Source: Kordiimonadales bacterium IMCC3096 (GTDB lineage Bacteria; Pseudomonadota; Alphaproteobacteria; Minwuiales; Minwuiaceae). From it: a stretch of DNA of 64,000 nt. This document shows positions 1-64,000 of the stretch, in pieces. The stretch is from NCBI GenBank assembly GCA_016865035.1, contig CP018227.1:776001-840000 (forward strand), read 5' to 3'. The notes beneath the pieces were generated by a model. The model saw only the letters and a list, made by a program, of their open reading frames with translations. It did no database searches and was not told the origin of the DNA. Position 1 is the first letter of the stretch. Each line of letters starts with the position of its first letter. Made by a program: the position numbers and the translations under genes.

Positions 1-1
1 C

Positions 2-1234
2 CGCGCCGCGCGCCTGGCCCGTGTCATGGGCCGGGAGTTCGTCGAGAATGCGCTGCCGGTGGAGGCGGACCGCGACGGTATCCGCCTGACCGGGCTGGCG
101 GGCGTGCCGACCTACAACCGGGGCAACGCCACGCAGCAGTACATGTTCGTCAATGGCCGTCCGGTGCGGGACAAGCTGTTCACCGGCGCGGTGCGCGGTG
201 CCTATCAGGATTTCCTGTCCGGCGGGCGGCACGCCGTGCTGGTGCTGTTCCTGGAGGTCGATCCGGCCTTCGTGGACGTCAATGTCCACCCGGCGAAGGC
301 TGAGGTGCGGCTTCGCGAACCGGGTGTGGTGCGCGGCCTGATCGTCGGCGGCCTGCGCAGCGTGCTGGCGGCGGCGGGGCATCGTGCCTCCACAACTGTC
401 GCCGGGCAGGCCCTCGGCGCCTTCCGCGCCGGCACCCAGCCGGAAACGCCCCGGTTCAGCATGCCGCTGCGCGGCGGTGGTGGCGGCAGCTACATGCCCC
501 GTCAGGACAGCGCTGCCGCGCGCGAAGCCTTCGCGGCCTGGCAAAGCCCGGAGGGCGGATTGTCAGGCGTGGCTGAATCGGCAGTACGCGAATTCATCGA
601 CCCCTCGGGCCGCGTCGAGACGCAGGCAGCGGATGCCCCGGCCCCGTCAGCGGATTTCCCGCTGGGGGTTGCACGTGGGCAGGTCCACGGTACCTACATC
701 GTCGCCCAGACCATGGATGGCATCGTGCTGGTGGACCAGCATGCGGCGCATGAGCGCCTGGTCTATGAACGGATGAAACGGCAACTGGACGAGAACGGTG
801 TCGCCCGGCAGGGCCTGCTGCTGCCCGAAGTGGTCGAGATGGAAGAGACGGATGCCGACCGCATCGCCGCCCGGGCGGATGAACTGGCGTCCCTCGGCCT
901 CATTCTGGAACGGTTCGGACCCGGCGCCATTGTCGTGCGCGAGACGCCAGCCCTGCTGGGTCAGTGCGACATTCGCGGCCTGCTGAACGATCTGGCCGAC
1001 GAGCTGGCAGAGTTCGATCAGGCTACGGGCCTGAAGGACCGGCTGCAGGATGTCTGCTCCACCATGGCCTGCCACGGCTCCGTCCGCGCGGGACGCCGCC
1101 TGAACGCCGAGGAAATGAACGCCCTGCTGCGCGAGATGGAACGCACCCCGCACTCCGGCCAGTGCAACCACGGCCGCCCGACCTACGTCGAACTGCACCT
1201 GAACGACATCGAACGGCTGTTCGGACGGCGGTAG
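2..1234 (+). CDS. mutL: DNA mismatch repair protein MutL, C-terminal part (5' end outside window)
   Basis: MutL couples MutS mismatch recognition to strand incision and removal. The open frame runs in from the left edge, so the N-terminal ATPase motifs are missing. What remains begins in the second half of the GHKL/transducer domain, with the typical [10 protein letters not shown] and [13 protein letters not shown] segments. A variable Gly/Ala/Pro-rich linker follows, then the C-terminal dimerisation domain. That domain carries [12 protein letters not shown] at 734-769, which fits the DQHA(X)2E(X)4E metal-binding endonuclease motif, plus ACHGSVRAG and QCNHGRP near the end. This is the nicking-type MutL used by bacteria without MutH. 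It converges with the GMC oxidoreductase gene, 16 bases away. Identity is certain; only the start is unknown. Confidence 0.96.
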
Positions 1235-1250
1235 GGAAGCAGCGCCGAAG

Positions 1251-2921
1251 TCACCGCTGGCTCGTCTCCCTCGCCGGGTTGAGCCAGGGCGTGCGGTCGT
1301 CCGGGGTCAGCATGGAACCGCCGAGGATATCGTCGGCCATCTTCTCGCCCACCATGATCGACGGGCCGTTGAGGTTGCCGTTGGTGATCTGGGGGAAGAT
1401 GGAGCTGTCGACCACGCGCAGGGCATCGACGCCGATCACGCGTCCCTGTGGGTCCACCACGCTGCGGCTGTCCTCCGGGTCGCCCATGCGACAGGTGCCG
1501 CAGGGATGGTAGGCACTCTCCACCGCCTCCCGAATGAAATCGTCCAGCGCGGCATCATCCTGAACATCCGCCCCCGGCGCGATCTCCGGCCCGGCGAAAG
1601 GTTCGAAGGCGGGCTGGGCGAAGATCTCCCGCGTCAGGCGGATGCAGGTGCGGAAATCGGCCCAGTCCTTGTCCGTGGACATGTAGTTGAACAGGATCGA
1701 CGGATCGGCCTTCGCATCCGCCGAGGTCAGTTGCACCCGCCCGCGCGACGGCGACCGCATCGGCCCGACATGCGCCTGAAACCCGTGCGCCTTGGCCGGG
1801 GCCTTGCCGTCATAGCGGATGGCGACCGGCAGGAAATGGTACTGGATATCCGGGTAAGGCACCCCGGCGGCGGAGCGGATGAAGGCTGCGGCCTCGAAGT
1901 GGTTGGTCGCCCCATGCCCGGTCTTCGTGAACAGCCATTGCGCCCCGATCATCGCCTTCGAGAACAGGTTGAGGTGGCTGTAGAGGCTGATCGGCTGCAG
2001 GCAGGTCATCTGCAGATAGAGTTCCAGGTGATCCTGCAGGTTCTGCCCGACACCGGGGCGGTCGGCACGCACGTCGATTCCGTGTTCGCGCAGGTGCTCC
2101 GCCGGGCCGATGCCGGACAGCATCAGCAGCTTCGGGGAGTTGATGGAGGACGCGGACAGGATCACTTCCCGCGTCGCGGAGAGCACCTTCTGCTGCCCGC
2201 CCTGTTCGAACACCACACCGGTCGCCTTCGCCCCGTCGAAGGCCACCCGCAGCGCCAGCCCGCGCACCAGCCGTACGTTGGGCCGCTTCAGCGCCGGGCG
2301 CAGGTAGGCATTGGCCGCCGACCAGCGTCGCCCGCGCCAGACCGTCATCTCCATGGGGCCGAAGCCTTCCTGCTGCTCCCCGTTGTAGTCGGCGGTGACC
2401 GGATAGCCGGCCTGACGCCCGGCCTCCCGGAAGGCGGTGAACAGCGGGTTCTTCTGTGGCCCGCGCGTCACATGCAGCGGGCCATCGGTGCCGCGCCAAT
2501 CCGCCTGACCGCCGTGATTGCTCTCCATGCGCATGAAGTACGGCAGCACGTCGCGGTAGGCCCAGCCGCGCGCGCCGGACTGTGCCCAGCCCTCGTAGTC
2601 CAGCGCATGTCCCCGGACATAGACCATGCCGTTGATCGAAGAGGAGCCGCCGATCACCTTGCCGCGCGGGCAGGCCAGTTGCCGCCCGCCCAGATGCGGC
2701 TCCGGCTCCGACTGATAGCCCCAGTCATAGCGGGACATGTTCATCGGGTAGGACAGCGCCGCCGGCATCTGGATCAGTGGCCCGGCATCGGTGCCGCCAT
2801 GTTCCAGCACGATGACGGAGTGGCGCCCGTTCTCGCTCAGCCGATATGCCAGTGCCGCGCCTGCGCTGCCCGCGCCGACGATGACATAGTCTGCCCTGGC
2901 GAATTCCGGAATGTCGGTCAC
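1251..2921 (-). CDS. GMC-family FAD oxidoreductase (choline/alcohol dehydrogenase-like)
   Basis: About 556 residues. An N-terminal Rossmann motif GAGSAG (residues 16-21) binds FAD. The GMC signature around [15 protein letters not shown] follows, and the C-terminal GMC domain has HPCGTCRMG (catalytic His) and [17 protein letters not shown]. Enzymes of this group oxidise primary alcohols such as choline or aliphatic/polyethylene glycol alcohols to aldehydes. No betaine aldehyde dehydrogenase or BetI-type gene is adjacent, so betA is not assigned. I chose the GTG at 2921 because AGGAG lies 9 bases upstream and the FAD motif then sits at the usual distance from the N-terminus; a longer frame to 3020 adds an unconserved, low-complexity leader. 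It is divergent from pyruvate carboxylase across about 200 bases that must hold both promoters. Confidence 0.88.
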
Positions 2922-3124
2922 GGCGGGGTTCTCCTGCTGCTGCACCGCTGCTCGGGGATTTCTGCACCTGTGCCATCCATCCGGCAACCCCGGACAGTGA
3001 ACCATGCGGATTGTGATCATGGTCAGTTTCGGCGCATGTCACCCTTTAGTTCAGCTTTGCCATGCCAGCGCCCTTGGCCCACACTGCTGTCCGGGGTGTG
3101 TCAAAGTCGCAAGGGGGTCCGTCC

Positions 3125-6100
3125 ATGGCCGAGTTTCGCAAGATCAGGAAATTGCTGGTTGCCAACCGTTCCGAGATCGCGATCCGCGTCATGCGGGCCG
3201 CGAACGAACTTGGTATCCGTACCGTCGCGGTCTACACGGAAGAGGACAAGCTGGCGCTGCACCGCTTCAAGGCGGACGAGAGCTACCTGATCGGTGAGGG
3301 CCTCGGCCCCGTGAAGGCCTATCTGGCGATCGAGGAGATGATCCGCATCGCGAAGAAGGCCGGTTGCGACGCCGTGCATCCCGGATATGGCTTCCTGTCG
3401 GAGAACCCGGACTTCGCGGAGGCCTGTGCCGCCAACGACATCACCTTCATCGGCCCCTCCCCCGCCGTGATGCGCGGTCTGGGCAACAAGGTCGCCGCCC
3501 GGGACGCCGCAATTGCCGCGGGAACACCCGTCGTGCCCGCCACCGGTCCGCTGCCGGAGGATGCCGCCGAGATCACCCGCATGGCGGCCGAAGTGGGCTA
3601 CCCGCTGATGCTGAAGGCCAGTTGGGGCGGCGGCGGACGCGGCATGCGTGCCATCGAGACGGAGGCGGACCTGATCGGGGAGGTCACATCCGGTCGCCGC
3701 GAGGCGGAAGCCGCCTTCGGCAATGGGGAAGTCTATCTGGAGAAGCTGGTGCGCCGCGCCCGCCATGTGGAGGTCCAGTTGCTGGGCGACCATCATGGCA
3801 CCGTAGTGCATCTGTTCGAACGGGACTGCTCCGTACAGCGGCGCAACCAGAAGGTCGTTGAACGCGCCCCCGCGCCCTATCTGGACGACGCCCAGCGCAA
3901 CGAGCTCTGCGAAGCAGCGCTGCGTCTGGCCCGCGCCGAAGGCTATGTCAACGCAGGCACCGCCGAGTTCCTGATGGATCGCGACACCGGCGAGTTCTAT
4001 TTCATCGAGGTCAATCCCCGCATCCAGGTCGAGCATACGGTGACGGAGGAAGTCACCGGCATCGACATCGTGCAGGCCCAGATCCGCATCGCCGAAGGCG
4101 GCCGCATCGGCCATCCGGAGGAGACCGGCGTCCCGGCCCAGGAAGACATCAGGCTACGGGGCCATGCCCTGCAGTGCCGTGTCACGACGGAGGATCCGGA
4201 GGCCAACTTCATTCCCGACTATGGCCGCATCACTGCCTATCGCGGCGCCACCGGCTTCGGCATCCGGCTGGACGGCGGCACGGCCTATTCCGGCGCAGTG
4301 ATCACCCGTTACTATGACTCGCTGCTGGAGAAGGTCACCGCCTGGGCGGCGACGCCGGAGGCGGCGATCCGCCGTCTCGACCGCGCACTGAGGGAGTTCC
4401 GCATCCGGGGCGTGGCGACCAACCTCGCCTTCGTCGAGAACCTGATCAACCACCCGAAATTCATCGCCAACGACTACACCACCAAGTTCATCGACGAGAC
4501 GCCGGAACTGTTCGAGTTCGCCGCCCGCAAGGACCGCGCGACCAAGTTGCTGGGCTTCATCGCCGACGTCACCGTCAATGGCAATCCGGAGGTCAAGGGC
4601 CGCGCCCTGCCCCCCGTGGCACCCAAGCCGAAGGTGCCGGAATGGCAGGTGGAAACGCCGCCGAAGGGTACCCGCGACCTGCTGAACGAACTGGGGCCGG
4701 AGAAGTTCGCCGACTGGATGCTGGCGGAGAAGCGCCTGCTGGTCACCGACACGACCATGCGCGACGCGCACCAGTCGCTGCTGGCCACCCGGATGCGCAG
4801 TTTCGACATGGTGCAGGTGGCGGACGCCTATGCCCGCAACCTGTCCGATCTGTTCTCCATCGAGTGCTGGGGCGGCGCGACCTTCGACGTGTCGATGCGG
4901 TTCCTGCGCGAATGCCCCTGGACGCGGCTGTCGGACCTGCGGGCGCGCATCCCGAACGTGCTGTTCCAGATGCTGCTGCGCGGCGCCAACGGGGTCGGCT
5001 ACACGGTCTATCCGGACAATGTGGTGCAGGGTTTCGTGCGCCAGGCGGCGGAAAGCGGTGTCGATGTCTTCCGCGTCTTCGACAGCCTGAACTGGGTCGA
5101 GAACATGCGCGTCGCCATTGACGCGGTGAATGAGTCCGGCCGGCTCTGCGAGGCCGTGGTCTGCTACACGGGCGATATCTTCGACCCCGACCGCGCCCGC
5201 TATGACCTGGACTATTACGTCAGGATGGCGCGGGAACTGAAGGCTGCCGGCACCCATATCCTGGGCATCAAGGACATGGCCGGGCTGCTGAAACCGGCGC
5301 AGGCACGGGTTCTGGTGAAGGCCCTGAAGGAAGAGACTGGCCTGCCGATCCACTTCCACACCCATGACACTTCCGGCATCGCCTCCTCCAGCATCCTGGC
5401 GGCGGCGGAGGCCGGGGTGGATGCCGCCGACATGGCCATGGACTCCTTCTCCGGTCTGACCAGCCAGCCCAACCTCGGCTCCATCGTCGAGGCGCTGCGC
5501 CATACGGAGCGGGAGACGGGGCTGCAGAATGCCACCATCCGCGCCTTCTCCGACTACTGGGAGGCGGTGCGGCGCGAGTACCGGGCCTTCGAGAGTGATC
5601 TGCGCTTCGGTGCATCGGAGGTCTATCTGCACGAGATGCCCGGCGGCCAGTTCACCAACCTGAAGGAACAGGCCCGGTCGCTGGGGCTGGAGGAACGCTG
5701 GCATGAGGTGGCACGCACCTATGCCGACGTGAACCTGATGTTCGGCGACATCGTGAAGGTGACGCCGTCGTCAAAGGTGGTGGGCGACATGGCCCTGTCC
5801 ATGGTCTCCGCCGGGCACACCCGCGCCGATGTGGAGAACCCGGACAAGCCGATCTCCTTCCCCGACTCGGTCGTCTCCTTCTTCCATGGCGACCTGGGCC
5901 AGCCGCCGAACGGCTTTCCCGCCGCGTTGCAGGCCAAGGTCCTGGGCGGCGAGAAGCCGCTGACCGACCGCCCCGGCAAGTCGGTTCCGCCCGCCGATTT
6001 CGCCGCCCTGCACCAGCAGGCGGAGACTGATGCGGGACGCGAGATCACGGCGGAAGAATTCCAGTCCTGGCTGATGTATCCGAAGGTCTTTGCCGACTTC

Positions 6101-6577
6101 GCTGCCTTCCAGGCCGAGTTCGGCCCCGTTGATCGCCTGCCCACCCCGGTCTTCTTCTACGGCCTGGAACCCGGCGAGGAAGTCTCGGTGGAGATCGAGG
6201 CCGGCAAGACACTGGTGATCCGCTGCCTGGCCGTCGGGGAAGCCGATGAGGAAGGCATTGCCCGCGTCTTCTTCGAACTGAACGGCCAGCCCCGCCGCAT
6301 CAAGGTCCGCGACCGTCACGCCGCCGCCACCGCCGTCTCTCACCCGAAGGCGGAACCCGGGAATGCCAATCACGTCGCGGCCCCCATGCCCGGCATGGTC
6401 GCCACCGTTGCCGTGGAGACCGGGCAGAAGGTGCAGGCCGGTGACCTGTTGCTCACCATCGAGGCCATGAAGATGGAGACCGCCATCCGCGCCGAACGCG
6501 ACGGCGAGATCAAGACCGTCACCGCAGGCGCAGGCACGCAGGTGGACGCCAAGGACCTGCTGGTCGAGTTTGCGTGA
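3125..6577 (+). CDS. pyc: pyruvate carboxylase
   Basis: This enzyme carboxylates pyruvate to oxaloacetate using ATP, bicarbonate and biotin, an anaplerotic reaction in the cytoplasm. The 1150 residues match the standard single-chain length. In order: biotin carboxylase/ATP-grasp (about 1-450, with KLLVANRSEIAIRV, the glycine-rich ATP loop SWGGGGRGM and EVNPRIQVEHTVTE); carboxyltransferase (about 530-1000, starting LVTDTTMRDAHQS, metal ligands in HFHTHDTSG); and a C-terminal biotin carrier with EAMKMET, biotinyl lysine near residue 1116. The ATG at 3125 has a GGGGG Shine-Dalgarno a few bases upstream and starts just before the conserved BC N-terminus. It stands alone as a transcription unit. 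Confidence 0.97.
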   Translation: MAEFRKIRKLLVANRSEIAIRVMRAANELGIRTVAVYTEEDKLALHRFKADESYLIGEGLGPVKAYLAIEEMIRIAKKAGCDAVHPGYGFLSENPDFAEACAANDITFIGPSPAVMRGLGNKVAARDAAIAAGTPVVPATGPLPEDAAEITRMAAEVGYPLMLKASWGGGGRGMRAIETEADLIGEVTSGRREAEAAFGNGEVYLEKLVRRARHVEVQLLGDHHGTVVHLFERDCSVQRRNQKVVERAPAPYLDDAQRNELCEAALRLARAEGYVNAGTAEFLMDRDTGEFYFIEVNPRIQVEHTVTEEVTGIDIVQAQIRIAEGGRIGHPEETGVPAQEDIRLRGHALQCRVTTEDPEANFIPDYGRITAYRGATGFGIRLDGGTAYSGAVITRYYDSLLEKVTAWAATPEAAIRRLDRALREFRIRGVATNLAFVENLINHPKFIANDYTTKFIDETPELFEFAARKDRATKLLGFIADVTVNGNPEVKGRALPPVAPKPKVPEWQVETPPKGTRDLLNELGPEKFADWMLAEKRLLVTDTTMRDAHQSLLATRMRSFDMVQVADAYARNLSDLFSIECWGGATFDVSMRFLRECPWTRLSDLRARIPNVLFQMLLRGANGVGYTVYPDNVVQGFVRQAAESGVDVFRVFDSLNWVENMRVAIDAVNESGRLCEAVVCYTGDIFDPDRARYDLDYYVRMARELKAAGTHILGIKDMAGLLKPAQARVLVKALKEETGLPIHFHTHDTSGIASSSILAAAEAGVDAADMAMDSFSGLTSQPNLGSIVEALRHTERETGLQNATIRAFSDYWEAVRREYRAFESDLRFGASEVYLHEMPGGQFTNLKEQARSLGLEERWHEVARTYADVNLMFGDIVKVTPSSKVVGDMALSMVSAGHTRADVENPDKPISFPDSVVSFFHGDLGQPPNGFPAALQAKVLGGEKPLTDRPGKSVPPADFAALHQQAETDAGREITAEEFQSWLMYPKVFADFAAFQAEFGPVDRLPTPVFFYGLEPGEEVSVEIEAGKTLVIRCLAVGEADEEGIARVFFELNGQPRRIKVRDRHAAATAVSHPKAEPGNANHVAAPMPGMVATVAVETGQKVQAGDLLLTIEAMKMETAIRAERDGEIKTVTAGAGTQVDAKDLLVEFA

Positions 6578-6622
6578 TCAGTTGAGATCCACTCTGGTTC
6601 ACCCGACGTAAACAGGAGACGA

Positions 6623-7480
6623 TTGGTTAACATCGCAATCAGAAGGGGGACTGAGATCAGCGATTTCCTGATGCGCGTGGCCGCGGTTGCCACGGTCGCG
6701 GTCGGCGCGCTCGCTGCGTCGGCGGTGCAGGCGGCGGATGTGTCCGTACAGTGGTTCGGACAGGCCGCGTTCAAGATCGTGTCTCCGGGCGGCAAGGTGA
6801 TCATGATCGATCCCTTCATTACCCGGAACCCGAAGACACCGGACGACATGAAGGACCTGGCAGCCATTGGCCCGGTTGACCTGATCCTCGTCACCCACGG
6901 CCATGGCGACCACGTGGGAGACACCTTCAAGCTGGCGGAGATGACCGGCGCGCTGGTGGCGATGAACGCCGACATGGGATCGACCTACAACAGCATCGGC
7001 GCGATGGATCCGAAGAAGCTGATCCGCTTCAACAAGTCCGGCCCGATCCGCCCCATCGGCGATGGCATCACCATCACCATGACCCATGCCGAACATTCCT
7101 CGTCCGTCAGCTGGAAGGACCCGATTTCCGGCAAGACGCAGGTTCTGCCGGGCGGCGAGCCGTCGGGCTACATCGTGCGGCTGGAAAACGGCTACAGGAT
7201 CTATCACGCGGGTGACACCGGCGTGTTCGGCGACATGGCCTTCATCGGCAAGTACTACAAGCCGGACCTGGCCCTGCTGCCCATCGGCGGTCACTTCACC
7301 ATGGGCCCGCAGCATGCCGCCTACGCCATCAAGGAACTGCTGCGCACGCCGAACGTGGTGCCGATGCATTATGGCACCTTCCCGCCACTGAAGGGCACGC
7401 CGGAGAAGCTCATTGAGGTGCTGGGCAATGCGCCCACCAACGTGATCGTCATGCAACCGGGCGAAACCCGCAAGTTCTGA
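6623..7480 (+). CDS. secreted metallo-beta-lactamase-fold hydrolase, UPF0173-like
   Basis: The N-terminus has a hydrophobic signal sequence ending SAVQA|ADV, so the mature protein is probably periplasmic. The body is a metal-dependent hydrolase of the UPF0173/YtkL-like group, with VTHGHGDHVGD (HxHxDH zinc motif), a second ligand region at MTHAEHSS, HAGDTGVFGD, and a C-terminal MHYGTFPPL histidine. The family is broadly conserved but its physiological substrate is generally unknown. I prefer the TTG at 6623 because AGGAG ends 4 bases before it. The ATG at 6671 gives a more ordinary signal peptide but has no obvious ribosome site. The gene is followed by a good hairpin terminator. Confidence 0.82.
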   Translation: MVNIAIRRGTEISDFLMRVAAVATVAVGALAASAVQAADVSVQWFGQAAFKIVSPGGKVIMIDPFITRNPKTPDDMKDLAAIGPVDLILVTHGHGDHVGDTFKLAEMTGALVAMNADMGSTYNSIGAMDPKKLIRFNKSGPIRPIGDGITITMTHAEHSSSVSWKDPISGKTQVLPGGEPSGYIVRLENGYRIYHAGDTGVFGDMAFIGKYYKPDLALLPIGGHFTMGPQHAAYAIKELLRTPNVVPMHYGTFPPLKGTPEKLIEVLGNAPTNVIVMQPGETRKF

Positions 7481-7508
7481 CCACATCAAGGCAGGGCTGA
7501 ACTACGAA

Positions 7509-7542
7509 GGGCGGCACCCGAACGGTGCCGCCCTCTTCATTC
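7509..7542 (+). terminator. intrinsic-type terminator between convergent genes
   Basis: A perfect 10-bp stem, GGGCGGCACC / GGTGCCGCCC, with a 5-base loop CGAAC is followed by the pyrimidine-rich TCTTCATTC. It lies 28 bases after the stop of the metallo-hydrolase gene and 30 bases before the 3' end of the convergent carboxyltransferase gene, so it may stop transcription from both sides. Confidence 0.75.
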
Positions 7543-7571
7543 AATGCGAAATCAGTCGAGCACTTTTTGTT

Positions 7572-9122
7572 TCAGGGCAACACGCCGTGGCGCTGGGTCG
7601 GGGACGGCGCTTCCGTGCGCCGGTTGAGCGCCCGTTCCAGGGCCGCGATCAGCCTCGGGCGGGTTTCCAGGGGATCGATGACATCGTCGATCTTCATCTG
7701 GCCCGCCGCCGGGACCGCACCGCAGAGGTCGGTATATTCCGCCACAAGCTCCGCGTGCCGTGCCGCCGGGTCCGCCGCGGCCTCCAGATCGGCGCGATAG
7801 GCCGCCGTGATGCCGCTTTCCAGCGGAATGGCGTTGAAGTCCGCCGTCGGCCAGGCCAGCACCACCGACTGCCCCCCGCCATAGCCGCCCATCGCCGCAC
7901 CGCCGTAGCCGAAGCCCTTGTGCGTCACCAGGGTCAGGATCGGCGTATTGGCGAAGGCGAAGCTGTGGGCCACCTGCATGCCGACGCGCAGCGCCCCCTC
8001 CTGCTCCGACTTCGGGCCGGTCATGACGCCGGGCGTGTCGGTCAGAAACACCAGCGGCAGGTGATAGGCACTGCAGAGGTCCATGAAATGCCGCAGCTTC
8101 TCCCCCGCCGCCGCGGTGATCGCGCCTGACATGACCTTCGGCTGGTTGGCGCAGATGCCGACCGGGTGACCGTTCAGCCGCGCCAGACCGGTGATCATCA
8201 TCTTTGCGAAGGCCGGCTTGATCTCCAGGAAGCTGTCCCGATCCACGACAGCATCGATCACCCGCTTCATGTCATAGGGCCGCCGACGGTTCTCCGGGAT
8301 CACGGTGCGCAGCGACGGCTCGGCCCGGTTCGGATCATCGGTCACCGGTGCGTCCGGCGGCCAGCTCCAGGCGTTGGTGGGCATGTAGGAGAGATAGCGG
8401 CGCAGCATGCTGATCGCCTCCTCCTCCGTATCCACCGCATTGTCGCCGACGCCGGAGATGGCACAGTGCAGGTCGGCACCCCCAAGATCCTCCTTCGACA
8501 CGCTCTCGCCGGTGCCGGAGGCGACCAGCGGCGGCCCGCCGGCTGCCAGCATCGACGTGCCGCGCACCATGACGATGAATTCCATCATCGCCGCCAGCAG
8601 CGATGAATCTCCGGCGCTCGGTCCCATCACTGCCGCGACCTGGGGCGACTGCCCCGACAGCCGCGCCACCTGCATGAAGTGATGCATCGGGGCCAGCCCC
8701 TGGCCGACATATTCATCGGTGCGCGCGCCTGCGCCGTCAAACAGCCAGACCAGCGGCACCCGGTCCCGCTCCACCAGTTCGATCATGCGGCACTTCTTCT
8801 CGAAGTTGATCAGCCCCAGCGAGCCGCCCAGCACCGTGAAATCCTCCGACACCACGCCGACGGTGCGCCCGTCGACCTGCCCGAAGCCGGTGACGACGCC
8901 ATCCGCCGGGGTGATCTTGTTCTTGGTCGGGGTCACGATGGTCGCCGCATGGGTTGCAAGCTGGCCGATCTCCTCGAACACGCTGCCGCGATCGAACAGC
9001 ATCGCCACCCGCTCCCGCGCCGTCTGCTTGCCCGCCTTGCGCTGCCGCGCCACCTTGTCCGCACCGCCCAGCTCCAGACTCTCCCGCCTGCGCCGCTCCA
9101 GATCGTCGATCAGGTCCTGCAT
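7572..9122 (-). CDS. acyl-CoA carboxylase, carboxyltransferase (beta) subunit
   Basis: A 516-residue biotin-dependent carboxyltransferase of the propionyl-CoA/methylcrotonyl-CoA carboxylase beta type. The N-terminal half carries KQTARERVAMLFD and EDFTVLGGSLG. The C-terminal half has oxyanion-hole glycine stretches such as GYGGAAMGGYGGG and the LTDTPGVMTG segment. It would transfer carboxylate from carboxybiotin to an acyl-CoA, but the acyl-CoA specificity cannot be read from sequence. No biotin carboxylase/BCCP alpha subunit lies in this window, so the partner is encoded elsewhere. The ATG at 9122 has GGGAGG about 8 bases upstream; an in-frame ATG ten codons earlier has no such site. Confidence 0.88.
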   Translation of the reverse strand: MQDLIDDLERRRRESLELGGADKVARQRKAGKQTARERVAMLFDRGSVFEEIGQLATHAATIVTPTKNKITPADGVVTGFGQVDGRTVGVVSEDFTVLGGSLGLINFEKKCRMIELVERDRVPLVWLFDGAGARTDEYVGQGLAPMHHFMQVARLSGQSPQVAAVMGPSAGDSSLLAAMMEFIVMVRGTSMLAAGGPPLVASGTGESVSKEDLGGADLHCAISGVGDNAVDTEEEAISMLRRYLSYMPTNAWSWPPDAPVTDDPNRAEPSLRTVIPENRRRPYDMKRVIDAVVDRDSFLEIKPAFAKMMITGLARLNGHPVGICANQPKVMSGAITAAAGEKLRHFMDLCSAYHLPLVFLTDTPGVMTGPKSEQEGALRVGMQVAHSFAFANTPILTLVTHKGFGYGGAAMGGYGGGQSVVLAWPTADFNAIPLESGITAAYRADLEAAADPAARHAELVAEYTDLCGAVPAAGQMKIDDVIDPLETRPRLIAALERALNRRTEAPSPTQRHGVLP

Positions 9123-9326
9123 ACCCGGCACCTCCCCGCGCCATTCCACCATCGTGGCGCGCAGTATCCCCGAAAGGCGTCACGGGCCGCAATGGCACCA
9201 TCCGGGGTGCCGCCATGCACGACGAAACCTTTCGCGCATTTCTGTCAGTCAGCCTATGGACAGCCCCGAACCGATCCGCTAAACAGCGGCTTCCCTGACA
9301 GGGAGAGCCCTGTTCTGGTGACCCGT

Positions 9327-9402
<76 letters not shown>

Positions 9403-9455
9403 TTCTTCCCAACGGGTCAAGAGCGCCTCGCGCGCACCTTCGTTCCTGAAGTCTC

Positions 9456-10211
9456 TCAGGTGATTGCGGTCTGCAAACCGTGGATGTGGGCTGTCAGTAT
9501 GCCCGCATGATCGCTGGTTGCCATGACGACCAGTCCAGCCCCGCCGGGCAGGAGGTCCGCACCAAGCAGCACCCCGTCCGGTGTCGGTTGCGCGTCCACG
9601 AAGGACAGGGCCCCGGAGATCCTGTCCGGATCATCGCAGACAAGGATCAGGGTCGCGAACCAGTCGGGCAGTTCGGGGGACAGGATCACGTCGGCCGCAT
9701 TTTCGGCAATGATGCCCACCCCTTCGCGCCTGATCATCAGATGCGCATGGAAGTGGGCCGGATGGGCGTCTCCGGCGTCGGGCACGTGATAGCCGAAGAT
9801 GTCGGAACAGAGCACCCGGGCATTCCCGGAGACCACGATCTCAGTCTGCAGGTCGATGTCCGCCCCCGGCAACAGGACAGACGGCTGACCGTACCAGTCC
9901 AGATGACCGCCCTGTTCGCAATGCAGGACCCGCAGCAGTCTGGCCGGACCGCGTCCCCGGTGCGCATGACAGGTCCGGGCCCCCTGATCGTGAATGCTGG
10001 CCATGGCGCCGGGGCCGACGTGAGCGCGCTCGACCAGATCTTCACCGCCGAACAGGCCGCCGGATACCGACTGGGGCATCACCGTCAGGCCTCTTCGGTC
10101 GGGCGGGTAGATGCCGGTGAGCGCATAGGGGTAGCTGGCCCGCCGGCGTTTCAGCCAGGTCCCGTCCGGCCCGGCATGGAAGGCGAGATCCAGATCGGCA
10201 GGGTGCGTCAC
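9456..10211 (-). CDS. ureD: urease accessory protein UreD
   Basis: UreD is the scaffold that binds apo-urease and, with UreF and UreG, delivers nickel to the active site. The 251 residues (slightly short for the family) include the recognisable [37 protein letters not shown] region and a C-terminal segment with [17 protein letters not shown]. The GTG at 10211 overlaps the ureG stop as GTGA, showing translational coupling; longer readings of this frame run back through ureG. It is the last gene of the leftward urease operon. Confidence 0.85.
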
Positions 10212-10831
10212 AGACTGCGGAACAGGACGGCCTGGCTCAAACACCCGGCAACCTCCCTCACGCCCTGGCCCGACCGGCAATCGGTGACGATCACGGGCTG
10301 GCCCTGCCGTGTCGCTTCGGCCTCGGTCAGCATGCGGTCCAGGTCGACGCCGACGTGCGGCGCCAGCGTGGACTTGTTGATCACCAGCAGGTCTGACTGG
10401 ATCGTGCCCGGCCCGCGTTTCCGGGGGATGTCGTCGCCGCCCGCGACGTCGATGACGAAGATCCACCAGTCGACCAGATCCAGCGAGAAGGTGGAAGCCA
10501 GATTGTCGCCGCCGGATTCCAGCAGGATCAGGTCAAGATCGGGAAACCGGTCTTCCAGCGCATCCGCCGCCGCCATGTTCAGGGTGGGATCTTCCCGGAT
10601 CACCGTATGCGGGCAGGCCCCGGCCTCGACCGCAACCACGCGGCCCTCGCCCAGCAGGTTCTGACGGATCAGCCGGTCCGCATCCTCGCGCGTGACCAGA
10701 TCATTGGTGATCACCGCGGTCTCGATTCCCGCCGACGTCAGCAAGGGCAGCAGCGCCTCGATCAACGCTGTCTTGCCGGATCCGACCGGCCCGCCGATGC
10801 CGACCCGCGCGGCTGTCCCGTTGCCGCTCAT
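10208..10831 (-). CDS. ureG: urease accessory GTPase UreG
   Basis: A SIMIBI-class GTPase that powers nickel insertion into urease. The 207 residues contain the P-loop GGPVGSGKT (about 13-21), the nickel-binding motif CPH in [24 protein letters not shown] and the base-recognition [10 protein letters not shown]. The ATG at 10831 overlaps the ureC stop (ATGA). The gene lies between ureC and ureD, an order consistent with coordinated maturation. Confidence 0.96.
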
Positions 10832-12534
10832 CTGAGCATGTGCAGTCGGTTGAGCGGCACTTCGGCAAATGGTTCGTGCCACAGTTTCCGGCCATCGGCG
10901 AAGACGTCGAAGGTCTGTGAATCCACCGTGATCTCCGGCGTCCGGTCATTCAGCACCATGTCCGACTTGCCCAGCGACCGCACGGACCTGATCGGAACGA
11001 AGCGCTTCTCGACACCCAGCCTGCGTTCGGTATCGGCTTCCATGGCCAGTTTGCTGACGAAGGTCACGCCCAGGTGCCGCCGAGAACTGCCGAGCGCGCC
11101 CCACATGGGGCGCTGGATGATCGGTTCCGTTCCGATATGGCTGCCATTGCCATCGCCCATGGCGGACCAGACGATCTCTCCCGACTTGACCACCATCGAC
11201 GGTTTGGCGCCGAACGACTGCCGTGGCCAGAACACCAGATCGGCCATCTTCCCGGGTTCGATGGACCCGACATGCTCATCGATACCCGCCGCGATGGCCG
11301 GGTTGATGGTCAGCTTGGCGAGATAGCGCAGGATCCTGAGATTGTCCGCATTGTCGAACGGTTCATCCGCCAATGGCCCGTAGGTGTCCCGCATGACACT
11401 GGCGAGCTGAAAGCACTTTGCCGAGTTCTCGGCCAGCCGTCCCATGCCCTGCGTGTCGGTCGCGAAGATGGAGATTGCGCCCATGTCGTGCAGACAGTCC
11501 TCCGCGGCCATGGATTGCGGGCGGATGCGGCACTCCGCGAACGCCACATCCTCGGGGATCGCGAAGCTGAGAATATGGCACAGCATCGTCATCGGGATGC
11601 CTTCCTCCAGCGCGCCTCTGGTGAACGGATTTGTCGGGTTCGTCGATGACGGCAGCACATTGGCCGCACCGTTCACCCGGATCAGGTCCGGCGCATGGCC
11701 TCCGCCCGCGCCCTCCGTGTGGTACATGTGAATGGTCCGTCCGGCGATGGCGGCCAGGGTATCCTCGCAGAAGCCGAATTCGTTGATGGTATCGGTGTGC
11801 AGATGCACCGAATAGTCGTGCGCATCGGCGGCTCTCAGCGCACCGTCGATGACAGCGGGCGAGGCACCGAAATCCTCGTGAATCTTCACGCCAAGCGCGC
11901 CACCGGCGACGGATTCGACCGACGCATCGAAATCCATGCAGCCACGCCCCAGGAAACCGAAGTTCAGCGGAAACTCGTCCGCTGCACGGATCAGCGCGCC
12001 CAGGATGTTCGGCCCCGATGAACTCACATCGAAATGCGGGCCGGGCGACATGCCGATCATGGTGGTGAAGCCGCCTGCCAGCGCATGCCAGGCCTGTTGC
12101 GGCGACAGGAAGTGCGCGTGCGCCTCGATTCCGCCGGGCGTCACGATCTGACCGTCGCCGTGCATGACGGTCGTGTTGGGGCCGGTCGCCAGGCCCTCCG
12201 ACACGCCATCCATCAGGTCGGGATTGCCGGCCTTGCCGACGCCGACGATGCGGCCGTCCCGGATACCGATGTCGCCCTTCACCACACCCAGTACAGGATC
12301 CATGATGATGGCATTGTGGATCACCACATCCAGTGCGCCGCTTTCGTAGGTGCCGCCGGGCTGGAAGCCTTCGCCGTCGCGCATGGCCTTGCCTGCGCCG
12401 GTGGTCAGCTCATCGCCGTAACTGGTGTGATCCTTTTCGATGCGTGCGATCAGGGATGTATCCCCAAGGCGAAACCGGTCATCGACGGTTGGACCATAGA
12501 GTGTGGTGTAGGTTTCCCTGCTGAGCTTGGCCAT
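10828..12534 (-). CDS. ureC: urease alpha (catalytic) subunit, divergent type
   Basis: Nickel-dependent hydrolysis of urea to ammonia and carbamate. The 568 residues keep the nickel ligands His139 and His141 (HAH), the lysine that becomes carbamylated Lys217, His246, His272 and Asp360, plus the catalytic flap pair Cys319-His320 and His219. The protein is not a standard UreC. The glycine-rich loop after TTMIG, which normally reads GGTGPAxGTxATTxTPG and lines the pocket, is replaced by a shorter [14 protein letters not shown]. The usual CHHLDPN reads CHILSFA, and DSQAMG reads DTQGMG. It is therefore probably an active nickel enzyme with a reshaped pocket. The start codon shares one base with the ureAB stop (TGATG). 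Confidence 0.93.
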
Positions 12535-13247
12535 CAGGCATCACCTCCGGTTTCGGGCAGCCCCAGATAGCCGAGTTCCGCCGCCTTCCGCATCGCGCGG
12601 TCGCGCACGGCGGGATCATCCAGCGCCCCGTCTGTCAGCCCCCCGCCGCCGCGCATCGTGCGCGTGCCGCCGAAAGCAACCAGCGTGACAGTTCTGGCGA
12701 TCCCCGGTTCGAACTTCGCGCCCGCGCCGGAGGGGCTGTCGAGGCGCATCCCGAATGCCGCCGCGCGGTCGAAGTCCAGTTGCCTGTTCACCTCGAAGAA
12801 ATGCGCGTGGCTGCGTACCTGAATGGTCCGGTCGCCCCGATTGATGACGCTGATCTCCACACTGTCCCGCCCGGCATTGATCTCGATGTCTCCGTCCGCC
12901 GGCAGGATCTCACCGGGCGCAGGCACGGTGCTCGCGGCGCTGCCCGGCTGGATCGGATCGAACACAGTGATCAGTTTGGTACCCTCAGCCATGCTCACCT
13001 CAACCGAGACATAGGGGATCATGGCCGCCACACCCGGCAGCACGTCGTCGGCCGTCAGCAGGTTCCCGCCGAATTCGACCAGCGACGCATGATCCAGATC
13101 GCGGCGGGCCGCCGTGATGATCTCGTCGGCGATCAGCGCAATGGCCTCCGGCTGGCTCAACCGTATCCCCTGCGTGCGATAGCGCCGGGCGAGCTCGGCG
13201 GCAGTGAAGAGCGTGAGACGCTCCTGCTCCGTGGGTGTCAGGTTCAT
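12534..13247 (-). CDS. ureAB: fused urease gamma-beta subunit
   Basis: One 237-residue chain carries both small urease subunits. Residues about 1-100 are gamma ([33 protein letters not shown]). Residues about 110-210 are beta ([43 protein letters not shown]). Most proteobacteria encode ureA and ureB separately; fusions are known in Helicobacter and some actinomycetes. GGAGG lies 6 bases upstream of the ATG at 13247. The tail after about residue 205 is an extension past the normal beta end. Confidence 0.94.
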
Positions 13248-13260
13248 CGGAAACCTCCGT

Positions 13261-13938
13261 TCATGTGGCGAACAGCCGGGTATCGGACCGGCGGTGGCGC
13301 ATCATTGCGATGTCCGCGAATGGGCTGAAGCTTGTGGGCAGCGCATCACCGGGCACGGTCTTGCCAGCCCAGCAGGCCAGATCGTCCCTGTGCCGCGTAA
13401 CAGCCTGTTGCGCACCTATTGCACCGGTCAGACCCAGACGGATCGCCGCGTTGGCAAGGCCGGCCAGAAAGCGGTGCCCGGCGACAAGCTGTGCGGTCTG
13501 TTCGGAGATACCAGCCATCGCCAGAACAGCGCCGAGGGCCACAGGCTGATGCGGCCGCAGACGGCCCGCGCGAACGCGTGCCATCGTTTCGGCAGCGCCG
13601 GGCAGGCCGAGTTTGACCGCTGCGGTGAGAATTCCGCGCCCCGCCTGTGCTGAAGCCTCACGCTGTGCCGATGCCCAGGTCATGCGCTCGACGCGGGCAT
13701 CAAGCTGAATCAGGGACGTCGGATCGGCGACGGCGCGATGCGCAAGCACAGCAATGACACGCTCGAAAGGGCCGAAACGCCCTTCGATCTCACGCGCGAA
13801 GAATGTGTCGAGCTGCGACGCCGGGATACGCCGCCCGCCCGACAGTTGCTCCAGCCCGTTGGAGGTAGCGAAACCGCCAGCCGGGAACAGGCCGTCTGCG
13901 AACTGCATTGCGCCCAGCAGTTCCGAAGCGTCCGTCAT
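13261..13938 (-). CDS. ureF: urease accessory protein UreF
   Basis: An all-helical nickel-insertion factor that bridges UreD and UreG. The 225 residues open with the family's typical [22 protein letters not shown] and end with a hydrophilic Arg-rich tail ([10 protein letters not shown]). The ATG at 13938 overlaps the ureE stop as ATGA. Here ureE-ureF precede the structural genes, which is not the usual ureDABCEFG order. Confidence 0.92.
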
Positions 13939-14369
13939 GACACCACCCTGAAACGCCCGTCCAGCGGTGCAAGCCGGGCGAGATAGCTTTCGGCATCGCC
14001 GCTGTCGAGCGCCACCTGTACCCGTCCATCGGAGAATTTCACCCGCCAGTGCAGGTTGCCGGCAGCATAGCCGAGTTCCAGGGCCGCAGCACTGTCGAGT
14101 GGTTCCAGATCCAGCCAGTCCGGTGCACCGACACGAACCACCAGCGCCAGTTGTGCGTCCAGATGCAGGACCGCGCCATCGGCCAGCCGCTGGGATCTGG
14201 GAAGGGCGACCTGAACCGGCCTGCCGTTCTCGGTGGTCGCCTGAAACCGCCTGCGCCCGAGATCGGTCTCGGCAACGATCAGGATTTCCAGACCGCCGTC
14301 GTGATCCAGCCGATGCAGCCGGCTGGCGGTATCCGGATCGTCGCGCCATGCAACGATCCGGTCCACCAT
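13935..14369 (-). CDS. ureE: urease nickel metallochaperone UreE
   Basis: UreE hands nickel to UreG. The 144 residues show the UreE beta-barrel start (DRIVAWRDDPDTASRLHRLDH) and the GRRRFQATTENGRPVQVALPRSQRLADGAVL segment typical of the N-terminal domain, then GYAAGNLHWRVKF. It lacks the His-rich C-terminal tail of enterobacterial UreE. I chose the ATG at 14369, with GAGG 5 bases upstream; a TTG seven codons earlier is possible. Confidence 0.87.
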   Translation of the reverse strand: MVDRIVAWRDDPDTASRLHRLDHDGGLEILIVAETDLGRRRFQATTENGRPVQVALPRSQRLADGAVLHLDAQLALVVRVGAPDWLDLEPLDSAAALELGYAAGNLHWRVKFSDGRVQVALDSGDAESYLARLAPLDGRFRVVS

Positions 14370-14401
14370 CAGGGCCTCAGGCGACGGCAAGGTGTTCCGC
14401 C

Positions 14402-15916
14402 CTACAGCGTCTTCCAGTCCTCCGCCTGTTCGAAAGCATAGGCGGCCTTGTAGATCGTGGCCTCGTCATAGCGCTTGCCCACCAGCATCATGGAGATCGG
14501 CAGACCGTCGCCCATGCCGCAAGGCACTGCCATTGCCGGATGATGCGTGATGTCGAACGGTGAGGTGTTGGAGATCATCTCGAACGCGCACTGGATATAT
14601 TCCTCACGGGTTGCATCGGGTGCGGGCAACTTGGTCGCCTTCAGCGGCACCGTCGGCATCAGCAGCAGGTCATACTCGGCCAGTACCTTATCATAGGCTG
14701 CCTTCAGTTGCCGCGACAGGTTCATGGCCTTGCCGTAGTAGCGGCTGCCATAGTTCTTGCGGATGTGCGTGCCCAGCAGTGTGAGCAGCTTGGTCGTTTC
14801 GGACATCTCGTCCGCGCGCTGGCGCCAGTTGCGATGGAAATCCATCAGGCTGGTGACATACAAGTCCTGACGGCTGACGCCATAGCCGTCGCCATACATC
14901 ATGGTCTGCGTCAGGCCCTCGACCCCGATGGGCATCCAGATTGCCGGGCCGAGCAGATGCCAGGGGATGGAGACCTCTTCCACCGTCGCACCCATCTTCC
15001 GGTAGATCTCGGCGGCATGCATGTTGGCGGCATTCACGTCGGCTTCAGCGTTCTCCTGGGCGAAGCCTTCCTTCACGATTGCGATCTTCATGCCCGCGAC
15101 GCCACCTTCCAGCATCTCGGAATAGGGGTGGGTCTCGACGTCGAACTGGCGCGGATCAATGCCGTCGCTGCCCGCCATGACTTCCAGCATCAGGGCGTTG
15201 TCCTTGACACTGGCGGTTATGGGGCCTGTGTGATCGACATAGATCTCGATGGGCATGATGCCGGTATAGGGCACCAGTCCGTGGGTCGGTTTCATGCCGT
15301 AGACGCCGGAATAGGCGGCGGGCATGCGGATCGAGCCGCCCTGGTCGCCACCGACGGCCATGTCGACTTCGCCCAGACCGACCAGCGTCGCGCTGCCCGA
15401 CGAGGAGCCGCCCGCCGAATAGCCCATCTTCACCGGGTTGTGGACCGGACCGGTCGCGTTGGTGTGGCTGCCGCCGGAGAGACAGAAGTTCTCGCAGTGT
15501 GACTTGCCCAGAATGATCGCGCCTTCGTCCAGCATACGGGTGACGATCTCCGCATCGACGTTGGGGATATAGCCCTCCATCGTCGCCGCCCCGTTCATCA
15601 TGGGCACACCGGCCAGCATGACATTGTCCTTCAGCACGACAGTCTTGCCCTTCAGCTTGCCGTCCGGGGCGCCCTCGACCGTCGATTTGACGTACCAGGC
15701 ATTGTACGGATTGTCCTCCGGCGCGGGGCGGTAGCCGGGCGTGCGGGGGTATTTCACTTCCGGCAGATAGTCCGGCAGCGAATCGACCACGTTGTAGGCG
15801 TCGATGTTGGACTGCAGCAGGCCAATGTAGGACTCGACGTCCGCATCGGTCAGCGAAAGTCCCATTTCGTCCGCTGCGTCGCGGACCTGCTGGGGGGTGA
15901 GTGTGCTTACAGCCAT
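14402..15916 (-). CDS. amidase-signature family amidase
   Basis: This 504-residue enzyme belongs to the amidase-signature superfamily. The Ser-cisSer-Lys triad is visible as Lys96 (VVLKDN), Ser171 (first Ser of GGSSSG) and Ser195 (DQGGSIRMP). A long N-terminal region before residue 90 resembles nitrile-pathway and aliphatic-amide amidases more than GatA; no gatB or gatC is adjacent. It sits between the ABC transporter genes and the urease genes on the same strand, with 31-base gaps on both sides. A role in hydrolysing imported amides to a carboxylate and ammonia is therefore likely. The substrate is inferred from context only. Confidence 0.88.
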   Translation of the reverse strand: MAVSTLTPQQVRDAADEMGLSLTDADVESYIGLLQSNIDAYNVVDSLPDYLPEVKYPRTPGYRPAPEDNPYNAWYVKSTVEGAPDGKLKGKTVVLKDNVMLAGVPMMNGAATMEGYIPNVDAEIVTRMLDEGAIILGKSHCENFCLSGGSHTNATGPVHNPVKMGYSAGGSSSGSATLVGLGEVDMAVGGDQGGSIRMPAAYSGVYGMKPTHGLVPYTGIMPIEIYVDHTGPITASVKDNALMLEVMAGSDGIDPRQFDVETHPYSEMLEGGVAGMKIAIVKEGFAQENAEADVNAANMHAAEIYRKMGATVEEVSIPWHLLGPAIWMPIGVEGLTQTMMYGDGYGVSRQDLYVTSLMDFHRNWRQRADEMSETTKLLTLLGTHIRKNYGSRYYGKAMNLSRQLKAAYDKVLAEYDLLLMPTVPLKATKLPAPDATREEYIQCAFEMISNTSPFDITHHPAMAVPCGMGDGLPISMMLVGKRYDEATIYKAAYAFEQAEDWKTL

Positions 15917-15947
15917 GACAATGTGTCTCCTCGGAGGTTTCCTGTGA

Positions 15948-16646
15948 TCAGGGGGCGAGATAACGGAGCAGCGCGGGATCGTTGCGGATGGCCTCCGCTT
16001 CCCCTTCCAGCGGGATCTGGCCGCGCTCCATCACGTACACGTAGTCGGCGACCCGAAGGGCCAGTTCCAGGTGCTGTTCCACGATGATGACACTGATCTC
16101 GCGCGACAGCGCGGCCAGCCGCTCCGCGATTTCCTCGATCACGCCGATCCAGACGCCTTCGGTCGGCTCGTCCAGCATCAGCATGGTGGGCTTGCTCAGC
16201 AGCGCGCGCCCGATGGCAAGCATCTTCCGCTCGCCCCCGGACAGGGTGCCGGCAGGCTGGGACAGGCGCTGGGACAGCTTGGGGAAGAAATCCAGCACCT
16301 TGTCGATGCCCGACTTGTCCTTCTGCGTGACCGCGCCGAGATTCAGATTGTCCTGCACCGACAGTTTGGCGAAGACCGCGTGTTCCTGCGGCACGTAACC
16401 CATGCCGTGGCGCACACGCTTCTCGGTACCGACTCCTGCCGCAGCCATGCCGTCAAAATCGATGTCGCCGGACATTGCCTTCAACTCGCCTGCCAGTGTC
16501 TTCAGCAGGGTCGTCTTTCCGGCACCGTTCCTTCCCAGGATCGCGACGCAGCCGGTACGTGGCGCGGACATGGACAGGTCGAAGATCACCTGGCTGTGGC
16601 CATAGCCGCTGTTCAGGTTCTTCACGTCGAGAATCTTGTCAGACAC
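15948..16646 (-). CDS. urtE: urea/short-chain amide ABC transporter ATPase UrtE-like
   Basis: A LivF/UrtE-type ATPase of 232 residues with Walker A GRNGAGKTT, signature LSGGERK, Walker B LMLDEPTEG and switch His in VEQHLE. After LDEPTEG the usual polar segment is replaced by VWIGVIEEIAERL, as seen in UrtE-type rather than LivF-type proteins. The GTG at 16646 has AGGAGG 12 bases upstream and overlaps the end of urtD by 8 bases. Confidence 0.88.
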   Translation of the reverse strand: MSDKILDVKNLNSGYGHSQVIFDLSMSAPRTGCVAILGRNGAGKTTLLKTLAGELKAMSGDIDFDGMAAAGVGTEKRVRHGMGYVPQEHAVFAKLSVQDNLNLGAVTQKDKSGIDKVLDFFPKLSQRLSQPAGTLSGGERKMLAIGRALLSKPTMLMLDEPTEGVWIGVIEEIAERLAALSREISVIIVEQHLELALRVADYVYVMERGQIPLEGEAEAIRNDPALLRYLAP

Positions 16647-17379
16647 GGGTTGTGTAGACCTCCTGAACCTTGGTCGATCCCTCGATCTCGGCAACCGTGC
16701 CGTCATCCAGCACCTGTCCCTGGTCCAGCACGGTCAGGTTGTCACAGATATCCTTGATGAAATCGAGATCGTGCTCGACGATCACCAGCGCGCAGTAATC
16801 CCGGATCGGTTCCAGCAGTTCGCCGGTCACGCGACGTTCCTCCGGGCTCATCCCGCCGGTCGGTTCGTCGAGCAGAAGCAGTTTCGGCTTCAGCGCCAGC
16901 GCCATCGCGATCTCCAGCCATTGCTGCTCTCCGTGACTCATCTCGCCAGCCAGTGAATGCGCCTTTCCGGTGAGCCGGAACTGCGCCAGCATGTCCATGA
17001 CCTCCGCGTCCAGGCGTTGGCGCGACCTGGACAGCAACAGCCCCCACAGGGACTGATGCGCCTGCAGGGCCAGCAGCAGATTGTCGTAGACGGTCAGTTC
17101 AGGAAGGATCGCGGTGATCTGGAACTTCAGGCTGAGGCCGCGTCGGGACCGTTCGGCGGGTGACATGGTGGTCACGTCTTCGCCGGCGAAACTGACCTCA
17201 CCTTCGTCCGCGAAATGGTCACCCGCGATGGCCTTCAGCAGGGTGCTCTTGCCGGACCCATTGGGGCCGATCAGGCCATGGAAGGTATTGGCGTGGACGG
17301 CGACATCGACACCGTTCAGCGCGCGCAGCGTCCCGAAGACCTTGCCGAGTCCGCTGACTTTCAGTAGCGGCTCAGTCAT
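16639..17379 (-). CDS. urtD: urea/short-chain amide ABC transporter ATPase UrtD-like
   Basis: A LivG/UrtD-type ATPase of 246 residues: Walker A GPNGSGKST, signature MSHGEQQWLEIAMAL (the UrtD variant of LSGGQ), Walker B LLLLDEPTGGMSPEE and switch region VEHDLDFI. The ATG at 17379 overlaps the end of urtC by 8 bases, so the two cytoplasmic ATPases and the permease are translationally coupled. Confidence 0.9.
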   Translation of the reverse strand: MTEPLLKVSGLGKVFGTLRALNGVDVAVHANTFHGLIGPNGSGKSTLLKAIAGDHFADEGEVSFAGEDVTTMSPAERSRRGLSLKFQITAILPELTVYDNLLLALQAHQSLWGLLLSRSRQRLDAEVMDMLAQFRLTGKAHSLAGEMSHGEQQWLEIAMALALKPKLLLLDEPTGGMSPEERRVTGELLEPIRDYCALVIVEHDLDFIKDICDNLTVLDQGQVLDDGTVAEIEGSTKVQEVYTTRV

Positions 17380-18487
17380 TGCCGGTTGCCTTTCCGGTGT
17401 CATCGGTCCCGGATGATTTCCCGCCCTGCCGGACGCCGAAGGATCCGAAGCGTTCGCGCTGGCTGACCAGCAGTCCCACCAGTCCGGTCGGCTGATAGGC
17501 CACGACGACCAGCATCACGGCGCCGAGCGCGATGGGCCAATAGGCTTTCAGCGTCTCATTGTCCGAGAGAATAACGGTCAGGCCCTCGATGACGCCTGCC
17601 CCGATCACCGGACCGATCAGGGTACCGACACCACCGAACAGGCCGTAGAGCACGGCATAGGTCGATGTCGTCACACCGACGGTGGACGGACCGACGAAGC
17701 CCTCATGAAAGGCATAGATCGCACCGGCCCAGCCCGCGATCAGACCGGCGAAGGAAAACACGATCAGCTTGAAGGCCTGCAGCCGGTACCCCAGGAACGC
17801 CAGGCGGTGCTCGTTCTGGCGGATGCCGGCCAGAGCCAGACCGAACTGCGAACGCACCAGATAGCGGCTCGCCAGATAGGCGATCAGCAGGAAGGCGACG
17901 GCCAGATAATAGAAGCCGATACCCGGCTCCAGCTCTGTCCCGAAGATTGTCGCGAAATCCCAGATCGACATGCCGTTCCCGGCGCCGACCCATTGCCAGC
18001 CCGCGACCAGCCGCTCGGCGGCGAACGAGGCGGTCAGCGTGCCCAGGGCGACGAAGATGATGGTTGGCGTCCTCTTGCTGATCAGCAGGAACCAGCCGAC
18101 GAACAGCGCCGAGAGCAGGCCGACCAGCATGCCGGCGGGGACAATGACCAGCAGTGAGGTCGTTCCGGTTTCCTCGGACAGCTTGGCCACGAAATAGCCG
18201 CCGATGCCGAAGAACAGGGCCTGCCCGAAACTCATGATCCCGGAATAGCCCCAGCACAGGTCGAAACTGACTGCCAGCATGGCCAGCAGGATGATCGAGG
18301 TCACACGGACCACGAAGTAGTTGTTGAAGTCGAGCGTCTCGCCCTCGGCAGTCAGATAGGTGATGAGGATCGGATAGAGCAGCAGAAGCGCCAGCATCGC
18401 GAGTTCGATGATGGGCAGCACCGAAAGGGGCAGGCGTCGCTTGCCGCCTGCCTTGTCGTCCGCGAGGTTGGCGGTCGTTTCCGTCAT
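17372..18487 (-). CDS. urtC: urea/short-chain amide ABC transporter permease UrtC-like
   Basis: A LivM/UrtC-type inner-membrane permease of 371 residues with about ten hydrophobic segments. Conserved marks are FDLCWGYSGIMSFGQALFFGIGGY and the cytoplasmic loop SQFGLALAGIRQNEHRLAFLGY that docks the ATPases. The tail is hydrophilic (RQGGKSSGTDDTGKATGND). It follows urtA after a 98-base gap that holds a strong hairpin. Confidence 0.9.
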   Translation of the reverse strand: MTETTANLADDKAGGKRRLPLSVLPIIELAMLALLLLYPILITYLTAEGETLDFNNYFVVRVTSIILLAMLAVSFDLCWGYSGIMSFGQALFFGIGGYFVAKLSEETGTTSLLVIVPAGMLVGLLSALFVGWFLLISKRTPTIIFVALGTLTASFAAERLVAGWQWVGAGNGMSIWDFATIFGTELEPGIGFYYLAVAFLLIAYLASRYLVRSQFGLALAGIRQNEHRLAFLGYRLQAFKLIVFSFAGLIAGWAGAIYAFHEGFVGPSTVGVTTSTYAVLYGLFGGVGTLIGPVIGAGVIEGLTVILSDNETLKAYWPIALGAVMLVVVAYQPTGLVGLLVSQRERFGSFGVRQGGKSSGTDDTGKATGND

Positions 18488-18544
18488 CTTGGTCTCATCT
18501 CCAGGCGAATGCCGTGTTGCGGGAAGGCGCGTCGGATCGTGAAG

Positions 18545-18573
18545 GCCCCGGCCTGCGCCGTGCAGACCGGGGC
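18545..18573 (-). terminator. intercistronic hairpin downstream of urtA
   Basis: In the transcript, GCCCCGGTCTGC pairs with GCAGGCCGGGGC over 12 bp with one G-U, around the loop ACGGC. There is no U-run after it, and the operon continues into urtC. It starts 12 bases after the urtA stop. Such hairpins often protect the abundant binding-protein mRNA from 3' decay, or partly attenuate downstream genes. Confidence 0.7.
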
Positions 18574-18585
18574 ACCACGCTCAGG

Positions 18586-19824
18586 TCAGCCGCATTCCTG
18601 CGGCGCAACCATGTTGGCTGAACTCAGGATCTCGTATGAGCCGCCCTTGGCCTGCGCGACGTACATGTTCAGCGCACAGTGACCGGTACCCGGAACCATG
18701 CGGGAATCGCCGCCAGGCACATCGGTGATGGCAACATCATCGATCGCCGCAGACACCGCTTCCCGGCTCAGGTCGCCGCCTGTCTTCTTCACCGCTGCCT
18801 CATAGAACTTGACGGCACGGTAGGCGCCGGTGGCCGCCGATCCTGCGGTGAACAGGTACTTCGTGCCCGGGAACATCTCGGCGTATTCCTTCTGCAGTTG
18901 CGCGCCGACCGGATCGTCCACCGTGTGGAAATAGTCGAGGCAGGTGAAGACACCCTCAAGCTCGCGCTCAGGCACGTAGTTCACGCTGTTCTCGTCGAAA
19001 TAGACGCAGGTATGTGCGCCCCCGTCCTTCTGGAAGCCGGACTCGTAGAGCTGCTTGGTGAATGCCTGCAGACCCGGCGGGATAACCGTGTTGAACACGC
19101 AGTCCACGCCCTCGCTCTTGATCTTGGCGACGGTCGCCGAGTACTCGAGCTGATCCAGCGGGTAATATTCCTCGAACACGACCTCGCCGCCGTTCTTCTC
19201 GATCAGGGCACGGGCATACTTGTTGAGCAGCTGCGGCCACCGGTAGTTCGCCGAAGGCATGGCGAATCGCTTCTTGCCGAGGGTGTTCATCAGGTAGGGG
19301 ATCAGTTCGTCACACTGCTGTGCCGGGGTCGGGCCCGTGCAGTAAAGATGCTCGGTGCATTCCTGACCTTCGTAGAGCTGCGGATAGAGGTACAGCGTCT
19401 TGCCGCGGCGCACGATCGGGTTCTTGATCGCTTCCCGCATGGCGGAGGTGATGCCGCCCACGACGACATCGACCTTGTGCTGCTGGATCAGCTTCAGGAC
19501 GTTGCCCACAGCAACCTTGGGGTCCGATGCGGTATCTTCCAGATAGAGTTCGATCGGACGGCCACCGATGCCGCCTGCATCGTTGATCTTCTTCGCCGCC
19601 AGCTGGATGACCTGCCAGTTGGAATTGCCCGACGGAGCAATTGCGCCGGTAATGTCCGTCGCGACGCCGAACTTGATCGGTGCCGCCCCGAACGCCCGGC
19701 TCGGGCGCAGGATCCAGCCACCGGAAAAGCCGGCCACCCAGCCTGCCGCAGTCAGCGCCCCCGCGCCGCGCAGCAGGGACCGGCGACTGATGCCGCCCCC
19801 GCCATTTGAATGCTTGTTCGCCAT
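18586..19824 (-). CDS. urtA: urea/short-chain amide ABC transporter substrate-binding protein UrtA/AmiC-like
   Basis: A periplasmic type-I binding protein (412 residues) of the Urt/FmdD/AmiC group. Residues 13-18 read SRRSLL inside a Tat-type signal, with cleavage probably near AFG|AAP. The binding-fold core shows KFGVATDITGAIAPSG, KINDAGGIGGRPIELY and TASDPKVAVGNVLKLI. The ATG at 19824 has AGGGAGA about 7 bases upstream. The permease gene urtB ends one base before this start, so the two are coupled. Unusually, the permease precedes the binding protein. Confidence 0.9.
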   Translation of the reverse strand: MANKHSNGGGGISRRSLLRGAGALTAAGWVAGFSGGWILRPSRAFGAAPIKFGVATDITGAIAPSGNSNWQVIQLAAKKINDAGGIGGRPIELYLEDTASDPKVAVGNVLKLIQQHKVDVVVGGITSAMREAIKNPIVRRGKTLYLYPQLYEGQECTEHLYCTGPTPAQQCDELIPYLMNTLGKKRFAMPSANYRWPQLLNKYARALIEKNGGEVVFEEYYPLDQLEYSATVAKIKSEGVDCVFNTVIPPGLQAFTKQLYESGFQKDGGAHTCVYFDENSVNYVPERELEGVFTCLDYFHTVDDPVGAQLQKEYAEMFPGTKYLFTAGSAATGAYRAVKFYEAAVKKTGGDLSREAVSAAIDDVAITDVPGGDSRMVPGTGHCALNMYVAQAKGGSYEILSSANMVAPQECG

Positions 19825-19825
19825 T

Positions 19826-20722
19826 CTAGATTCTCCCTTTTGTGATGAAGCCATCCGGCCGGAACTTGACGATGACCAGGGCGACGATGAAGACGAGCAC
19901 CTCAGCCACGATGGGCTGGATCAGGTCGCCGACCATGATCCCGAACAGGGGGATTTCACGCAGCCACTGGAAGCCGGGGACCATGGCGCCGATCACGGCA
20001 CTGCCCAGGATCGGCCCCTCGAAGGTGCCGACACCGCCCAGCATGACCGACAGGAACGCCTGCACCAGAAAGCGCACACCCAGATCGGCCGACAGTGAGA
20101 AGAGCGGCACCATCAGGGCACCGGCCAGTCCGGCCAGCGCGGCCCCGAACGCGAAGGTGAAGGCGTAGAGGCGGGTCGTGGAGACGCCTGACGCGCGCGC
20201 CAGACCGGGGTTCTCCAGCGCACCGCGGATCTGCAGCCCGAACGACGTCCGTGTGAGGAAAAGGAAACAGGCCACCATCAGCGCACCGGTCAGGAAGATG
20301 ATGATCGCGCGCCAGGCCGAAACATCGACCCCCAGCAGCGAGACCGATCCCGGAACCGGCTCGTCGATGGCGTAGTACTGGCCGCCGATCAGCACACGGA
20401 TCAGTTCACGGATGATCAAACCAATGGCAAAGGTCGCCAGCATGGCGATCACAGGGGAGGCGTAGAGCCTTCTGATGAAGGCGATCTCGATGACCAGGCC
20501 GGCGATCGCCACCAGGAAAGGCGCGGCGAGCATGCCGGTCCATTCGGGGAGGCCCATCTCGCGAAAGATGTAGACCGTATAGGCACCCAGCAGGACGAAC
20601 TCGCCGTGACCAAGATTGAAGATGCCCATCATGCTGGCAATCACGGCCAGTCCCAGCACCACAAGCACCATGATGGACGAGAAAGCCAGAACATCGAAGA
20701 TCAGCTTGACGGCTACGTCCAA
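19826..20722 (-). CDS. urtB: urea/short-chain amide ABC transporter permease UrtB-like
   Basis: A LivH/UrtB-type permease with about eight membrane spans. Marks are SMMGIFNLGHGEFVLLGAY near the N-terminus, the loop SFGLQIRGALENPGLARASGV and FLSVMLGGVGTFEGPILGS. I place the start at TTG 20722 (298 residues) because AGGGGGGA ends 8 bases upstream and the sigma-54 promoter then lies about 60 bases before it; a longer frame would begin at or upstream of the inferred transcription start. It is the first gene of the leftward cluster. The encoded protein itself could also carry branched-chain substrates; the urea/amide assignment rests on the neighbouring amidase and urease. Confidence 0.88.
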   Translation of the reverse strand: MDVAVKLIFDVLAFSSIMVLVVLGLAVIASMMGIFNLGHGEFVLLGAYTVYIFREMGLPEWTGMLAAPFLVAIAGLVIEIAFIRRLYASPVIAMLATFAIGLIIRELIRVLIGGQYYAIDEPVPGSVSLLGVDVSAWRAIIIFLTGALMVACFLFLTRTSFGLQIRGALENPGLARASGVSTTRLYAFTFAFGAALAGLAGALMVPLFSLSADLGVRFLVQAFLSVMLGGVGTFEGPILGSAVIGAMVPGFQWLREIPLFGIMVGDLIQPIVAEVLVFIVALVIVKFRPDGFITKGRI

Positions 20723-20791
20723 GTGAATGTTCCCCCCTGGCAAAATGATGACCCAACTGAACCCCTGGAAACGGGCCACGTCGGGGGGATA

Positions 20792-20807
20792 GGCAACATG
20801 TATGCCA
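20792..20807 (-). promoter_or_regulatory. sigma-54 (RpoN) promoter of the urt/amidase/urease cluster
   Basis: The minus strand reads TGGCATACATGTTGCC. The -24 element TGGCA and the -12 element TTGC match the consensus TGGCACG-N4-TTGC, with exactly 10 bases between the invariant GG and GC. Transcription should begin near 20781, giving a leader of about 59 bases before the urtB TTG and its AGGGGGGA ribosome site. Sigma-54 promoters need an enhancer-binding activator, commonly NtrC for urea and amide uptake. Confidence 0.78.
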
Positions 20808-20877
20808 CAAGCAAATCACCACCCTGAAACGTGGATTTCCCGAGATACCTCCTGTTGTTGGCCGTCTTCGCTGCGCA

Positions 20878-20904
20878 TTTTCTGACGACATCTTAATCAG
20901 AAAA
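20878..20904. promoter_or_regulatory. palindrome upstream of the sigma-54 promoter
   Basis: TTTTCTGA and TCAGAAAA form perfect 8-bp arms separated by 11 bases, with centre about 95-100 bases upstream of the -24/-12 element. This is a suitable place for an activator's enhancer site. It does not match the NtrC half-site TGCAC, so the binding protein is unknown. Confidence 0.45.
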
Positions 20905-21026
20905 AATCAACACCTGCGGAATAATTGAGCAATCCAAAGAATTGGCAATCATTTGTACGCATCTGGACAACTTCGCCAGACACCCGAAGCAGCATTGAGT
21001 GCGCCGAAGAGCTGCGCCTCACAGCG

Positions 21027-21111
21027 CCTGTTCGGTCAAACAGGTTTCCTTTGGGGTGTCGGGATCACTGCCTGTATCGCCACGCAGACGAAGGCGCGGT
21101 GACCGAACAGG
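21027..21111. repeat. widely spaced inverted repeat
   Basis: CCTGTTCGGTCA (21027-21038) and its exact complement TGACCGAACAGG (21100-21111) are 12-bp arms 61 bases apart. They lie between the end of the PPOX gene and the urt promoter region. They could be paired protein sites looping DNA upstream of a sigma-54 promoter, or the arms of a long hairpin ending the PPOX transcript. Confidence 0.4.
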
Positions 21112-21184
21112 GCGGTGAACTTCCGGCATGGCATGAGACAAGCGTCACCGCTCGCCTGCGGAAATCCGGGCTGACGTACAGACC

Positions 21185-21682
21185 TCAGAAACTGGTGCCC
21201 GGCTTGTAGTAGCGGTCCGCCCAGATGCCCATCTGCGGTTCGTCCTCCAGCGGCAGGCGCCAGCTCTTCACCTTCGCGCCCGCCAGCACCACGCGGAACA
21301 GGCCGCGTGGCTGGTCGATGGTATTGTCGACATATTCGTTGGCACCGCGCCGCCCGACATAGCGCGCCGCCATGTCGCGATAGAGATCCCGCCAGAGATC
21401 GTCGGCGCCCAGATCATGCACCAGCTCCGCATCGCCCTCCACCAGCACCTTGCGATAGGGCAGGTTCTGGTCGTCGATGCAGAGCGCGACGCGGGGATCG
21501 CGGCGCAGGCAGGCGAACCACTCGGATTTCTCGCGCGGCGTGAACCAGATCGCCCCGTCGCGATGGATGAACCACAGCGGCGTCACCAGCGGGCTGCCGT
21601 CTTCACGCACCACCGCGATCTTCATCACGATGCCCTTCGCATCGAGGAACTCCCGGAACTCGTCGTCAGTCAGCTTCGGCAT
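21185..21682 (-). CDS. pyridoxamine 5'-phosphate oxidase-fold FMN/F420-type flavoprotein
   Basis: The 165 residues form a split-barrel PPOX-type domain: LDAKGIVMKIAVVREDGSPLVTPLWFIHRDGAIWFTP, then RDPRVALCIDDQ and the beta-strand VLVEGDAELV. Proteins of this class bind a flavin and reduce or oxidise small substrates; many have no assigned function. Neither true PdxH motifs nor an assigned partner is seen. It is the downstream neighbour of a LigB-type dioxygenase (66-base gap), with which it may be co-transcribed. Confidence 0.75.
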   Translation of the reverse strand: MPKLTDDEFREFLDAKGIVMKIAVVREDGSPLVTPLWFIHRDGAIWFTPREKSEWFACLRRDPRVALCIDDQNLPYRKVLVEGDAELVHDLGADDLWRDLYRDMAARYVGRRGANEYVDNTIDQPRGLFRVVLAGAKVKSWRLPLEDEPQMGIWADRYYKPGTSF

Positions 21683-21748
21683 GGTCTCTTCTCCCCTTCA
21701 GAATTGCGCCGGAAGCCCGGCATGCCACCCCTGGTGACAGACTGCGGC

Positions 21749-22564
21749 TCACCCCCAGCCATAGCCCCGCGCCTCGAATCCCAGCAAGGGTTCGGCGAAG
21801 GTGCGGGTGGCGGCGGGCAGGCCTGCGGCCTGAGCGGCGCCGAAACAGACGTGGAGCGGCAGCAGGTGCTCCTCCCGGGGCTGGCAGAAGCGGGCACCGG
21901 GGGCATCTGCCCAGGCAGTGAGCCGGTGGGTCCGTTCGGCAGCATCGGCGGCGGGATCGCAGATCACGCTGTCCAGCCAGTCATGGAACTCGCTGGCCAG
22001 CTGCTGCCCCCCTGCCCTCTGCTGTGGCGACAGCCGACCGACCAGCGCCTGCATGTTGTGGAAGCTGAAACCGGAACCCAGCAGCACCACCCCATCGTCG
22101 AGCAGGGGACCGAGCGCCTGGCCCATCGCGATGTGCCGGGCCGGATCAAGTGACGAAAGCAACGACATCTGCAGCACCGGAATGTCGGCCTCCGGCCGCA
22201 TCAGCATCAGCGGCACGAAGGTGCCATGGTCGAAACCGCGTTCCGGGTCGAGAGCGGGCGTGAATCCCGCCACGCGCAGTGCAGCCGCTGCGGCCTCCGC
22301 AAGGTCCGGCGCGCCGGGCGCGGGATAGTTCAGGCGATAGGTCTCCTCCGGGAAGCCGAAATAGTCGTAGAGCATCCCGGGGGCCGCTGAACTGCTGAAG
22401 GACGGGGTCTCCGCCTCCCAGTGCGCGGTGACGACAATGATCGCCTTCGCCCCCTGCAGGCCGGGCCGAAGGGCCGTCAGCGCCTCGACCAGCGGCACAT
22501 GGGCCGGATCGCCCATCAGCGGCAGCGGACCGCCGCCATGGGGAATGAAATGGATCCTGTGCAT
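21749..22564 (-). CDS. LigB-family extradiol dioxygenase (DODA-type)
   Basis: A 271-residue class III extradiol ring-cleavage dioxygenase resembling bacterial 4,5-DOPA dioxygenase. Potential metal ligands are the N-terminal HGGGP (residues 9-13), His in VVTAHWE, the FDHGTFVPL motif and a late histidine (EEHLLPLHV). The physiological substrate cannot be read; catecholic compounds are expected. The MFS transporter gene further upstream on the same strand could bring in the substrate. Confidence 0.84.
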   Translation of the reverse strand: MHRIHFIPHGGGPLPLMGDPAHVPLVEALTALRPGLQGAKAIIVVTAHWEAETPSFSSSAAPGMLYDYFGFPEETYRLNYPAPGAPDLAEAAAAALRVAGFTPALDPERGFDHGTFVPLMLMRPEADIPVLQMSLLSSLDPARHIAMGQALGPLLDDGVVLLGSGFSFHNMQALVGRLSPQQRAGGQQLASEFHDWLDSVICDPAADAAERTHRLTAWADAPGARFCQPREEHLLPLHVCFGAAQAAGLPAATRTFAEPLLGFEARGYGWG

Positions 22565-22708
22565 CGCTTCAGGTGCCTGCCTGGATGAGGCTGGTCAGGT
22601 TCGTCATCGTCTGCGTGTCCACGGCAATGGTCTGTGTCGGAGTAGATATAGGACAGCAGACGCGCGATGGGCAGAACCGGCCCGTTCATTTTCCTGCCAT
22701 GGCGGCCG

Positions 22709-23875
22709 TCATGTCACCAGCGTCCTGCGCTGAAGCAGTCGCAGCGTGATCAGGCTGCAGAGGGCCAGCAGCAGCAGCGCCGTCGCGAACAGGATCGGGG
22801 CGGCCGGGTCCCCGGTCACGTCACCCAGATAGCCCGCAACAGACGGAAGAATGCCGATTCCCAGATAATAGTAACTGAAGAAGATGCCCATCCCCATGGC
22901 CCGGTTCGCAGGAGAGAGTATCTGCACGGGAACCGCAATGATCGCCCCCGCCGGAGACCAGGCAAGCAGCCCGATGGCAATGAATGCGATGAGCCGGTCG
23001 TCCAGAAAGATGAGCGACATCGTGGCAGCGGCCCCCCCGAGGAACATCGCCACCATGAACAGATCGCCATTGATCCATTTCTGCACGATCAGGCCACCCA
23101 GCGGCACGGCGACCACGCCAATCCAGATGCCGGTACTCGCGAGTTGCCCGGCGGCAATGGCTTCATAGCCCTGGGAAACGAGGTAGGCCGGTGCAAAGCT
23201 GACAACAACGATCAGGTTGGCGTTGAACAGCATCCAGATCATTGCCGCTGTCGAGACGAGGAGAAACTCCCTCCCGCCCAGTCCGAACTTCAGCGATGCC
23301 GAGCCGCCGGGAGCAGGCACCTGCCGGTTGCTGGCCCCGAAGAGAAGCAGAAGCACACCGGCGCCGCAGAAAAGGGCTGACATCATCAGCATGCCACTCA
23401 GGGAGTAGGCCTCCGCGAATGCCGCCTGCGTCGCCAGACCAAGCGCGATGCCAAAGGGCCAGCTGTTGACATGGATCGACATGGCGACCGTCAGTTCCCG
23501 TTCAGCAAACCAGTCGGCAATCATCTTTGACGAGAGAACGTTGAACGCCACTGCACCGACGCCGCTGAGAATCCGGCCGACATACATCACGTCGACGGAG
23601 CCCGAGCGCGCCGACATGACACCACCGACGGCCATCAGCAGCATGCCGAGGACCAGCAGGGACTTTTCGCCAAACCTCTGGCCCAGCATGCCGCTGGGTA
23701 TCGCGAGGAACAGTCCCGGCAACTTGTAGGCCCCGATCAGCGACCCCAGAACCGCCAGATCGATCGCCAGCTCGGAGATCAGGAACGGCCCGACGCTGCC
23801 AATCGACTGGAACTGGTATCCCATCGACGTCCGGGCGAGGAAAACCGCCGCCAGCACAATCCACCGCCTGTCCAT
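22709..23875 (-). CDS. MFS transporter
   Basis: A 388-residue major-facilitator protein with about 12 hydrophobic spans and the cytoplasmic loop MLGQRFGEKSLL between spans 2 and 3 in the position of the GxxxDRxGRR motif. The ATG at 23875 follows a very strong GGAGGAGGAACGGAG. Related proteins include CynX/NarK-like anion and organic-acid carriers, but specificity is unknown. A LuxR-HTH/GAF regulator is divergent 126 bases away. Confidence 0.84.
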   Translation of the reverse strand: MDRRWIVLAAVFLARTSMGYQFQSIGSVGPFLISELAIDLAVLGSLIGAYKLPGLFLAIPSGMLGQRFGEKSLLVLGMLLMAVGGVMSARSGSVDVMYVGRILSGVGAVAFNVLSSKMIADWFAERELTVAMSIHVNSWPFGIALGLATQAAFAEAYSLSGMLMMSALFCGAGVLLLLFGASNRQVPAPGGSASLKFGLGGREFLLVSTAAMIWMLFNANLIVVVSFAPAYLVSQGYEAIAAGQLASTGIWIGVVAVPLGGLIVQKWINGDLFMVAMFLGGAAATMSLIFLDDRLIAFIAIGLLAWSPAGAIIAVPVQILSPANRAMGMGIFFSYYYLGIGILPSVAGYLGDVTGDPAAPILFATALLLLALCSLITLRLLQRRTLVT

Positions 23876-23968
23876 CTCCGTTCCTCCTCCGCGCCCTGAA
23901 CCCAGCATCCGACGCTATGGCATCGCGGGCAGGACAGAAATCGACCGACTGCAGTAACCTGACTGCAC

Positions 23969-24003
23969 CATCTGCTGTATCTGCCGTGGTTCATCTGCTG
24001 TAT
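23969..24003. repeat. 12-bp direct repeat in a divergent promoter region
   Basis: CATCTGCTGTAT occurs at 23969-23980 and again at 23992-24003, a 23-base period of about two helical turns. The second copy overlaps the ATG at 24002 of the regulator gene. This is the arrangement expected for a tandem activator/repressor site controlling the MFS gene, the regulator itself, or both. Confidence 0.5.
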
Positions 24004-24868
24004 GGCCTTACATTCCGATGGTTGTCCCCGTTCCATCCGGGACAGGGACCAGACTGCGGAGAGATGGGAACTGCATGTGCCGGAAGAACGCCTGAGTCCA
24101 CGCGAAGCGGAGATTGCAAAGGCCTACGCCAGCGGCGATACCTATCACCGGATCGCGGAACGGCTGAGCATCTCGCCGTTGACCGTTCGCACACATCTGG
24201 CGGCGATCTATCGCAAGCTCGGCGTATCGTCGAAACTGGAACTGCACAAGGTCCTCAACGGCGCGCCGTCAGTCCGGGCCGACCGGGATGAACAGGCCGC
24301 ATTGATTTCGGAGCTTGCCCTCAGTCTGGAGGAGTCGATCCGCCGGGAACGCGCGCTTCATGAAGTGCTGAGAATCATCAGCAGTTCCAATGGTGAGCCG
24401 GAGAAGGTCATCGCCGCCGTCCTGCACCATACGCTTGAACTTTGTGACGCCGAGTTCGGCGTGCTGTTCGAATATTTCCCCGGTCAGGGGTTCCGGTCGA
24501 AATACATGCTGGGCATCCCCCCGGCATTCGAAGAGTGGCTTACCGGTCAGGGAACGTTCCAGGTCGCGGCGGAGACGGGGCTGGGCCGCCTGGTGGCCAG
24601 TCGCGACATCGTCAATATCGCCGATGTGCGCGGGGAGGAAATCTACCGCCGGGGTGATCCATTGCGCGAAGCCACGGCCGATCTGGGTGGCGCGAGGTCA
24701 TTCACGGCCATTCCCATGCTTGCGCGGGACCGGCTGATCGGTGCGTTCACGATCTACCGCCAGCGGGTGCACCCCTTCGACCCGAGAAGTCTGGAGATCG
24801 CCGGCGCCTTCGCCGACCAGAGCGTCATCGCGATCGAGAATGCCCGGATGCTCGCCAGCCGGGGATGA
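24002..24868 (+). CDS. LuxR-type HTH plus GAF domain regulator
   Basis: The N-terminal part (about residues 28-90) is a LuxR/GerE helix-turn-helix: LSPREAEIAKAYASGDTYHRIAERL, then SISPLTVRTHLAAIYRKLGVSSK. A short helical linker (about 95-120) leads to a GAF sensor domain (about 125-285) with FEYFPGQGF, DIVNIADVR, TAIPMLARDRLIGAF and FADQSVIAIENARM. A DNA-binding domain in front of the sensor is the reverse of classic LuxR proteins; the same N-terminal arrangement occurs in some alphaproteobacterial cyclase-type regulators. The true start is uncertain: ATG 24002 has no ribosome site and overlaps a repeat, while GTG 24077 would begin just before the HTH. It probably controls the divergent MFS gene. 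Confidence 0.8.
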   Translation: MALHSDGCPRSIRDRDQTAERWELHVPEERLSPREAEIAKAYASGDTYHRIAERLSISPLTVRTHLAAIYRKLGVSSKLELHKVLNGAPSVRADRDEQAALISELALSLEESIRRERALHEVLRIISSSNGEPEKVIAAVLHHTLELCDAEFGVLFEYFPGQGFRSKYMLGIPPAFEEWLTGQGTFQVAAETGLGRLVASRDIVNIADVRGEEIYRRGDPLREATADLGGARSFTAIPMLARDRLIGAFTIYRQRVHPFDPRSLEIAGAFADQSVIAIENARMLASRG

Positions 24869-24907
24869 TCCGTGCTCCGGTCAGGCTGCAGCGGCTTCGC
24901 CCTTGTC

Positions 24908-25318
24908 TCAAGCAGGCTCAGCCTGTGGCAGTGCCATGTCGCCGCGCGGCTCGAAGCAGATGCGGACGGGCATGCCGATGGTGACATCCTCCGGCGCGCA
25001 GTTGATCACGTTCATCATCAGCCGTGGCCCCTCCGCCAGATCGATCAGGGCGATGACATAGGGCGCGCGCTCCGCGAAGGCCGGACCGGGTGCGCGGTGG
25101 TTGATGGTGAAGGTGAAGACCGTTCCCTGCCCCGAAGCCTCCGAAGCTTCGCCGGTCTCGCCACCGCAGGCGGTACAGCTCTTCTGCGGCGGAAACTGGA
25201 CGGCATCGCAGGCGGTGCAGCGCGCGAAGGTCAGTCGGCCATCGGTACAGGCATCCCAGAAGGCCTGGCTCTCGGCGTTGGGGGTCGGCAATGGCAGGAC
25301 GTTTGCGGGATCGGTCAT
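24908..25318 (-). CDS. Zn-ribbon/OB-fold protein (DUF35)
   Basis: A 136-residue DUF35 protein. The N-terminal rubredoxin-like zinc ribbon has CTACDAVQFPPQKSCTACG (two CxxC knuckles) and a C-terminal OB fold follows. Such proteins form complexes with thiolase-like enzymes and present the acyl-CoA. Its ATG overlaps the stop of the thiolase gene by 4 bases (ATGA), which strongly supports a two-subunit complex. Confidence 0.88.
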   Translation of the reverse strand: MTDPANVLPLPTPNAESQAFWDACTDGRLTFARCTACDAVQFPPQKSCTACGGETGEASEASGQGTVFTFTINHRAPGPAFAERAPYVIALIDLAEGPRLMMNVINCAPEDVTIGMPVRICFEPRGDMALPQAEPA

Positions 25319-26469
25319 GACTGCCGCTCCAGAATCAGGGAAACATGGGCGGACAGGACTCCGCCGTCACCGTGGACGAAGGCACGGGCCGCATCCGGCA
25401 CCTGACGTTCGTCCGCCTCACCGCGCAACTGGCGCACGGCCTCCACCACATGGAACGCGCCGCCCGCCGCGCCGGAGTGGCCGAAGCTCAGCAGCCCGCC
25501 GTGGGTGTTGCAGGGCAGGCTGCCGCCCAGGTCCAGTGCACCGTCGGAAACCGCCTCCCCCACCGCCCCCTTGGGGAAGAAGCCGATGGACTCCAGTTCG
25601 ATCGCCAGCGTGATGGTGAAACTGTCGTAGATCTCCGCCACGTCGATGTCGGCGGTGGTCATTCCGGCCTCGGCAAAGGCATCGCGGGCGCTGAACTTGC
25701 AGCCGAAGGACTGCATATCCCGGGGGGCGGAGATCAGATGCTCATGCGTGTTCTTCTGCCCCGCACCGACAATGCGCACCTCCGCGCCGTGCCCGGTGGG
25801 CGCGGCAGAGACCAGGATACCGGCAGCACCATCGGAAATCAGGGCGCAATCGAACAGGCGCAGCGGGTCGGCGATGACCCGGCTGCCCATCACGTCGTCA
25901 TGGCTCAGCGGCTTGCGCATCTGGGCGTCCGGGTGACGGCGGGCATGGTTGCGGGTAGTCACGGCAATGTGCGCCAGGTCCGATGCGGTAAGCCCGGTGT
26001 CATGCATGTAGCGCCGCGCCACCATGGCATAGGCGGCGGGAATGGTGATGCCATAGGGCACCTCGAACTGTCCGTGGCCGAACTGGGCCAGCGCCGCAAC
26101 GGCGGCACCCGGTGCCATGCCGCTCAACCGGTTGTCCCCGGTCAGGCAGAGCACATGGCGGCACATGCCGCTTTCCACCAGCGCCTTTGCGGTCATGACC
26201 TGCAGGCCGCCGGTGGCCCCGCCCGCGCTGACACAAGCGGAATAGGCGGGCTGGATGCCCAGGTACTCCGCCACGACGGAGGCCAGCATCGGATGCGGTT
26301 CGGTGAAGGAGTAGGCGCAGAGCAACCCGTCCACATCGCCGAGATCCAGGCCCGCGTCGGCAACCGCGCCGCGCGCGACCTGCGCATGCAGGCCAAGGCA
26401 GGTGGATCCCTCCAGCTTGCCGCAGGCCGTATTGGCCACGCCCGTGATTACAGCCTTTGAAGTACCCAT
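25315..26469 (-). CDS. thiolase-family protein (SCP-x/Ltp2-like)
   Basis: A 384-residue thiolase-fold enzyme. ACVSAGGATGGLQ carries the probable nucleophile-position Cys, NTHGGLLSFGHSGAAGG the catalytic-region His, and the C-terminal HGDGG lacks the second thiolase cysteine. Loss of that residue is typical of SCP-x and steroid-side-chain aldolase (Ltp2) relatives, which work with a DUF35 partner, as here. It may therefore be a retro-aldolase or non-decarboxylating C-C lyase on a CoA ester rather than a classical thiolase. Confidence 0.82.
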   Translation of the reverse strand: MGTSKAVITGVANTACGKLEGSTCLGLHAQVARGAVADAGLDLGDVDGLLCAYSFTEPHPMLASVVAEYLGIQPAYSACVSAGGATGGLQVMTAKALVESGMCRHVLCLTGDNRLSGMAPGAAVAALAQFGHGQFEVPYGITIPAAYAMVARRYMHDTGLTASDLAHIAVTTRNHARRHPDAQMRKPLSHDDVMGSRVIADPLRLFDCALISDGAAGILVSAAPTGHGAEVRIVGAGQKNTHEHLISAPRDMQSFGCKFSARDAFAEAGMTTADIDVAEIYDSFTITLAIELESIGFFPKGAVGEAVSDGALDLGGSLPCNTHGGLLSFGHSGAAGGAFHVVEAVRQLRGEADERQVPDAARAFVHGDGGVLSAHVSLILERQS

Positions 26470-26527
26470 CTGCTCCCCCCGACATCAGGTTTCTCAGCCT
26501 ACATGGTGGGACACTTGGCTTGAAACC

Positions 26528-26556
26528 CTTGAACCGCATGGCAGGGCCGACTAGAT
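26528..26556 (+). promoter_or_regulatory. possible heat-shock (RpoH) promoter upstream of the ABC/htpG operon
   Basis: CTTGAA (26528-26533), a 17-base spacer and CTAGAT (26551-26556) resemble the alphaproteobacterial RpoH pattern CTTGAA-N17-CTATAT with one mismatch in the -10. It would start transcription near 26563, about 125 bases before the first gene. The last gene, htpG, is a classic heat-shock gene, which makes this plausible but not proven. Confidence 0.4.
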
Positions 26557-26688
26557 CATGGCGCGGCCAGAGGCGAGAAACGATCCGGCCTCCTCCGGCC
26601 ACAATAGTCAGATGCGCAAGCACCATGTCCAGGGTCCATGATCCGGGCGCGGGAGCACAGAACGCATGATCAGGGGAGCAGTGCCGAC

Positions 26689-27630
26689 GTGACAGCCATG
26701 CTGGAAGTTCGGAATCTGGTGAAGCAGTTCGGTCACTTCACCGCCGTGGACGGGATAAGTTTCGAGGTGCAGCGCGGCGAAGTGCTGGGCTTCCTCGGCC
26801 CCAATGGTGCGGGCAAGTCCACCACCATGAAGATGATCACGGGCTTTCTGGGTCCCACCGCCGGAACGGTCACGGTCAACCAGGTCGATGCGCTGGCCAA
26901 TCCGATCATGGCCAAGACCCGCATCGGTTACCTACCGGAGGGCGCACCGGCCTATCCCGACATGACCCCTGCGGCATTCCTGAACTTCATCGCCAGCATC
27001 CGGGGCCTGGGCGCGAAACAGCGCCGTGAGCGGATTGCGGCGATCACGGAGCGGATCGAGCTCCGCCGGGTGATGGAACAGCCGATCGAGACCCTGTCGA
27101 AGGGCTTCAAGCGACGCGTCGGCCTGGCGCAGGCGCTGCTGCATGACCCCGATATCCTGATCCTTGACGAACCGACGGATGGTCTGGACCCGAACCAGAA
27201 GTTCCAGGTGCGCGATCTGATCCGCGAACTGGCACCGGAGAAGGCCATCATCATCTCGACCCATATCCTGGAGGAAGTCTCCGCCGTCTGCAGCCGGGCC
27301 ATGATCATCGCCCACGGCAGGGTCGTCGCCGATGGCACGCCGGGAGAACTGATGGGCCGGTCGCGGTTCCACAACGCGGTCGTGCTGGAACTGAAGGGCG
27401 ATGGTCAGCCGGATTTCGAGACCATTCGCGCCGACCTGATCCGGGTGCCGGGCGTTGCCAGTGTCGAACCGGACGGCGACCGCCGTGTCGTGGTCTTTCC
27501 GAAGGACAGCGCCACCGTCACGGATGGCGTCTCGCAACTGGCCAGTGCACGTGGCTGGCAGATCGGAGCCTTCTATGTCGATCCGGGCCGGATGGACGAA
27601 GTCTTCCGCACCATCACGCAGGGGAACTGA
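26689..27630 (+). CDS. ABC transporter ATPase, GldA-like
   Basis: A 313-residue ABC-2-type ATPase: Walker A GPNGAGKST, Q-loop region YLPEGAPAYPDM, signature LSKGFKRRVGLAQALL, Walker B ILDEPTDGLDPNQ and switch STHILEEV, then an extra C-terminal domain. It is close to the GldA/CcmA/DrrA group that drives export or membrane-protein extrusion. GTG at 26689 is chosen because AGGGGA ends 11 bases upstream; ATG 26698 is the alternative. It begins a five-gene operon with gaps of only 3-10 bases. Confidence 0.88.
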   Translation: MTAMLEVRNLVKQFGHFTAVDGISFEVQRGEVLGFLGPNGAGKSTTMKMITGFLGPTAGTVTVNQVDALANPIMAKTRIGYLPEGAPAYPDMTPAAFLNFIASIRGLGAKQRRERIAAITERIELRRVMEQPIETLSKGFKRRVGLAQALLHDPDILILDEPTDGLDPNQKFQVRDLIRELAPEKAIIISTHILEEVSAVCSRAMIIAHGRVVADGTPGELMGRSRFHNAVVLELKGDGQPDFETIRADLIRVPGVASVEPDGDRRVVVFPKDSATVTDGVSQLASARGWQIGAFYVDPGRMDEVFRTITQGN

Positions 27631-27633
27631 GCC

Positions 27634-28371
27634 ATGGGAGCCATGACAACCGTTTTCCGCCGCGAGCTGGCCGGATATTTCGCCACCCCCGTCGCGTGGG
27701 TGTTCATCGTCATCTTCCTGCTGACCACGGCGGCCTTTGCCTTCTATCTCGGCAACTTCTTCGAGCGTGGGCAGGCCGACCTGCTCAGCTTCTTCACCTA
27801 TCTGCCGTGGCTGTACCTGTTCCTGATCCCCGCAATCGGCATGCGGCTGTGGTCGGAGGAACGCAAGACCGGCACCATCGAACTGCTGCTGACCCTGCCG
27901 ATCTCGGTGCCCGCTGCGGTACTGGGCAAGTTCCTGGCGGCCTGGGCCTTCGTCGGCATCGCACTGTCGCTGACTTTCCCGTTCTGGCTGACCGTCAGCT
28001 ATCTCGGCGATCCCGACCATGGCGTCATCATCGCCAGCTATATCGGTGCGCTGCTGATGGCCGGCGGATACCTGGCCATCACGTCGTGCCTGTCGGCCCT
28101 GACCCAGAACCAGGTGATCGCCTTCGTCGTCTCCACGGTCGTCTGCTTCCTGTTCACGGTCTCCGGCACCCCCATCGTGCTGGACTTCGTCAGTGGCTGG
28201 GCACCGGAAATGCTGGTGGACCAGATCGCGGGCTTCAGCTTCATCACCCATTTCCAGTCGATCATCGGCGGCGTCATCGACCTGCGTGACCTGGTGTTCT
28301 TCGCCAGCCTGATCGGGGTCTGGCTGTTCGCCAACATGATCATCATCGAATACAAGAAATTCGCGGGCTGA
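27634..28371 (+). CDS. ABC-2-type permease, GldF-like
   Basis: A 245-residue membrane protein with six hydrophobic spans. The N-terminus FRRELAGYFATPVAWVFIVIFLL and the cytoplasmic EERKTGTIELLLTLPIS segment are hallmarks of GldF/NosY-like ABC-2 permeases. It follows the ATPase by 3 bases and pairs with it; the exported substrate is unknown. In Bacteroidetes the homologous GldA-GldF-GldG set is needed for gliding, but no other gliding gene is visible here. Confidence 0.88.
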   Translation: MGAMTTVFRRELAGYFATPVAWVFIVIFLLTTAAFAFYLGNFFERGQADLLSFFTYLPWLYLFLIPAIGMRLWSEERKTGTIELLLTLPISVPAAVLGKFLAAWAFVGIALSLTFPFWLTVSYLGDPDHGVIIASYIGALLMAGGYLAITSCLSALTQNQVIAFVVSTVVCFLFTVSGTPIVLDFVSGWAPEMLVDQIAGFSFITHFQSIIGGVIDLRDLVFFASLIGVWLFANMIIIEYKKFAG

Positions 28372-28381
28372 GGACGGAACC

Positions 28382-30283
28382 ATGAATCAGCTCAACAGAT
28401 ACAAGTTCATCGCCTTCAGTGGTATCGGTCTGCTGGCCATCCTGTTCTTCGCCGTCAACATCGTGGCGGATGACAGCCTGGAGAACAGCCGCCTCGACCT
28501 GACCGAGAACGGCCTCTACACCCTCTCCGACGGCACCCGCAACGTGCTCTCGGGGCTGGAGGAAGACGTTACCCTGCAGCTCTACTATTCGGCGTCCCTT
28601 GCCGGGTCGGTACCGGAGATCCGCAACCACGCGGACCGGGTCATGAGCATGCTGGAGGAATTCCGCTCCATCTCGGGCGGGCGCATCCGCCTGGAGCTGA
28701 TCGACCCGGAACCCTTCTCGGAAGACGAGGACGCGGCTGTCGATGCAGGCCTGAGTGGGGTGCCGCTGGGTGCAGGTGGCGACACCTTCTATTTCGGCCT
28801 GGTCGGGCAGAACACGACCGACGATCAGGAAACCATCCCCTTCTTCCAGCCGGAGCGGGGCCGTTTCCTGGAATATGACCTGACCCGGATGGTCTATGGC
28901 CTGTCCAACCCTGATCTGCCGAAGCTGATGGTCATCACGACCTTCCCGCTGGATTTCGGACCGGGCGGGGTGCAGGCGGCAATGCGGGGCGAGAGCCGCC
29001 CCTACGCGATCACGGAGCCGCTGCGCGGATTCTTCGACGTCGATATTCCGCTGCGCCAGTGGGAGGAGATTCCCCCTGACACCGACGTCATCATGCTGGC
29101 CCACGCCCGTAACCTGACGGAACGCCAGCGCTATGCCATCGACCAGTTCATCCTGGGCGGCGGCAAGGCCCTGATCCTTGCCGACCCGTTTTCCGAGGTC
29201 GGTGTCCGCCTGCCCTCCCCCGGCGGTGCGCCGGACCCGATGGACCCGCATTCCAGCCTGTTGCCCGAACTGCTCGGCCCCTGGGGCGTGCAGGTGGAGC
29301 CGGAGACACTGGTTCTGGACCGCACGCTGGCGACGCGTGTGAACATCGGTCGCGGACGGCGGCAACTGATCGACTATGTGGCCTGGATCCAGGCGGCCGG
29401 GCCTGCGCTGAATGCCGACGACCCGGTGACCGCCGACCTCAGCCTGCCGCTGCTGCTGCCCTCCGTCGGGCACATCGAGATCGCGGAGGACAGCCCGCTG
29501 AAGGCCGTGCCCCTGATCACCACCACCCGCGAGGCCATGCGCATCCCGGCGTCGAAGCTGCGCTTCCGCCCCGATCCGCAGGGGCTGCTGGCGGACTTCC
29601 AGTCGGAGGACCGCCAGTTCGTCATCGCTGCCCGCCTGAGCGGCATCGTGAACTCGACCTTCGATGCAGCGCCTGAAGGTGTCGATGCACCGCATATCGA
29701 ACGTTCCGCCGAACCGGTCAGCATGATCCTGGTGACGGACGCGGACTTCATCGAGGATACCTACTGGGCCAGTCGCCAGGCGGTCTTCGGGCAGGAGGTG
29801 ACGCAGCAGACCTCGGGCAATGCCAACTTCCTGATCAACGCCATCGACAATCTCGCCGGTTCCAGCGACCTGATCGGGCTGCGCAGCCGGGGCGAAGGGG
29901 ATCGTCCCTTCACCGTGATCACCGAACTGCGTCGCGCTGCGGAGCAGCAGTACCTGCAGCAGGAACAGGAACTGGAAGCCCGTCTGAAGGAAACCGAGAA
30001 GAAGCTTGCCGAACTGCAGAACCGCGCCGGTGAAGGCGGTGGCCAGTTGCTCTCCACCGAGGAGGCCAAGGCCATTGAATCGTTCCAGAAGGACGTGCTG
30101 GACACCCGCCGCGAGCTGCGCGCCGTGCAGCTCAACCTGCGGCGGGATATCGAGGAACTGCAGGACCGCATCAAGGTGATCACCATTGGCGCCATGCCTG
30201 CACTGGTGTTCGTCATCGCCATGATACTGGCGCTCTGGCGACGCGGTCGGCGGCGTCGCAGCCAGATGCTGAAGGAGGGCTGA
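28382..30283 (+). CDS. GldG-like ABC transporter auxiliary protein
   Basis: A 633-residue protein with one N-terminal membrane span (about 12-30), then the ENSRLDLTENGLYTLSDGTRNVL start typical of the GldG family and a large periplasmic domain containing LILADPFSEVG. A charged coiled coil (about 520-600, heptad-rich QQEQELEARLKETEKKL) and a C-terminal span followed by RRGRRRRS complete it. The topology puts the big domain outside, anchored at both ends. It probably gates or delivers substrate to the ABC pair, but the role is inferred. Confidence 0.82.
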   Translation: MNQLNRYKFIAFSGIGLLAILFFAVNIVADDSLENSRLDLTENGLYTLSDGTRNVLSGLEEDVTLQLYYSASLAGSVPEIRNHADRVMSMLEEFRSISGGRIRLELIDPEPFSEDEDAAVDAGLSGVPLGAGGDTFYFGLVGQNTTDDQETIPFFQPERGRFLEYDLTRMVYGLSNPDLPKLMVITTFPLDFGPGGVQAAMRGESRPYAITEPLRGFFDVDIPLRQWEEIPPDTDVIMLAHARNLTERQRYAIDQFILGGGKALILADPFSEVGVRLPSPGGAPDPMDPHSSLLPELLGPWGVQVEPETLVLDRTLATRVNIGRGRRQLIDYVAWIQAAGPALNADDPVTADLSLPLLLPSVGHIEIAEDSPLKAVPLITTTREAMRIPASKLRFRPDPQGLLADFQSEDRQFVIAARLSGIVNSTFDAAPEGVDAPHIERSAEPVSMILVTDADFIEDTYWASRQAVFGQEVTQQTSGNANFLINAIDNLAGSSDLIGLRSRGEGDRPFTVITELRRAAEQQYLQQEQELEARLKETEKKLAELQNRAGEGGGQLLSTEEAKAIESFQKDVLDTRRELRAVQLNLRRDIEELQDRIKVITIGAMPALVFVIAMILALWRRGRRRRSQMLKEG

Positions 30284-30286
30284 GCC

Positions 30287-31408
30287 ATGCGCCGCACCAC
30301 CTGGATCGTCCTTCTGTTGCTGACCATTGCCAGCGTCGTCGCCGCAGCCTTCGTGCTGGACCGCAAGGCCGACCGGCTCGCGGCCCGCGAATACGGCCAG
30401 GCGCTGTTCCCGGAGCTTGCCGAGCAGATCAACGCCGTCGCCAGGCTGGCGTTCGTGACACCAAAGGGCGCCTGGAGCCTGAGCCGTGACGCAGACGGTC
30501 ACTGGCATCACGATGCGCGCAACGGCTATCCGGCCGACGCGGACGAGGTGAAGCGGCTGGTGGTTGCCCTGTCGCGCGCCACCATCATCGCGCCGAAGAC
30601 CAGCGACCCCGAACTGTTTGACCGGCTGGGCCTGGAAGAACCGCAGCCGCTGCCGGAGGGGGAAGTCGACAGCAGCGCCAGGACCATCAAGGTCGTTGCC
30701 AGCGATGCCGGCGGCAGCCAACTGGCCGGGGTCATCCTCGGCAAGACCAAGCAGCTTGGCGATGCCACCGAGCCGGCGAAAGTCTATGTCCGCCGCGCCG
30801 ACGAGAACGAGACCTGGCTGGCGGAGAGCTTCTTCAACCTGAAACCTGCCCCCACCGACTGGCTGGACCGGGAACTGTTCAAGGTCACCAAGGATGTCGT
30901 GACCGACATCCGCGTCGCCCGGCCCGACATGCCGGTGCTGGAACTGAACCGCAGCGAGTACGGCTACTTCCACGTGACCGACCTGCCGGAAGGCCTGCAG
31001 GAACAGGAAATCCGCCTGACGGCAACAGGCCGGGCGCTGGAGTTCCTGAAACCGCGCGACGTGGCCCCAGAGGCCGAGGTGGACTTCACCGGCGCGACAC
31101 GGGCGACCTTCACCACGCAGAGCGGCTGGATCGTCACGGTGGACATCCTCGATGCCGGGCGGAAGGTGGACAATACGGATGCCTTCTGGCTGCGTTTCGA
31201 CGTTCAGTTCGATGCCAGCCTGATCGAGCAGCTTCCGGTCGGTATCGATGGCAAGGAACCGGATCCGATCGTTGCGGAGGATGAGGAAGTCCGCGCACGT
31301 GCGGCGGCGGCGAAGGTTGACGGCTGGGCCTACCTGTTCCCGTCCTTCACCGCCGAGAACTTCACGCCGACGCTGGAAACCCTGACCAAACCCAAGGAGG
31401 ACTCCTGA
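30287..31408 (+). CDS. DUF4340 membrane-anchored protein
   Basis: A 373-residue protein with one N-terminal hydrophobic span (WIVLLLLTIASVVAAAFVL) and a periplasmic body in which two similar DUF4340-type folds are likely (FVTPKGAWSLSRDADGHWHHDARNGYPADADEV). The gene is 3 bases after the GldG-like gene. DUF4340 proteins routinely accompany GldG-type genes in proteobacteria, where the complex is uncharacterised. No enzyme motif is visible. Confidence 0.78.
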   Translation: MRRTTWIVLLLLTIASVVAAAFVLDRKADRLAAREYGQALFPELAEQINAVARLAFVTPKGAWSLSRDADGHWHHDARNGYPADADEVKRLVVALSRATIIAPKTSDPELFDRLGLEEPQPLPEGEVDSSARTIKVVASDAGGSQLAGVILGKTKQLGDATEPAKVYVRRADENETWLAESFFNLKPAPTDWLDRELFKVTKDVVTDIRVARPDMPVLELNRSEYGYFHVTDLPEGLQEQEIRLTATGRALEFLKPRDVAPEAEVDFTGATRATFTTQSGWIVTVDILDAGRKVDNTDAFWLRFDVQFDASLIEQLPVGIDGKEPDPIVAEDEEVRARAAAAKVDGWAYLFPSFTAENFTPTLETLTKPKEDS

Positions 31409-31411
31409 CCC

Positions 31412-33310
31412 ATGACTGCCCAGAGCTATCAGTTCCAGGCAGAGGTTGCGAAGCTTCTGCACATCGTCACCCACTCGCTCTATTCGGAGAAGGAGATCTT
31501 CCTCAGGGAACTGATCTCCAATGCCTCCGATGCCTGTGAGCGGCTGCGCTATCTGGCCATTGCCGAACCGGCGCTGACCGAAGGGGACACCGACTTCCGC
31601 ATCGGCGTGCATGTCGTCAAGGACAAGGGCACGCTGTCGATCACCGACAATGGCGTCGGCATGGATCGCGACGACATGATCGAGAACCTGGGCACCATCG
31701 CGCGCTCCGGCTCGACCGCTTTCATGGACCAGCTTGCCGAAGGTCAGGGCAAGGATGGCAAGGGACCGGACCTGTCGGTCATCGGACAGTTCGGCGTCGG
31801 CTTCTATTCCGCCTTCATGGTGGCGGAGGAAGTCTCGGTCACCAGTCGCCGGGCCGGTGCGGATACCGCCTTCACCTGGGTTTCCGGCGGGACGGGCGAA
31901 TACACGATCGAGGAATCGGCGCGTGACGGTCGCGGCACCACCGTGGAACTGAAGGTCCGCGACGAGCAGAAGGAATTCCTGGAGACCTGGCGGCTGCGCC
32001 AGATCATCGAGACCTATTCCGATCACATCACCTGGCCGATCACCATCACCGCCAGCGACGATGAGGCGGACGCGGAGAACGAGCCCGTCAACAAGGCATC
32101 CGCCCTCTGGACCCGCCCCAGGTCGGAGATCACCGAACAGCAGTACACCGAATTCTATCGCCATGTCGGCGGTGCCTTCGACGAGCCCTGGACCGTTCTG
32201 CACAGCCGGATCGAGGGCAAGGTCGAGTACACGCTGTTGCTGTTCGTGCCGACCGAGAAGCCTTTCGACCTGTTCCATCCGGACCGCAAGCACCGGGTGA
32301 AGCTGTACGTGAAGCGGGTCTTCATCACCGATGAGGCGGAGGGGCTGGCCCCCAGCTATCTGCGGTTCCTGCGCGGTATCGTGGATTCCGAAGACCTGCC
32401 CCTGAACGTCAGCCGCGAGATGCTGCAGAACGAGCCGATGCTGCGTCACATGCGCGGCCAGATCGTCAAGCGCGTGCTGGGCGAACTGGAGAAGAAGGCG
32501 GAGAAGGACCCGGAGGGCTTCACCACCTTCTGGCGCAACTTCGGCGCGGTGCTGAAGGAAGGCATCTACGAGGATCACGAGGTCGGCCCCCGTATCCTGA
32601 AACTGGCACGCTTCGACAGCACCGCGGGCGACGAGCTGACCAGTCTCAGCGGCTATGTCGAGCGCATGAAGCCGGGACAGGAAGCGATCTATTACATCAC
32701 CGCCGACGATCTGGCCGCCGCACGCCGCAGCCCGCATCTGGAGGGTTTCCGGAAGAAGGGTATCGAGGTGTTGCTGCTGACCGATGCGGTCGATGATTTC
32801 TGGCTGCAGGCGCATGGCGAGTTCGATGGCAAGCAGCTGAAGTCCGTCACCCGTGGCGGTGCCGACCTGTCAAAGATCGAGGACGCGGAATCAACGGACG
32901 ACGATCAGGACAAGCCGGAAGCCCCGAAGGAGGGGGACATGGCCACCCTGATCGCGGCGTTCAGGGAAACGCTGGGCGACGCGGTGAAGGATGTCCGCAC
33001 CTCCGACCGGCTGGCCGAAAGCCCGGTCTGCCTGGTGGCCGACGACAACGACATGGACATGCGGCTGGAGCGGATGCTGAAGGCACACAAGCAGGTGGAC
33101 GCCGCATCGAAAAGGGTGCTGGAGATCAATCCGCGCCACGCGCTGGTGATCCGCCTGGTTGATCGCATGCGCGAGGACGGCCTGAATGCGGACATCGAGG
33201 AGGCGGCGCGGCTGCTGTTCGACCAGGCCCGCATCATCGAGGGCGAACCGCTGGACGATCCGGCGGCCTTCAGCAGGCGCATGGCGAACTTCATGTCCCG
33301 GGCGATCTGA
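31412..33310 (+). CDS. htpG: Hsp90-family chaperone HtpG
   Basis: A dimeric ATP-dependent chaperone of 632 residues. The GHKL ATPase domain shows LRELISNASDACERLRY, DNGVGMDRDDMIENLGTIA and GQFGVGFYSAFMV. The middle domain has LPLNVSREMLQ with the catalytic arginine, and a C-terminal dimerisation domain follows. AAGGAGG lies in the end of the preceding gene and only 3 bases separate the genes. HtpG is usually a single-gene unit, so its attachment to an ABC-export operon is unusual and may mean shared stress control or help in folding the exporter's cargo. Confidence 0.96.
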   Translation: MTAQSYQFQAEVAKLLHIVTHSLYSEKEIFLRELISNASDACERLRYLAIAEPALTEGDTDFRIGVHVVKDKGTLSITDNGVGMDRDDMIENLGTIARSGSTAFMDQLAEGQGKDGKGPDLSVIGQFGVGFYSAFMVAEEVSVTSRRAGADTAFTWVSGGTGEYTIEESARDGRGTTVELKVRDEQKEFLETWRLRQIIETYSDHITWPITITASDDEADAENEPVNKASALWTRPRSEITEQQYTEFYRHVGGAFDEPWTVLHSRIEGKVEYTLLLFVPTEKPFDLFHPDRKHRVKLYVKRVFITDEAEGLAPSYLRFLRGIVDSEDLPLNVSREMLQNEPMLRHMRGQIVKRVLGELEKKAEKDPEGFTTFWRNFGAVLKEGIYEDHEVGPRILKLARFDSTAGDELTSLSGYVERMKPGQEAIYYITADDLAAARRSPHLEGFRKKGIEVLLLTDAVDDFWLQAHGEFDGKQLKSVTRGGADLSKIEDAESTDDDQDKPEAPKEGDMATLIAAFRETLGDAVKDVRTSDRLAESPVCLVADDNDMDMRLERMLKAHKQVDAASKRVLEINPRHALVIRLVDRMREDGLNADIEEAARLLFDQARIIEGEPLDDPAAFSRRMANFMSRAI

Positions 33311-33335
33311 TCCGCGGACGGTCCCGGAAACAGTT

Positions 33336-33365
33336 CGGCCCTCCCCCTGGCCAGGGGGAGGGCCG
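33336..33365. terminator. long GC-rich palindrome between convergent genes
   Basis: Arms of 15 bp (CGGCCCTCCCCCTGG and its exact complement) meet with no spacer, so a hairpin would have a small loop around TGGCCA. It lies 26 bases after the htpG stop and 36 before the convergent oxoamine synthase gene's end. No T-run follows. It may be a bidirectional terminator or one copy of a dispersed palindromic repeat. Confidence 0.6.
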
Positions 33366-33400
33366 CGCAGTTTCAGGCGCTGATCGGCGCGAAGTCCGGA

Positions 33401-34750
33401 TCAGGCAACCTTGGCGACCGAACCGATGATCTTCTGCTGGCCGGACAGGCGGTAGGGTTCGAAACGCGGCTCCGCCGCATCCAGGGACGCGCGCATCCGG
33501 CTGACCAGTGCATCGATCTCTTCCTTCGAGTGATGCGCCATGACCTGCAGGCGGAACCGGGCACCGTTGCGGGCAACAGCCGGATATTCCACCAGGTTGA
33601 CGATCGCGCCGCGGGCCTGCAGCTCCTGCGCCGCGATGCGCGCCAGTCCTTCGGCACCGATATGCACCGGCACGATGGCGGACGGGTCACCCGTCGCATC
33701 GAACTTGGCCCGTTTCAGTTGCTCCCGCAGATACAGCGTATTGTCCATCAGGGACTTGCGCAGCCTGCGGCCTTCCTCGGAGCGCACGATCTCGAAGGCC
33801 TTCAGCACCACGGCCGACTGCATCGGCGACAGGGCGTTGGAGAAGGTCTGCGGCGCGCTGTAGTACTTCAGGTATTCCTTCACCGACCTGGAACCGGCAA
33901 CGACGAAGCCACCGTTGGAGGCGAAGGTCTTGGAGAAGCTGCCGACGATGATGTCCACATCATCCAGCATGTTCTGCAGACCAAGCTGACCGCGACCATC
34001 CTCGCCCAGGCAACCCAGGTCATGGGCGGCATCGACCAGCAGCGTGGCGTTGTATTCGCGGCAAAGCTCCTGCAGTTCCCGGAGCTTCGGCGTGTCGGAG
34101 TCCATGGAGAACAGGCTTTCCGTCACCACCAGGATGCCGTTCACCGTATCACGGTCACGAATGCGCTTCAGCTTCCGCTTCACGCCGTCCAGGTTCAGAT
34201 GGCCGTGCAGGTGAATGTTGCGGGTTGCCGCGGCGGCACCCTGCTGCATGCAGGAATGGGCCAGAACGTCCATGACGACATGGTCATCGGGGCGGACCAG
34301 CCCCTGGATCGCACCGAAACCGGCGGACCAGCCGGTCGGGAACAGGACCGTGTGATCGCGGCCCGTGAAATCGGAGATCTCCTGCTCCAGACGCAGGGAC
34401 CCGGTAGTGTTGCCAAGCAGCGCGGCGGAACCGGCGCTGTGCGCGCCATAGCGCTCCACGGCCTCGATGGCGGCGGCCTTCACTTCCGGGTGGGACGCCA
34501 GGCTGAGATAGTCCTGGGACGCGAAGTTGACACCTTCCAGCGCATGGCCGGTATCGTCCAGCGCGCTGCATGACGACGTCGGCGCGGTGGCGGTGGAACG
34601 GGAATAGGGCCAGAGCGCGTTGCGGCGACGCAGGTTCTGCCATTCGAAGAACGGATCAACCCGGCCAAGCAGGTTTGCGCCCTTGATCTCGCGGTAGTCA
34701 CGCAGGCTGCCCGTCAGGGCTTCGGGTGGGATTGCATTCTCGCGGTCCAT
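33401..34750 (-). CDS. alpha-oxoamine synthase-family PLP enzyme
   Basis: A 449-residue fold-type I PLP enzyme of the family that condenses an amino acid with an acyl-CoA (KBL, BioF, HemA, serine palmitoyltransferase). Marks are NFASQDYLSLASHPEV (74-90), the PLP-stacking region around residue 165, DAAHDLG (Asp240, His243) and the Schiff-base Lys274 in GSFSKTFASNGG. The usual DEAH reads DAAH. A roughly 70-residue N-terminal extension is longer than in KBL or BioF. It has no bio, hem or sphingolipid neighbour, so the substrate is open. The ATG at 34750 has GAGGAG 8 bases upstream. Confidence 0.83.
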   Translation of the reverse strand: MDRENAIPPEALTGSLRDYREIKGANLLGRVDPFFEWQNLRRRNALWPYSRSTATAPTSSCSALDDTGHALEGVNFASQDYLSLASHPEVKAAAIEAVERYGAHSAGSAALLGNTTGSLRLEQEISDFTGRDHTVLFPTGWSAGFGAIQGLVRPDDHVVMDVLAHSCMQQGAAAATRNIHLHGHLNLDGVKRKLKRIRDRDTVNGILVVTESLFSMDSDTPKLRELQELCREYNATLLVDAAHDLGCLGEDGRGQLGLQNMLDDVDIIVGSFSKTFASNGGFVVAGSRSVKEYLKYYSAPQTFSNALSPMQSAVVLKAFEIVRSEEGRRLRKSLMDNTLYLREQLKRAKFDATGDPSAIVPVHIGAEGLARIAAQELQARGAIVNLVEYPAVARNGARFRLQVMAHHSKEEIDALVSRMRASLDAAEPRFEPYRLSGQQKIIGSVAKVA

Positions 34751-34900
34751 TGTCTGGCTCCTCGGCTCCAACAACCATCCCCTTCTGGGACGGCGGCAAT
34801 TCTTGCTGGGCAAAGAATGCCGGTGCCGGATTTAAGATGCCGTGAATCAAGATGGTTAAGACGCGTTAACCGGGAAATTCTGCGCGTGCCGCGATGATGG

Positions 34901-34932
34901 GCAGGGAGGGAGAGACGTCGACCTCCCTGCCA
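34901..34932. terminator. hairpin downstream of tRNA-Leu
   Basis: GGCAGGGAGG (34901-34910) pairs perfectly with CCTCCCTGCC (34923-34932) around a 12-base loop. It lies on the downstream side of the leftward tRNA-Leu gene and upstream of the oxoamine synthase gene. It has no T-run, so terminator function is only likely. Confidence 0.5.
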
Positions 34933-34940
34933 ACAGACCG

Positions 34941-34977
34941 CGACGGCGGCCCGGTGATCGGTCGCCGCCCCGTCGCA
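34941..34977. terminator. second hairpin downstream of tRNA-Leu
   Basis: GCGACGGCGGC (34941-34951) pairs with GCCGCC (34965-34970) and, after a two-base CC bulge, GTCGC (34973-34977), around a 13-base loop. Together with the hairpin at 34901-34932 it forms a double barrier in the 3' trailer of tRNA-Leu. Confidence 0.45.
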
Positions 34978-35017
34978 GCGGACGGGCGATGCGCGTTGAG
35001 CGTGAGACAGGAATTGA

Positions 35018-35104
35018 TGGTGGCCGCTGTGGGACTTGAACCCACACGGGCATACGCCCAACGGATTTTAAGTCCGGTCTGTCTACCAATTCCAGCAAGC
35101 GGCC
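35018..35104 (-). tRNA. tRNA-Leu (anticodon TAA)
   Basis: An 87-base class II tRNA. Acceptor GGCCGCT pairs with AGCGGCC, the D region reads TGGAATTGGTAGACA, the anticodon loop CTTAAAA has anticodon TAA, a long variable arm follows, the T arm contains GGTTCAAGTCC, and CCA is encoded. The outermost anticodon-stem pair (CCGGA/TCCGT) is a C-T mismatch. Confidence 0.95.
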
Positions 35105-35259
35105 CCATGTGGCAAGCGGATGCGCGGTATGCGCTGGTCACAATCCGGTTCTGACGGAACCGCCGGGAACTGTCCAGAGCTTGTTCTGGCTGCGGGTCCA
35201 TGGCAGAAACCGCGCGTCGGGGTGGTTGTATCGAATCAGGCGACGGGACCGGAGTGATC

Positions 35260-36138
35260 ATGGCAAAGCGGGTACGCAAGGCAGTATTTCCAGTTGGAGG
35301 CATGGGCACCCGCTTTCTGCCGGCAACCAAGTCGCTGCCGAAGGAGATGCTGCCCGTCGTCGACAAGCCGCTGATCCAGTATGCGGTGGAGGAAGCGCAG
35401 GCGGCGGGGATCGAGGAATTCATCTTCGTCACCGGTCGCGGCAAGTCAGCCATCGAGGATCATTTCGACCATTCCTGGGAACTGCAGACCAATCTGAAGG
35501 ACCGCGGCAAGGAGGAGATCCTTGACCTCGTCACCTCCGTCCTGCCGCGCGCAGGCACCATCGCCTATACCCGCCAGCAGGAGCCGCTGGGCCTGGGTCA
35601 CGCAGTCTGGTGCGCGCGCAACCTGGTGGGCAACGAACCCTTCGCCGTGCTGCTGGCCGATGACCTGATCCTGTCCGACGTCCCCTGCCTGCAGCAGATG
35701 GTGACGGCACATGACCGGCGCGGCGGCAACATGATCGCCGTCATGGATGTCCCGCCGGAGCATACCAACCGCTACGGCATCGTCTCCCCCGGCAAGGTTA
35801 CGGGCGATCTGGCCGAAGTACTGGGCCTGGTCGAGAAACCGGCGCCGGATGTCGCCCCCTCCACCATGGCCGTCATCGGGCGCTATATCCTGCAGCCGGA
35901 GATCTTCGGCCTGCTCGAAAGCCAGGACCCCGGCGCGGGCAACGAGATCCAGCTGACCGACTCCCTGGCGCGGCTGATCGGCAAGCAGCCGTTCCACGGC
36001 CATCGCTTCGAAGGCGTCCGCTACGACTGCGGCGACAAGGTCGGTTTCATTCAGGCGACCATCGCCTATGCACTGGCGCGGGAGGATATGGGTCCGGACG
36101 TTGCCGCCCACATCCGTGCCCTCGCAAAAACGCTCTGA
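35260..36138 (+). CDS. galU: UTP-glucose-1-phosphate uridylyltransferase
   Basis: Makes UDP-glucose from UTP and glucose-1-phosphate. The 292 residues show the nucleotidyltransferase signature GGMGTRFLPATKSLPKEMLPVVDKP (GalU type), LGLGHAVWCAR, and YDCGDKVGFIQATI at the end. ATG 35260 is preceded by GGAG 6 bases upstream; an upstream in-frame ATG adds an unconserved leader. It starts a three-gene rightward unit with ugd and a phosphohexomutase. Confidence 0.95.
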   Translation: MAKRVRKAVFPVGGMGTRFLPATKSLPKEMLPVVDKPLIQYAVEEAQAAGIEEFIFVTGRGKSAIEDHFDHSWELQTNLKDRGKEEILDLVTSVLPRAGTIAYTRQQEPLGLGHAVWCARNLVGNEPFAVLLADDLILSDVPCLQQMVTAHDRRGGNMIAVMDVPPEHTNRYGIVSPGKVTGDLAEVLGLVEKPAPDVAPSTMAVIGRYILQPEIFGLLESQDPGAGNEIQLTDSLARLIGKQPFHGHRFEGVRYDCGDKVGFIQATIAYALAREDMGPDVAAHIRALAKTL

Positions 36139-36167
36139 CCGCCAGGTACGCCGAAAGGTAGATCCAC

Positions 36168-37481
36168 ATGAAAGTTGCAATGATCGGCACGGGCTATGTT
36201 GGCCTGGTCTCCGGTGCCTGCTTTTCCGAGTTCGGCCACGACGTGATCTGCGTCGACAAGGACGCCGACAAGATCGCGCGCCTGCTGGACGGCGTGATGC
36301 CGATCTTCGAACCTGGCCTCGACAACCTTGTCGCCCGCAATGTGGAGGCGGGACGGCTGCGGTTCACCACCGACCTGGACTCAGCGTTGGCGGATATTGA
36401 CGCGGTGTTCATCGCGGTGGGCACACCCAGCCGCCGCGGCGCGGGTGATGCCGACCTCAGCTATGTCTACGGCGCGGCGGAAGAGGTCGCCAGGGCGGTC
36501 TCCGGCTATACGGTCGTGGTCACCAAGTCCACGGTCCCGGTCGGCACCGGCGCGGAAGTGAAACGGATCCTGGCCAAGGCCAACCCGACGGCCAGGTTCG
36601 ACGTCGTCTCCAACCCGGAATTCCTGCGCGAAGGCGCGGCGATCGAGGATTTCATGCGCCCCAACCGGATCGTCTGCGGCGTCGAGTCGGAGAAGGCGGA
36701 GCAGGTCATGCGCGATCTCTATCGGCCGCTGTTCCTGAACGAGACCCCGATGGTCTTCACCACGCTGGAGACATCGGAACTGATCAAGTACGCGGCCAAC
36801 TGCTTCCTGGCGACCAAGATCACCTTCATCAACGAAATCGCGAGCCTGTGCGAGCAGGTCGGCGGTGACGTGCAGGCGGTGGCGCGCGGCATCGGCCTGG
36901 ACAAGCGCATCGGCAACCTGTTCCTGCATGCCGGGCCAGGCTATGGCGGATCCTGCTTCCCCAAGGACATTCGCGCCCTGATCGCGACGGCGGAGCAGAA
37001 CGGCAGTCCCCTGCGCATCATCGAGGCTGTCGATCAGGTCAACGAGGACCGCAAGCGGGCCATGGCGCAGAAGATCATCGATGCCTTTGGCGGCGACGTC
37101 GCAGGCAAGACGATTGCCGTGCTGGGCGTGACCTTCAAGCCGAACACGGACGACATGCGCGAAAGCCCCAGCCTGGACATCCTGCCCGCGCTGCAGAAGG
37201 CCGGGGCCAGCCTGCGTGCCCATGACCCGGAGGGCATGGAAGAAGCCGCGAAGATGATGCCTGGCATCACCTGGTGCGACGATGCCTACGATGCGATGAA
37301 AGGTGCGGACGGTGCGACGATCCTGACGGAATGGAACGCCTATCGCGCGTTGGACCTTGATCGGGTCAAGGGACTGCTGTCGGAACCGCTGCTGGTCGAT
37401 CTGCGCAACATCTATGCGCTGGACGAGATGCGGAATGCCGGCCTGCGCTATGTCAGCGTCGGTCGCAGGACCGTCGATTGA
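36168..37481 (+). CDS. ugd: UDP-glucose 6-dehydrogenase
   Basis: Oxidises UDP-glucose to UDP-glucuronate with two NAD+. The 437 residues begin with the NAD motif GTGYVG (7-12). The catalytic Cys263 lies in GYGGSCFPKD, and FKPNTDDMRESPSLDI marks the UDP-binding C-terminal domain. It uses the product of galU 29 bases upstream, giving precursors for exopolysaccharide or lipopolysaccharide. Confidence 0.96.
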   Translation: MKVAMIGTGYVGLVSGACFSEFGHDVICVDKDADKIARLLDGVMPIFEPGLDNLVARNVEAGRLRFTTDLDSALADIDAVFIAVGTPSRRGAGDADLSYVYGAAEEVARAVSGYTVVVTKSTVPVGTGAEVKRILAKANPTARFDVVSNPEFLREGAAIEDFMRPNRIVCGVESEKAEQVMRDLYRPLFLNETPMVFTTLETSELIKYAANCFLATKITFINEIASLCEQVGGDVQAVARGIGLDKRIGNLFLHAGPGYGGSCFPKDIRALIATAEQNGSPLRIIEAVDQVNEDRKRAMAQKIIDAFGGDVAGKTIAVLGVTFKPNTDDMRESPSLDILPALQKAGASLRAHDPEGMEEAAKMMPGITWCDDAYDAMKGADGATILTEWNAYRALDLDRVKGLLSEPLLVDLRNIYALDEMRNAGLRYVSVGRRTVD

Positions 37482-37495
37482 GGGAGACCCGGACG

Positions 37496-38878
37496 ATGAA
37501 GGCCCATGTGTTCCATCCGACCGTGCTGCGCGAATACGACGTGCGCGGCACCTATGGCGAGACCCTGACCGAAGACGATGCGCGTGCCCTCGGCGCGGCC
37601 TTCGGCACCCGCGTGGTGCGTGAAGGGGGACGCCATGTGGCCATCGGACGGGACGGACGCATGAGCTCACCGTCACTTTCGGCGGCACTGAGCGAGGGGC
37701 TGCGGAGCGCGGGCTGCGATGTGACCGACATCGGTCTCGGCCCGACCCCGATGCTCTATTTCGCCACCTACCACCTGCCGGCCGATGCGGGGATCATGGT
37801 CACCGGCTCGCACAATCCGCCGGACATGAACGGCCTGAAGATGATGCTGTCGGGCAAGGCGTTCTTCGGTGATGACATCCTGGAACTGGGCAAGATCGCC
37901 GCCGCCGGTGACTTCGCCACCGGCGCAGGCGCGGAAACCCGGCGCGACATCAAGGATGCCTACACGGAAGCAGTCGCGGCCGCCTATGGCTCCAGCCGTG
38001 AATTCTCCGTTGTCTGGGACTGCGGCAATGGTGCTGCCGGTGCAGTGATCAATGAACTGGTGCGTCGCCTGCCCGGTCGGCACATGCTGATCTGCGAGGA
38101 AGTGGACGGCACCTTCCCCAACCATCATCCCGATCCGACAGTGCCCGCCAACATGGAGCAACTGGCCAGCGCGGTGCGCGGCATTGGTGCCGACTTCGGT
38201 ATCGGCTTCGACGGGGACGGGGACCGGATCGGCGTCGTCGACGGCGATGGCGTGATGCTCTATGGCGACCAGATCATGCTGCTGCTGGCGCGGGCCGTGC
38301 TGGCGGACCATCCCGGGGCAACCATCATCGCCGACGTGAAGTCGAGCCAGATCCTGTTCGACGGGATTCAGGAAGCCGGTGGCGAGCCCCTGATGTTCCG
38401 CAGCGGCCATTCCCTGATCAAGGCCAAGATGGCGGAGCTGAAATGCCCGCTGGCCGGGGAAATGTCCGGCCACATCTTCTATGCCGACAAGTGGTACGGC
38501 TTCGACGATGCGCTCTATGTGGGCGTGCGCTTCCTGGACATGCTGGCCAATGCCGACCAGTCGGTGGCGGAGATGCGCAAGGCCATGCCGGCCCTGCTCA
38601 ATACGCCGGAGCTGCGCTTCGACTGTGCCGATGAACGCAAGTTCACGGTGATCGAGGAAGTGGTGGGCCGTCTGCGGGCAGCCGGCACCACATTCTCCGA
38701 CATCGACGGCGCCCGCGTGATGAACGACGACGGCTGGTGGCTGCTGCGCGCCTCCAACACCCAACCCGTTCTGGTTGCCCGCTGCGAGGCGACAACGGCA
38801 GAGGGGCTGGAGCGTCTGAAGGTCTCCCTGGTCGAACAGCTGACAGCCTCCGGCCTGGAAGCTCCCGCGGACCTGTAA
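37496..38878 (+). CDS. phosphomannomutase/phosphoglucomutase (AlgC-type)
   Basis: An alpha-D-phosphohexomutase of 460 residues that interconverts hexose 6- and 1-phosphates, feeding galU (glucose-1-phosphate) or GDP-mannose synthesis. Phosphoserine is Ser105 in TGSHNPPDMNGLK. The metal loop is FDGDGDRIG, the sugar-binding loop GEMSGHIFY, and the phosphate-binding end RASNTQPVLVAR. The ATG at 37496 has AGGGAG 9 bases upstream. It lies 14 bases after ugd, so all three genes form one sugar-nucleotide operon. Confidence 0.93.
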   Translation: MKAHVFHPTVLREYDVRGTYGETLTEDDARALGAAFGTRVVREGGRHVAIGRDGRMSSPSLSAALSEGLRSAGCDVTDIGLGPTPMLYFATYHLPADAGIMVTGSHNPPDMNGLKMMLSGKAFFGDDILELGKIAAAGDFATGAGAETRRDIKDAYTEAVAAAYGSSREFSVVWDCGNGAAGAVINELVRRLPGRHMLICEEVDGTFPNHHPDPTVPANMEQLASAVRGIGADFGIGFDGDGDRIGVVDGDGVMLYGDQIMLLLARAVLADHPGATIIADVKSSQILFDGIQEAGGEPLMFRSGHSLIKAKMAELKCPLAGEMSGHIFYADKWYGFDDALYVGVRFLDMLANADQSVAEMRKAMPALLNTPELRFDCADERKFTVIEEVVGRLRAAGTTFSDIDGARVMNDDGWWLLRASNTQPVLVARCEATTAEGLERLKVSLVEQLTASGLEAPADL

Positions 38879-38893
38879 CCGCGCCCCGCCGTA

Positions 38894-40159
38894 TCAGATC
38901 ATCGACGGCAGCCAGGTCGCGATGATGGGGAAGGCGATCATCAGCGCCGCATAGACCAGACCGACCATGACGAATGCCGGAACCGCGCGGAAGGCACTGT
39001 CCGGTGCCTCGTCGATCACGGCCGCCGCCGTGTAGACCCCGACGCAGACCGGTGGCGTCAGCAGTCCCAGCCCGACGAAGGCACCGAACACGACGTAGAA
39101 GTGCAGGATATCGATGCCCAGGTGGTCGATGATGGCGATGAACACCGGGATCGTCAGGTAGATCACCGGCACCACCTCCAGGAAGGTACCGAGCAGCAGA
39201 CAGATCACACCCACCATGATCAGGAAGGTCAGAGGTGTGGCACCGAACTCGATGAAGAAGGTGACGAGGTCCTGCGGCGCCCGCGTGAAGGTCAGGATCA
39301 CCGAGAGGAACGTCGCCATGGCGATGATGGAGAAAATGACGGTTGTCATGATCGCCGTCGCCTTCAGCGCCTCCAGTATCCCGCGCACCGTCAGTTCACG
39401 GTGCACCAGGAAGCCGACGATGATCGCCCAGAAGGCTGCGACCGAAGCCGACTCGGACGGGGTCAGCAGCCCGGAATAGATGCCGCCCAGAATGATCAGC
39501 GGCGTCATCAGTCCCGGAATGGCGGCAACAAAGGCCTGGCCGCGCGCGCGCCAGCCGGAGCGCTCATCGCGTTGCATCTTCCGACAGGCCCACATGACGT
39601 AGACGATCAGCAGCCCCATGAAGACGAAGCCCGGCAGGATTCCGGCGGCAAAGGTCTTCGACACCGGCACGTTGGTCAGTGCACTGAAGATGATGGCCCC
39701 GTTCGACGGTGGTATCAGCGCCTCCAGCAGGCCAGCGGTCGCAGCCAGCACGACGACGAAGCGTTTGGTATATCCACGCTCCACCATGATCGGCATCAGG
39801 ATCGAACCGACCGCGGTGATTGCAGCCAGAATGGAACCGCAGAAGGCGGCAAAGAACCCCATGGCAAGCACCATGGCGATGCCGAGGCCGCCCGGCAGAT
39901 GACCGACCAGCGTCACCGAGAGATGGACCAGCCGCCGCGCCACACCGGCCTGCAACATGACAAGTCCGGCAAAGATGAACAGCGGGATCGAAAGCAGCAC
40001 ATGCTTGGTCACCGCGCCGAATGAAACCTGCAGCAGGGTCGTGAACGGCTGGTGCAGTTCCAGGGTGGCGACAAGGCTGGAGCCAATGCCGAAGACCAGG
40101 AAGATCGGCACCGAAAGGATCAGCAGGACCAGAGCCAGAAAGGCGGCAGGTGCGATCAT
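38894..40159 (-). CDS. TRAP transporter large permease (DctM-like)
   Basis: A 421-residue membrane protein with about 12 spans, the large subunit of a tripartite ATP-independent periplasmic transporter, which uses a sodium or proton gradient to take up organic acids or related solutes. DctM-type marks are the SIPLFIFAGLVMLQAGVA region, EALIPPSNGAIIFSAL and FGAFVGLGLLTPPVCVGVY. Its ATG overlaps the small-permease stop (ATGA). It is the last gene of the leftward catabolic unit. Confidence 0.93.
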   Translation of the reverse strand: MIAPAAFLALVLLILSVPIFLVFGIGSSLVATLELHQPFTTLLQVSFGAVTKHVLLSIPLFIFAGLVMLQAGVARRLVHLSVTLVGHLPGGLGIAMVLAMGFFAAFCGSILAAITAVGSILMPIMVERGYTKRFVVVLAATAGLLEALIPPSNGAIIFSALTNVPVSKTFAAGILPGFVFMGLLIVYVMWACRKMQRDERSGWRARGQAFVAAIPGLMTPLIILGGIYSGLLTPSESASVAAFWAIIVGFLVHRELTVRGILEALKATAIMTTVIFSIIAMATFLSVILTFTRAPQDLVTFFIEFGATPLTFLIMVGVICLLLGTFLEVVPVIYLTIPVFIAIIDHLGIDILHFYVVFGAFVGLGLLTPPVCVGVYTAAAVIDEAPDSAFRAVPAFVMVGLVYAALMIAFPIIATWLPSMI

Positions 40160-40695
40160 GTCGGTTTCGCCTCTTCACCGGGCAGCATGCCCGCCAGCAA
40201 CAGGATCTCGCGCAGCACCAACTCAAGCGCAAACAGCGACAGGATGCCGAAACCGGTCGGAAAGGCGGCGTACAGGAACCAGAACGGGAACTGGATCTCA
40301 GTCTCGGTGACCTCACCCAGCATGTGGAAGAAACCCGTCGCCTCGATCCCTGCATTGCAGAAATAGATGCCGGACACGAGCGCAACCAGTCCCACGATGA
40401 GACGCAGGATCTGGGCAGGTCCGGCAGGCAGCAGGGTAGGCGCGACATCCACCGAGATATGGCGCCCGCTGCGCAGCAGGACCCCCATCAGCGGGAAGAC
40501 GCACCATGGCAGCAGGAACGGCGGCAGGTCATTCATCCAGGCATAGCCCCGCCCGGTGACATGCCGCTCCACCGCCGCCGCGAACAGCGCCAGCACGGCG
40601 AAGGCGACGATGGCCATGCCCAGCCCGAGCGCAACCCGCTGGATCAGTGAATTGGTGCCGTAGAGCAGCCGATAAGCGCTGAGCAGCAGCCTCAC
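40156..40695 (-). CDS. TRAP transporter small permease (DctQ-like)
   Basis: A 179-residue protein with four hydrophobic spans and the DctQ-type pattern WMNDLPPFLLPWCVFPLMGVLLRSGRHISVDV. It lies between the binding-protein gene (39-base gap) and dctM (4-base overlap), so the TRAP set is complete. Confidence 0.88.
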   Translation of the reverse strand: MRLLLSAYRLLYGTNSLIQRVALGLGMAIVAFAVLALFAAAVERHVTGRGYAWMNDLPPFLLPWCVFPLMGVLLRSGRHISVDVAPTLLPAGPAQILRLIVGLVALVSGIYFCNAGIEATGFFHMLGEVTETEIQFPFWFLYAAFPTGFGILSLFALELVLREILLLAGMLPGEEAKPT

Positions 40696-40734
40696 GCCCC
40701 CGCACTCCGCGGGGACGTGATGGCGGCTACCAGC

Positions 40735-41742
40735 CTATTTGCCGGCTGCATAGGCCTTCAGGGCGGCAAAGACATCCGCATCGACCTCTTCGGCCAGCAG
40801 CGGCTCGACCTTGGATGCTTCCAGGGCACGCAGCTTGGCGAGTTCTGCCCCCTCAAGCACGGAGACAGTGCCGCCATGTTCGGCCACGAACTCCTCATGC
40901 ACGGCAGCGGAGGCCTTCATGATGTCGGCCGTCGATTCCTCGCCCAGCCGTGCCCCCTCTTCGGCCAGCACCTGCCGCACATCTTCGGGAAGGCGGTCCA
41001 GCCAGGCCTGGTTGGCCATGATGTAGGCATCCGCGAAGGAGATCCACGGCAGCTGCACCGCGGTCAGATGCTCCCACCAGCTATAGGCCTTGATGGCCCC
41101 CGGAACGGTCGAGACCGTATCGATGGTGCCATTCTGCAGGCCGGTATAGACCTCACGCGTGGGCAGGGAGACCATCTTGCCCACATCCAGCGCCGTCCAG
41201 CGCGCACGATCCGCATTGCTCAGCACACGGGCCTTCAGGCCAGCCATCGACGCAACCGTCTCCAGCTTGCTTGCCGAGGAATAGATCGCGGCCGGGCCGA
41301 CCGGGTTGTAGGCAACCACCGCAGTACGGGTGCGGGTCAGGATGTTTTCCCAGACTTCCTTGCCCTTGGGATCGTTCTCGAAGAAATTGCGCTGGTCCTC
41401 GAAGCTGGAGAAATAGCCCGGGAACGCAGTGACATTGTAGTTCCGGTTGATCGGCGGAAAGCTGACGATGCCGACCACGGCACCCATCTCCACGGAACCG
41501 GAGGCCAGCGCGCCCATGATCTCGCGGATGCCGAAGAGCTGGCCCGCCGGGAACACGTCGATGCGCAGCTTGCCCTTCAGGCGCTCGTTCACCCGGTCGA
41601 TGAACTTGATGGCCTGAACGGAGGCCGGATGCTGCGGTCCCCAATGGGTGGAGAACTTCGCCACCATCTCCTCGGCGCTTGCCGTCCCGGCTGCCAGAGC
41701 CATCGTCGTGGCGAGCACCGCCCCCCTGATCAATCCCTTCAT
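40735..41742 (-). CDS. TRAP transporter solute-binding protein (DctP-like)
   Basis: A 335-residue periplasmic receptor with a Sec signal peptide cleaved near TASA|EEM. The fold is recognisable from KFSTHWGPQHPASVQAIKF, KLRIDVFPAGQLFGIREI and the NADRARWTALDVG segment where DctP proteins place the carboxylate-clamping arginine. ATG 41742 follows AAGGGGAGAGAACGA. The ligand is presumably the substrate of the upstream oxygenases. Confidence 0.9.
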   Translation of the reverse strand: MKGLIRGAVLATTMALAAGTASAEEMVAKFSTHWGPQHPASVQAIKFIDRVNERLKGKLRIDVFPAGQLFGIREIMGALASGSVEMGAVVGIVSFPPINRNYNVTAFPGYFSSFEDQRNFFENDPKGKEVWENILTRTRTAVVAYNPVGPAAIYSSASKLETVASMAGLKARVLSNADRARWTALDVGKMVSLPTREVYTGLQNGTIDTVSTVPGAIKAYSWWEHLTAVQLPWISFADAYIMANQAWLDRLPEDVRQVLAEEGARLGEESTADIMKASAAVHEEFVAEHGGTVSVLEGAELAKLRALEASKVEPLLAEEVDADVFAALKAYAAGK

Positions 41743-41829
41743 TCGTTCTCTCCCCTTGCATGTCCTGCATCCTGCCTGTTGCGGATGCCTGTTTCCGTGT
41801 TTGTGTCGTGCGGTCTCAGTGCTGCCGTG

Positions 41830-42684
41830 TCAGGGCTTGAAGAAAGGCCTGTCACCCTTGATCGTGACGCGGTGGCCCTTGCGCTCCTCCGGCCAGTAGT
41901 CCCAGAGCGCGCGGTGCTGGACACAGCGGTTGTCCCACAGCGCCACGTCATTCTCCGACCAGTGGAACCGCGTCACCATCAACTGCTCCTCCATGTGGCG
42001 GAACAGGAAATCGAGCAGGTTGCGGCTCTCTGCCTTGGAAAGCTCGTTGATCCGCGTCGTGAAGCCGCCGTTGACATAGAGCGCCTTGCGACCGGTCGCC
42101 GGATGGGTCCTGACCACGGGATGCACCGCCGAGGGATAGACCTTGTCCGAGTCGTCCACGCCCCGGTCGGAATATCGCCCGCGATAGATGTGCTCCGACT
42201 CGTGGGTCGCGGTCAGCCCCTCCAGGAAGGACTGCATCGCCGGCGACAGCGTGTCATAGGCGCCGTACATGCTGGCGAACATGGTGTCGCCGCCGGCGCT
42301 TGGCAGGATGTGCATCTGCAGCATGGTACCCAGCGGCGGCTCGGTATCGCAGGAGACATCGGTGTGCCAGCCTTCCCCGTTGGCGATCTTCGAATCCTTG
42401 TGGGCGTGGATGACGAAGACCGGCGGATAGCCCTCCAGATGCGGTGCCGCCGGATGGAAATGCAACGGCCCGAACATCTTCCCGATCTCGACCTGCACAC
42501 CGGGGTCAATGCGTGACTGGTCCTTGAAGAACAGCACCTGATATTCGTGGAATGCACGCTCCACCTCGGCGAATTCCTCTGCCGTCAGCCCGTTGGCCAG
42601 ATCGACACCCCGAACCTCCGCCCCGATGTTGGGCGACGTACGACGCACATCCAGGATGGCGTAGCCTGTGCTCATGTCATTCAT
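41830..42684 (-). CDS. TauD/TfdA-family 2-oxoglutarate dioxygenase (copy 1)
   Basis: A 284-residue Fe(II)/2-oxoglutarate dioxygenase. The iron triad is the HxD of WHTDVSCDTEPP and the later His in WDNRCVQHRALWDY; the 2-oxoglutarate-binding arginine follows in GHRVTIKGDRP. Members hydroxylate taurine, 2,4-D, betaines and similar acids, often releasing an aldehyde. AAGGAG is 7 bases before ATG 42684. It is clearly paralogous to the next gene upstream along most of its length. Confidence 0.88.
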   Translation of the reverse strand: MNDMSTGYAILDVRRTSPNIGAEVRGVDLANGLTAEEFAEVERAFHEYQVLFFKDQSRIDPGVQVEIGKMFGPLHFHPAAPHLEGYPPVFVIHAHKDSKIANGEGWHTDVSCDTEPPLGTMLQMHILPSAGGDTMFASMYGAYDTLSPAMQSFLEGLTATHESEHIYRGRYSDRGVDDSDKVYPSAVHPVVRTHPATGRKALYVNGGFTTRINELSKAESRNLLDFLFRHMEEQLMVTRFHWSENDVALWDNRCVQHRALWDYWPEERKGHRVTIKGDRPFFKP

Positions 42685-42742
42685 GCTGGTGCTCCTTCTG
42701 GAACGCCGGACCGGCACGGTGCCGGCACGGTGATTGTGCCCC

Positions 42743-43576
42743 TCAGACGGGCCGGTCGCCCTTGACCGTGACCCGGAAACCGGACCGGACATTGGGGAAA
42801 TAGTCCCACATCGCGTGGTGCAGGGTGCAGCGGTTGTCCCACATGGCGACCGAGTTCGGCTGCCAGCGGAACCGGCACTGGAACTGCGCCTTCTCGATGT
42901 GGTTGAACAGGAAGCCGAGGATGGCGTTGCTCTCGTCCTTAGGCACACCGTCCACATGGGTGGTGAAGGCACGATTGACGTAGAGCGCCTTGCGGCCCGT
43001 CTCCGGATGGGTCCGCACGATCGGGTGCGAAGAAGCCGGATAGGCCTTGGCCGAGGTATCGACACCCTGGCGCCCGGCACGGTCGCGATAGTTGGGACCG
43101 CCGTCATGGGTCGCGGTCAGCCCGTCGAGCAACCGCTTCATCGGGTCCGACAGCGCGTCATAGGCGGCGTACATGCTGGCGAAAAGCGTGTCGCCCCCCA
43201 GCGGCGGCAGCGTGTGCAGACGCAGGATGCTCATCATCGGCGGCTCGGCATCGCAGGAAACATCCGAATGCCAGCTGTCGCCCGCCGTCCGTGTGGTCTT
43301 CTCGTCCGCATGGATGACCAGGATTTCGGGATGATCCTTCACCCCGTCGTTGTAGTCGTTCGCGGCCGGATGAATGTGCAGGTCACCGAACCGGAGGCCA
43401 AGCGCCTTGTGGGCATCGATGCTGATATCCTGGTCCCGGAAGAACAGCACGCTGTGATCCAGGAATGCCTTCCGGAGAGCAGAGAACCCGTCATCGTCGA
43501 TGTTTGCCAGATCCACCCCGCTGACTTCCGCACCGATGATCGGAGTCACCGGTGAGACCGTCATGCCTGCTGCCAT
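42743..43576 (-). CDS. TauD/TfdA-family 2-oxoglutarate dioxygenase (copy 2)
   Basis: A 277-residue paralogue of the neighbouring dioxygenase, with the same landmarks: WHSDVSCDAEPP (HxD), WDNRCTLHHAMWDY (His) and GFRVTVKGDRP (Arg). Shared stretches such as RKALYVN, FASMY and VRTHP point to a tandem duplication followed by divergence. AGGAGG lies 5 bases before ATG 43576. Two copies side by side suggest two related substrates, two stereoisomers, or a heteromer. Confidence 0.88.
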   Translation of the reverse strand: MAAGMTVSPVTPIIGAEVSGVDLANIDDDGFSALRKAFLDHSVLFFRDQDISIDAHKALGLRFGDLHIHPAANDYNDGVKDHPEILVIHADEKTTRTAGDSWHSDVSCDAEPPMMSILRLHTLPPLGGDTLFASMYAAYDALSDPMKRLLDGLTATHDGGPNYRDRAGRQGVDTSAKAYPASSHPIVRTHPETGRKALYVNRAFTTHVDGVPKDESNAILGFLFNHIEKAQFQCRFRWQPNSVAMWDNRCTLHHAMWDYFPNVRSGFRVTVKGDRPV

Positions 43577-43598
43577 GATGCCCTCCTCCCCAGGAAAG

Positions 43599-43621
43599 CA
43601 GGCATCGTGTCCCGATGCCTG
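43599..43621 (-). terminator. hairpin between the Rieske and dioxygenase genes
   Basis: CAGGCATCG and CGATGCCTG pair over 9 bp around a 5-base loop (TGTCC on the plus strand). On the minus-strand transcript it is followed by CTTTCC, then the ribosome site of the dioxygenase. It could attenuate or mark processing between the two genes. Confidence 0.5.
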
Positions 43622-43638
43622 TTACTGATTAATGTAAC
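43621..43638. promoter_or_regulatory. GTTAC-N8-GTAAC palindrome, possible operator
   Basis: An 18-base palindrome with an A/T-rich centre (TGATTAAT) lies next to the hairpin, 45-62 bases upstream of the dioxygenase start, in a locally A/T-rich stretch. It suggests a regulated internal promoter for the dioxygenase-TRAP genes. Confidence 0.4.
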
Positions 43639-43687
43639 TGCATCACATCACTTTGGCAAAGCGTGATATGGAACAAACGCGGGTATG

Positions 43688-44911
43688 TCAGTCGTGCGGT
43701 AGGGCTGAGCGATGCCCGCCGGATGCCCAGTGGTTCAGCAACCGGTCCGCCATCCAGGCATGAAAGTCGCGCGTCGTGGTCTCAAGGACCGGCGTCAGGA
43801 CACCCCCATCGAACGCCGGTGAATGGCGTCCCGCCTGCATCCGTTCCACGGGAGAGATGTCCTCCCCGAACACGACCTGCCAGAGGCGGGTGTTGGCTTC
43901 ACGCAGCGCCGCATAGTCCACCCCGGTTGCGGCATCCTCAGAGAAATAGCCGATACGGATGCGCTCCTGGGTACGCTCCGGGCCGTCCGGCAGCAACAGG
44001 ATGGAGAACCAGTGGTCGGAATGCACCCCGAGCAGCAGGTTGGGATACAGCGCGACATACTCCCCGCGGGTCTGCCAGTATTCGCCGAGTCCCCCCACCT
44101 TGGGGAAGCCCAGCCCGTCCGCGTCCAGCACCGGTCGATAGACCAGACTGATCTGCCCGGCAAAGCCATCATCGCCCACCAGCAACTCATGATCCTCGAT
44201 CCGGGAATAGCTGTTCAGGGCAGGGTGCACGGACGGCAGGTGATAGCTCTCCAGATAATTCTCCACCGCCAGCTTCCAGTTGGCGTTCAGCACCATATCG
44301 AAGGTACTGTCCGCGCCACCGCTGCGGAAATCCGCGTCGGCGAACGCGGACCAGCGCGCCTGCAGGCCGGACCTGGCTGCATCGAAGGCGGGGGCAGTGC
44401 CGGACAGATCGACGAAGACCGTGCCGAACCAGACCGCCGACCGCACCTCGATCAGGCCCAGTCTCGTCGGGTCCAGGTCGGCATGGGTATCCTGGCCCAC
44501 GCCACCCACATGCGGTGTCCGGTCAAGACTGCCATCCAGCCTGTAGCACCAGGAGTGATAGGGGCAGCGGATCACGCGGCCGGTGCGGCCCGGCTCCACC
44601 ACCAGCTTCATGCCGCGATGACGGCAGACATTGTGAAACACGCGCACCACGCCGTCCCTGTCGCGCACCAGCAGCAGTGGCGTGTCGGTCAGATCGACGG
44701 GAAAGACCGTACCGGGCCGGGGAACGTCCGCCTCGAACGCGATGCCGATCCAGGCTTGACGCAGAACCGCGTCCGCTTCCGCCGCCAGCGTCCGCGCGTC
44801 GGTATAGGCTTCGTTGGGCAGGGCCGCGGTCGTATTGGCGCGGTCCGCCACGTGACGCAGGGCGGCGACCAGGCTGTCATCGACAAGATTGCGTCCACGC
44901 GGGCTGTCCAT
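43688..44911 (-). CDS. Rieske non-heme iron oxygenase, catalytic subunit
   Basis: A 407-residue Rieske oxygenase alpha subunit. The [2Fe-2S] ligands are Cys96-x-His98 (CRHRG) and Cys116-x2-His119 (CPYHS). The mononuclear iron site is ENYLESYHLPSVH with His224 and His229. The residue that links the two centres is Glu221, not the Asp of aromatic-ring dioxygenases; Glu is characteristic of betaine/carnitine/stachydrine-type monooxygenases. No reductase or ferredoxin gene is adjacent. AGGAGG precedes ATG 44911 by 5 bases and lies partly inside a hairpin. Confidence 0.9.
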   Translation of the reverse strand: MDSPRGRNLVDDSLVAALRHVADRANTTAALPNEAYTDARTLAAEADAVLRQAWIGIAFEADVPRPGTVFPVDLTDTPLLLVRDRDGVVRVFHNVCRHRGMKLVVEPGRTGRVIRCPYHSWCYRLDGSLDRTPHVGGVGQDTHADLDPTRLGLIEVRSAVWFGTVFVDLSGTAPAFDAARSGLQARWSAFADADFRSGGADSTFDMVLNANWKLAVENYLESYHLPSVHPALNSYSRIEDHELLVGDDGFAGQISLVYRPVLDADGLGFPKVGGLGEYWQTRGEYVALYPNLLLGVHSDHWFSILLLPDGPERTQERIRIGYFSEDAATGVDYAALREANTRLWQVVFGEDISPVERMQAGRHSPAFDGGVLTPVLETTTRDFHAWMADRLLNHWASGGHRSALPHD

Positions 44912-44916
44912 CGTAA

Positions 44917-44936
44917 CCTCCTGATCCCTGATCAGG
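44917..44936 (-). promoter_or_regulatory. hairpin overlapping the ribosome site of the Rieske gene
   Basis: In the transcript CCTGATC and GATCAGG pair over 7 bp with a 3-base loop (plus-strand 44920-44936). The Shine-Dalgarno AGGAGG (44917-44922) shares its first bases with the 3' arm. Folding would partly hide the ribosome site and could limit translation. Confidence 0.4.
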
Positions 44937-45015
44937 CGATGATCAGCCCATTGCGGTCAGCGCGGAATGCTCCGACGCGAACACTGGCTGTTTCGTTCGC
45001 GACGCCCCCTGCCAT

Positions 45016-46920
45016 TCAGCCGTCGGCGACAGTGACCTCGGCACGGATCTCGTAGGCCCCCATGGCTTCCCTCACCTTCGCTGCGGCGGCCTCCCTGTCG
45101 CCCTCGCCGGAAATAGTCGCGGTTGCCAGCGTGCCATGAAGCTTGTCGGTGCGGACGTCGATGGCGATCTCGACCTGCATCTCCTTCGCCAGCGGCGCGA
45201 ACTCCCGTTCATAGACCCGTCGCGCCGCGTCCAGCCGCAGTTGCGGCTTGAAGATCTTGCCGACGCCGGTCAGCGGCATCTCGGTCATCGCGATGATCTC
45301 GACCGGGTTCGCGGCACGCTCCGGAATGCGTTCGGCAACAAAGGCTTTCAGATTGTCCACGGTCTCGGTCTTGCCGGCACCGAACTGGACATAGGCCACG
45401 GGAATCTCACCAACGCGCTTGTCCGGGCGTCCGACCGCAGCCGCCAGTTCCACCGCCGGATGCTGGTACAGCACGTCCTCGATGGTTGCCGGATCGATAT
45501 TGTGGCCGCCGCGAATGATCAGATCCTTGGCCCGTCCGGTCAGCCAGACGTAGCCATCCGCGTCCATCCGGCCCAGGTCCCCGGTATCGAACCAGCCGCT
45601 GTGGCGGTCCCCGCCCAGCCAGGCCTTCGAGTCATGGACTTCATCCAGATAACCGCCGAAGACCTGCGGACCACGCACCACCACCAGACCGATCTCGTCC
45701 GTGCCACAATCCCGCGCGATACCGCCCTTGCCGTCCGGTTCGACGATGCGCAACTGCATGTAGGGCTGCCGCAGCCCCACGGAGCCGACGCGAATGTCCC
45801 CCAGATAGGGATTGATCGTCGCAAAGCCGTGGGTCTCCGTCATGCCCCAGCCCTCGACCAGCGGAATGCCCAGCTTCTTCATCGCCGCATTGGCAACCTC
45901 GACGGAGAGTGTCGAACCGCCGACGCCGCCGAACTGCACCCGACTGAGATCATGATCTCCGACCGGCATCTGCAGCAGCATCGACCAGACCGTCGGCACG
46001 ATGGGGATCTTGGTCCAGCCGAGGCGCGCGCAGTTGGCGTAGAAATCGCGCAGGGAGTTCGGGTTGCGATACCCCTCCGCCCCCAGCATGGTCACCGTCC
46101 GGCCCCAGACAAACGGCATCAGGCTGTAGCAGGTGCCGCCACCGACATGAAACAGCGGAATGCCCAGGGGATAATGCTGCGGCCCGTGACTGCTGTCGGT
46201 CGGGTCCGGCATGCAGTTGCCGAAGGTCCAGCTGTGCAGCATCAGGCCCTTCTGCGTGTGGCGCGCCAGCTTCGGCACCCCGGTGGTGCCCCCAGTGTGG
46301 AAGTAGGCGGCGACGTCGTCCAGATGGAAGTCGCGATCGAACGTCAGCCGGTCGTCCGCGACACCCTTGATCGCCTCCTCGTAGGAAACGACATCGGGTG
46401 TGCTTGCAGCCGGGCCACCGACCCGGATCAGCGTGATATGCGGCAGGGCCGCCTTCACCGCTTCCGCCTTGGGCCAGGGATCGGGGCTGATGGACGGATC
46501 GCAGGCGACCAGAACCTTCGTCCCCGCCGCCTTGCAGATGCCGACGATATGATCGACTTCCAGGAAGGGGTTCACCGGGTTCGCGATGCCCGCTGTTTCC
46601 GAACCCCAGAGGAAATACTGCGTCTCCGGGATGATCGGCATCAGCAGGGTCACGACATCCGTATCGCCGATCCCGAGATCACGCAGCAGGTTGGCGGTGG
46701 CCGTGATGCGGGCCAGCAGGTCGCGATACAGGATCGTCTGGGGTTCGTCATCCAGCTGCCCGTGCGCCAGAAAATGGATGGCAGGCCGGTCGGGCCAGGC
46801 GTTCGCCGACTTCGCGATTGCCGCGTAGACGTTCTCCGCCATCAGCCTGTCCTGCCAGGGGGTCTGCTCGACCTCCTCGACTTCCGCCAGCGTCGTCGGG
46901 ATCTGTCGCACGATGTTCAT
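45016..46920 (-). CDS. AMP-binding acyl-CoA synthetase
   Basis: An ANL-superfamily CoA ligase of 634 residues. ATP loop: HTGGTTGVPK. A5-type motif: GWGMTETHG. Hinge/A8 region: WFDTGDLGRMDADGYVWLTGRAKDLIIRGGHNI. C-terminal catalytic lysine: PLTGVGKIFKP. It activates a carboxylate to its CoA ester; chain type cannot be read. It heads the leftward catabolic unit and faces a divergent AraC regulator. The start is uncertain: ATG 46920 fits the family N-terminus (IPTTLAEVEE) but GGGGAGG abuts it; ATG 46962 is the alternative. Confidence 0.87.
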   Translation of the reverse strand: MNIVRQIPTTLAEVEEVEQTPWQDRLMAENVYAAIAKSANAWPDRPAIHFLAHGQLDDEPQTILYRDLLARITATANLLRDLGIGDTDVVTLLMPIIPETQYFLWGSETAGIANPVNPFLEVDHIVGICKAAGTKVLVACDPSISPDPWPKAEAVKAALPHITLIRVGGPAASTPDVVSYEEAIKGVADDRLTFDRDFHLDDVAAYFHTGGTTGVPKLARHTQKGLMLHSWTFGNCMPDPTDSSHGPQHYPLGIPLFHVGGGTCYSLMPFVWGRTVTMLGAEGYRNPNSLRDFYANCARLGWTKIPIVPTVWSMLLQMPVGDHDLSRVQFGGVGGSTLSVEVANAAMKKLGIPLVEGWGMTETHGFATINPYLGDIRVGSVGLRQPYMQLRIVEPDGKGGIARDCGTDEIGLVVVRGPQVFGGYLDEVHDSKAWLGGDRHSGWFDTGDLGRMDADGYVWLTGRAKDLIIRGGHNIDPATIEDVLYQHPAVELAAAVGRPDKRVGEIPVAYVQFGAGKTETVDNLKAFVAERIPERAANPVEIIAMTEMPLTGVGKIFKPQLRLDAARRVYEREFAPLAKEMQVEIAIDVRTDKLHGTLATATISGEGDREAAAAKVREAMGAYEIRAEVTVADG

Positions 46921-47023
46921 CCTCCCCAGGGTGAAGTTTCTCTCTGCTGCAACGATAGCCATCCCCGATCCGCCGTCCAGCGTTCAGGCTGACCCGGGTC
47001 GGTATCGGTGACATGATGCGTGC

Positions 47024-47815
47024 ATGGACATGCCCGATCAGCCAGCAGGCGACGAGACCTGCCCGCCCCTGCCCGCCGACCTGCGACCGTTTCTGGTCCG
47101 ATGGGCCGGGTTCGCCGACATGGCTGCACCACCTTTCACCCACTGGATGCCGGCCACCACCTTCCTGCCGCTGATCATCAACTTCGCTGACCCTTATCTG
47201 ATCCATGCCGGGCACAGGCCAGGCGCGGAAGCCGCCCACCACACGTTCACCGCCGGTCTGATCGACCGGTTCACCGTCGTGCGCTCCGTCGGCCCGGTGC
47301 ATTGCGTGCAGGTGGACTTCACGCCTGCGGGTGCACGCGCATTCTTCCGCATCCCGCTGACGGAGATCACGGGGCAGGTGGTCAGTCTGGCGGATCTGCT
47401 GGGGCAGGATGGCCGCGACATCGTGGAAAGGCTCGCGCTCTGCGGCAACTGGCCGGAACGGTTCCGCATCCTGGAGCAGTTCCTGCGCGAGCGTATCCTG
47501 CCGGGAGCGCGGCAGAGTGCGGCTGTCATGCAGGCATTGCGGGCGATCGAGGCCAGCGCCGGTACGGCCCGGATCAGCCGACTGGCGCAAGAACTGGATA
47601 TCAGCAGGGAGCATCTGACCCGGCGTTTCTCCGCCGAGGTCGGCATTGCTCCGAAGGCCTATGCCCGCATTGTCAGATTCGAGAATGCACTGCAGCAGCT
47701 TCAGGACGGATCGGACAATGTGGCCGCCATTGCGCACGGGACCGGGTACGCCGATCAGGCCCATCTGACGCGGGAGTTCGCGCGCATGGCGGGGACGACA
47801 CCGGGGCAGGTCTGA
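47024..47815 (+). CDS. AraC-family transcriptional regulator
   Basis: A 263-residue regulator with the typical two-helix-turn-helix AraC domain at the C-terminus (about 165-263: ISRLAQELDISREHLTRRFSAEVGIAPKAYARIVRFENAL, then AIAHGTGYADQAHLTREFARMAGTTPGQ). The N-terminal 150 residues resemble the DUF6597-type domain seen in many AraC proteins. It is divergent from the CoA ligase across about 100 bases, which include the perfect 10-bp palindrome GACCCGGGTC at 46991-47000, and is the natural candidate controller of the catabolic unit. Confidence 0.88.
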   Translation: MDMPDQPAGDETCPPLPADLRPFLVRWAGFADMAAPPFTHWMPATTFLPLIINFADPYLIHAGHRPGAEAAHHTFTAGLIDRFTVVRSVGPVHCVQVDFTPAGARAFFRIPLTEITGQVVSLADLLGQDGRDIVERLALCGNWPERFRILEQFLRERILPGARQSAAVMQALRAIEASAGTARISRLAQELDISREHLTRRFSAEVGIAPKAYARIVRFENALQQLQDGSDNVAAIAHGTGYADQAHLTREFARMAGTTPGQV

Positions 47816-47894
47816 GCAGGTCACATTTGTTCAATCCGCCTGCCCGGGCACTTGTCATCATGCCGGTCCGAACCATTGGACAGGAGGACCGCAA

Positions 47895-48335
47895 ATGGCC
47901 GACGCCCCCATCGAACCACCACGCATCTACCTCACCCGCCGCTATCGCAACTGCCCGGCCATGATCGACTGGCTGGTGGACGTGATCGGCTTCCGGCGCC
48001 ATTTCGTCGTGGAAGACGGCCAGGGCGGCATTGCCCATGCCCAGCTTGCCCTGGGTTCGGCGCTGATCATGGTTGGCAGCGCCCGTGATGACGAATTCGG
48101 CCAGGCCGTTGGGCAGCCCGGACCTGCCGCAGGCGACGGGACGTCCGTCTACATCGCCATCGATGATGCAGACGCACTCTGCGCCAGGGTCATCGCATCA
48201 GGTGTGGAGGTTCCAAGGCCGGTCGAGGACACGGACTATGGCAGCAGGGAATTCTCCTGCCGCGATCTGGAGGGGCTGTACTGGAATTTCGGAACCTACT
48301 GGCCGCAGGCCAGCGAGACGGAAAGCACGTCCTGA
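47895..48335 (+). CDS. VOC-superfamily (glyoxalase/bleomycin-resistance fold) protein
   Basis: A 146-residue single-domain VOC protein. The pattern RYRNCPAMIDWLVDVIGFRRHFVV, GSALIMVGSAR, VYIAIDDADALCARV and DYGSREFSCRDLEGLYWNFGTY is that of the PhnB/glyoxalase-like group. GGAGG lies upstream of the ATG. It follows the AraC gene by 79 bases and may be co-transcribed. Substrate unknown. Confidence 0.82.
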   Translation: MADAPIEPPRIYLTRRYRNCPAMIDWLVDVIGFRRHFVVEDGQGGIAHAQLALGSALIMVGSARDDEFGQAVGQPGPAAGDGTSVYIAIDDADALCARVIASGVEVPRPVEDTDYGSREFSCRDLEGLYWNFGTYWPQASETESTS

Positions 48336-48368
48336 AGTCAGGCATCAGACCTGACGGTCAGCAGCCTT

Positions 48369-49274
48369 TCAGTCGGCGGCGTCCGCAATGCGGACGTCGT
48401 CCCAGTCCGTGGAGACCGCATTCTCGATGACATAGGCGGTCGGGTCCGCGAACAATGCATGCAGCAGCTTGTTGTTCAGCGCATGACCGGCCCGCTCACC
48501 ATGGTAGTGGCCGATGATCTGGTAGCCTGCGGTACGCAGGTCGCCGATGGCGTCCAGCAGCTTGTGCCGCACGCTCTCGTCACCGAAACGCAGGCCTTCC
48601 GGATTCAGGACCTTGTCGCCCTGGACAACGACCGCATTGTCGAGGGAGCCGCCACGGGCAAGGCCCATGGACCGCATCTTCTCGATCTCCTCGAACAGGC
48701 AGAACGTCCGTGCGGGCGCAATGTCCTCTTCGAAATCGCCGAAGTCGGGATGGAACTGCGTCGACTGGCTGGCCAGCAGCGGATTGTCGAAGGCGATGTT
48801 GAAGCTGAGACGGAACTCCTCCGACGGCGTCAGGCGGGCCCAGTAGTCGCCTTCACCGACGCGCACTTCCTTCAGCACCCGCAGCACGCGGCGCGGCGCA
48901 TTCTGTTCGACGATACCGGCTTCACGGATCATCTCCACGAAAGGACCGGCACTGCCGTCCATGACAGGTGTCTCGGCGCCTGAAACATCAACGATGACAT
49001 TGTCCACGCCCTTGCCGGACAGGGCCGCCATGACGTGTTCGATGGTCGCCACACTGGCACCATGGGCGTTGGCGATGACCGTGCAGAGCCGCGTATCGGC
49101 AACATGGTCATGGCGTGCGGGGATCAGCGCGGCGTTTCCGTCCATGTCGGAGCGGCGGAAGACAATACCAGTCCCCGGCTCGGCAGGCGAAAAGGCAATC
49201 GTCACGTCCAGCCCCGAGTGCAGCGCTGTTCCGTGGCGTTCGACGCGTCGTGCGATGGTCCGTTGCAGGCTCAC
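48369..49274 (-). CDS. lpxC: UDP-3-O-acyl-N-acetylglucosamine deacetylase LpxC
   Basis: The committed zinc-dependent step of lipid A synthesis. The 301 residues match the family length. Zinc ligands are His80 (IEHVMAALSG), His237 and Asp241 (VRHKLLDAIGD); catalytic His264 is in GHYHGERAGHALN. GTG 49274 is chosen: AGAGGGGA is about 8 bases upstream and the frame before it is not conserved. It lies after ftsZ as in many proteobacteria, but separated by a hairpin and a 229-base gap, so it probably has its own promoter. Confidence 0.95.
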   Translation of the reverse strand: MSLQRTIARRVERHGTALHSGLDVTIAFSPAEPGTGIVFRRSDMDGNAALIPARHDHVADTRLCTVIANAHGASVATIEHVMAALSGKGVDNVIVDVSGAETPVMDGSAGPFVEMIREAGIVEQNAPRRVLRVLKEVRVGEGDYWARLTPSEEFRLSFNIAFDNPLLASQSTQFHPDFGDFEEDIAPARTFCLFEEIEKMRSMGLARGGSLDNAVVVQGDKVLNPEGLRFGDESVRHKLLDAIGDLRTAGYQIIGHYHGERAGHALNNKLLHALFADPTAYVIENAVSTDWDDVRIADAAD

Positions 49275-49293
49275 GCGATGTCCCCTCTGGACA

Positions 49294-49310
49294 GTCGGCT
49301 CCCCGCCGAC
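49294..49310 (-). promoter_or_regulatory. leader hairpin just upstream of lpxC
   Basis: GTCGGC and GCCGAC pair over 6 bp with a 5-base loop, ending about 8 bases before the lpxC ribosome site. A second 6-bp hairpin, ACCGGC/GCCGGT with a 5-base loop, lies at 49336-49352. Both would be in the lpxC leader RNA and might modulate its translation. Confidence 0.35.
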
Positions 49311-49412
49311 AAATGAGTTCGATGCCACTCCCCACACCGGCCCTGTGCCGGTCAGCATCCACCCGCCCTTCCCCGACCCGTTAAACAGACAAACGAATCA
49401 ATGAAAGATAAG

Positions 49413-49449
49413 GCGCTGTCAGGGGTTATATGAATCGCCCTGACAGCGC
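49413..49449 (-). terminator. terminator after ftsZ
   Basis: GCGCTGTCAGGG pairs perfectly with CCCTGACAGCGC over 12 bp around a 13-base loop. On the transcribed minus strand it is followed by the T-rich CTTATCTTTCATTG. It lies 55 bases after the ftsZ stop and ends the dcw operon before lpxC. Confidence 0.7.
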
Positions 49450-49462
49450 TCAAGTCACTCTT

Positions 49463-49480
49463 TGTTACCCACTGTTACCC
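49463..49480. repeat. tandem TGTTACCC repeat between ftsZ and its terminator
   Basis: TGTTACCC occurs at 49463-49470 and 49473-49480, a 10-base period equal to about one helical turn. This is a possible protein-binding site; I do not recognise it. Confidence 0.4.
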
Positions 49481-49503
49481 TTTCCGTCAGGCACGGCGAA
49501 CGC

Positions 49504-51186
49504 TCAGTTCGCCTGCCTGCGCAGGAAGGCCGGAATGTCCAGGTCATCCTCGGAACCCGCGGATTTCCGCGGCTCCGCCTCAGGCAGGGACAGTCCTGAA
49601 AGCATGGGCTCCGCCCGCTCGGCCTCGGATGCCTGTTCACTGCCCCGGTTCGGGAACAGCGGACGCTTCGGCTGGGCATTGGTCTGGGTCTCGTCGGCGG
49701 ACCGGGACTTGCCCCGCAGCCGGTTCAGGAACCGGCGTGCACCCGTCGGCTTTTCCTCCGCCGGGGCCTGCGTCACAGGTGCGGGCGGTGCGGTGTCGAT
49801 GGTCCGCGCCGTCTGTGCGGACGGTGCCAGGAAGCCATCATCCAGCCCGCTCTCGGAGGCCGGAATGTGCCGCGGTTCCGGGGCCGAACGCGCCGGATAG
49901 GACGGAATCTCGTAGGTCCGCTCCGTCACACCCTTTGCCTCGACCTTCTCCTCGACCGGTGCCTGGAAGATGTCGTGATCAGCGACGTCGTCGACAACCG
50001 GCTGGGTTTCAGCGGTGCCGACGGCTTCCTCGGCGTCGAGATCGGTTTCCATCTCCATTTCCGGCTCGAGCTTGCGCGCCGTGGCGAAATTGCCGCCGGA
50101 CGGGATCGTCCCACCCGACATCGGGCGGCTCGCCGTCAGTTCAGCCGGTGCGGTGACGGAACGATCCGCCGTGGCAACGACACGCGGGGTGAAGCCCTGG
50201 GGTACCGCCTTCTCTGCCTGCATCACGTCGATGCCGGTGGCGACGATGGAGACGCGCATCTTGCCGTCCAGCGACGGGTCGAGGATGGAGCCGATGATGA
50301 TGTTGGCGTCCTCGTCAACTTCCTCGCGGATCAGGTTCGCGGCCTCGTCGACCTCGTGCAGGGTCAGATCCATGCCACCGGTCACATTGACCAGAACACC
50401 CTGTGCGGTGCTCAGCGACATGTCCTCCAGCAGCGGGTTGGCGATTGCGGCAGAGGCCGCGGCCTGCGCACGATCCTCGCCCTCGGCCTCGCCCGTACCC
50501 ATCATCGCCTTGCCCATCTCGTTCATGACGGTGCGGACATCGGCGAAGTCGAGGTTGATCAGGCCCGGTTCCACCATCAGATCGGTGATGGAGCGGACAC
50601 CGGAGTGCAGCACCTCGTCAGCGATCTTGAAGGCATCCGCGAAGGTCGTCTTGTCGGTCGCGACCTTGAACAGGTTCTGGTTCGGGATGACGATCAGCGT
50701 GTCGACGCTCGACTGCAGCTCACGCACACCCGCGTCGGCAATGGCCAGACGGCGCTTGCCCTCGAACTGGAACGGCTTGGTGACGACACCGACGGTCAGC
50801 ACGCCATGCTCCCGCGCGACGCGGGCGATCACCGGTGCCGCGCCCGTGCCCGTACCACCACCCATTCCGGCGGTGATGAAGCACATGTGCGCGCCTTCCA
50901 GATACTCCAGGATCAGCGGCATGGCCTCCTCGGCGGCCTGACGGCCGACGTCCGGCTGCGCGCCCGCGCCCAGTCCCTGCGTCAGACCGGCACCAAGCTG
51001 GATGCGGTTGGTCGTCTTGGACTTGGCGAGTGCCTGGGCGTCGGTGTTCGCGGCGACGAACTCCACACCCTGCAGCTCCGATTCGATCATGTTGTTGACG
51101 GCATTGCCGCCGGCGCCACCGACGCCAAATACCACGATGCGTGGCAGCATCTCGGTGAGTTCAGGATTGGTCAGGTTAATGGCCAT
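49504..51186 (-). CDS. ftsZ: cell division protein FtsZ
   Basis: The tubulin-like GTPase that polymerises into the division ring. The 560 residues are much longer than the roughly 380 of E. coli. The GTPase core (about 1-320) has [13 protein letters not shown], the GGGTGTG loop at 109-115 and the T7 synergy loop [12 protein letters not shown] long, Pro/Ala/Glu-rich linker (about 330-545) then leads to the C-terminal anchor peptide [12 protein letters not shown] for FtsA. AAGGAGG is 7 bases before ATG 51186. The 140-base gap to ftsA may hold an ftsZ promoter. Confidence 0.98.
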
Positions 51187-51326
51187 GTCGATGCCTCCTT
51201 ATGTATGCCCGACAGACGGTTTCAGTGGGGAATGCCTGGTATGTGCGGTGCTCCGGGCTTGGGTGTTGTTGACGGACTCACCCTTTCCGGCGTTCCGACG
51301 CGAGGGGGCCTCATGGAACGCAAACA

Positions 51327-52571
51327 TCAGAAGTTCTCCCTGAGCCAACGACCCAGGCGGACAATCCGCCCGACACGGCCAGGAAGGGTGGCTGGCACGT
51401 CAACCGCATGACGTGCTTCGAGACGACGCTCGGCGAAGGCGATGGTGCCTGCCAGCGTTGTGAAATCAGGTCCGGACATGTCCTTCTTCAGACCGGCCAG
51501 ACCAATCGGACGACCCAGGCTGACGGGCCGGTCGAGAATGTCGCGCGCGACGGCGTCGATGCCGGTCAGCAGGCTGCCGCCGCCCGTCAGGACGACGTTG
51601 CGCCCGGCGATTGCCGCATGACCCGAGGAATCGATGATGTCCCGCACGGTTTCGAAGATCTCCTCCACCCGCGGGCGGATCACACCGGTCAGCAGCGACA
51701 GGGCCATCTGCCCTGTGCCGTCCGTCCAGCCCTCCACGAAGGATGGCAGCGCGACGGTCACATCGTCGTCGTTGGGACCGACGAACAGGCTGCCATGGCG
51801 GGTCTTCAGCCGTTCGGCGAAGGCCAGCGTCAGCCCGGGAATGGAGGCGATGTCGTTGGTGATATGCGCACTGCCGATGGGGATCGCGTCGGCGAAGATC
51901 AGCGTGCCGTTGCGGAAGATGCCGATCTTGGTCACGCCCGCGCCCAGATCGATGACGACGGAGCCGAGATCACGGGCATCCCAGCTCAGACAGCCAAGTC
52001 CGGCGGCATAGGGGGCCGCGACCAGATCGACCGGGCGCAGCAGGCACCGCTCGATGCACATCTTCAGGTTCCGCTGCGCGCCTTGTGCGGCGGAAAGCAG
52101 GTGCACCCGCGCACTCAGCCGCCGCCCCACCATGCCGCGCGGGTCCTGGATACCTGTCTCTCCGTCCAGCGCGAAGCCGACCGGAATTGCGTGCAGGACG
52201 GAGCGCTCTCCCTGCTCCTCCCGCGTGCCCGCAAGCTGCAGCAGCCGCCGCACGTCCTGATCCGTGATCGGCCGGTCGGGGGCGGCGATCTCCACCTCCG
52301 CCACATGACTGGACGGCATGCCGCCGGAGAGGGAGACGAAGACATCATCCACCGCCACGCCTGCGCGCTGCTCCGCCTGATCCACCACATCGCGGATCGC
52401 GGCCTCCGCCGCATCCATGTCGGTGATCACGCCACGGCGCAAACCCTCCGCACGGCGCGACGCCGCACCAAGCACGCGATAGCCGTCATCCAGCGGCTGT
52501 GCCACGGCACAGCTGATCTTGCTGGACCCGACATCCAGCGCCGCAATGAACTGGGATCGTCCGTTCGCCAT
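51327..52571 (-). CDS. ftsA: cell division protein FtsA
   Basis: The actin-like ATPase that anchors FtsZ filaments to the membrane. The 414 residues have the phosphate-1 motif ALDVGSSKI, the SHI/1C domain, phosphate-2 VIDLGAGVT, adenosine motif VLTGGGSLL, and a C-terminal amphipathic end rich in Arg/Leu (GRIVRLGRWLREN) that binds the membrane. ATG 52571 lies 43 bases after ftsQ. Confidence 0.96.
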   Translation of the reverse strand: MANGRSQFIAALDVGSSKISCAVAQPLDDGYRVLGAASRRAEGLRRGVITDMDAAEAAIRDVVDQAEQRAGVAVDDVFVSLSGGMPSSHVAEVEIAAPDRPITDQDVRRLLQLAGTREEQGERSVLHAIPVGFALDGETGIQDPRGMVGRRLSARVHLLSAAQGAQRNLKMCIERCLLRPVDLVAAPYAAGLGCLSWDARDLGSVVIDLGAGVTKIGIFRNGTLIFADAIPIGSAHITNDIASIPGLTLAFAERLKTRHGSLFVGPNDDDVTVALPSFVEGWTDGTGQMALSLLTGVIRPRVEEIFETVRDIIDSSGHAAIAGRNVVLTGGGSLLTGIDAVARDILDRPVSLGRPIGLAGLKKDMSGPDFTTLAGTIAFAERRLEARHAVDVPATLPGRVGRIVRLGRWLRENF

Positions 52572-52614
52572 TACCCTGCAGCCCCTGTTCGACCCTGATC
52601 CGCCCTCTGCATGA

Positions 52615-53499
52615 TCAGGTCTCCTGTTCCTGCGGCTTCTGATCGCCGCCACTGTCCCTGCCCCGCACGATCACGCGCCCCGGTATGCGCATGTCCACGA
52701 AGCCAACGTCGTCCGCCAGCAGTCGCTTGCGGTGTTTCGGTTCATCCAGATGCTGCCAGGCGGCGTCCGCGCCCTGCTCCGGCAGGCTGATGGTGATGCC
52801 GCTCTCCAGGGTCACGTCCCAGCGCCGTTCCCGGATCAGGCTGGCCGACTGCACCTGCCGCGCGAGGCGGGGGGAGCCATCCAGCAGGTCCAGCAGTTCC
52901 GCCGCCCGGACATTTGCGCCGTCGCCGACAATCCGGGGCAGATAGGCAAAGCGGTGACCGACGTCGGACAGGATGATCTCCCCATCCCGGTCGATCAGGC
53001 TGGTCCGGCCATCGCGCTGCCAGCGGGCAAAGGCCACACGTTCGGTGATGTCGATATGCAGACGGTCCGGCAGGTGACGCTGCACCTCGGCCGATGCGAT
53101 CCAGCCAACGCTTTCCAGACGGGCCTGAAGCTCATCCAGGTCGAGGCGCAGGATCGGGGTCCCGACTTCCACATCCAGGGCGCGACGCAGGGCATTCATG
53201 CCCGCCTTGTCACGCCCCGTCAGGGTAACCTCTTCCACCGTCAGACCCACGACGCGATAACCGTCGTCGACCATCTCCCCCAGAGCGATGAAGGCCTGTG
53301 CGTGCCAGCCTTGCCGCACCGCATGGAAGGTCGCGCCAATGACGCCGATCATCAGGGCGACGGCGATCCAGCTCCAGACCCGGCGGCGGCGCTCCCGCCG
53401 CGGCATGGTGCGCTGCTGCTTCCCGGACCTGCGGTTTGCCTTCGCGGTCTTGGTCTCCTGCAGGGGACGCTCGGCGGCCTTCGCGGTCAGCGATCGCAT
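52615..53499 (-). CDS. ftsQ: cell division protein FtsQ
   Basis: A bitopic divisome protein of 294 residues. A basic cytoplasmic tail (KANRRSGKQQRTMPRRERRRR) precedes one membrane span (about 46-66), followed by a POTRA domain (VEEVTLTGRDKAGMNALRRAL) and the FtsQ/DivIB domain. GGAGG is 7 bases before ATG 53499, and the gene overlaps the end of ddl by 13 bases. Confidence 0.94.
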   Translation of the reverse strand: MRSLTAKAAERPLQETKTAKANRRSGKQQRTMPRRERRRRVWSWIAVALMIGVIGATFHAVRQGWHAQAFIALGEMVDDGYRVVGLTVEEVTLTGRDKAGMNALRRALDVEVGTPILRLDLDELQARLESVGWIASAEVQRHLPDRLHIDITERVAFARWQRDGRTSLIDRDGEIILSDVGHRFAYLPRIVGDGANVRAAELLDLLDGSPRLARQVQSASLIRERRWDVTLESGITISLPEQGADAAWQHLDEPKHRKRLLADDVGFVDMRIPGRVIVRGRDSGGDQKPQEQET

Positions 53500-54392
53500 G
53501 ATGCATCCTCCACCAGTCGGGTACACAGCGTCTCGAAGTCGATGCCCTGGTGCAGTGCGATCTCGGGCGCCAGTGATGTGGGTGTCATGCCAGGCTGGGT
53601 GTTCACTTCCAGCAGGAACAGTTTTGCCGGCCCCTCCCCGGTATCGTCATAGCGCAGGTCGGAACGGGTGATGCCGCGGCAGCCCAGCAACCGGTGCGCC
53701 AGCAATGAGATCTCGCAGGCGGCGCTATAGTCGGCCTCCGGAAGCGGTGCGGGCATCACGTGACGCGACCCGCCGGGCGCATACTTGGCCTCGTAGTCAT
53801 AGAAGCGCCCCGGCGACAGGATCTCGATGGCACCCAGCACCTCGTCAAAGGCCACGGCCACCTGGACCTCGCGCCCCGGGATGTAGCGTTCCACCAGCAC
53901 CGGCGCCTCCGGGTCGCCGGTTTCCAGCGGCGGGATGTTGTCGCCCTCCAGAATGATGTCGACACCGACCGAGGAGCCTTCATTGATCGGCTTGATGACC
54001 AGCGGGGCCTGCCAGTCCGAGCGCGCGGCCAGGGCACGACGGGTCAGCACCTCGCCATCCGGCGTCGGGATTCCGGCCTCACGGAACAGCGCCTTGGCAG
54101 CGGGCTTGTTGATGGCAATGGCCGACGCCAGAACACCGGAGTGGGTATAGGGAATACCCATCATCTCCAGCATGCCCTGCACCGTTCCGTCCTCTCCGAA
54201 GCGGCCATGCAGCGCATTGAAGACCACGTCCGGGCGAACTTCGGTCAGCCGTGTCGCCAAGTTCCGGTCCACGTCGATGCGCGTGACCCTGAACCCGCAG
54301 GCTTCGAGCGCATCCGCACAGGCCGCACCTGTGACCAGCGAGACCTCGCGTTCGACCGACCAGCCACCCATCAGGACTGCAACATGTTTCAT
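53487..54392 (-). CDS. ddl: D-alanine-D-alanine ligase
   Basis: Joins two D-alanines with ATP for the peptidoglycan stem. The 301 residues are of DdlB length, with VLMGGWSVEREVSL (Glu15 region), NALHGRFGEDGTVQG, IKPINEGSSVGV and the metal-binding FLLEVNTQPGMTPTS. Its ATG overlaps the murB stop by 4 bases. Confidence 0.97.
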   Translation of the reverse strand: MKHVAVLMGGWSVEREVSLVTGAACADALEACGFRVTRIDVDRNLATRLTEVRPDVVFNALHGRFGEDGTVQGMLEMMGIPYTHSGVLASAIAINKPAAKALFREAGIPTPDGEVLTRRALAARSDWQAPLVIKPINEGSSVGVDIILEGDNIPPLETGDPEAPVLVERYIPGREVQVAVAFDEVLGAIEILSPGRFYDYEAKYAPGGSRHVMPAPLPEADYSAACEISLLAHRLLGCRGITRSDLRYDDTGEGPAKLFLLEVNTQPGMTPTSLAPEIALHQGIDFETLCTRLVEDASCDR

Positions 54393-55336
54393 GCGCTGCC
54401 CCCCGGACCGACACCGATGCGTCGGATCTCCCAGTGCAGTTCCACACCGGATGTTTCAGCCACCCGGCGGCGCACGGTCTCGCCCAGAGTCTCGAGGTCC
54501 GCAGCAGTTGCATTGCCCCGGTTGATCAGGAAGTTGCAGTGCTGCTCCGAAACCTGTGCATCGCCCACCACCAGGCCCCGGCAACCGGCCGCATCGATCA
54601 GTTCCCAGGCCTTGGCACCCGGCGGGTTGGCGAAGGTGGAACCGCCCGTGCTGGACTTCACCGGCTGGCTGAGATTGCGGGCGGCACTGATTTCCTTCAT
54701 GCGCGCATCGATGTTTTCACGCTTTCCGGGAACGGTCCGGAACAGCGCATCCACGAAGATCGCGTCCGAGGGCGCCGCACAATGCCGGTAGCCGAAGCCA
54801 AGCTCCGTCACCGACGATTCCTGCATTTCCCCGGCAGCGTCGATCCAGCGCGCGGAGACCAGAACATCCTTCACTTCCGCCCCGTAGGCCCCGGCATTCA
54901 TGCGCAGCGCGCCACCCACCGTGCCCGGCACGCCACGCAGGAACTCGAGGCCAGAGAGACCGGCATCGCGGGCCTTCATCGACAGGTTCACGTCGCTTAG
55001 GCCGGCGCCCGCACGGATCGCGACTGTTCCTTCCGAGCGGATCACCTCGAAATCGCTGAAACCACGTCCGAGGCGGATCACCACGCCCGGCACACCGCCG
55101 TCGCGCACCAGCAGGTTGGAACCGACACCAATCACCGTCACCGGCACATCAGTCGGTTTCGCCGCCAGGAATGCCATCAGATCGGCCTGATCGGCGGGGC
55201 GGAACAGCACCTCCGCCGGGCCGCCGACACGGAACCAGGTGAGCGCACTCAGGGGCGCATCGGCGGTGTAGCTGCCCCGGACGTCGGGCAGTCGGCTGAT
55301 CAGGTCGTTGCGGGGGATCGGGGTCATGTCGTTCAT
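54389..55336 (-). CDS. murB: UDP-N-acetylenolpyruvoylglucosamine reductase
   Basis: The FAD enzyme that reduces the enolpyruvyl group to give UDP-MurNAc. The 315 residues include FAD-binding [49 protein letters not shown] and the proton-donor serine in [19 protein letters not shown]. It overlaps murC by 4 bases. Confidence 0.97.
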
Positions 55337-56751
55337 TGCCCTCCCCCCTGCAGCGCACGCAGGGCTTCCGGCAGGGCGTTGGCCCAGAGCGAGATGCTGC
55401 CGGCACCCAGGCAGACAACCAGATCGCCGGGACGGGCCACATCGGCGACGGTGCGGGCCAGATCCTCCGGCGCGCCGAGGGCATGGACATCGCGATGGCC
55501 GCGCTGGCGCAGTCCGGCGACCAGCCCCGCCTTGTCCGCGCCCTCGATCGGCTGCTCGCCCGCCGGGAAGACGTCGGTGACGATCACCGTGTCCGCATCA
55601 TTGAAACAGGTGCAGAAATCCTCGAACAGGGCGGCGAGGCGGGTGTAGCGGTGCGGCTGGGCGACCGCGATGACACGACCGCTGGTCGCGTTGCGCGCCG
55701 CCTTCAGCACCGCATCGATTTCCACCGGATGGTGGCCATAGTCGTCGATCACGGTGATGCCGCCGGCTTCGCCCGTGCGGGTGAAGCGCCGCTTGACCCC
55801 GGCGAAACCCGCCAGCCCGTCCCGGATCAGGGTATCGCTGGCACCAAGTTCGCGCGCCACGGCAATGGCCGCCAGGCTGTTGAGCACGTTGTGACGGCCC
55901 GGCATCGGCAGGACCAGGCCCGTGATCTCGCTCTCGCTGCCGCTGCGCCGGTCGCGCAGGGCCACGTCGAAATGTGCGGAACCGCCATCGAAGCTCAGGT
56001 TACGGGCCTGAACGTCGGCCTGCGGACTGAACCCGTAGGAGATCACCCGCCGGTCGGTGATCCTCCCCATCAGCGCCTGGACCTCCGGGTGGTCGATGCA
56101 CATGACCGCCGCGCCGTAGAAAGGGATGTTCTCCAGGAAGGACAGGAAGGCGTCGCGGATCTCGTCGAAGTCGCTGTAGTAGTCCAGATGTTCCGGATCC
56201 ATGTTGGTGACGACCGCGATGGTCGCGGGCAGCTTCACGAAGCTGCCGTCGGACTCATCGGCCTCCACCACCATCCATTCGCCATCACCCAGCCGCGCGT
56301 TGGTGCCATAGGCGTTGATGATGCCGCCGTTGATCACCGTCGGGTCCAGCCCGGCATGATCCAGCAGCGCCGCAACCATGGATGTCGTCGTGGTCTTGCC
56401 GTGCGTGCCACCCACTGCGACGGACCATTTCAGGCGCATCAGCTCGGCCAGCATCTCCGCGCGGCGCACTACCGGGATCAGCCGTGCGCGCGCTGCCACG
56501 ACTTCCGGGTTGTCCGGCTTCACCGCCGAGGACACCACAAGCGCCCCCGCATCGCCCAGGTTCGCACCATCATGACCGATGGCGACACTGATCCCGAGGC
56601 CGCGCAGTCGCTCCACATTGGCGTTGGCCGAGATGTCGCTGCCCTGCACCGCGTAGCCGAGATTGTGCATCACCTCGGCGATGCCGCTCATGCCGATGCC
56701 GCCGATGCCGACAAAGTGGATCGCGCCGATGTTCATGGGGCTGCGGGTCAT
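55333..56751 (-). CDS. murC: UDP-N-acetylmuramate-L-alanine ligase
   Basis: Adds L-alanine to UDP-MurNAc. The 472 residues begin with [18 protein letters not shown]. The ATP loop is [11 protein letters not shown], the central domain has [10 protein letters not shown], and the C-terminal domain has [13 protein letters not shown] 56751 overlaps the murG stop (ATGA); an internal ATG at 56736 is less likely. Confidence 0.97.
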
Positions 56752-57857
56752 GACTGCGCCCCGCTGCCAATGTGCTCCGCCAGGTCAGCGAGCTTGCCTG
56801 CCGCGTCCAGCCGGGCGCTGTTTCGGGCGGCCCCGGCCATGCGGGCCAATGCTGCCGGGTCCTCCAGCAGCGCCATGACGGAACGGGCGCAACTGCCCCG
56901 GTCGAACCGGTCGTTCGGCACCATCCATGCGGCACCCGCCGCGCGGACAGCCTCCGCATTTGCCGTCTGATGGTCGTCGGCGGCGTGCGGGTAGGGCACC
57001 AGGATCGCCGGACGTCCGGCAGCCGCCAGCTCGGTCACCGTCGATGCACCGGCGCGCGCGATGACCAGATCCGCCTCCGCCAGCAGGCGCGGCATGTCAT
57101 CGAAGAAGGTTTCCACCGTCGCCGGGATACCGGCGGCCTGGTAGGCTTCGCGGACGCGCATCAGATCCTCCGACCGGGCCTGCTGCACGACATGCAGGCG
57201 CGTGCGCATGCCCGCCGGGATGTCGGCCAGCGCATCGGGCACGACGTCAGAGAAGATGCGCGCGCCCTGGCTGCCACCGAAGACAAGGATGCGGACCGGG
57301 GCCGTGCCGCGCGGATCGGGCGCGACATAGGCAAGCTCCCCGACGCGGGCCACTGCAGCCCGCACGGGATTGCCGACAACGATGGTCTCACCGGTTGCGG
57401 CGCGGGTTTCGGGGAACGTCAGCGCGATGGCGCTGGCGCGGCGGGCCAGCTTGCGGTTGGCCCGGCCCAGATGGGCGTTCTGTTCATGCAGGATGCTCGG
57501 GATACCCATTGCCTGTGCCATCCAGACCGTGGGCAGGGAGGCATAGCCGCCAAAGCCCACGACGGCGGCAGGCCGCAGCGCGCGAAGGATCGCGCGGGCA
57601 TCCATGGCGCCGAGAGCCAGCAACATCGCCGCGCGAAAACGGCCAAGCAGGCTGCCCACCGGTGCGGCGGCACGGATCACGCGAACCGCGATACCGGGGA
57701 AGCGTTCCGCCAGCCCGCTGGCCCGAAGATCAGTGACCAGGACCAGATCGCGGCCACGCCGCAGCAGCTCCTCCGCCAGCGCCTGCGCCGGGAACAGGTG
57801 CCCGCCCGTGCCGCCAGCGGTCAGGACGAAGGGTGCCATGCGTGCGGAAGACGTCAT
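56748..57857 (-). CDS. murG: undecaprenyl-PP-MurNAc-pentapeptide GlcNAc transferase
   Basis: The peripheral membrane GT-B glycosyltransferase that turns lipid I into lipid II. The 369 residues have the loop [38 protein letters not shown] and the UDP-GlcNAc motif [23 protein letters not shown]. It overlaps both murC and ftsW by 4 bases. Confidence 0.97.
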
Positions 57858-58987
57858 CGCCGTGCCTCCCCGCGTGCCTGGCCTGGTGTCTGGCGGCGCA
57901 TCAGGGCGAGCAGACAGCCCGCCGAAACCGACAGCGCAAGCAGGGATGATCCGCCGTAGGAGATGAACGGCAGTGTCATGCCCTTCGTCGGCAGAAGATT
58001 CAGGTTCACCCCGATGTTCACCGCTGCCTGAAGTCCGAACAGCGTCAGGAAACCGGTGCAGGAAAGGACAATGAACAGGTCGCCCTCCCCCCGCATGCGG
58101 AACAGGCCCCGCACCACGATCAGCGCGAACAGCAGGATGCCGAGGATGCAGGCGATGGCACCGAATTCCTCTGCCGCGACGGCAAAGATGAAATCCGTAT
58201 GGCCGTCGGGCAGCAGGTACTTGACCTCCCCCTGCCCCGGCCCGCGCCCGGTCAGCCCCCCGGCCTCGAAAGCCTCCATGGCGCGGCGGACCTGATAGTT
58301 CTCCGCCGCGGGATCCAGGAACCGGTCAAAGCGCGACTGCACATGGTCGAACATGTGATAGGCGCCGAACATCGCCCCGGCGCCCAGCGCCAGCAAGGCG
58401 CCGACCATCAGCATCGGCATGCCGGCAACGAAGTACTGCGCCGCCCAGACACAGGCGATCACCAGCGACATGCCGATGTCCGGCTGCAGGGCGAGGATGG
58501 CGATGATCGTGACACACAGACCTGCCGAGACCCCGACACCGGGCAGCGTCGGGTCACGCCGTCCCGCCGCCATCAGCCAGGCCGAGACGATGATGAAGGT
58601 CGGCTTCAGGAACTCGGAAGGCTGCACCGACAGGGGGCCGAGACGCAGCCAGCGGGAAGCGCCATTGACCTCATGCCCGATGACATGGGTCGACAGCGTG
58701 GCCAGCAGGACAAGCCCGAACAGGGCGATGGCGTAACGTCGGATGGTCTCCACGCTCAGGATCGACAGTCCGATCAGGCAGATCAGGGCCGGGCCGACAT
58801 AGGTGAGCTGGCGCTTCACGAAGTGGAAGTGTTCCAGGTTGTTGCGCAGCGCCGTAGCCGGTCCCGCGGCGAGCGTCAGGGTGATGCCCAGCGCGATCAG
58901 CAGCAGGAAAGCCACGAGGGTGAAGCGGTCCACCGTCCACCACCAGCGGCCCAGGGTCGATGTATCCGTGCGCCCGAAGCCGATCAT
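57854..58987 (-). CDS. ftsW: peptidoglycan glycosyltransferase FtsW
   Basis: A SEDS-family polymerase of septal peptidoglycan with about ten spans in 377 residues. Family marks are LGPLSVQPSEFLKP, LQPDIGMSLVI, GRGPGQGEVKYLLPDGHTDFIFAVAAEEFG and PFISYGGSSL. Its partner FtsI would normally be encoded upstream of murE, outside the window. Confidence 0.96.
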   Translation of the reverse strand: MIGFGRTDTSTLGRWWWTVDRFTLVAFLLLIALGITLTLAAGPATALRNNLEHFHFVKRQLTYVGPALICLIGLSILSVETIRRYAIALFGLVLLATLSTHVIGHEVNGASRWLRLGPLSVQPSEFLKPTFIIVSAWLMAAGRRDPTLPGVGVSAGLCVTIIAILALQPDIGMSLVIACVWAAQYFVAGMPMLMVGALLALGAGAMFGAYHMFDHVQSRFDRFLDPAAENYQVRRAMEAFEAGGLTGRGPGQGEVKYLLPDGHTDFIFAVAAEEFGAIACILGILLFALIVVRGLFRMRGEGDLFIVLSCTGFLTLFGLQAAVNIGVNLNLLPTKGMTLPFISYGGSSLLALSVSAGCLLALMRRQTPGQARGEARR

Positions 58988-60351
58988 GACACGACCTCCG
59001 CGCTCAGCAGGTCGGCCACCAGGGCGCGGAATGCATCACCGCGCGCCTCGAAGTCCGTGAACTGGTCGAAGCTGGCGCAGGCGGGGGACAGCAGCACGAC
59101 ACCGCCACCGGCCGCCTCGGCATCGCTGGTCGCCTGAGCCACAGCGCGCGCCAGCGTGCCGCTCGGCACGCAGTCGGTGCGACCGGAAAGCTCGACCGCA
59201 AACCGCGCTTCCGCCGCGCCGATCAGATAGGTTCTGGCCACGCGATCAAGGAACGGCAGCACGGGCGCGAGCGGGCCATCCTTCGGCACGCCACCCGCGA
59301 TCCAGTAGATCCGCTCGAAGGAAGCGAGCGCCCGCGCCGCAGCCTCGGGGTTGGTCGCCTTGGAGTCATTGTAGAAGCTGACGCCACCGCGTTCGCCCAG
59401 CCGCTCGATGCGATGCGGCAGGCCCGGGAAACTGCCGATACCCGCCGCGATCTTCGCGGCACCAAGGCCGAGCGCCTGACAGGCGGCAATGGCCGCCGCC
59501 ACATTCTGGTGATTGTGCTTTCCGGGCAGGGTGGGATGGCCGTTCAGGTCGATGATGCTAAGGCCGTCGGCAAAGGCACGACCCTCAAGCACATAGACGG
59601 AGCCGGGACGGGGGCGTCCGACGGCAATCGGACATATCTTCAGGCCCTGGACCTGTGAGAGGGTATCGACCAGATCACGGCCATAGCGGTCATCGATGCC
59701 GATCACGGCAGTACAGCCGCTGTCCATGCGGGCAAACAGCTTGCGCTTCGCATTCACGTATCCGGCCATGCCGCCATGTCGGTCCAGATGGTCCGGGGTG
59801 ATGTTCAGCAGGATACCGACCTCGGGCCGGATCGAGGGGGTCAGGTCGATCTGGTAGGACGACAGTTCCAGCACGTGCACGCGGTCCGGCGTTCCCGGCG
59901 CCAGTTCCAGCACGGGCACGCCGATGTTTCCCGCGATGGCCGCGTCGAGGCCCGCTGACTGCAGCACATGTCCGATCATTGCGGTGGTCGTGGACTTGCC
60001 GTTGGTCCCGGTCACGGCAACGATCCGCGCATCCGGCATCTGCCGCACGAACAGCTCCACATCGCCGATGACTTCCACCCCGGCATCCGTCGCGGCGACG
60101 ACCGCGGGATGCGGCTTCGGATGGGTCAACGGGATGCCCGGCGCCAGCACGAGCATGTCGATTGCCGACCAGCCGGCCTTGTCCGGGGCGACCATCTCCA
60201 CGCTGCTGACCCTTGCGCGGGCGTCCGCAGTGTCATCCCAGGCCAGGACACGGGCACCGCCGGCCAGAGCGGCGGCAACCACTGCCCGCCCGCTGCGCGC
60301 GAGCCCCAGCACGAACAGGGTCTTGTCCTTGCAAATGGTGAGCGGGATCAT
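58984..60351 (-). CDS. murD: UDP-N-acetylmuramoylalanine-D-glutamate ligase
   Basis: Adds D-glutamate to UDP-MurNAc-L-Ala. The 455 residues have the N-terminal LGLARSGRAVV, ATP loop GTNGKSTTTAM, LNITPDHLDRHG and FYNDSKATNPEAAARAL. It overlaps ftsW by 4 bases and follows mraY after 4 bases. Confidence 0.97.
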   Translation of the reverse strand: MIPLTICKDKTLFVLGLARSGRAVVAAALAGGARVLAWDDTADARARVSSVEMVAPDKAGWSAIDMLVLAPGIPLTHPKPHPAVVAATDAGVEVIGDVELFVRQMPDARIVAVTGTNGKSTTTAMIGHVLQSAGLDAAIAGNIGVPVLELAPGTPDRVHVLELSSYQIDLTPSIRPEVGILLNITPDHLDRHGGMAGYVNAKRKLFARMDSGCTAVIGIDDRYGRDLVDTLSQVQGLKICPIAVGRPRPGSVYVLEGRAFADGLSIIDLNGHPTLPGKHNHQNVAAAIAACQALGLGAAKIAAGIGSFPGLPHRIERLGERGGVSFYNDSKATNPEAAARALASFERIYWIAGGVPKDGPLAPVLPFLDRVARTYLIGAAEARFAVELSGRTDCVPSGTLARAVAQATSDAEAAGGGVVLLSPACASFDQFTDFEARGDAFRALVADLLSAEVVS

Positions 60352-60355
60352 CGGC

Positions 60356-61444
60356 CTACCTCAGCTTCAGCGTGGCGAGGCCGACCAGCGCCAGAATGAA
60401 GGCGATGATCCAGAACCGGATGACGATGGTGGGCTCCTGCCAGCCCTTCTGCTCGAAGTGGTGATGCAGCGGGGCCATGCGGAACACCCGCTTGCCCGTG
60501 GTCTTGAAGCTGGCGACCTGCACGATCACCGAGACCGCCTCCAGCACGAACAGGCCGCCGACGATGGCCAGCACCAGTTCATGCTTCACCACCACGGCGA
60601 TGGAACCGAGCGCGCCACCCAGTGCCAGCGAACCGGTATCGCCCATGAAGACCATGGCCGGCGGGGCGTTGAACCACAGGAACCCGAGCGCGGCACCGAC
60701 CAGCGCACCGCAAAGGACGGCGAGTTCGCCGGCACCGGCGATGTACTGGATCTGCAGGTAGCCCGCGAAGATCGAGTTGCCGGTGACATAGGTGATCAGC
60801 GCAAAGGTTCCGGCGGCGATCATGACCGGCACGATGGCCAGACCGTCGAGGCCGTCTGTCAGGTTGACGGCGTTCGATGACCCCACGATCACGAACATGG
60901 CGAAGGGTACGAAGAACCAGCCGAGGTCCAGCAGCACATCCTTCAGGAACGGCAGCGCCAGCCGGTTCTCCAGGGAATCAGGCGAGATCGCGCCGAGCCA
61001 GAGCACGGCAACGAGGCAGATGGCGAACTCCACGGCCAGCTTGGTCTTGCCGCGCAGGCCCCGGCTGGAGGCTCCGGTCACCTTGGCGAAGTCGTCCATG
61101 AAGCCGATGGCGCCGAAACTCAGCGTCACGAACATGACGATCCACACGTAGCCGTTCGTCAGGTCGGCCCAGAGCAGGGTCGCGATGGTCACCGCAAGCA
61201 GGATCAGGAATCCGCCCATGGTCGGCGTGCCCTGCTTCGTGATCAGGTGGCTGGCCGGCCCGTCATCGCGGATCGGCTGATTGTAGCGCGGTCGGGACTT
61301 CAGCCAGGCAATGAAGCGCGGCCCGACGATGAAACTCACCAGCAGCGCGGTGATCACCGCTCCGCCGGTCCTGAAGGTCAGGTAGCGGAACAGGTTGAAG
61401 ACCTGGAAATCGTCGGCCAGCGGGAAAAGCAGATTGTAGAGCAT
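60356..61444 (-). CDS. mraY: phospho-MurNAc-pentapeptide transferase
   Basis: The integral membrane enzyme (about ten spans, 362 residues) that makes lipid I. Catalytic and substrate motifs are [17 protein letters not shown] and [20 protein letters not shown] lies near the N-terminus. AAGGGGGG precedes the ATG. Confidence 0.97.
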
Positions 61445-61460
61445 GTGGCGCGTCCCCCCT

Positions 61461-62891
61461 TCAGCCGCAGGCCGCGCGCGGAAGTTCCGCTGCGGCCTCC
61501 AGGTTCGTCAGGGCGGCAACCACGGGTGCCATCCGGCTGCCCAGCGATCCCTTCACCAGCACCACATCGCCCGCATGGACCTGCGTCAGCGCCGGGTCGA
61601 TCAGTTCGGCGGAGGTCGCGGCATGCAGTACGGTATCGATCCGGCCGGTCAGCGCATCCGCCAGTGCGCCCATGTCCTTGCCGCAGAGCAGGGCGACATC
61701 GACAGCCGCAGCCAGAACGTCAGCCGACAGCTCGCGATGCAGCGACGCGGAGGTCTCGCCGAGCTCCAGCATGTCACCAAGGATGGCAATGCGCCGCCCG
61801 CCTGCACCGGGTGCGGTGGTGCCCAGCACACCAAGGGCGGCACGCACACTGGCCGGATTGGCGTTGTAGCTGTCGTCGATCAGCCTGAAGCTGCGACCGT
61901 CATGCAGGACAACCGTCTGCTGCGCGCCCCGACCGGCCACGGCCTCCAGGGTTCGCAGGGCTGGTGCAGCCCGACCCATGTTGCCGCCCGCCTGATCGAT
62001 TGCCGCCATCACGGCCATGGCATTGCTGACCCAGTGCTGGCCGGGAATGCCGATGCACAGCGCCGCCTCGTGCCCGTTCAGCCGCGCCTCGACACAGGAA
62101 GCCTCCGGCTTCAGGGAGATACGGACAGCGCGATATTCCGCCGTCTCGGCCAGGCCGAAGTTCACGATCCGGGCGACCCCGGCCCGCTGTGCGGCAGCAA
62201 CCAGTTGCGCGTGGCAGTCATTGTCCGCGGGCAGCACGGCAACGCCGTCGTCCGTCAGCCCCTCGAAGATCTCCGCCTTGGCATCCGCGATCTCGCTGAT
62301 CGAACCGAAAGCCGCCAGGTGTGCGGCCTCGACCGTCGTGATCACCGCAACATCGGGGCGCACCATTGCGGTCAGCGCCCGAATCTCGCCCGGGTGGTTC
62401 ATGCCCATCTCAAGCACCGCCACCCCGGTCTCGCGGGGCATCCGGGCGAGTGTCAGTGGCACACCCCAGTGATTGTTGTAGCTCTTCTCCGACGCATGCA
62501 CGGCAACACCGGATGCGGTCAGACAATGCGCCAGCGCCGCCTTCGTGCTGGTCTTGCCGCAGGAACCGGTAACACCGATGATGCGGGCATCCGTCCGTGC
62601 CCGGGCGGCAACGCCCAGCGCCTCCAGCCCCGCCATGGTATCCGTGACCAGCAGCAGGCACGCCGGATCCACACCTTCGGGCCGGGCATGAACCATCGCC
62701 GCAACCGCGCCGGCATCCAGTGCGGCGGCAACATGGTCATGACCGTCGGCATTGGGTCCGGCAAGGGCAATGAACAGGTCGCCCTTCGCCAAGGTCCGGC
62801 TGTCGATCGAAACACCCGTCGCCGACCATGATCCGGCGACTGCGCCGCCGGTGGCATCCGCGGCTTCACGGGCTGTCCAGAGCACGCTCAT
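61461..62891 (-). CDS. murF: UDP-MurNAc-tripeptide D-alanyl-D-alanine ligase
   Basis: Adds the D-Ala-D-Ala made by Ddl. The 476 residues show [26 protein letters not shown], the ATP loop [25 protein letters not shown] and [15 protein letters not shown]. It overlaps murE by 4 bases. Confidence 0.97.
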
Positions 62892-64000
62892 GCCTGGCCC
62901 TCCAGTGCCGCGCGGGTCTCGGTCATGTCATCGAAGGGAAGCACCCGGTCACCGATCTTCTGTCCGGTCTCATGCCCCTTGCCCGCGACCAGCAGCACAT
63001 CACCGTCCTGCATCAGGCCGACACCGTGGCGGATTGCGGCTGCCCGGTCCCCGATCTCGATACCCCCGGGACAGGCGGCCATGATGGCCTGACGAATGGC
63101 TGACGGATCCTCGGTGCGCGGATTGTCATCGGAGACGATGGCGATGTCGGCCAGGGTCGCGGCAATCTCACCCATCATCGGGCGCTTCTGCGTGTCCCGG
63201 TCCCCGCCGCAGCCGAACACCACGATCAACCGACCGGCCGTCAGGGGGCGCAGCGTGCGCAGCACGGCGGCAAGCGCGTCCGGCTTGTGCGCATAATCGA
63301 CAAAAGCGGCGGCGCTGCCCCTGGACCCGGCCAGGTGCAGACGGCCAGGTGCCCCCTCAAGCTCGGGCAGCGCCGCCAGGCTCCCTCGGAACGCGGAGCC
63401 GAGGGAAACGGAAAGGGCGACCGCAGCAGTGACATTCTCCGCCTGGAACGCCCCGATCAGGGGAAGCCGGATGGTCAGCGTCTCGCCCGCGTGGCTGATC
63501 GTGACGGTCTGGCCATCCAGCCGCGCGTCATCGATCGAGAAACGGAAATCGGCCTTGCCGGTGCCATAGCTGACGACCCGCAGGCCCGCGGCCCGTGCCG
63601 CCTCCGTCACATCAGCCGAGACCGCATCATCGGCATTGATGACCGCAGGCGCACCCGTCGGCAGCAGATCCCGAAACAGCCGCAGCTTTGCATTCAGGTA
63701 GTCGGCACGGTCCCGGTGATAGTCGAGATGGTCGTGCCCCAGGTTGGTGAAGATCGCACCCGACAGCTTCAGCCCGTCGAGACGTCGCTGTACAAGTCCA
63801 TGGCTGGAGGCTTCCAGCGCCAGATGGGTGACGCCGCTGTCCGCCAGCGCCGCCACGTCGCGATGCAGTGCCACGGGATCAGGTGTCGTCAGCGATCCGG
63901 CGGAAAATCCGTCCGGCCCCTGGATGCCCAGCGTGCCGAGGCTCGCCGCCCGCAGGCCCTGCGCGGCCCATATCTGGCGCAGGAACCAGACGACCGACGA
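62888..64000 (-). CDS. murE: UDP-MurNAc-L-Ala-D-Glu ligase MurE (5' end outside window)
   Basis: The frame stays open to the right edge, so about 370 C-terminal residues are present and the N-terminal domain and ATP-loop start are missing. The visible part begins just after the P-loop ([14 protein letters not shown]). [21 protein letters not shown] and [12 protein letters not shown] follow, and later [15 protein letters not shown]. The DNPR motif is that of meso-diaminopimelate-adding enzymes, as expected in a Gram-negative. Confidence 0.97.

Follow-up and report, generated by a model that had tools for sequence, protein, structure and literature searches.

The role of Gld-like ABC transporters outside the gliding Bacteroidota is not settled, according to a section of PMC7440613. 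A window of 64,000 nucleotides from Kordiimonadales bacterium IMCC3096 (contig CP018227.1, positions 776,001 to 840,000; coordinates below are those of the window) holds the genes for such a transporter directly followed by htpG, and raises the question of what the transporter does and why the gene for a cytosolic chaperone stands behind it. The ABC_transp_aux family that marks these transporters occurs in about half of the Alphaproteobacteria that we sampled, yet the transporter has been little studied.

A probable five-gene operon built on a widespread core

The five genes that the initial annotation placed at 26689 to 33310, in the order ATPase, permease, GldG-like protein, DUF4340 protein and HtpG, were confirmed from the open reading frames (ORFs) of the plus strand. 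The features of the locus are as follows.

26517..26568, plus strand, candidate promoter block in a divergent intergenic region (conservation in three congeners)
26689..27630, plus strand, ABC ATPase, GldA/DrrA-like, 313 aa (PF00005, TIGR03522)
27634..28371, plus strand, ABC-2 permease, GldF-like, 245 aa (PF12679, TIGR03518)
28382..30283, plus strand, GldG-like protein, 633 aa (PF09822, PF23357, TIGR03521)
30287..31408, plus strand, DUF4340 protein, 373 aa (PF14238)
31412..33310, plus strand, htpG, bacterial Hsp90, 632 aa (NF003555, PF00183)

The ORF caller began the ATPase at 26638, and 26689 was taken as the beginning of its conserved part. In the ORF list the genes are separated by 3, 10, 3 and 3 bases in order, and we infer that they are most likely transcribed as a single unit. 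The first four genes recur widely as a unit. Their order was kept in all 20 loci inspected, and the ABC_transp_aux/DUF4340 operons of other Pseudomonadota and of Nitrospirota share these genes and this arrangement as far as their contigs reveal it; the quartet here is an ordinary member of that kind. Genes in relatives were called with weight on homology, longest-ORF calling having been dropped because antisense ORFs misled it.

A transporter related to, but distinct from, GldA-GldF-GldG

The ATPase matches ABC_tran (PF00005) with 105.2 bits, above the curated Pfam cut-off, and its translation contains what we take to be the Walker A, signature, Walker B and H-loop motifs. The permease matches ABC2_membrane_2 (PF12679) with 35.9 bits against a cut-off of 27.2, and the motifs and the two domain matches together identify an ABC-2 type transporter. 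Permease identity to 14 aligned relatives was 57 to 96%, and a sequence search of solved structures returned nothing informative for this protein beyond a weak match to CcmB (E 0.0047).

Could this be a true gliding-motility transporter acting with a type IX secretion system? The best NCBIfam matches of the first three proteins are GldA, GldF and GldG, three protein classes shared with the GldA-GldF-GldG system of Flavobacterium johnsoniae, and flavobacterial GldG has a membrane topology matching that of the GldG-like protein. The section of PMC7440613 that treats GldA, GldF and GldG regards them as probable parts of an ABC transporter with a role in gliding. All three scores here, however, fall far below the equivalog cut-offs: 287.1 bits against 402.6 for the ATPase (TIGR03522), 182.9 against 288.5 for the permease (TIGR03518) and 97.9 against 389.85 for the GldG-like protein (TIGR03521). 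Unlike in F. johnsoniae, genes for DUF4340 and HtpG accompany the transporter. Searches of this genome for GldM and SprA of the type IX system gave no match, a weak argument since the control genomes were equally silent. We regard a true GldAFG transporter as highly improbable. The label "Gld-type ABC" of the initial annotation holds as a statement of similarity and of a compact unit, and fails as an assignment to the GldA, GldF and GldG equivalogs.

The GldG-like and DUF4340 proteins

The GldG-like protein meets the gathering cut-offs of ABC_transp_aux (PF09822; 181.7 bits, cut-off 34.7) and DUF7088 (PF23357; 85.2 bits, cut-off 27.8). From the N terminus it is arranged as a membrane helix, DUF7088, the ABC_transp_aux/GIFT domain, long helices and a C-terminal membrane helix. 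Hydropathy places the membrane segments at residues 7-33 and 596-622, in agreement with the double anchoring proposed earlier, and the long helices predicted at 511-551 and 559-632 fit the proposed coiled coil (mean pLDDT of the model, 89.8). DUF7088 has a thioredoxin-like fold; a redox-active domain was ruled out because the protein has no Cys, and in 72 aligned sequences Cys occurs at most 5 times in any column.

Sequence searches gave no informative match and no relative among solved-structure sequences for the GldG-like protein, and Foldseek against the PDB found none for its model at E 0.001. VIA-align did find relatives with the GIFT fold, aligning to residues 176-505. The predicted fold resembles 8b6l_N (Z 19.1, 229 residues aligned, rmsd 3.2), a chain that we take to be OST48, the structure listing naming just the complex, and IFT52 (5fmr_C; Z 17.3, 220 residues aligned, rmsd 3.6), at 12 to 17% sequence identity in those alignments. 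At Pfam E 1e-3 the sequence matches ABC_transp_aux and DUF7088 alone and neither OST48/Wbp1 nor IFT52 families, and the likeness of fold to OST48/Wbp1 and IFT52 does not demonstrate a common function.

The DUF4340 protein (PF14238; 41.0 bits, gathering cut-off 25) has a single N-terminal membrane segment by hydropathy, at residues 3-28, and its beta-rich part is presumably extracytoplasmic. Its model has a mean pLDDT of 93.5. A sequence search of solved structures returned nothing informative, Foldseek against the PDB nothing at E 0.001, and VIA-align nothing above Z 4.3, which does not demonstrate a new fold. Gene fusions offer the hypothesis that it is a transporter subunit: in two loci from one family of genomes (L137 and L261) permease, DUF7088, ABC_transp_aux and DUF4340 are joined in a single ORF, and permease and GldG are fused in L260 (where the permease match is below its cut-off), L262 and L263.

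Linkage of htpG to the transporter

The fifth gene encodes HtpG proper, with 762.6 bits against NF003555 (equivalog cut-off 371, profile positions 1-614 of 614) and 414.7 bits against HSP90 (PF00183), over the curated cut-off. A PF00183 profile search of the whole genome gave this one match; as the sole Hsp90 match it is not a dedicated paralogue.

Among 240 sampled Alphaproteobacteria, 113 had the ABC_transp_aux family at E 0.001 (110 above the cut-off), and presence of the two genes was at best weakly associated across genomes (71/42/63/64, Fisher p 0.051), so that co-presence was dropped as evidence. Linkage is another matter: htpG follows the four-gene core in 12 of the 71 genomes with both genes, where a rough count predicts about 0.06. 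With the core kept in every locus inspected, this places the five-gene arrangement beyond chance. The linkage also appeared in 7 of 80 named loci not chosen for htpG, all titled Alphaproteobacteria or Ferrovibrio, and of the 50 named loci whose titles are not alphaproteobacterial, not one showed htpG within 10 kb downstream, as far as their contigs reach. The initial annotation had asked whether the linkage is conserved across Alphaproteobacteria. It recurs beyond this genome, but was seen in one clade of Alphaproteobacteria alone and is often missing there: all 19 linked rows of the GldG tree lie inside a single clade of 42, intermixed with unlinked rows, 13 of which were scored. The linkage changes 8 times on this tree, as against a mean of 17.3 and a minimum of 13 when shuffled. 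No title among the literature matches listed concerned this operon type or its linkage to htpG.

One explanation is that HtpG folds or protects a transporter subunit or a protein cargo, the operon matching the supply of chaperone and client. The spacing would suit such a role, since DUF4340 and htpG are separated by 30 bases or fewer in 11 of 18 listed loci (overlaps counted, start codons uncertain). So would the rank of htpG as the commonest same-strand downstream family, at 18 of 101 loci, 10 of which, along with the window, were chosen for linkage; glycyl-tRNA synthetase alpha follows with 6 of 101. Against it, HtpG is cytosolic whereas the GldG-like and DUF4340 proteins are presumably mostly extracytoplasmic, most genomes with both genes keep them apart (59 of 71), and 42 of the 113 genomes with ABC_transp_aux gave no htpG match. 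Dedicated chaperoning thus appears quite unlikely, and the earlier idea of a folded or partly folded protein cargo found no direct support.

The same distribution can be read as a neutral neighborhood, in which htpG landed once behind an unrelated transporter and the fusion was tolerated although the products have no common function. Confinement to one clade that includes unlinked members, the prevalence of unlinked genomes and the nature of HtpG as a single-copy housekeeping protein all agree with this, and promoters in relatives provide the evidence that weighs against it.

Heat-shock-like promoters in relatives

The motifs published for RpoH1 (CTTGAA-N15-16-CCTATAT) and RpoH2 (CTTGCC-N15-16-CCTATCT) were taken from a passage of PMC4843759 that cites Barnett et al. 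2012. The counts that follow come from related sequences and so lack independence; the two data sets also share at least two genomes (L061/G182 and L111/G091). Scored with a matrix, an RpoH-like promoter of its own precedes htpG in 21 of 27 unlinked genomes (20 of 27 leave-one-out) and in 2 of 19 linked ones, a difference with a Fisher p of 1.3e-5; by the published consensus alone the contrast was weak (10/27 versus 2/19, p 0.086). The linked genomes G042 and G169 retain such a promoter at htpG. Since linked htpG rarely has its own promoter, the arrangement is hard to call inert.

Sites were also found upstream of the ATPase gene. The matrix derived from htpG promoters matched 19 of 109 alphaproteobacterial operons and 6 of 171 other operon heads, while column-shuffled matrices matched 0.82 on average and at most 4 in 100 shuffles. 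Allowing no more than one mismatch, the published consensus was present in 8 of the 19 linked operons and 11 of the 90 unlinked ones, against 27 of 2,000 random windows and 5 of the 171 other heads (linked p 2e-6, unlinked p 0.005, each against the heads). Linked and unlinked operons differed by consensus (p 0.005) and weakly by matrix (p 0.096), and 11 of the 19 linked operons have no consensus site. Patterns shaped after viewing the ATPase promoters gave 10/19, 17/90 and 0/162 for linked operons, unlinked operons and heads, respectively; since they were post hoc, the claim was rested on the htpG-derived matrix and the published consensus. Sigma-70 promoters of Alphaproteobacteria are partly similar to those of RpoH.

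That sites precede unlinked transporters too, by consensus and by matrix (13/90 versus 6/171 heads), argues against a neutral neighborhood, which we consider rather unlikely. The RpoH regulon of Alphaproteobacteria offers a comparison: htpG and part of the transporter operons of the class bear sites fitting the published consensus; no report of the transporter as a regulon member was seen in the portions of the literature consulted.

This genome's own operon has no clear RpoH-like site. The candidate block, about 52 bases almost identical in three congeners, has as its best element CTTGAA-N17-CTAGAT, which begins 161 bases before the ATPase gene. The best RpoH-like score upstream of the ATPase gene, 10.8, falls short of 11.3, the 95% threshold of the null, and the best site has two mismatches to the published consensus, as good as or worse than 208 of 2,000 random windows. 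The pattern CCTTGAA-N15-19-YTANNT, modelled on this operon's site, has two matches in the 4.29-Mb genome, one at 26527-26556 and one ahead of a gene for a zinc-ribbon protein, from which an ORF for an ftsE-like ATPase (named by eye) runs divergently; its reversed control gave 11 matches, so that the rarity of the element is not evidence of function. The stricter CTTGNN-N15-17-YTATNT is absent from this operon, with 27 matches genome-wide against 70 for its reversed control, and a generic sigma-70 scan of 26400-33500 found 0 sites (shuffles, 1.0). Nor was an RpoH-like site found within 350 bases upstream of htpG. A promoter of its own for htpG, which the initial annotation had named as grounds for doubting the link, was thus seen in neither sigma-70-like nor RpoH-like form. 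Envelope stress, as suggested earlier, or heat stress is favored by the RpoH-like promoters of relatives and gains no clear site from this operon.

A proposed stress-coregulated envelope machine

We lean toward the explanation that the locus encodes a stress-coregulated envelope ABC machine to which the housekeeping HtpG has been added. Gene order, protein families, fusions, the recurrence of linkage and promoter statistics in relatives were observed directly, and from them we infer RpoH control, mechanism and role. The products of the first four genes would form one inner-membrane machine, with the ATPase on the cytoplasmic side of the ABC-2 permease. The GldG-like subunit, anchored at both ends, would carry a large extracytoplasmic GIFT domain upon its helical stalk, and the beta-rich DUF4340 subunit would have a single anchor. 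The architecture of this machine suggests that the stalk may transmit ATP-driven movement of the permease to the extracytoplasmic domains, which would act on an envelope component. The sole htpG probably came behind the transporter genes in an ancestor of one alphaproteobacterial lineage. Because most linked relatives examined have no detectable RpoH-like htpG promoter, linked htpG would rely on the transporter promoter, which some relatives have in RpoH-like form. Against this, an ORF on the opposite strand lies between the DUF4340 gene and htpG in the linked genome G126. What ties HtpG to the transporter may be mainly common control under protein-folding stress, which would imply a role for the transporter in envelope quality control or repair.

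A bolder version, in our judgment rather doubtful, is that the ABC_transp_aux/DUF4340 transporter is an unrecognized heat-shock-controlled envelope quality-control machine of Pseudomonadota that is paired functionally with Hsp90/HtpG. HtpG might then handle stressed proteins on the cytosolic side, and the ATPase-powered GldG-like/DUF4340 assembly might remodel or extract envelope components opposite.

To our knowledge, few partners of bacterial Hsp90 are known, which makes a conserved operon partner a useful lead. A concrete and cheap hypothesis, that of an envelope function under heat stress, follows from the linkage together with the promoters and the fusions, and the heat-shock-like promoter in some relatives is a first testable lead to the role of this transporter.

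The five-gene operon

The initial annotation had the anatomy of the operon right: its five genes lie at the positions given there, on the forward strand, with gaps of 3, 10, 3, and 3 bases between them, and each assignment is backed by a Pfam match exceeding its cut-off:

26689-27630 (+), ATPase of the Gld-like transporter
27634-28371 (+), permease
28382-30283 (+), GldG-like protein
30287-31408 (+), DUF4340 protein
31412-33310 (+), htpG

The fifth gene encodes a full-length HtpG, the single Hsp90 match across the whole 4.29-Mb genome. A mechanical listing also gave long opposite-strand open reading frames (ORFs), the longest of 1490 residues at 28343-32815, which we regard as antisense artefacts arising from GC-rich coding sequence. 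Across the intergenic region from the operon lies a divergent gene pair (24908-26469, -), thiolase-like and ChsH2-type OB-fold.

Two membrane segments span residues 7-33 and 596-622 of the GldG-like protein, and a single one spans residues 3-28 of the DUF4340 protein. Structure prediction was confident for both proteins (mean pLDDT 89.8 and 93.5, respectively). Residues 176-505 of the GldG-like model matched an oligosaccharyltransferase chain, which we take to be OST48 (Z 19.1, 229 aligned, rmsd 3.2), as well as the IFT52 GIFT domain (Z 17.3, 220 aligned, rmsd 3.6), while residues 45-178 matched the thioredoxin-like N-terminal domain of AhpF (Z 9.6, 110 aligned, rmsd 2.7). Because the protein contains no cysteine, a structural role for the thioredoxin-like part seems likelier than a redox role. 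Structure comparison of the DUF4340 model returned nothing above Z 4.3. The predicted GIFT-like domain (28907-29896) is about as close to OST48/Wbp1 of the eukaryotic oligosaccharyltransferase as to IFT52; our literature search found no report naming OST48 and IFT52 together.

Conservation of the transporter core

The order ATPase, permease, GldG-like protein, DUF4340 protein was kept in all 20 alphaproteobacterial loci inspected, 11 picked as linked (htpG behind the transporter operon) and 9 as unlinked. When named genomes were scanned with 15 aligned permeases, at least 577 matches were confirmed, and the best 80 of them were retained; by record title these belong to Alphaproteobacteria, Gammaproteobacteria, Nitrospirota, and others. 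The ATPase was present in 78 of these best 80 and DUF4340 in 69; in the remaining 11 loci the sequence extends no more than 2.6 kb beyond the permease. Two genomes of a single family (L137 and L261) have one ORF of 1152 or 1155 residues that joins permease, DUF7088, ABC_transp_aux (the latter two being the domains of the GldG-like protein), and DUF4340; permease and GldG parts are fused in three further genomes (L262, L263, and L260, the last with a permease match below cut-off). Fusion and fixed gene order together point to DUF4340 as a likely transporter subunit. An essential DUF4340 domain has been reported within a protein of Verrucomicrobium spinosum (PMC12283558). Five Nitrospirota loci (L096, L097, L101, L102, and L103) share a gene family immediately ahead of the Gld-like operon and in the same orientation, the L097 member being a BatD-like protein.

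Recurrence of the htpG linkage

The initial annotation was right that the htpG linkage deserved attention. Among 240 genomes of the class Alphaproteobacteria, 113 encoded ABC_transp_aux, 134 HtpG, and 71 both; 12 of these 71 had htpG on the same strand no further than 6 kb downstream, about 0.06 being expected by a rough count. In two of the 12 an ORF intervenes before htpG (370 residues on the opposite strand in G126, 317 on the same strand in G067). Seven of the best 80 named loci were linked, 57 of the 80 having at least 5 kb of downstream sequence; the record titles place all seven in Alphaproteobacteria (Ferrovibrio or metagenome assemblies). Other recurrent same-strand downstream neighbours were rarer, the next being glycyl-tRNA synthetase alpha (6 of 101 loci).

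In a quick IQ-TREE analysis of 119 GldG rows, midpoint rooted for drawing, all 19 linked rows fell within one clade of 42, together with 13 scored as unlinked and 10 unscored. Linkage required 8 changes, gains and losses not being separable on this tree, against a mean of 17.3 and a minimum of 13 for shuffled labels.

Promoters of htpG and of the transporter operon

A strict RpoH-like (heat-shock sigma factor) pattern occurred within 350 bases upstream of 19 of 27 unlinked htpG genes, hand-picked rather than randomly drawn from the 122 class genomes with unlinked htpG (shuffles, 0.2), and of 2 of 19 linked ones. A matrix built from those 19 unlinked sites matched 21 of 27 unlinked genes (20 in leave-one-out) versus 2 of 19 linked genes (Fisher, 1.3e-5), although the promoter p-values assume independence among related sequences and so overstate. 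The two linked exceptions, G042 and G169, belong to the same family. With the published consensus the figures were 10 of 27 versus 2 of 19 (p 0.086).

Upstream of the ATPase gene, alphaproteobacterial operons gave matrix matches in 6 of 19 linked and 13 of 90 unlinked cases, at least two genomes occurring in both data sets (L061/G182 and L111/G091); 15 of these 19 matches lay 64-119 bases upstream. One hundred column-shuffled matrices gave a mean of 0.82 and a maximum of 4 matches, against 19 of 109 observed. Among controls, the matrix matched 3 of 45 loci that were not on the alphaproteobacterial list and 6 of 171 other operon heads, whose starts came from a mechanical ORF caller; 3 of the 6 were in the YccA/Bax1-I-like family. 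Sinorhizobium meliloti RpoH motifs, as given in PMC4843759, occurred with at most one mismatch at 8 of 19 linked and 11 of 90 unlinked ATPase genes, compared with 27 of 2000 random windows, 1 of 45 loci from outside the class, and 5 of 171 operon heads, of which 3 were YccA-like. Within the linked clade, the published consensus was present at 8 of 19 linked versus 1 of 12 unlinked rows. Genes of a YccA/Bax1-I-like family (L042:8269-9030 and L104:5281-6051) neighbour the operon in several Alphaproteobacteria, some with a strong RpoH-like site.

No consensus RpoH site was found at the window's operon, where the candidate element scored 10.8 by the matrix (95% threshold, 11.3). Three congeners share, almost without change, a stretch of about 52 bases of the divergent intergenic region, in which CCTTGAA is followed downstream by CTAGAT. 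The pattern CCTTGAA-N15-19-YTANNT, shaped on this site, has 2 matches in the genome, and its rarity proves nothing, since the reversed control pattern has 11. In this genome dnaK has an RpoH-like site scoring 14.1 (about the 99% threshold), whereas by the matrix groES (4.3) and clpB (4.0) have none; from these scores, the local RpoH-like motif may differ from the matrix. Upstream of groES (L252) stands an inverted repeat of the CIRCE type, TTAGCACTC-N9-GAGTGCTAA, so HrcA-type control of this gene may apply. A claim of heat control for the transporter operon would rest on relatives, since the window's own operon has no consensus site and the local motif is possibly different.

In the literature searched, we found no description of htpG linkage recurring in one clade, of htpG lacking a promoter of its own in that clade, of an RpoH-like transporter promoter in part of the class, or of gene fusions that tie DUF4340 to the transporter. 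In itself the four-gene core is unremarkable within a kind of transporter that is widespread though little studied, and the simplest account of its linkage to htpG would be one old gain followed by repeated loss.
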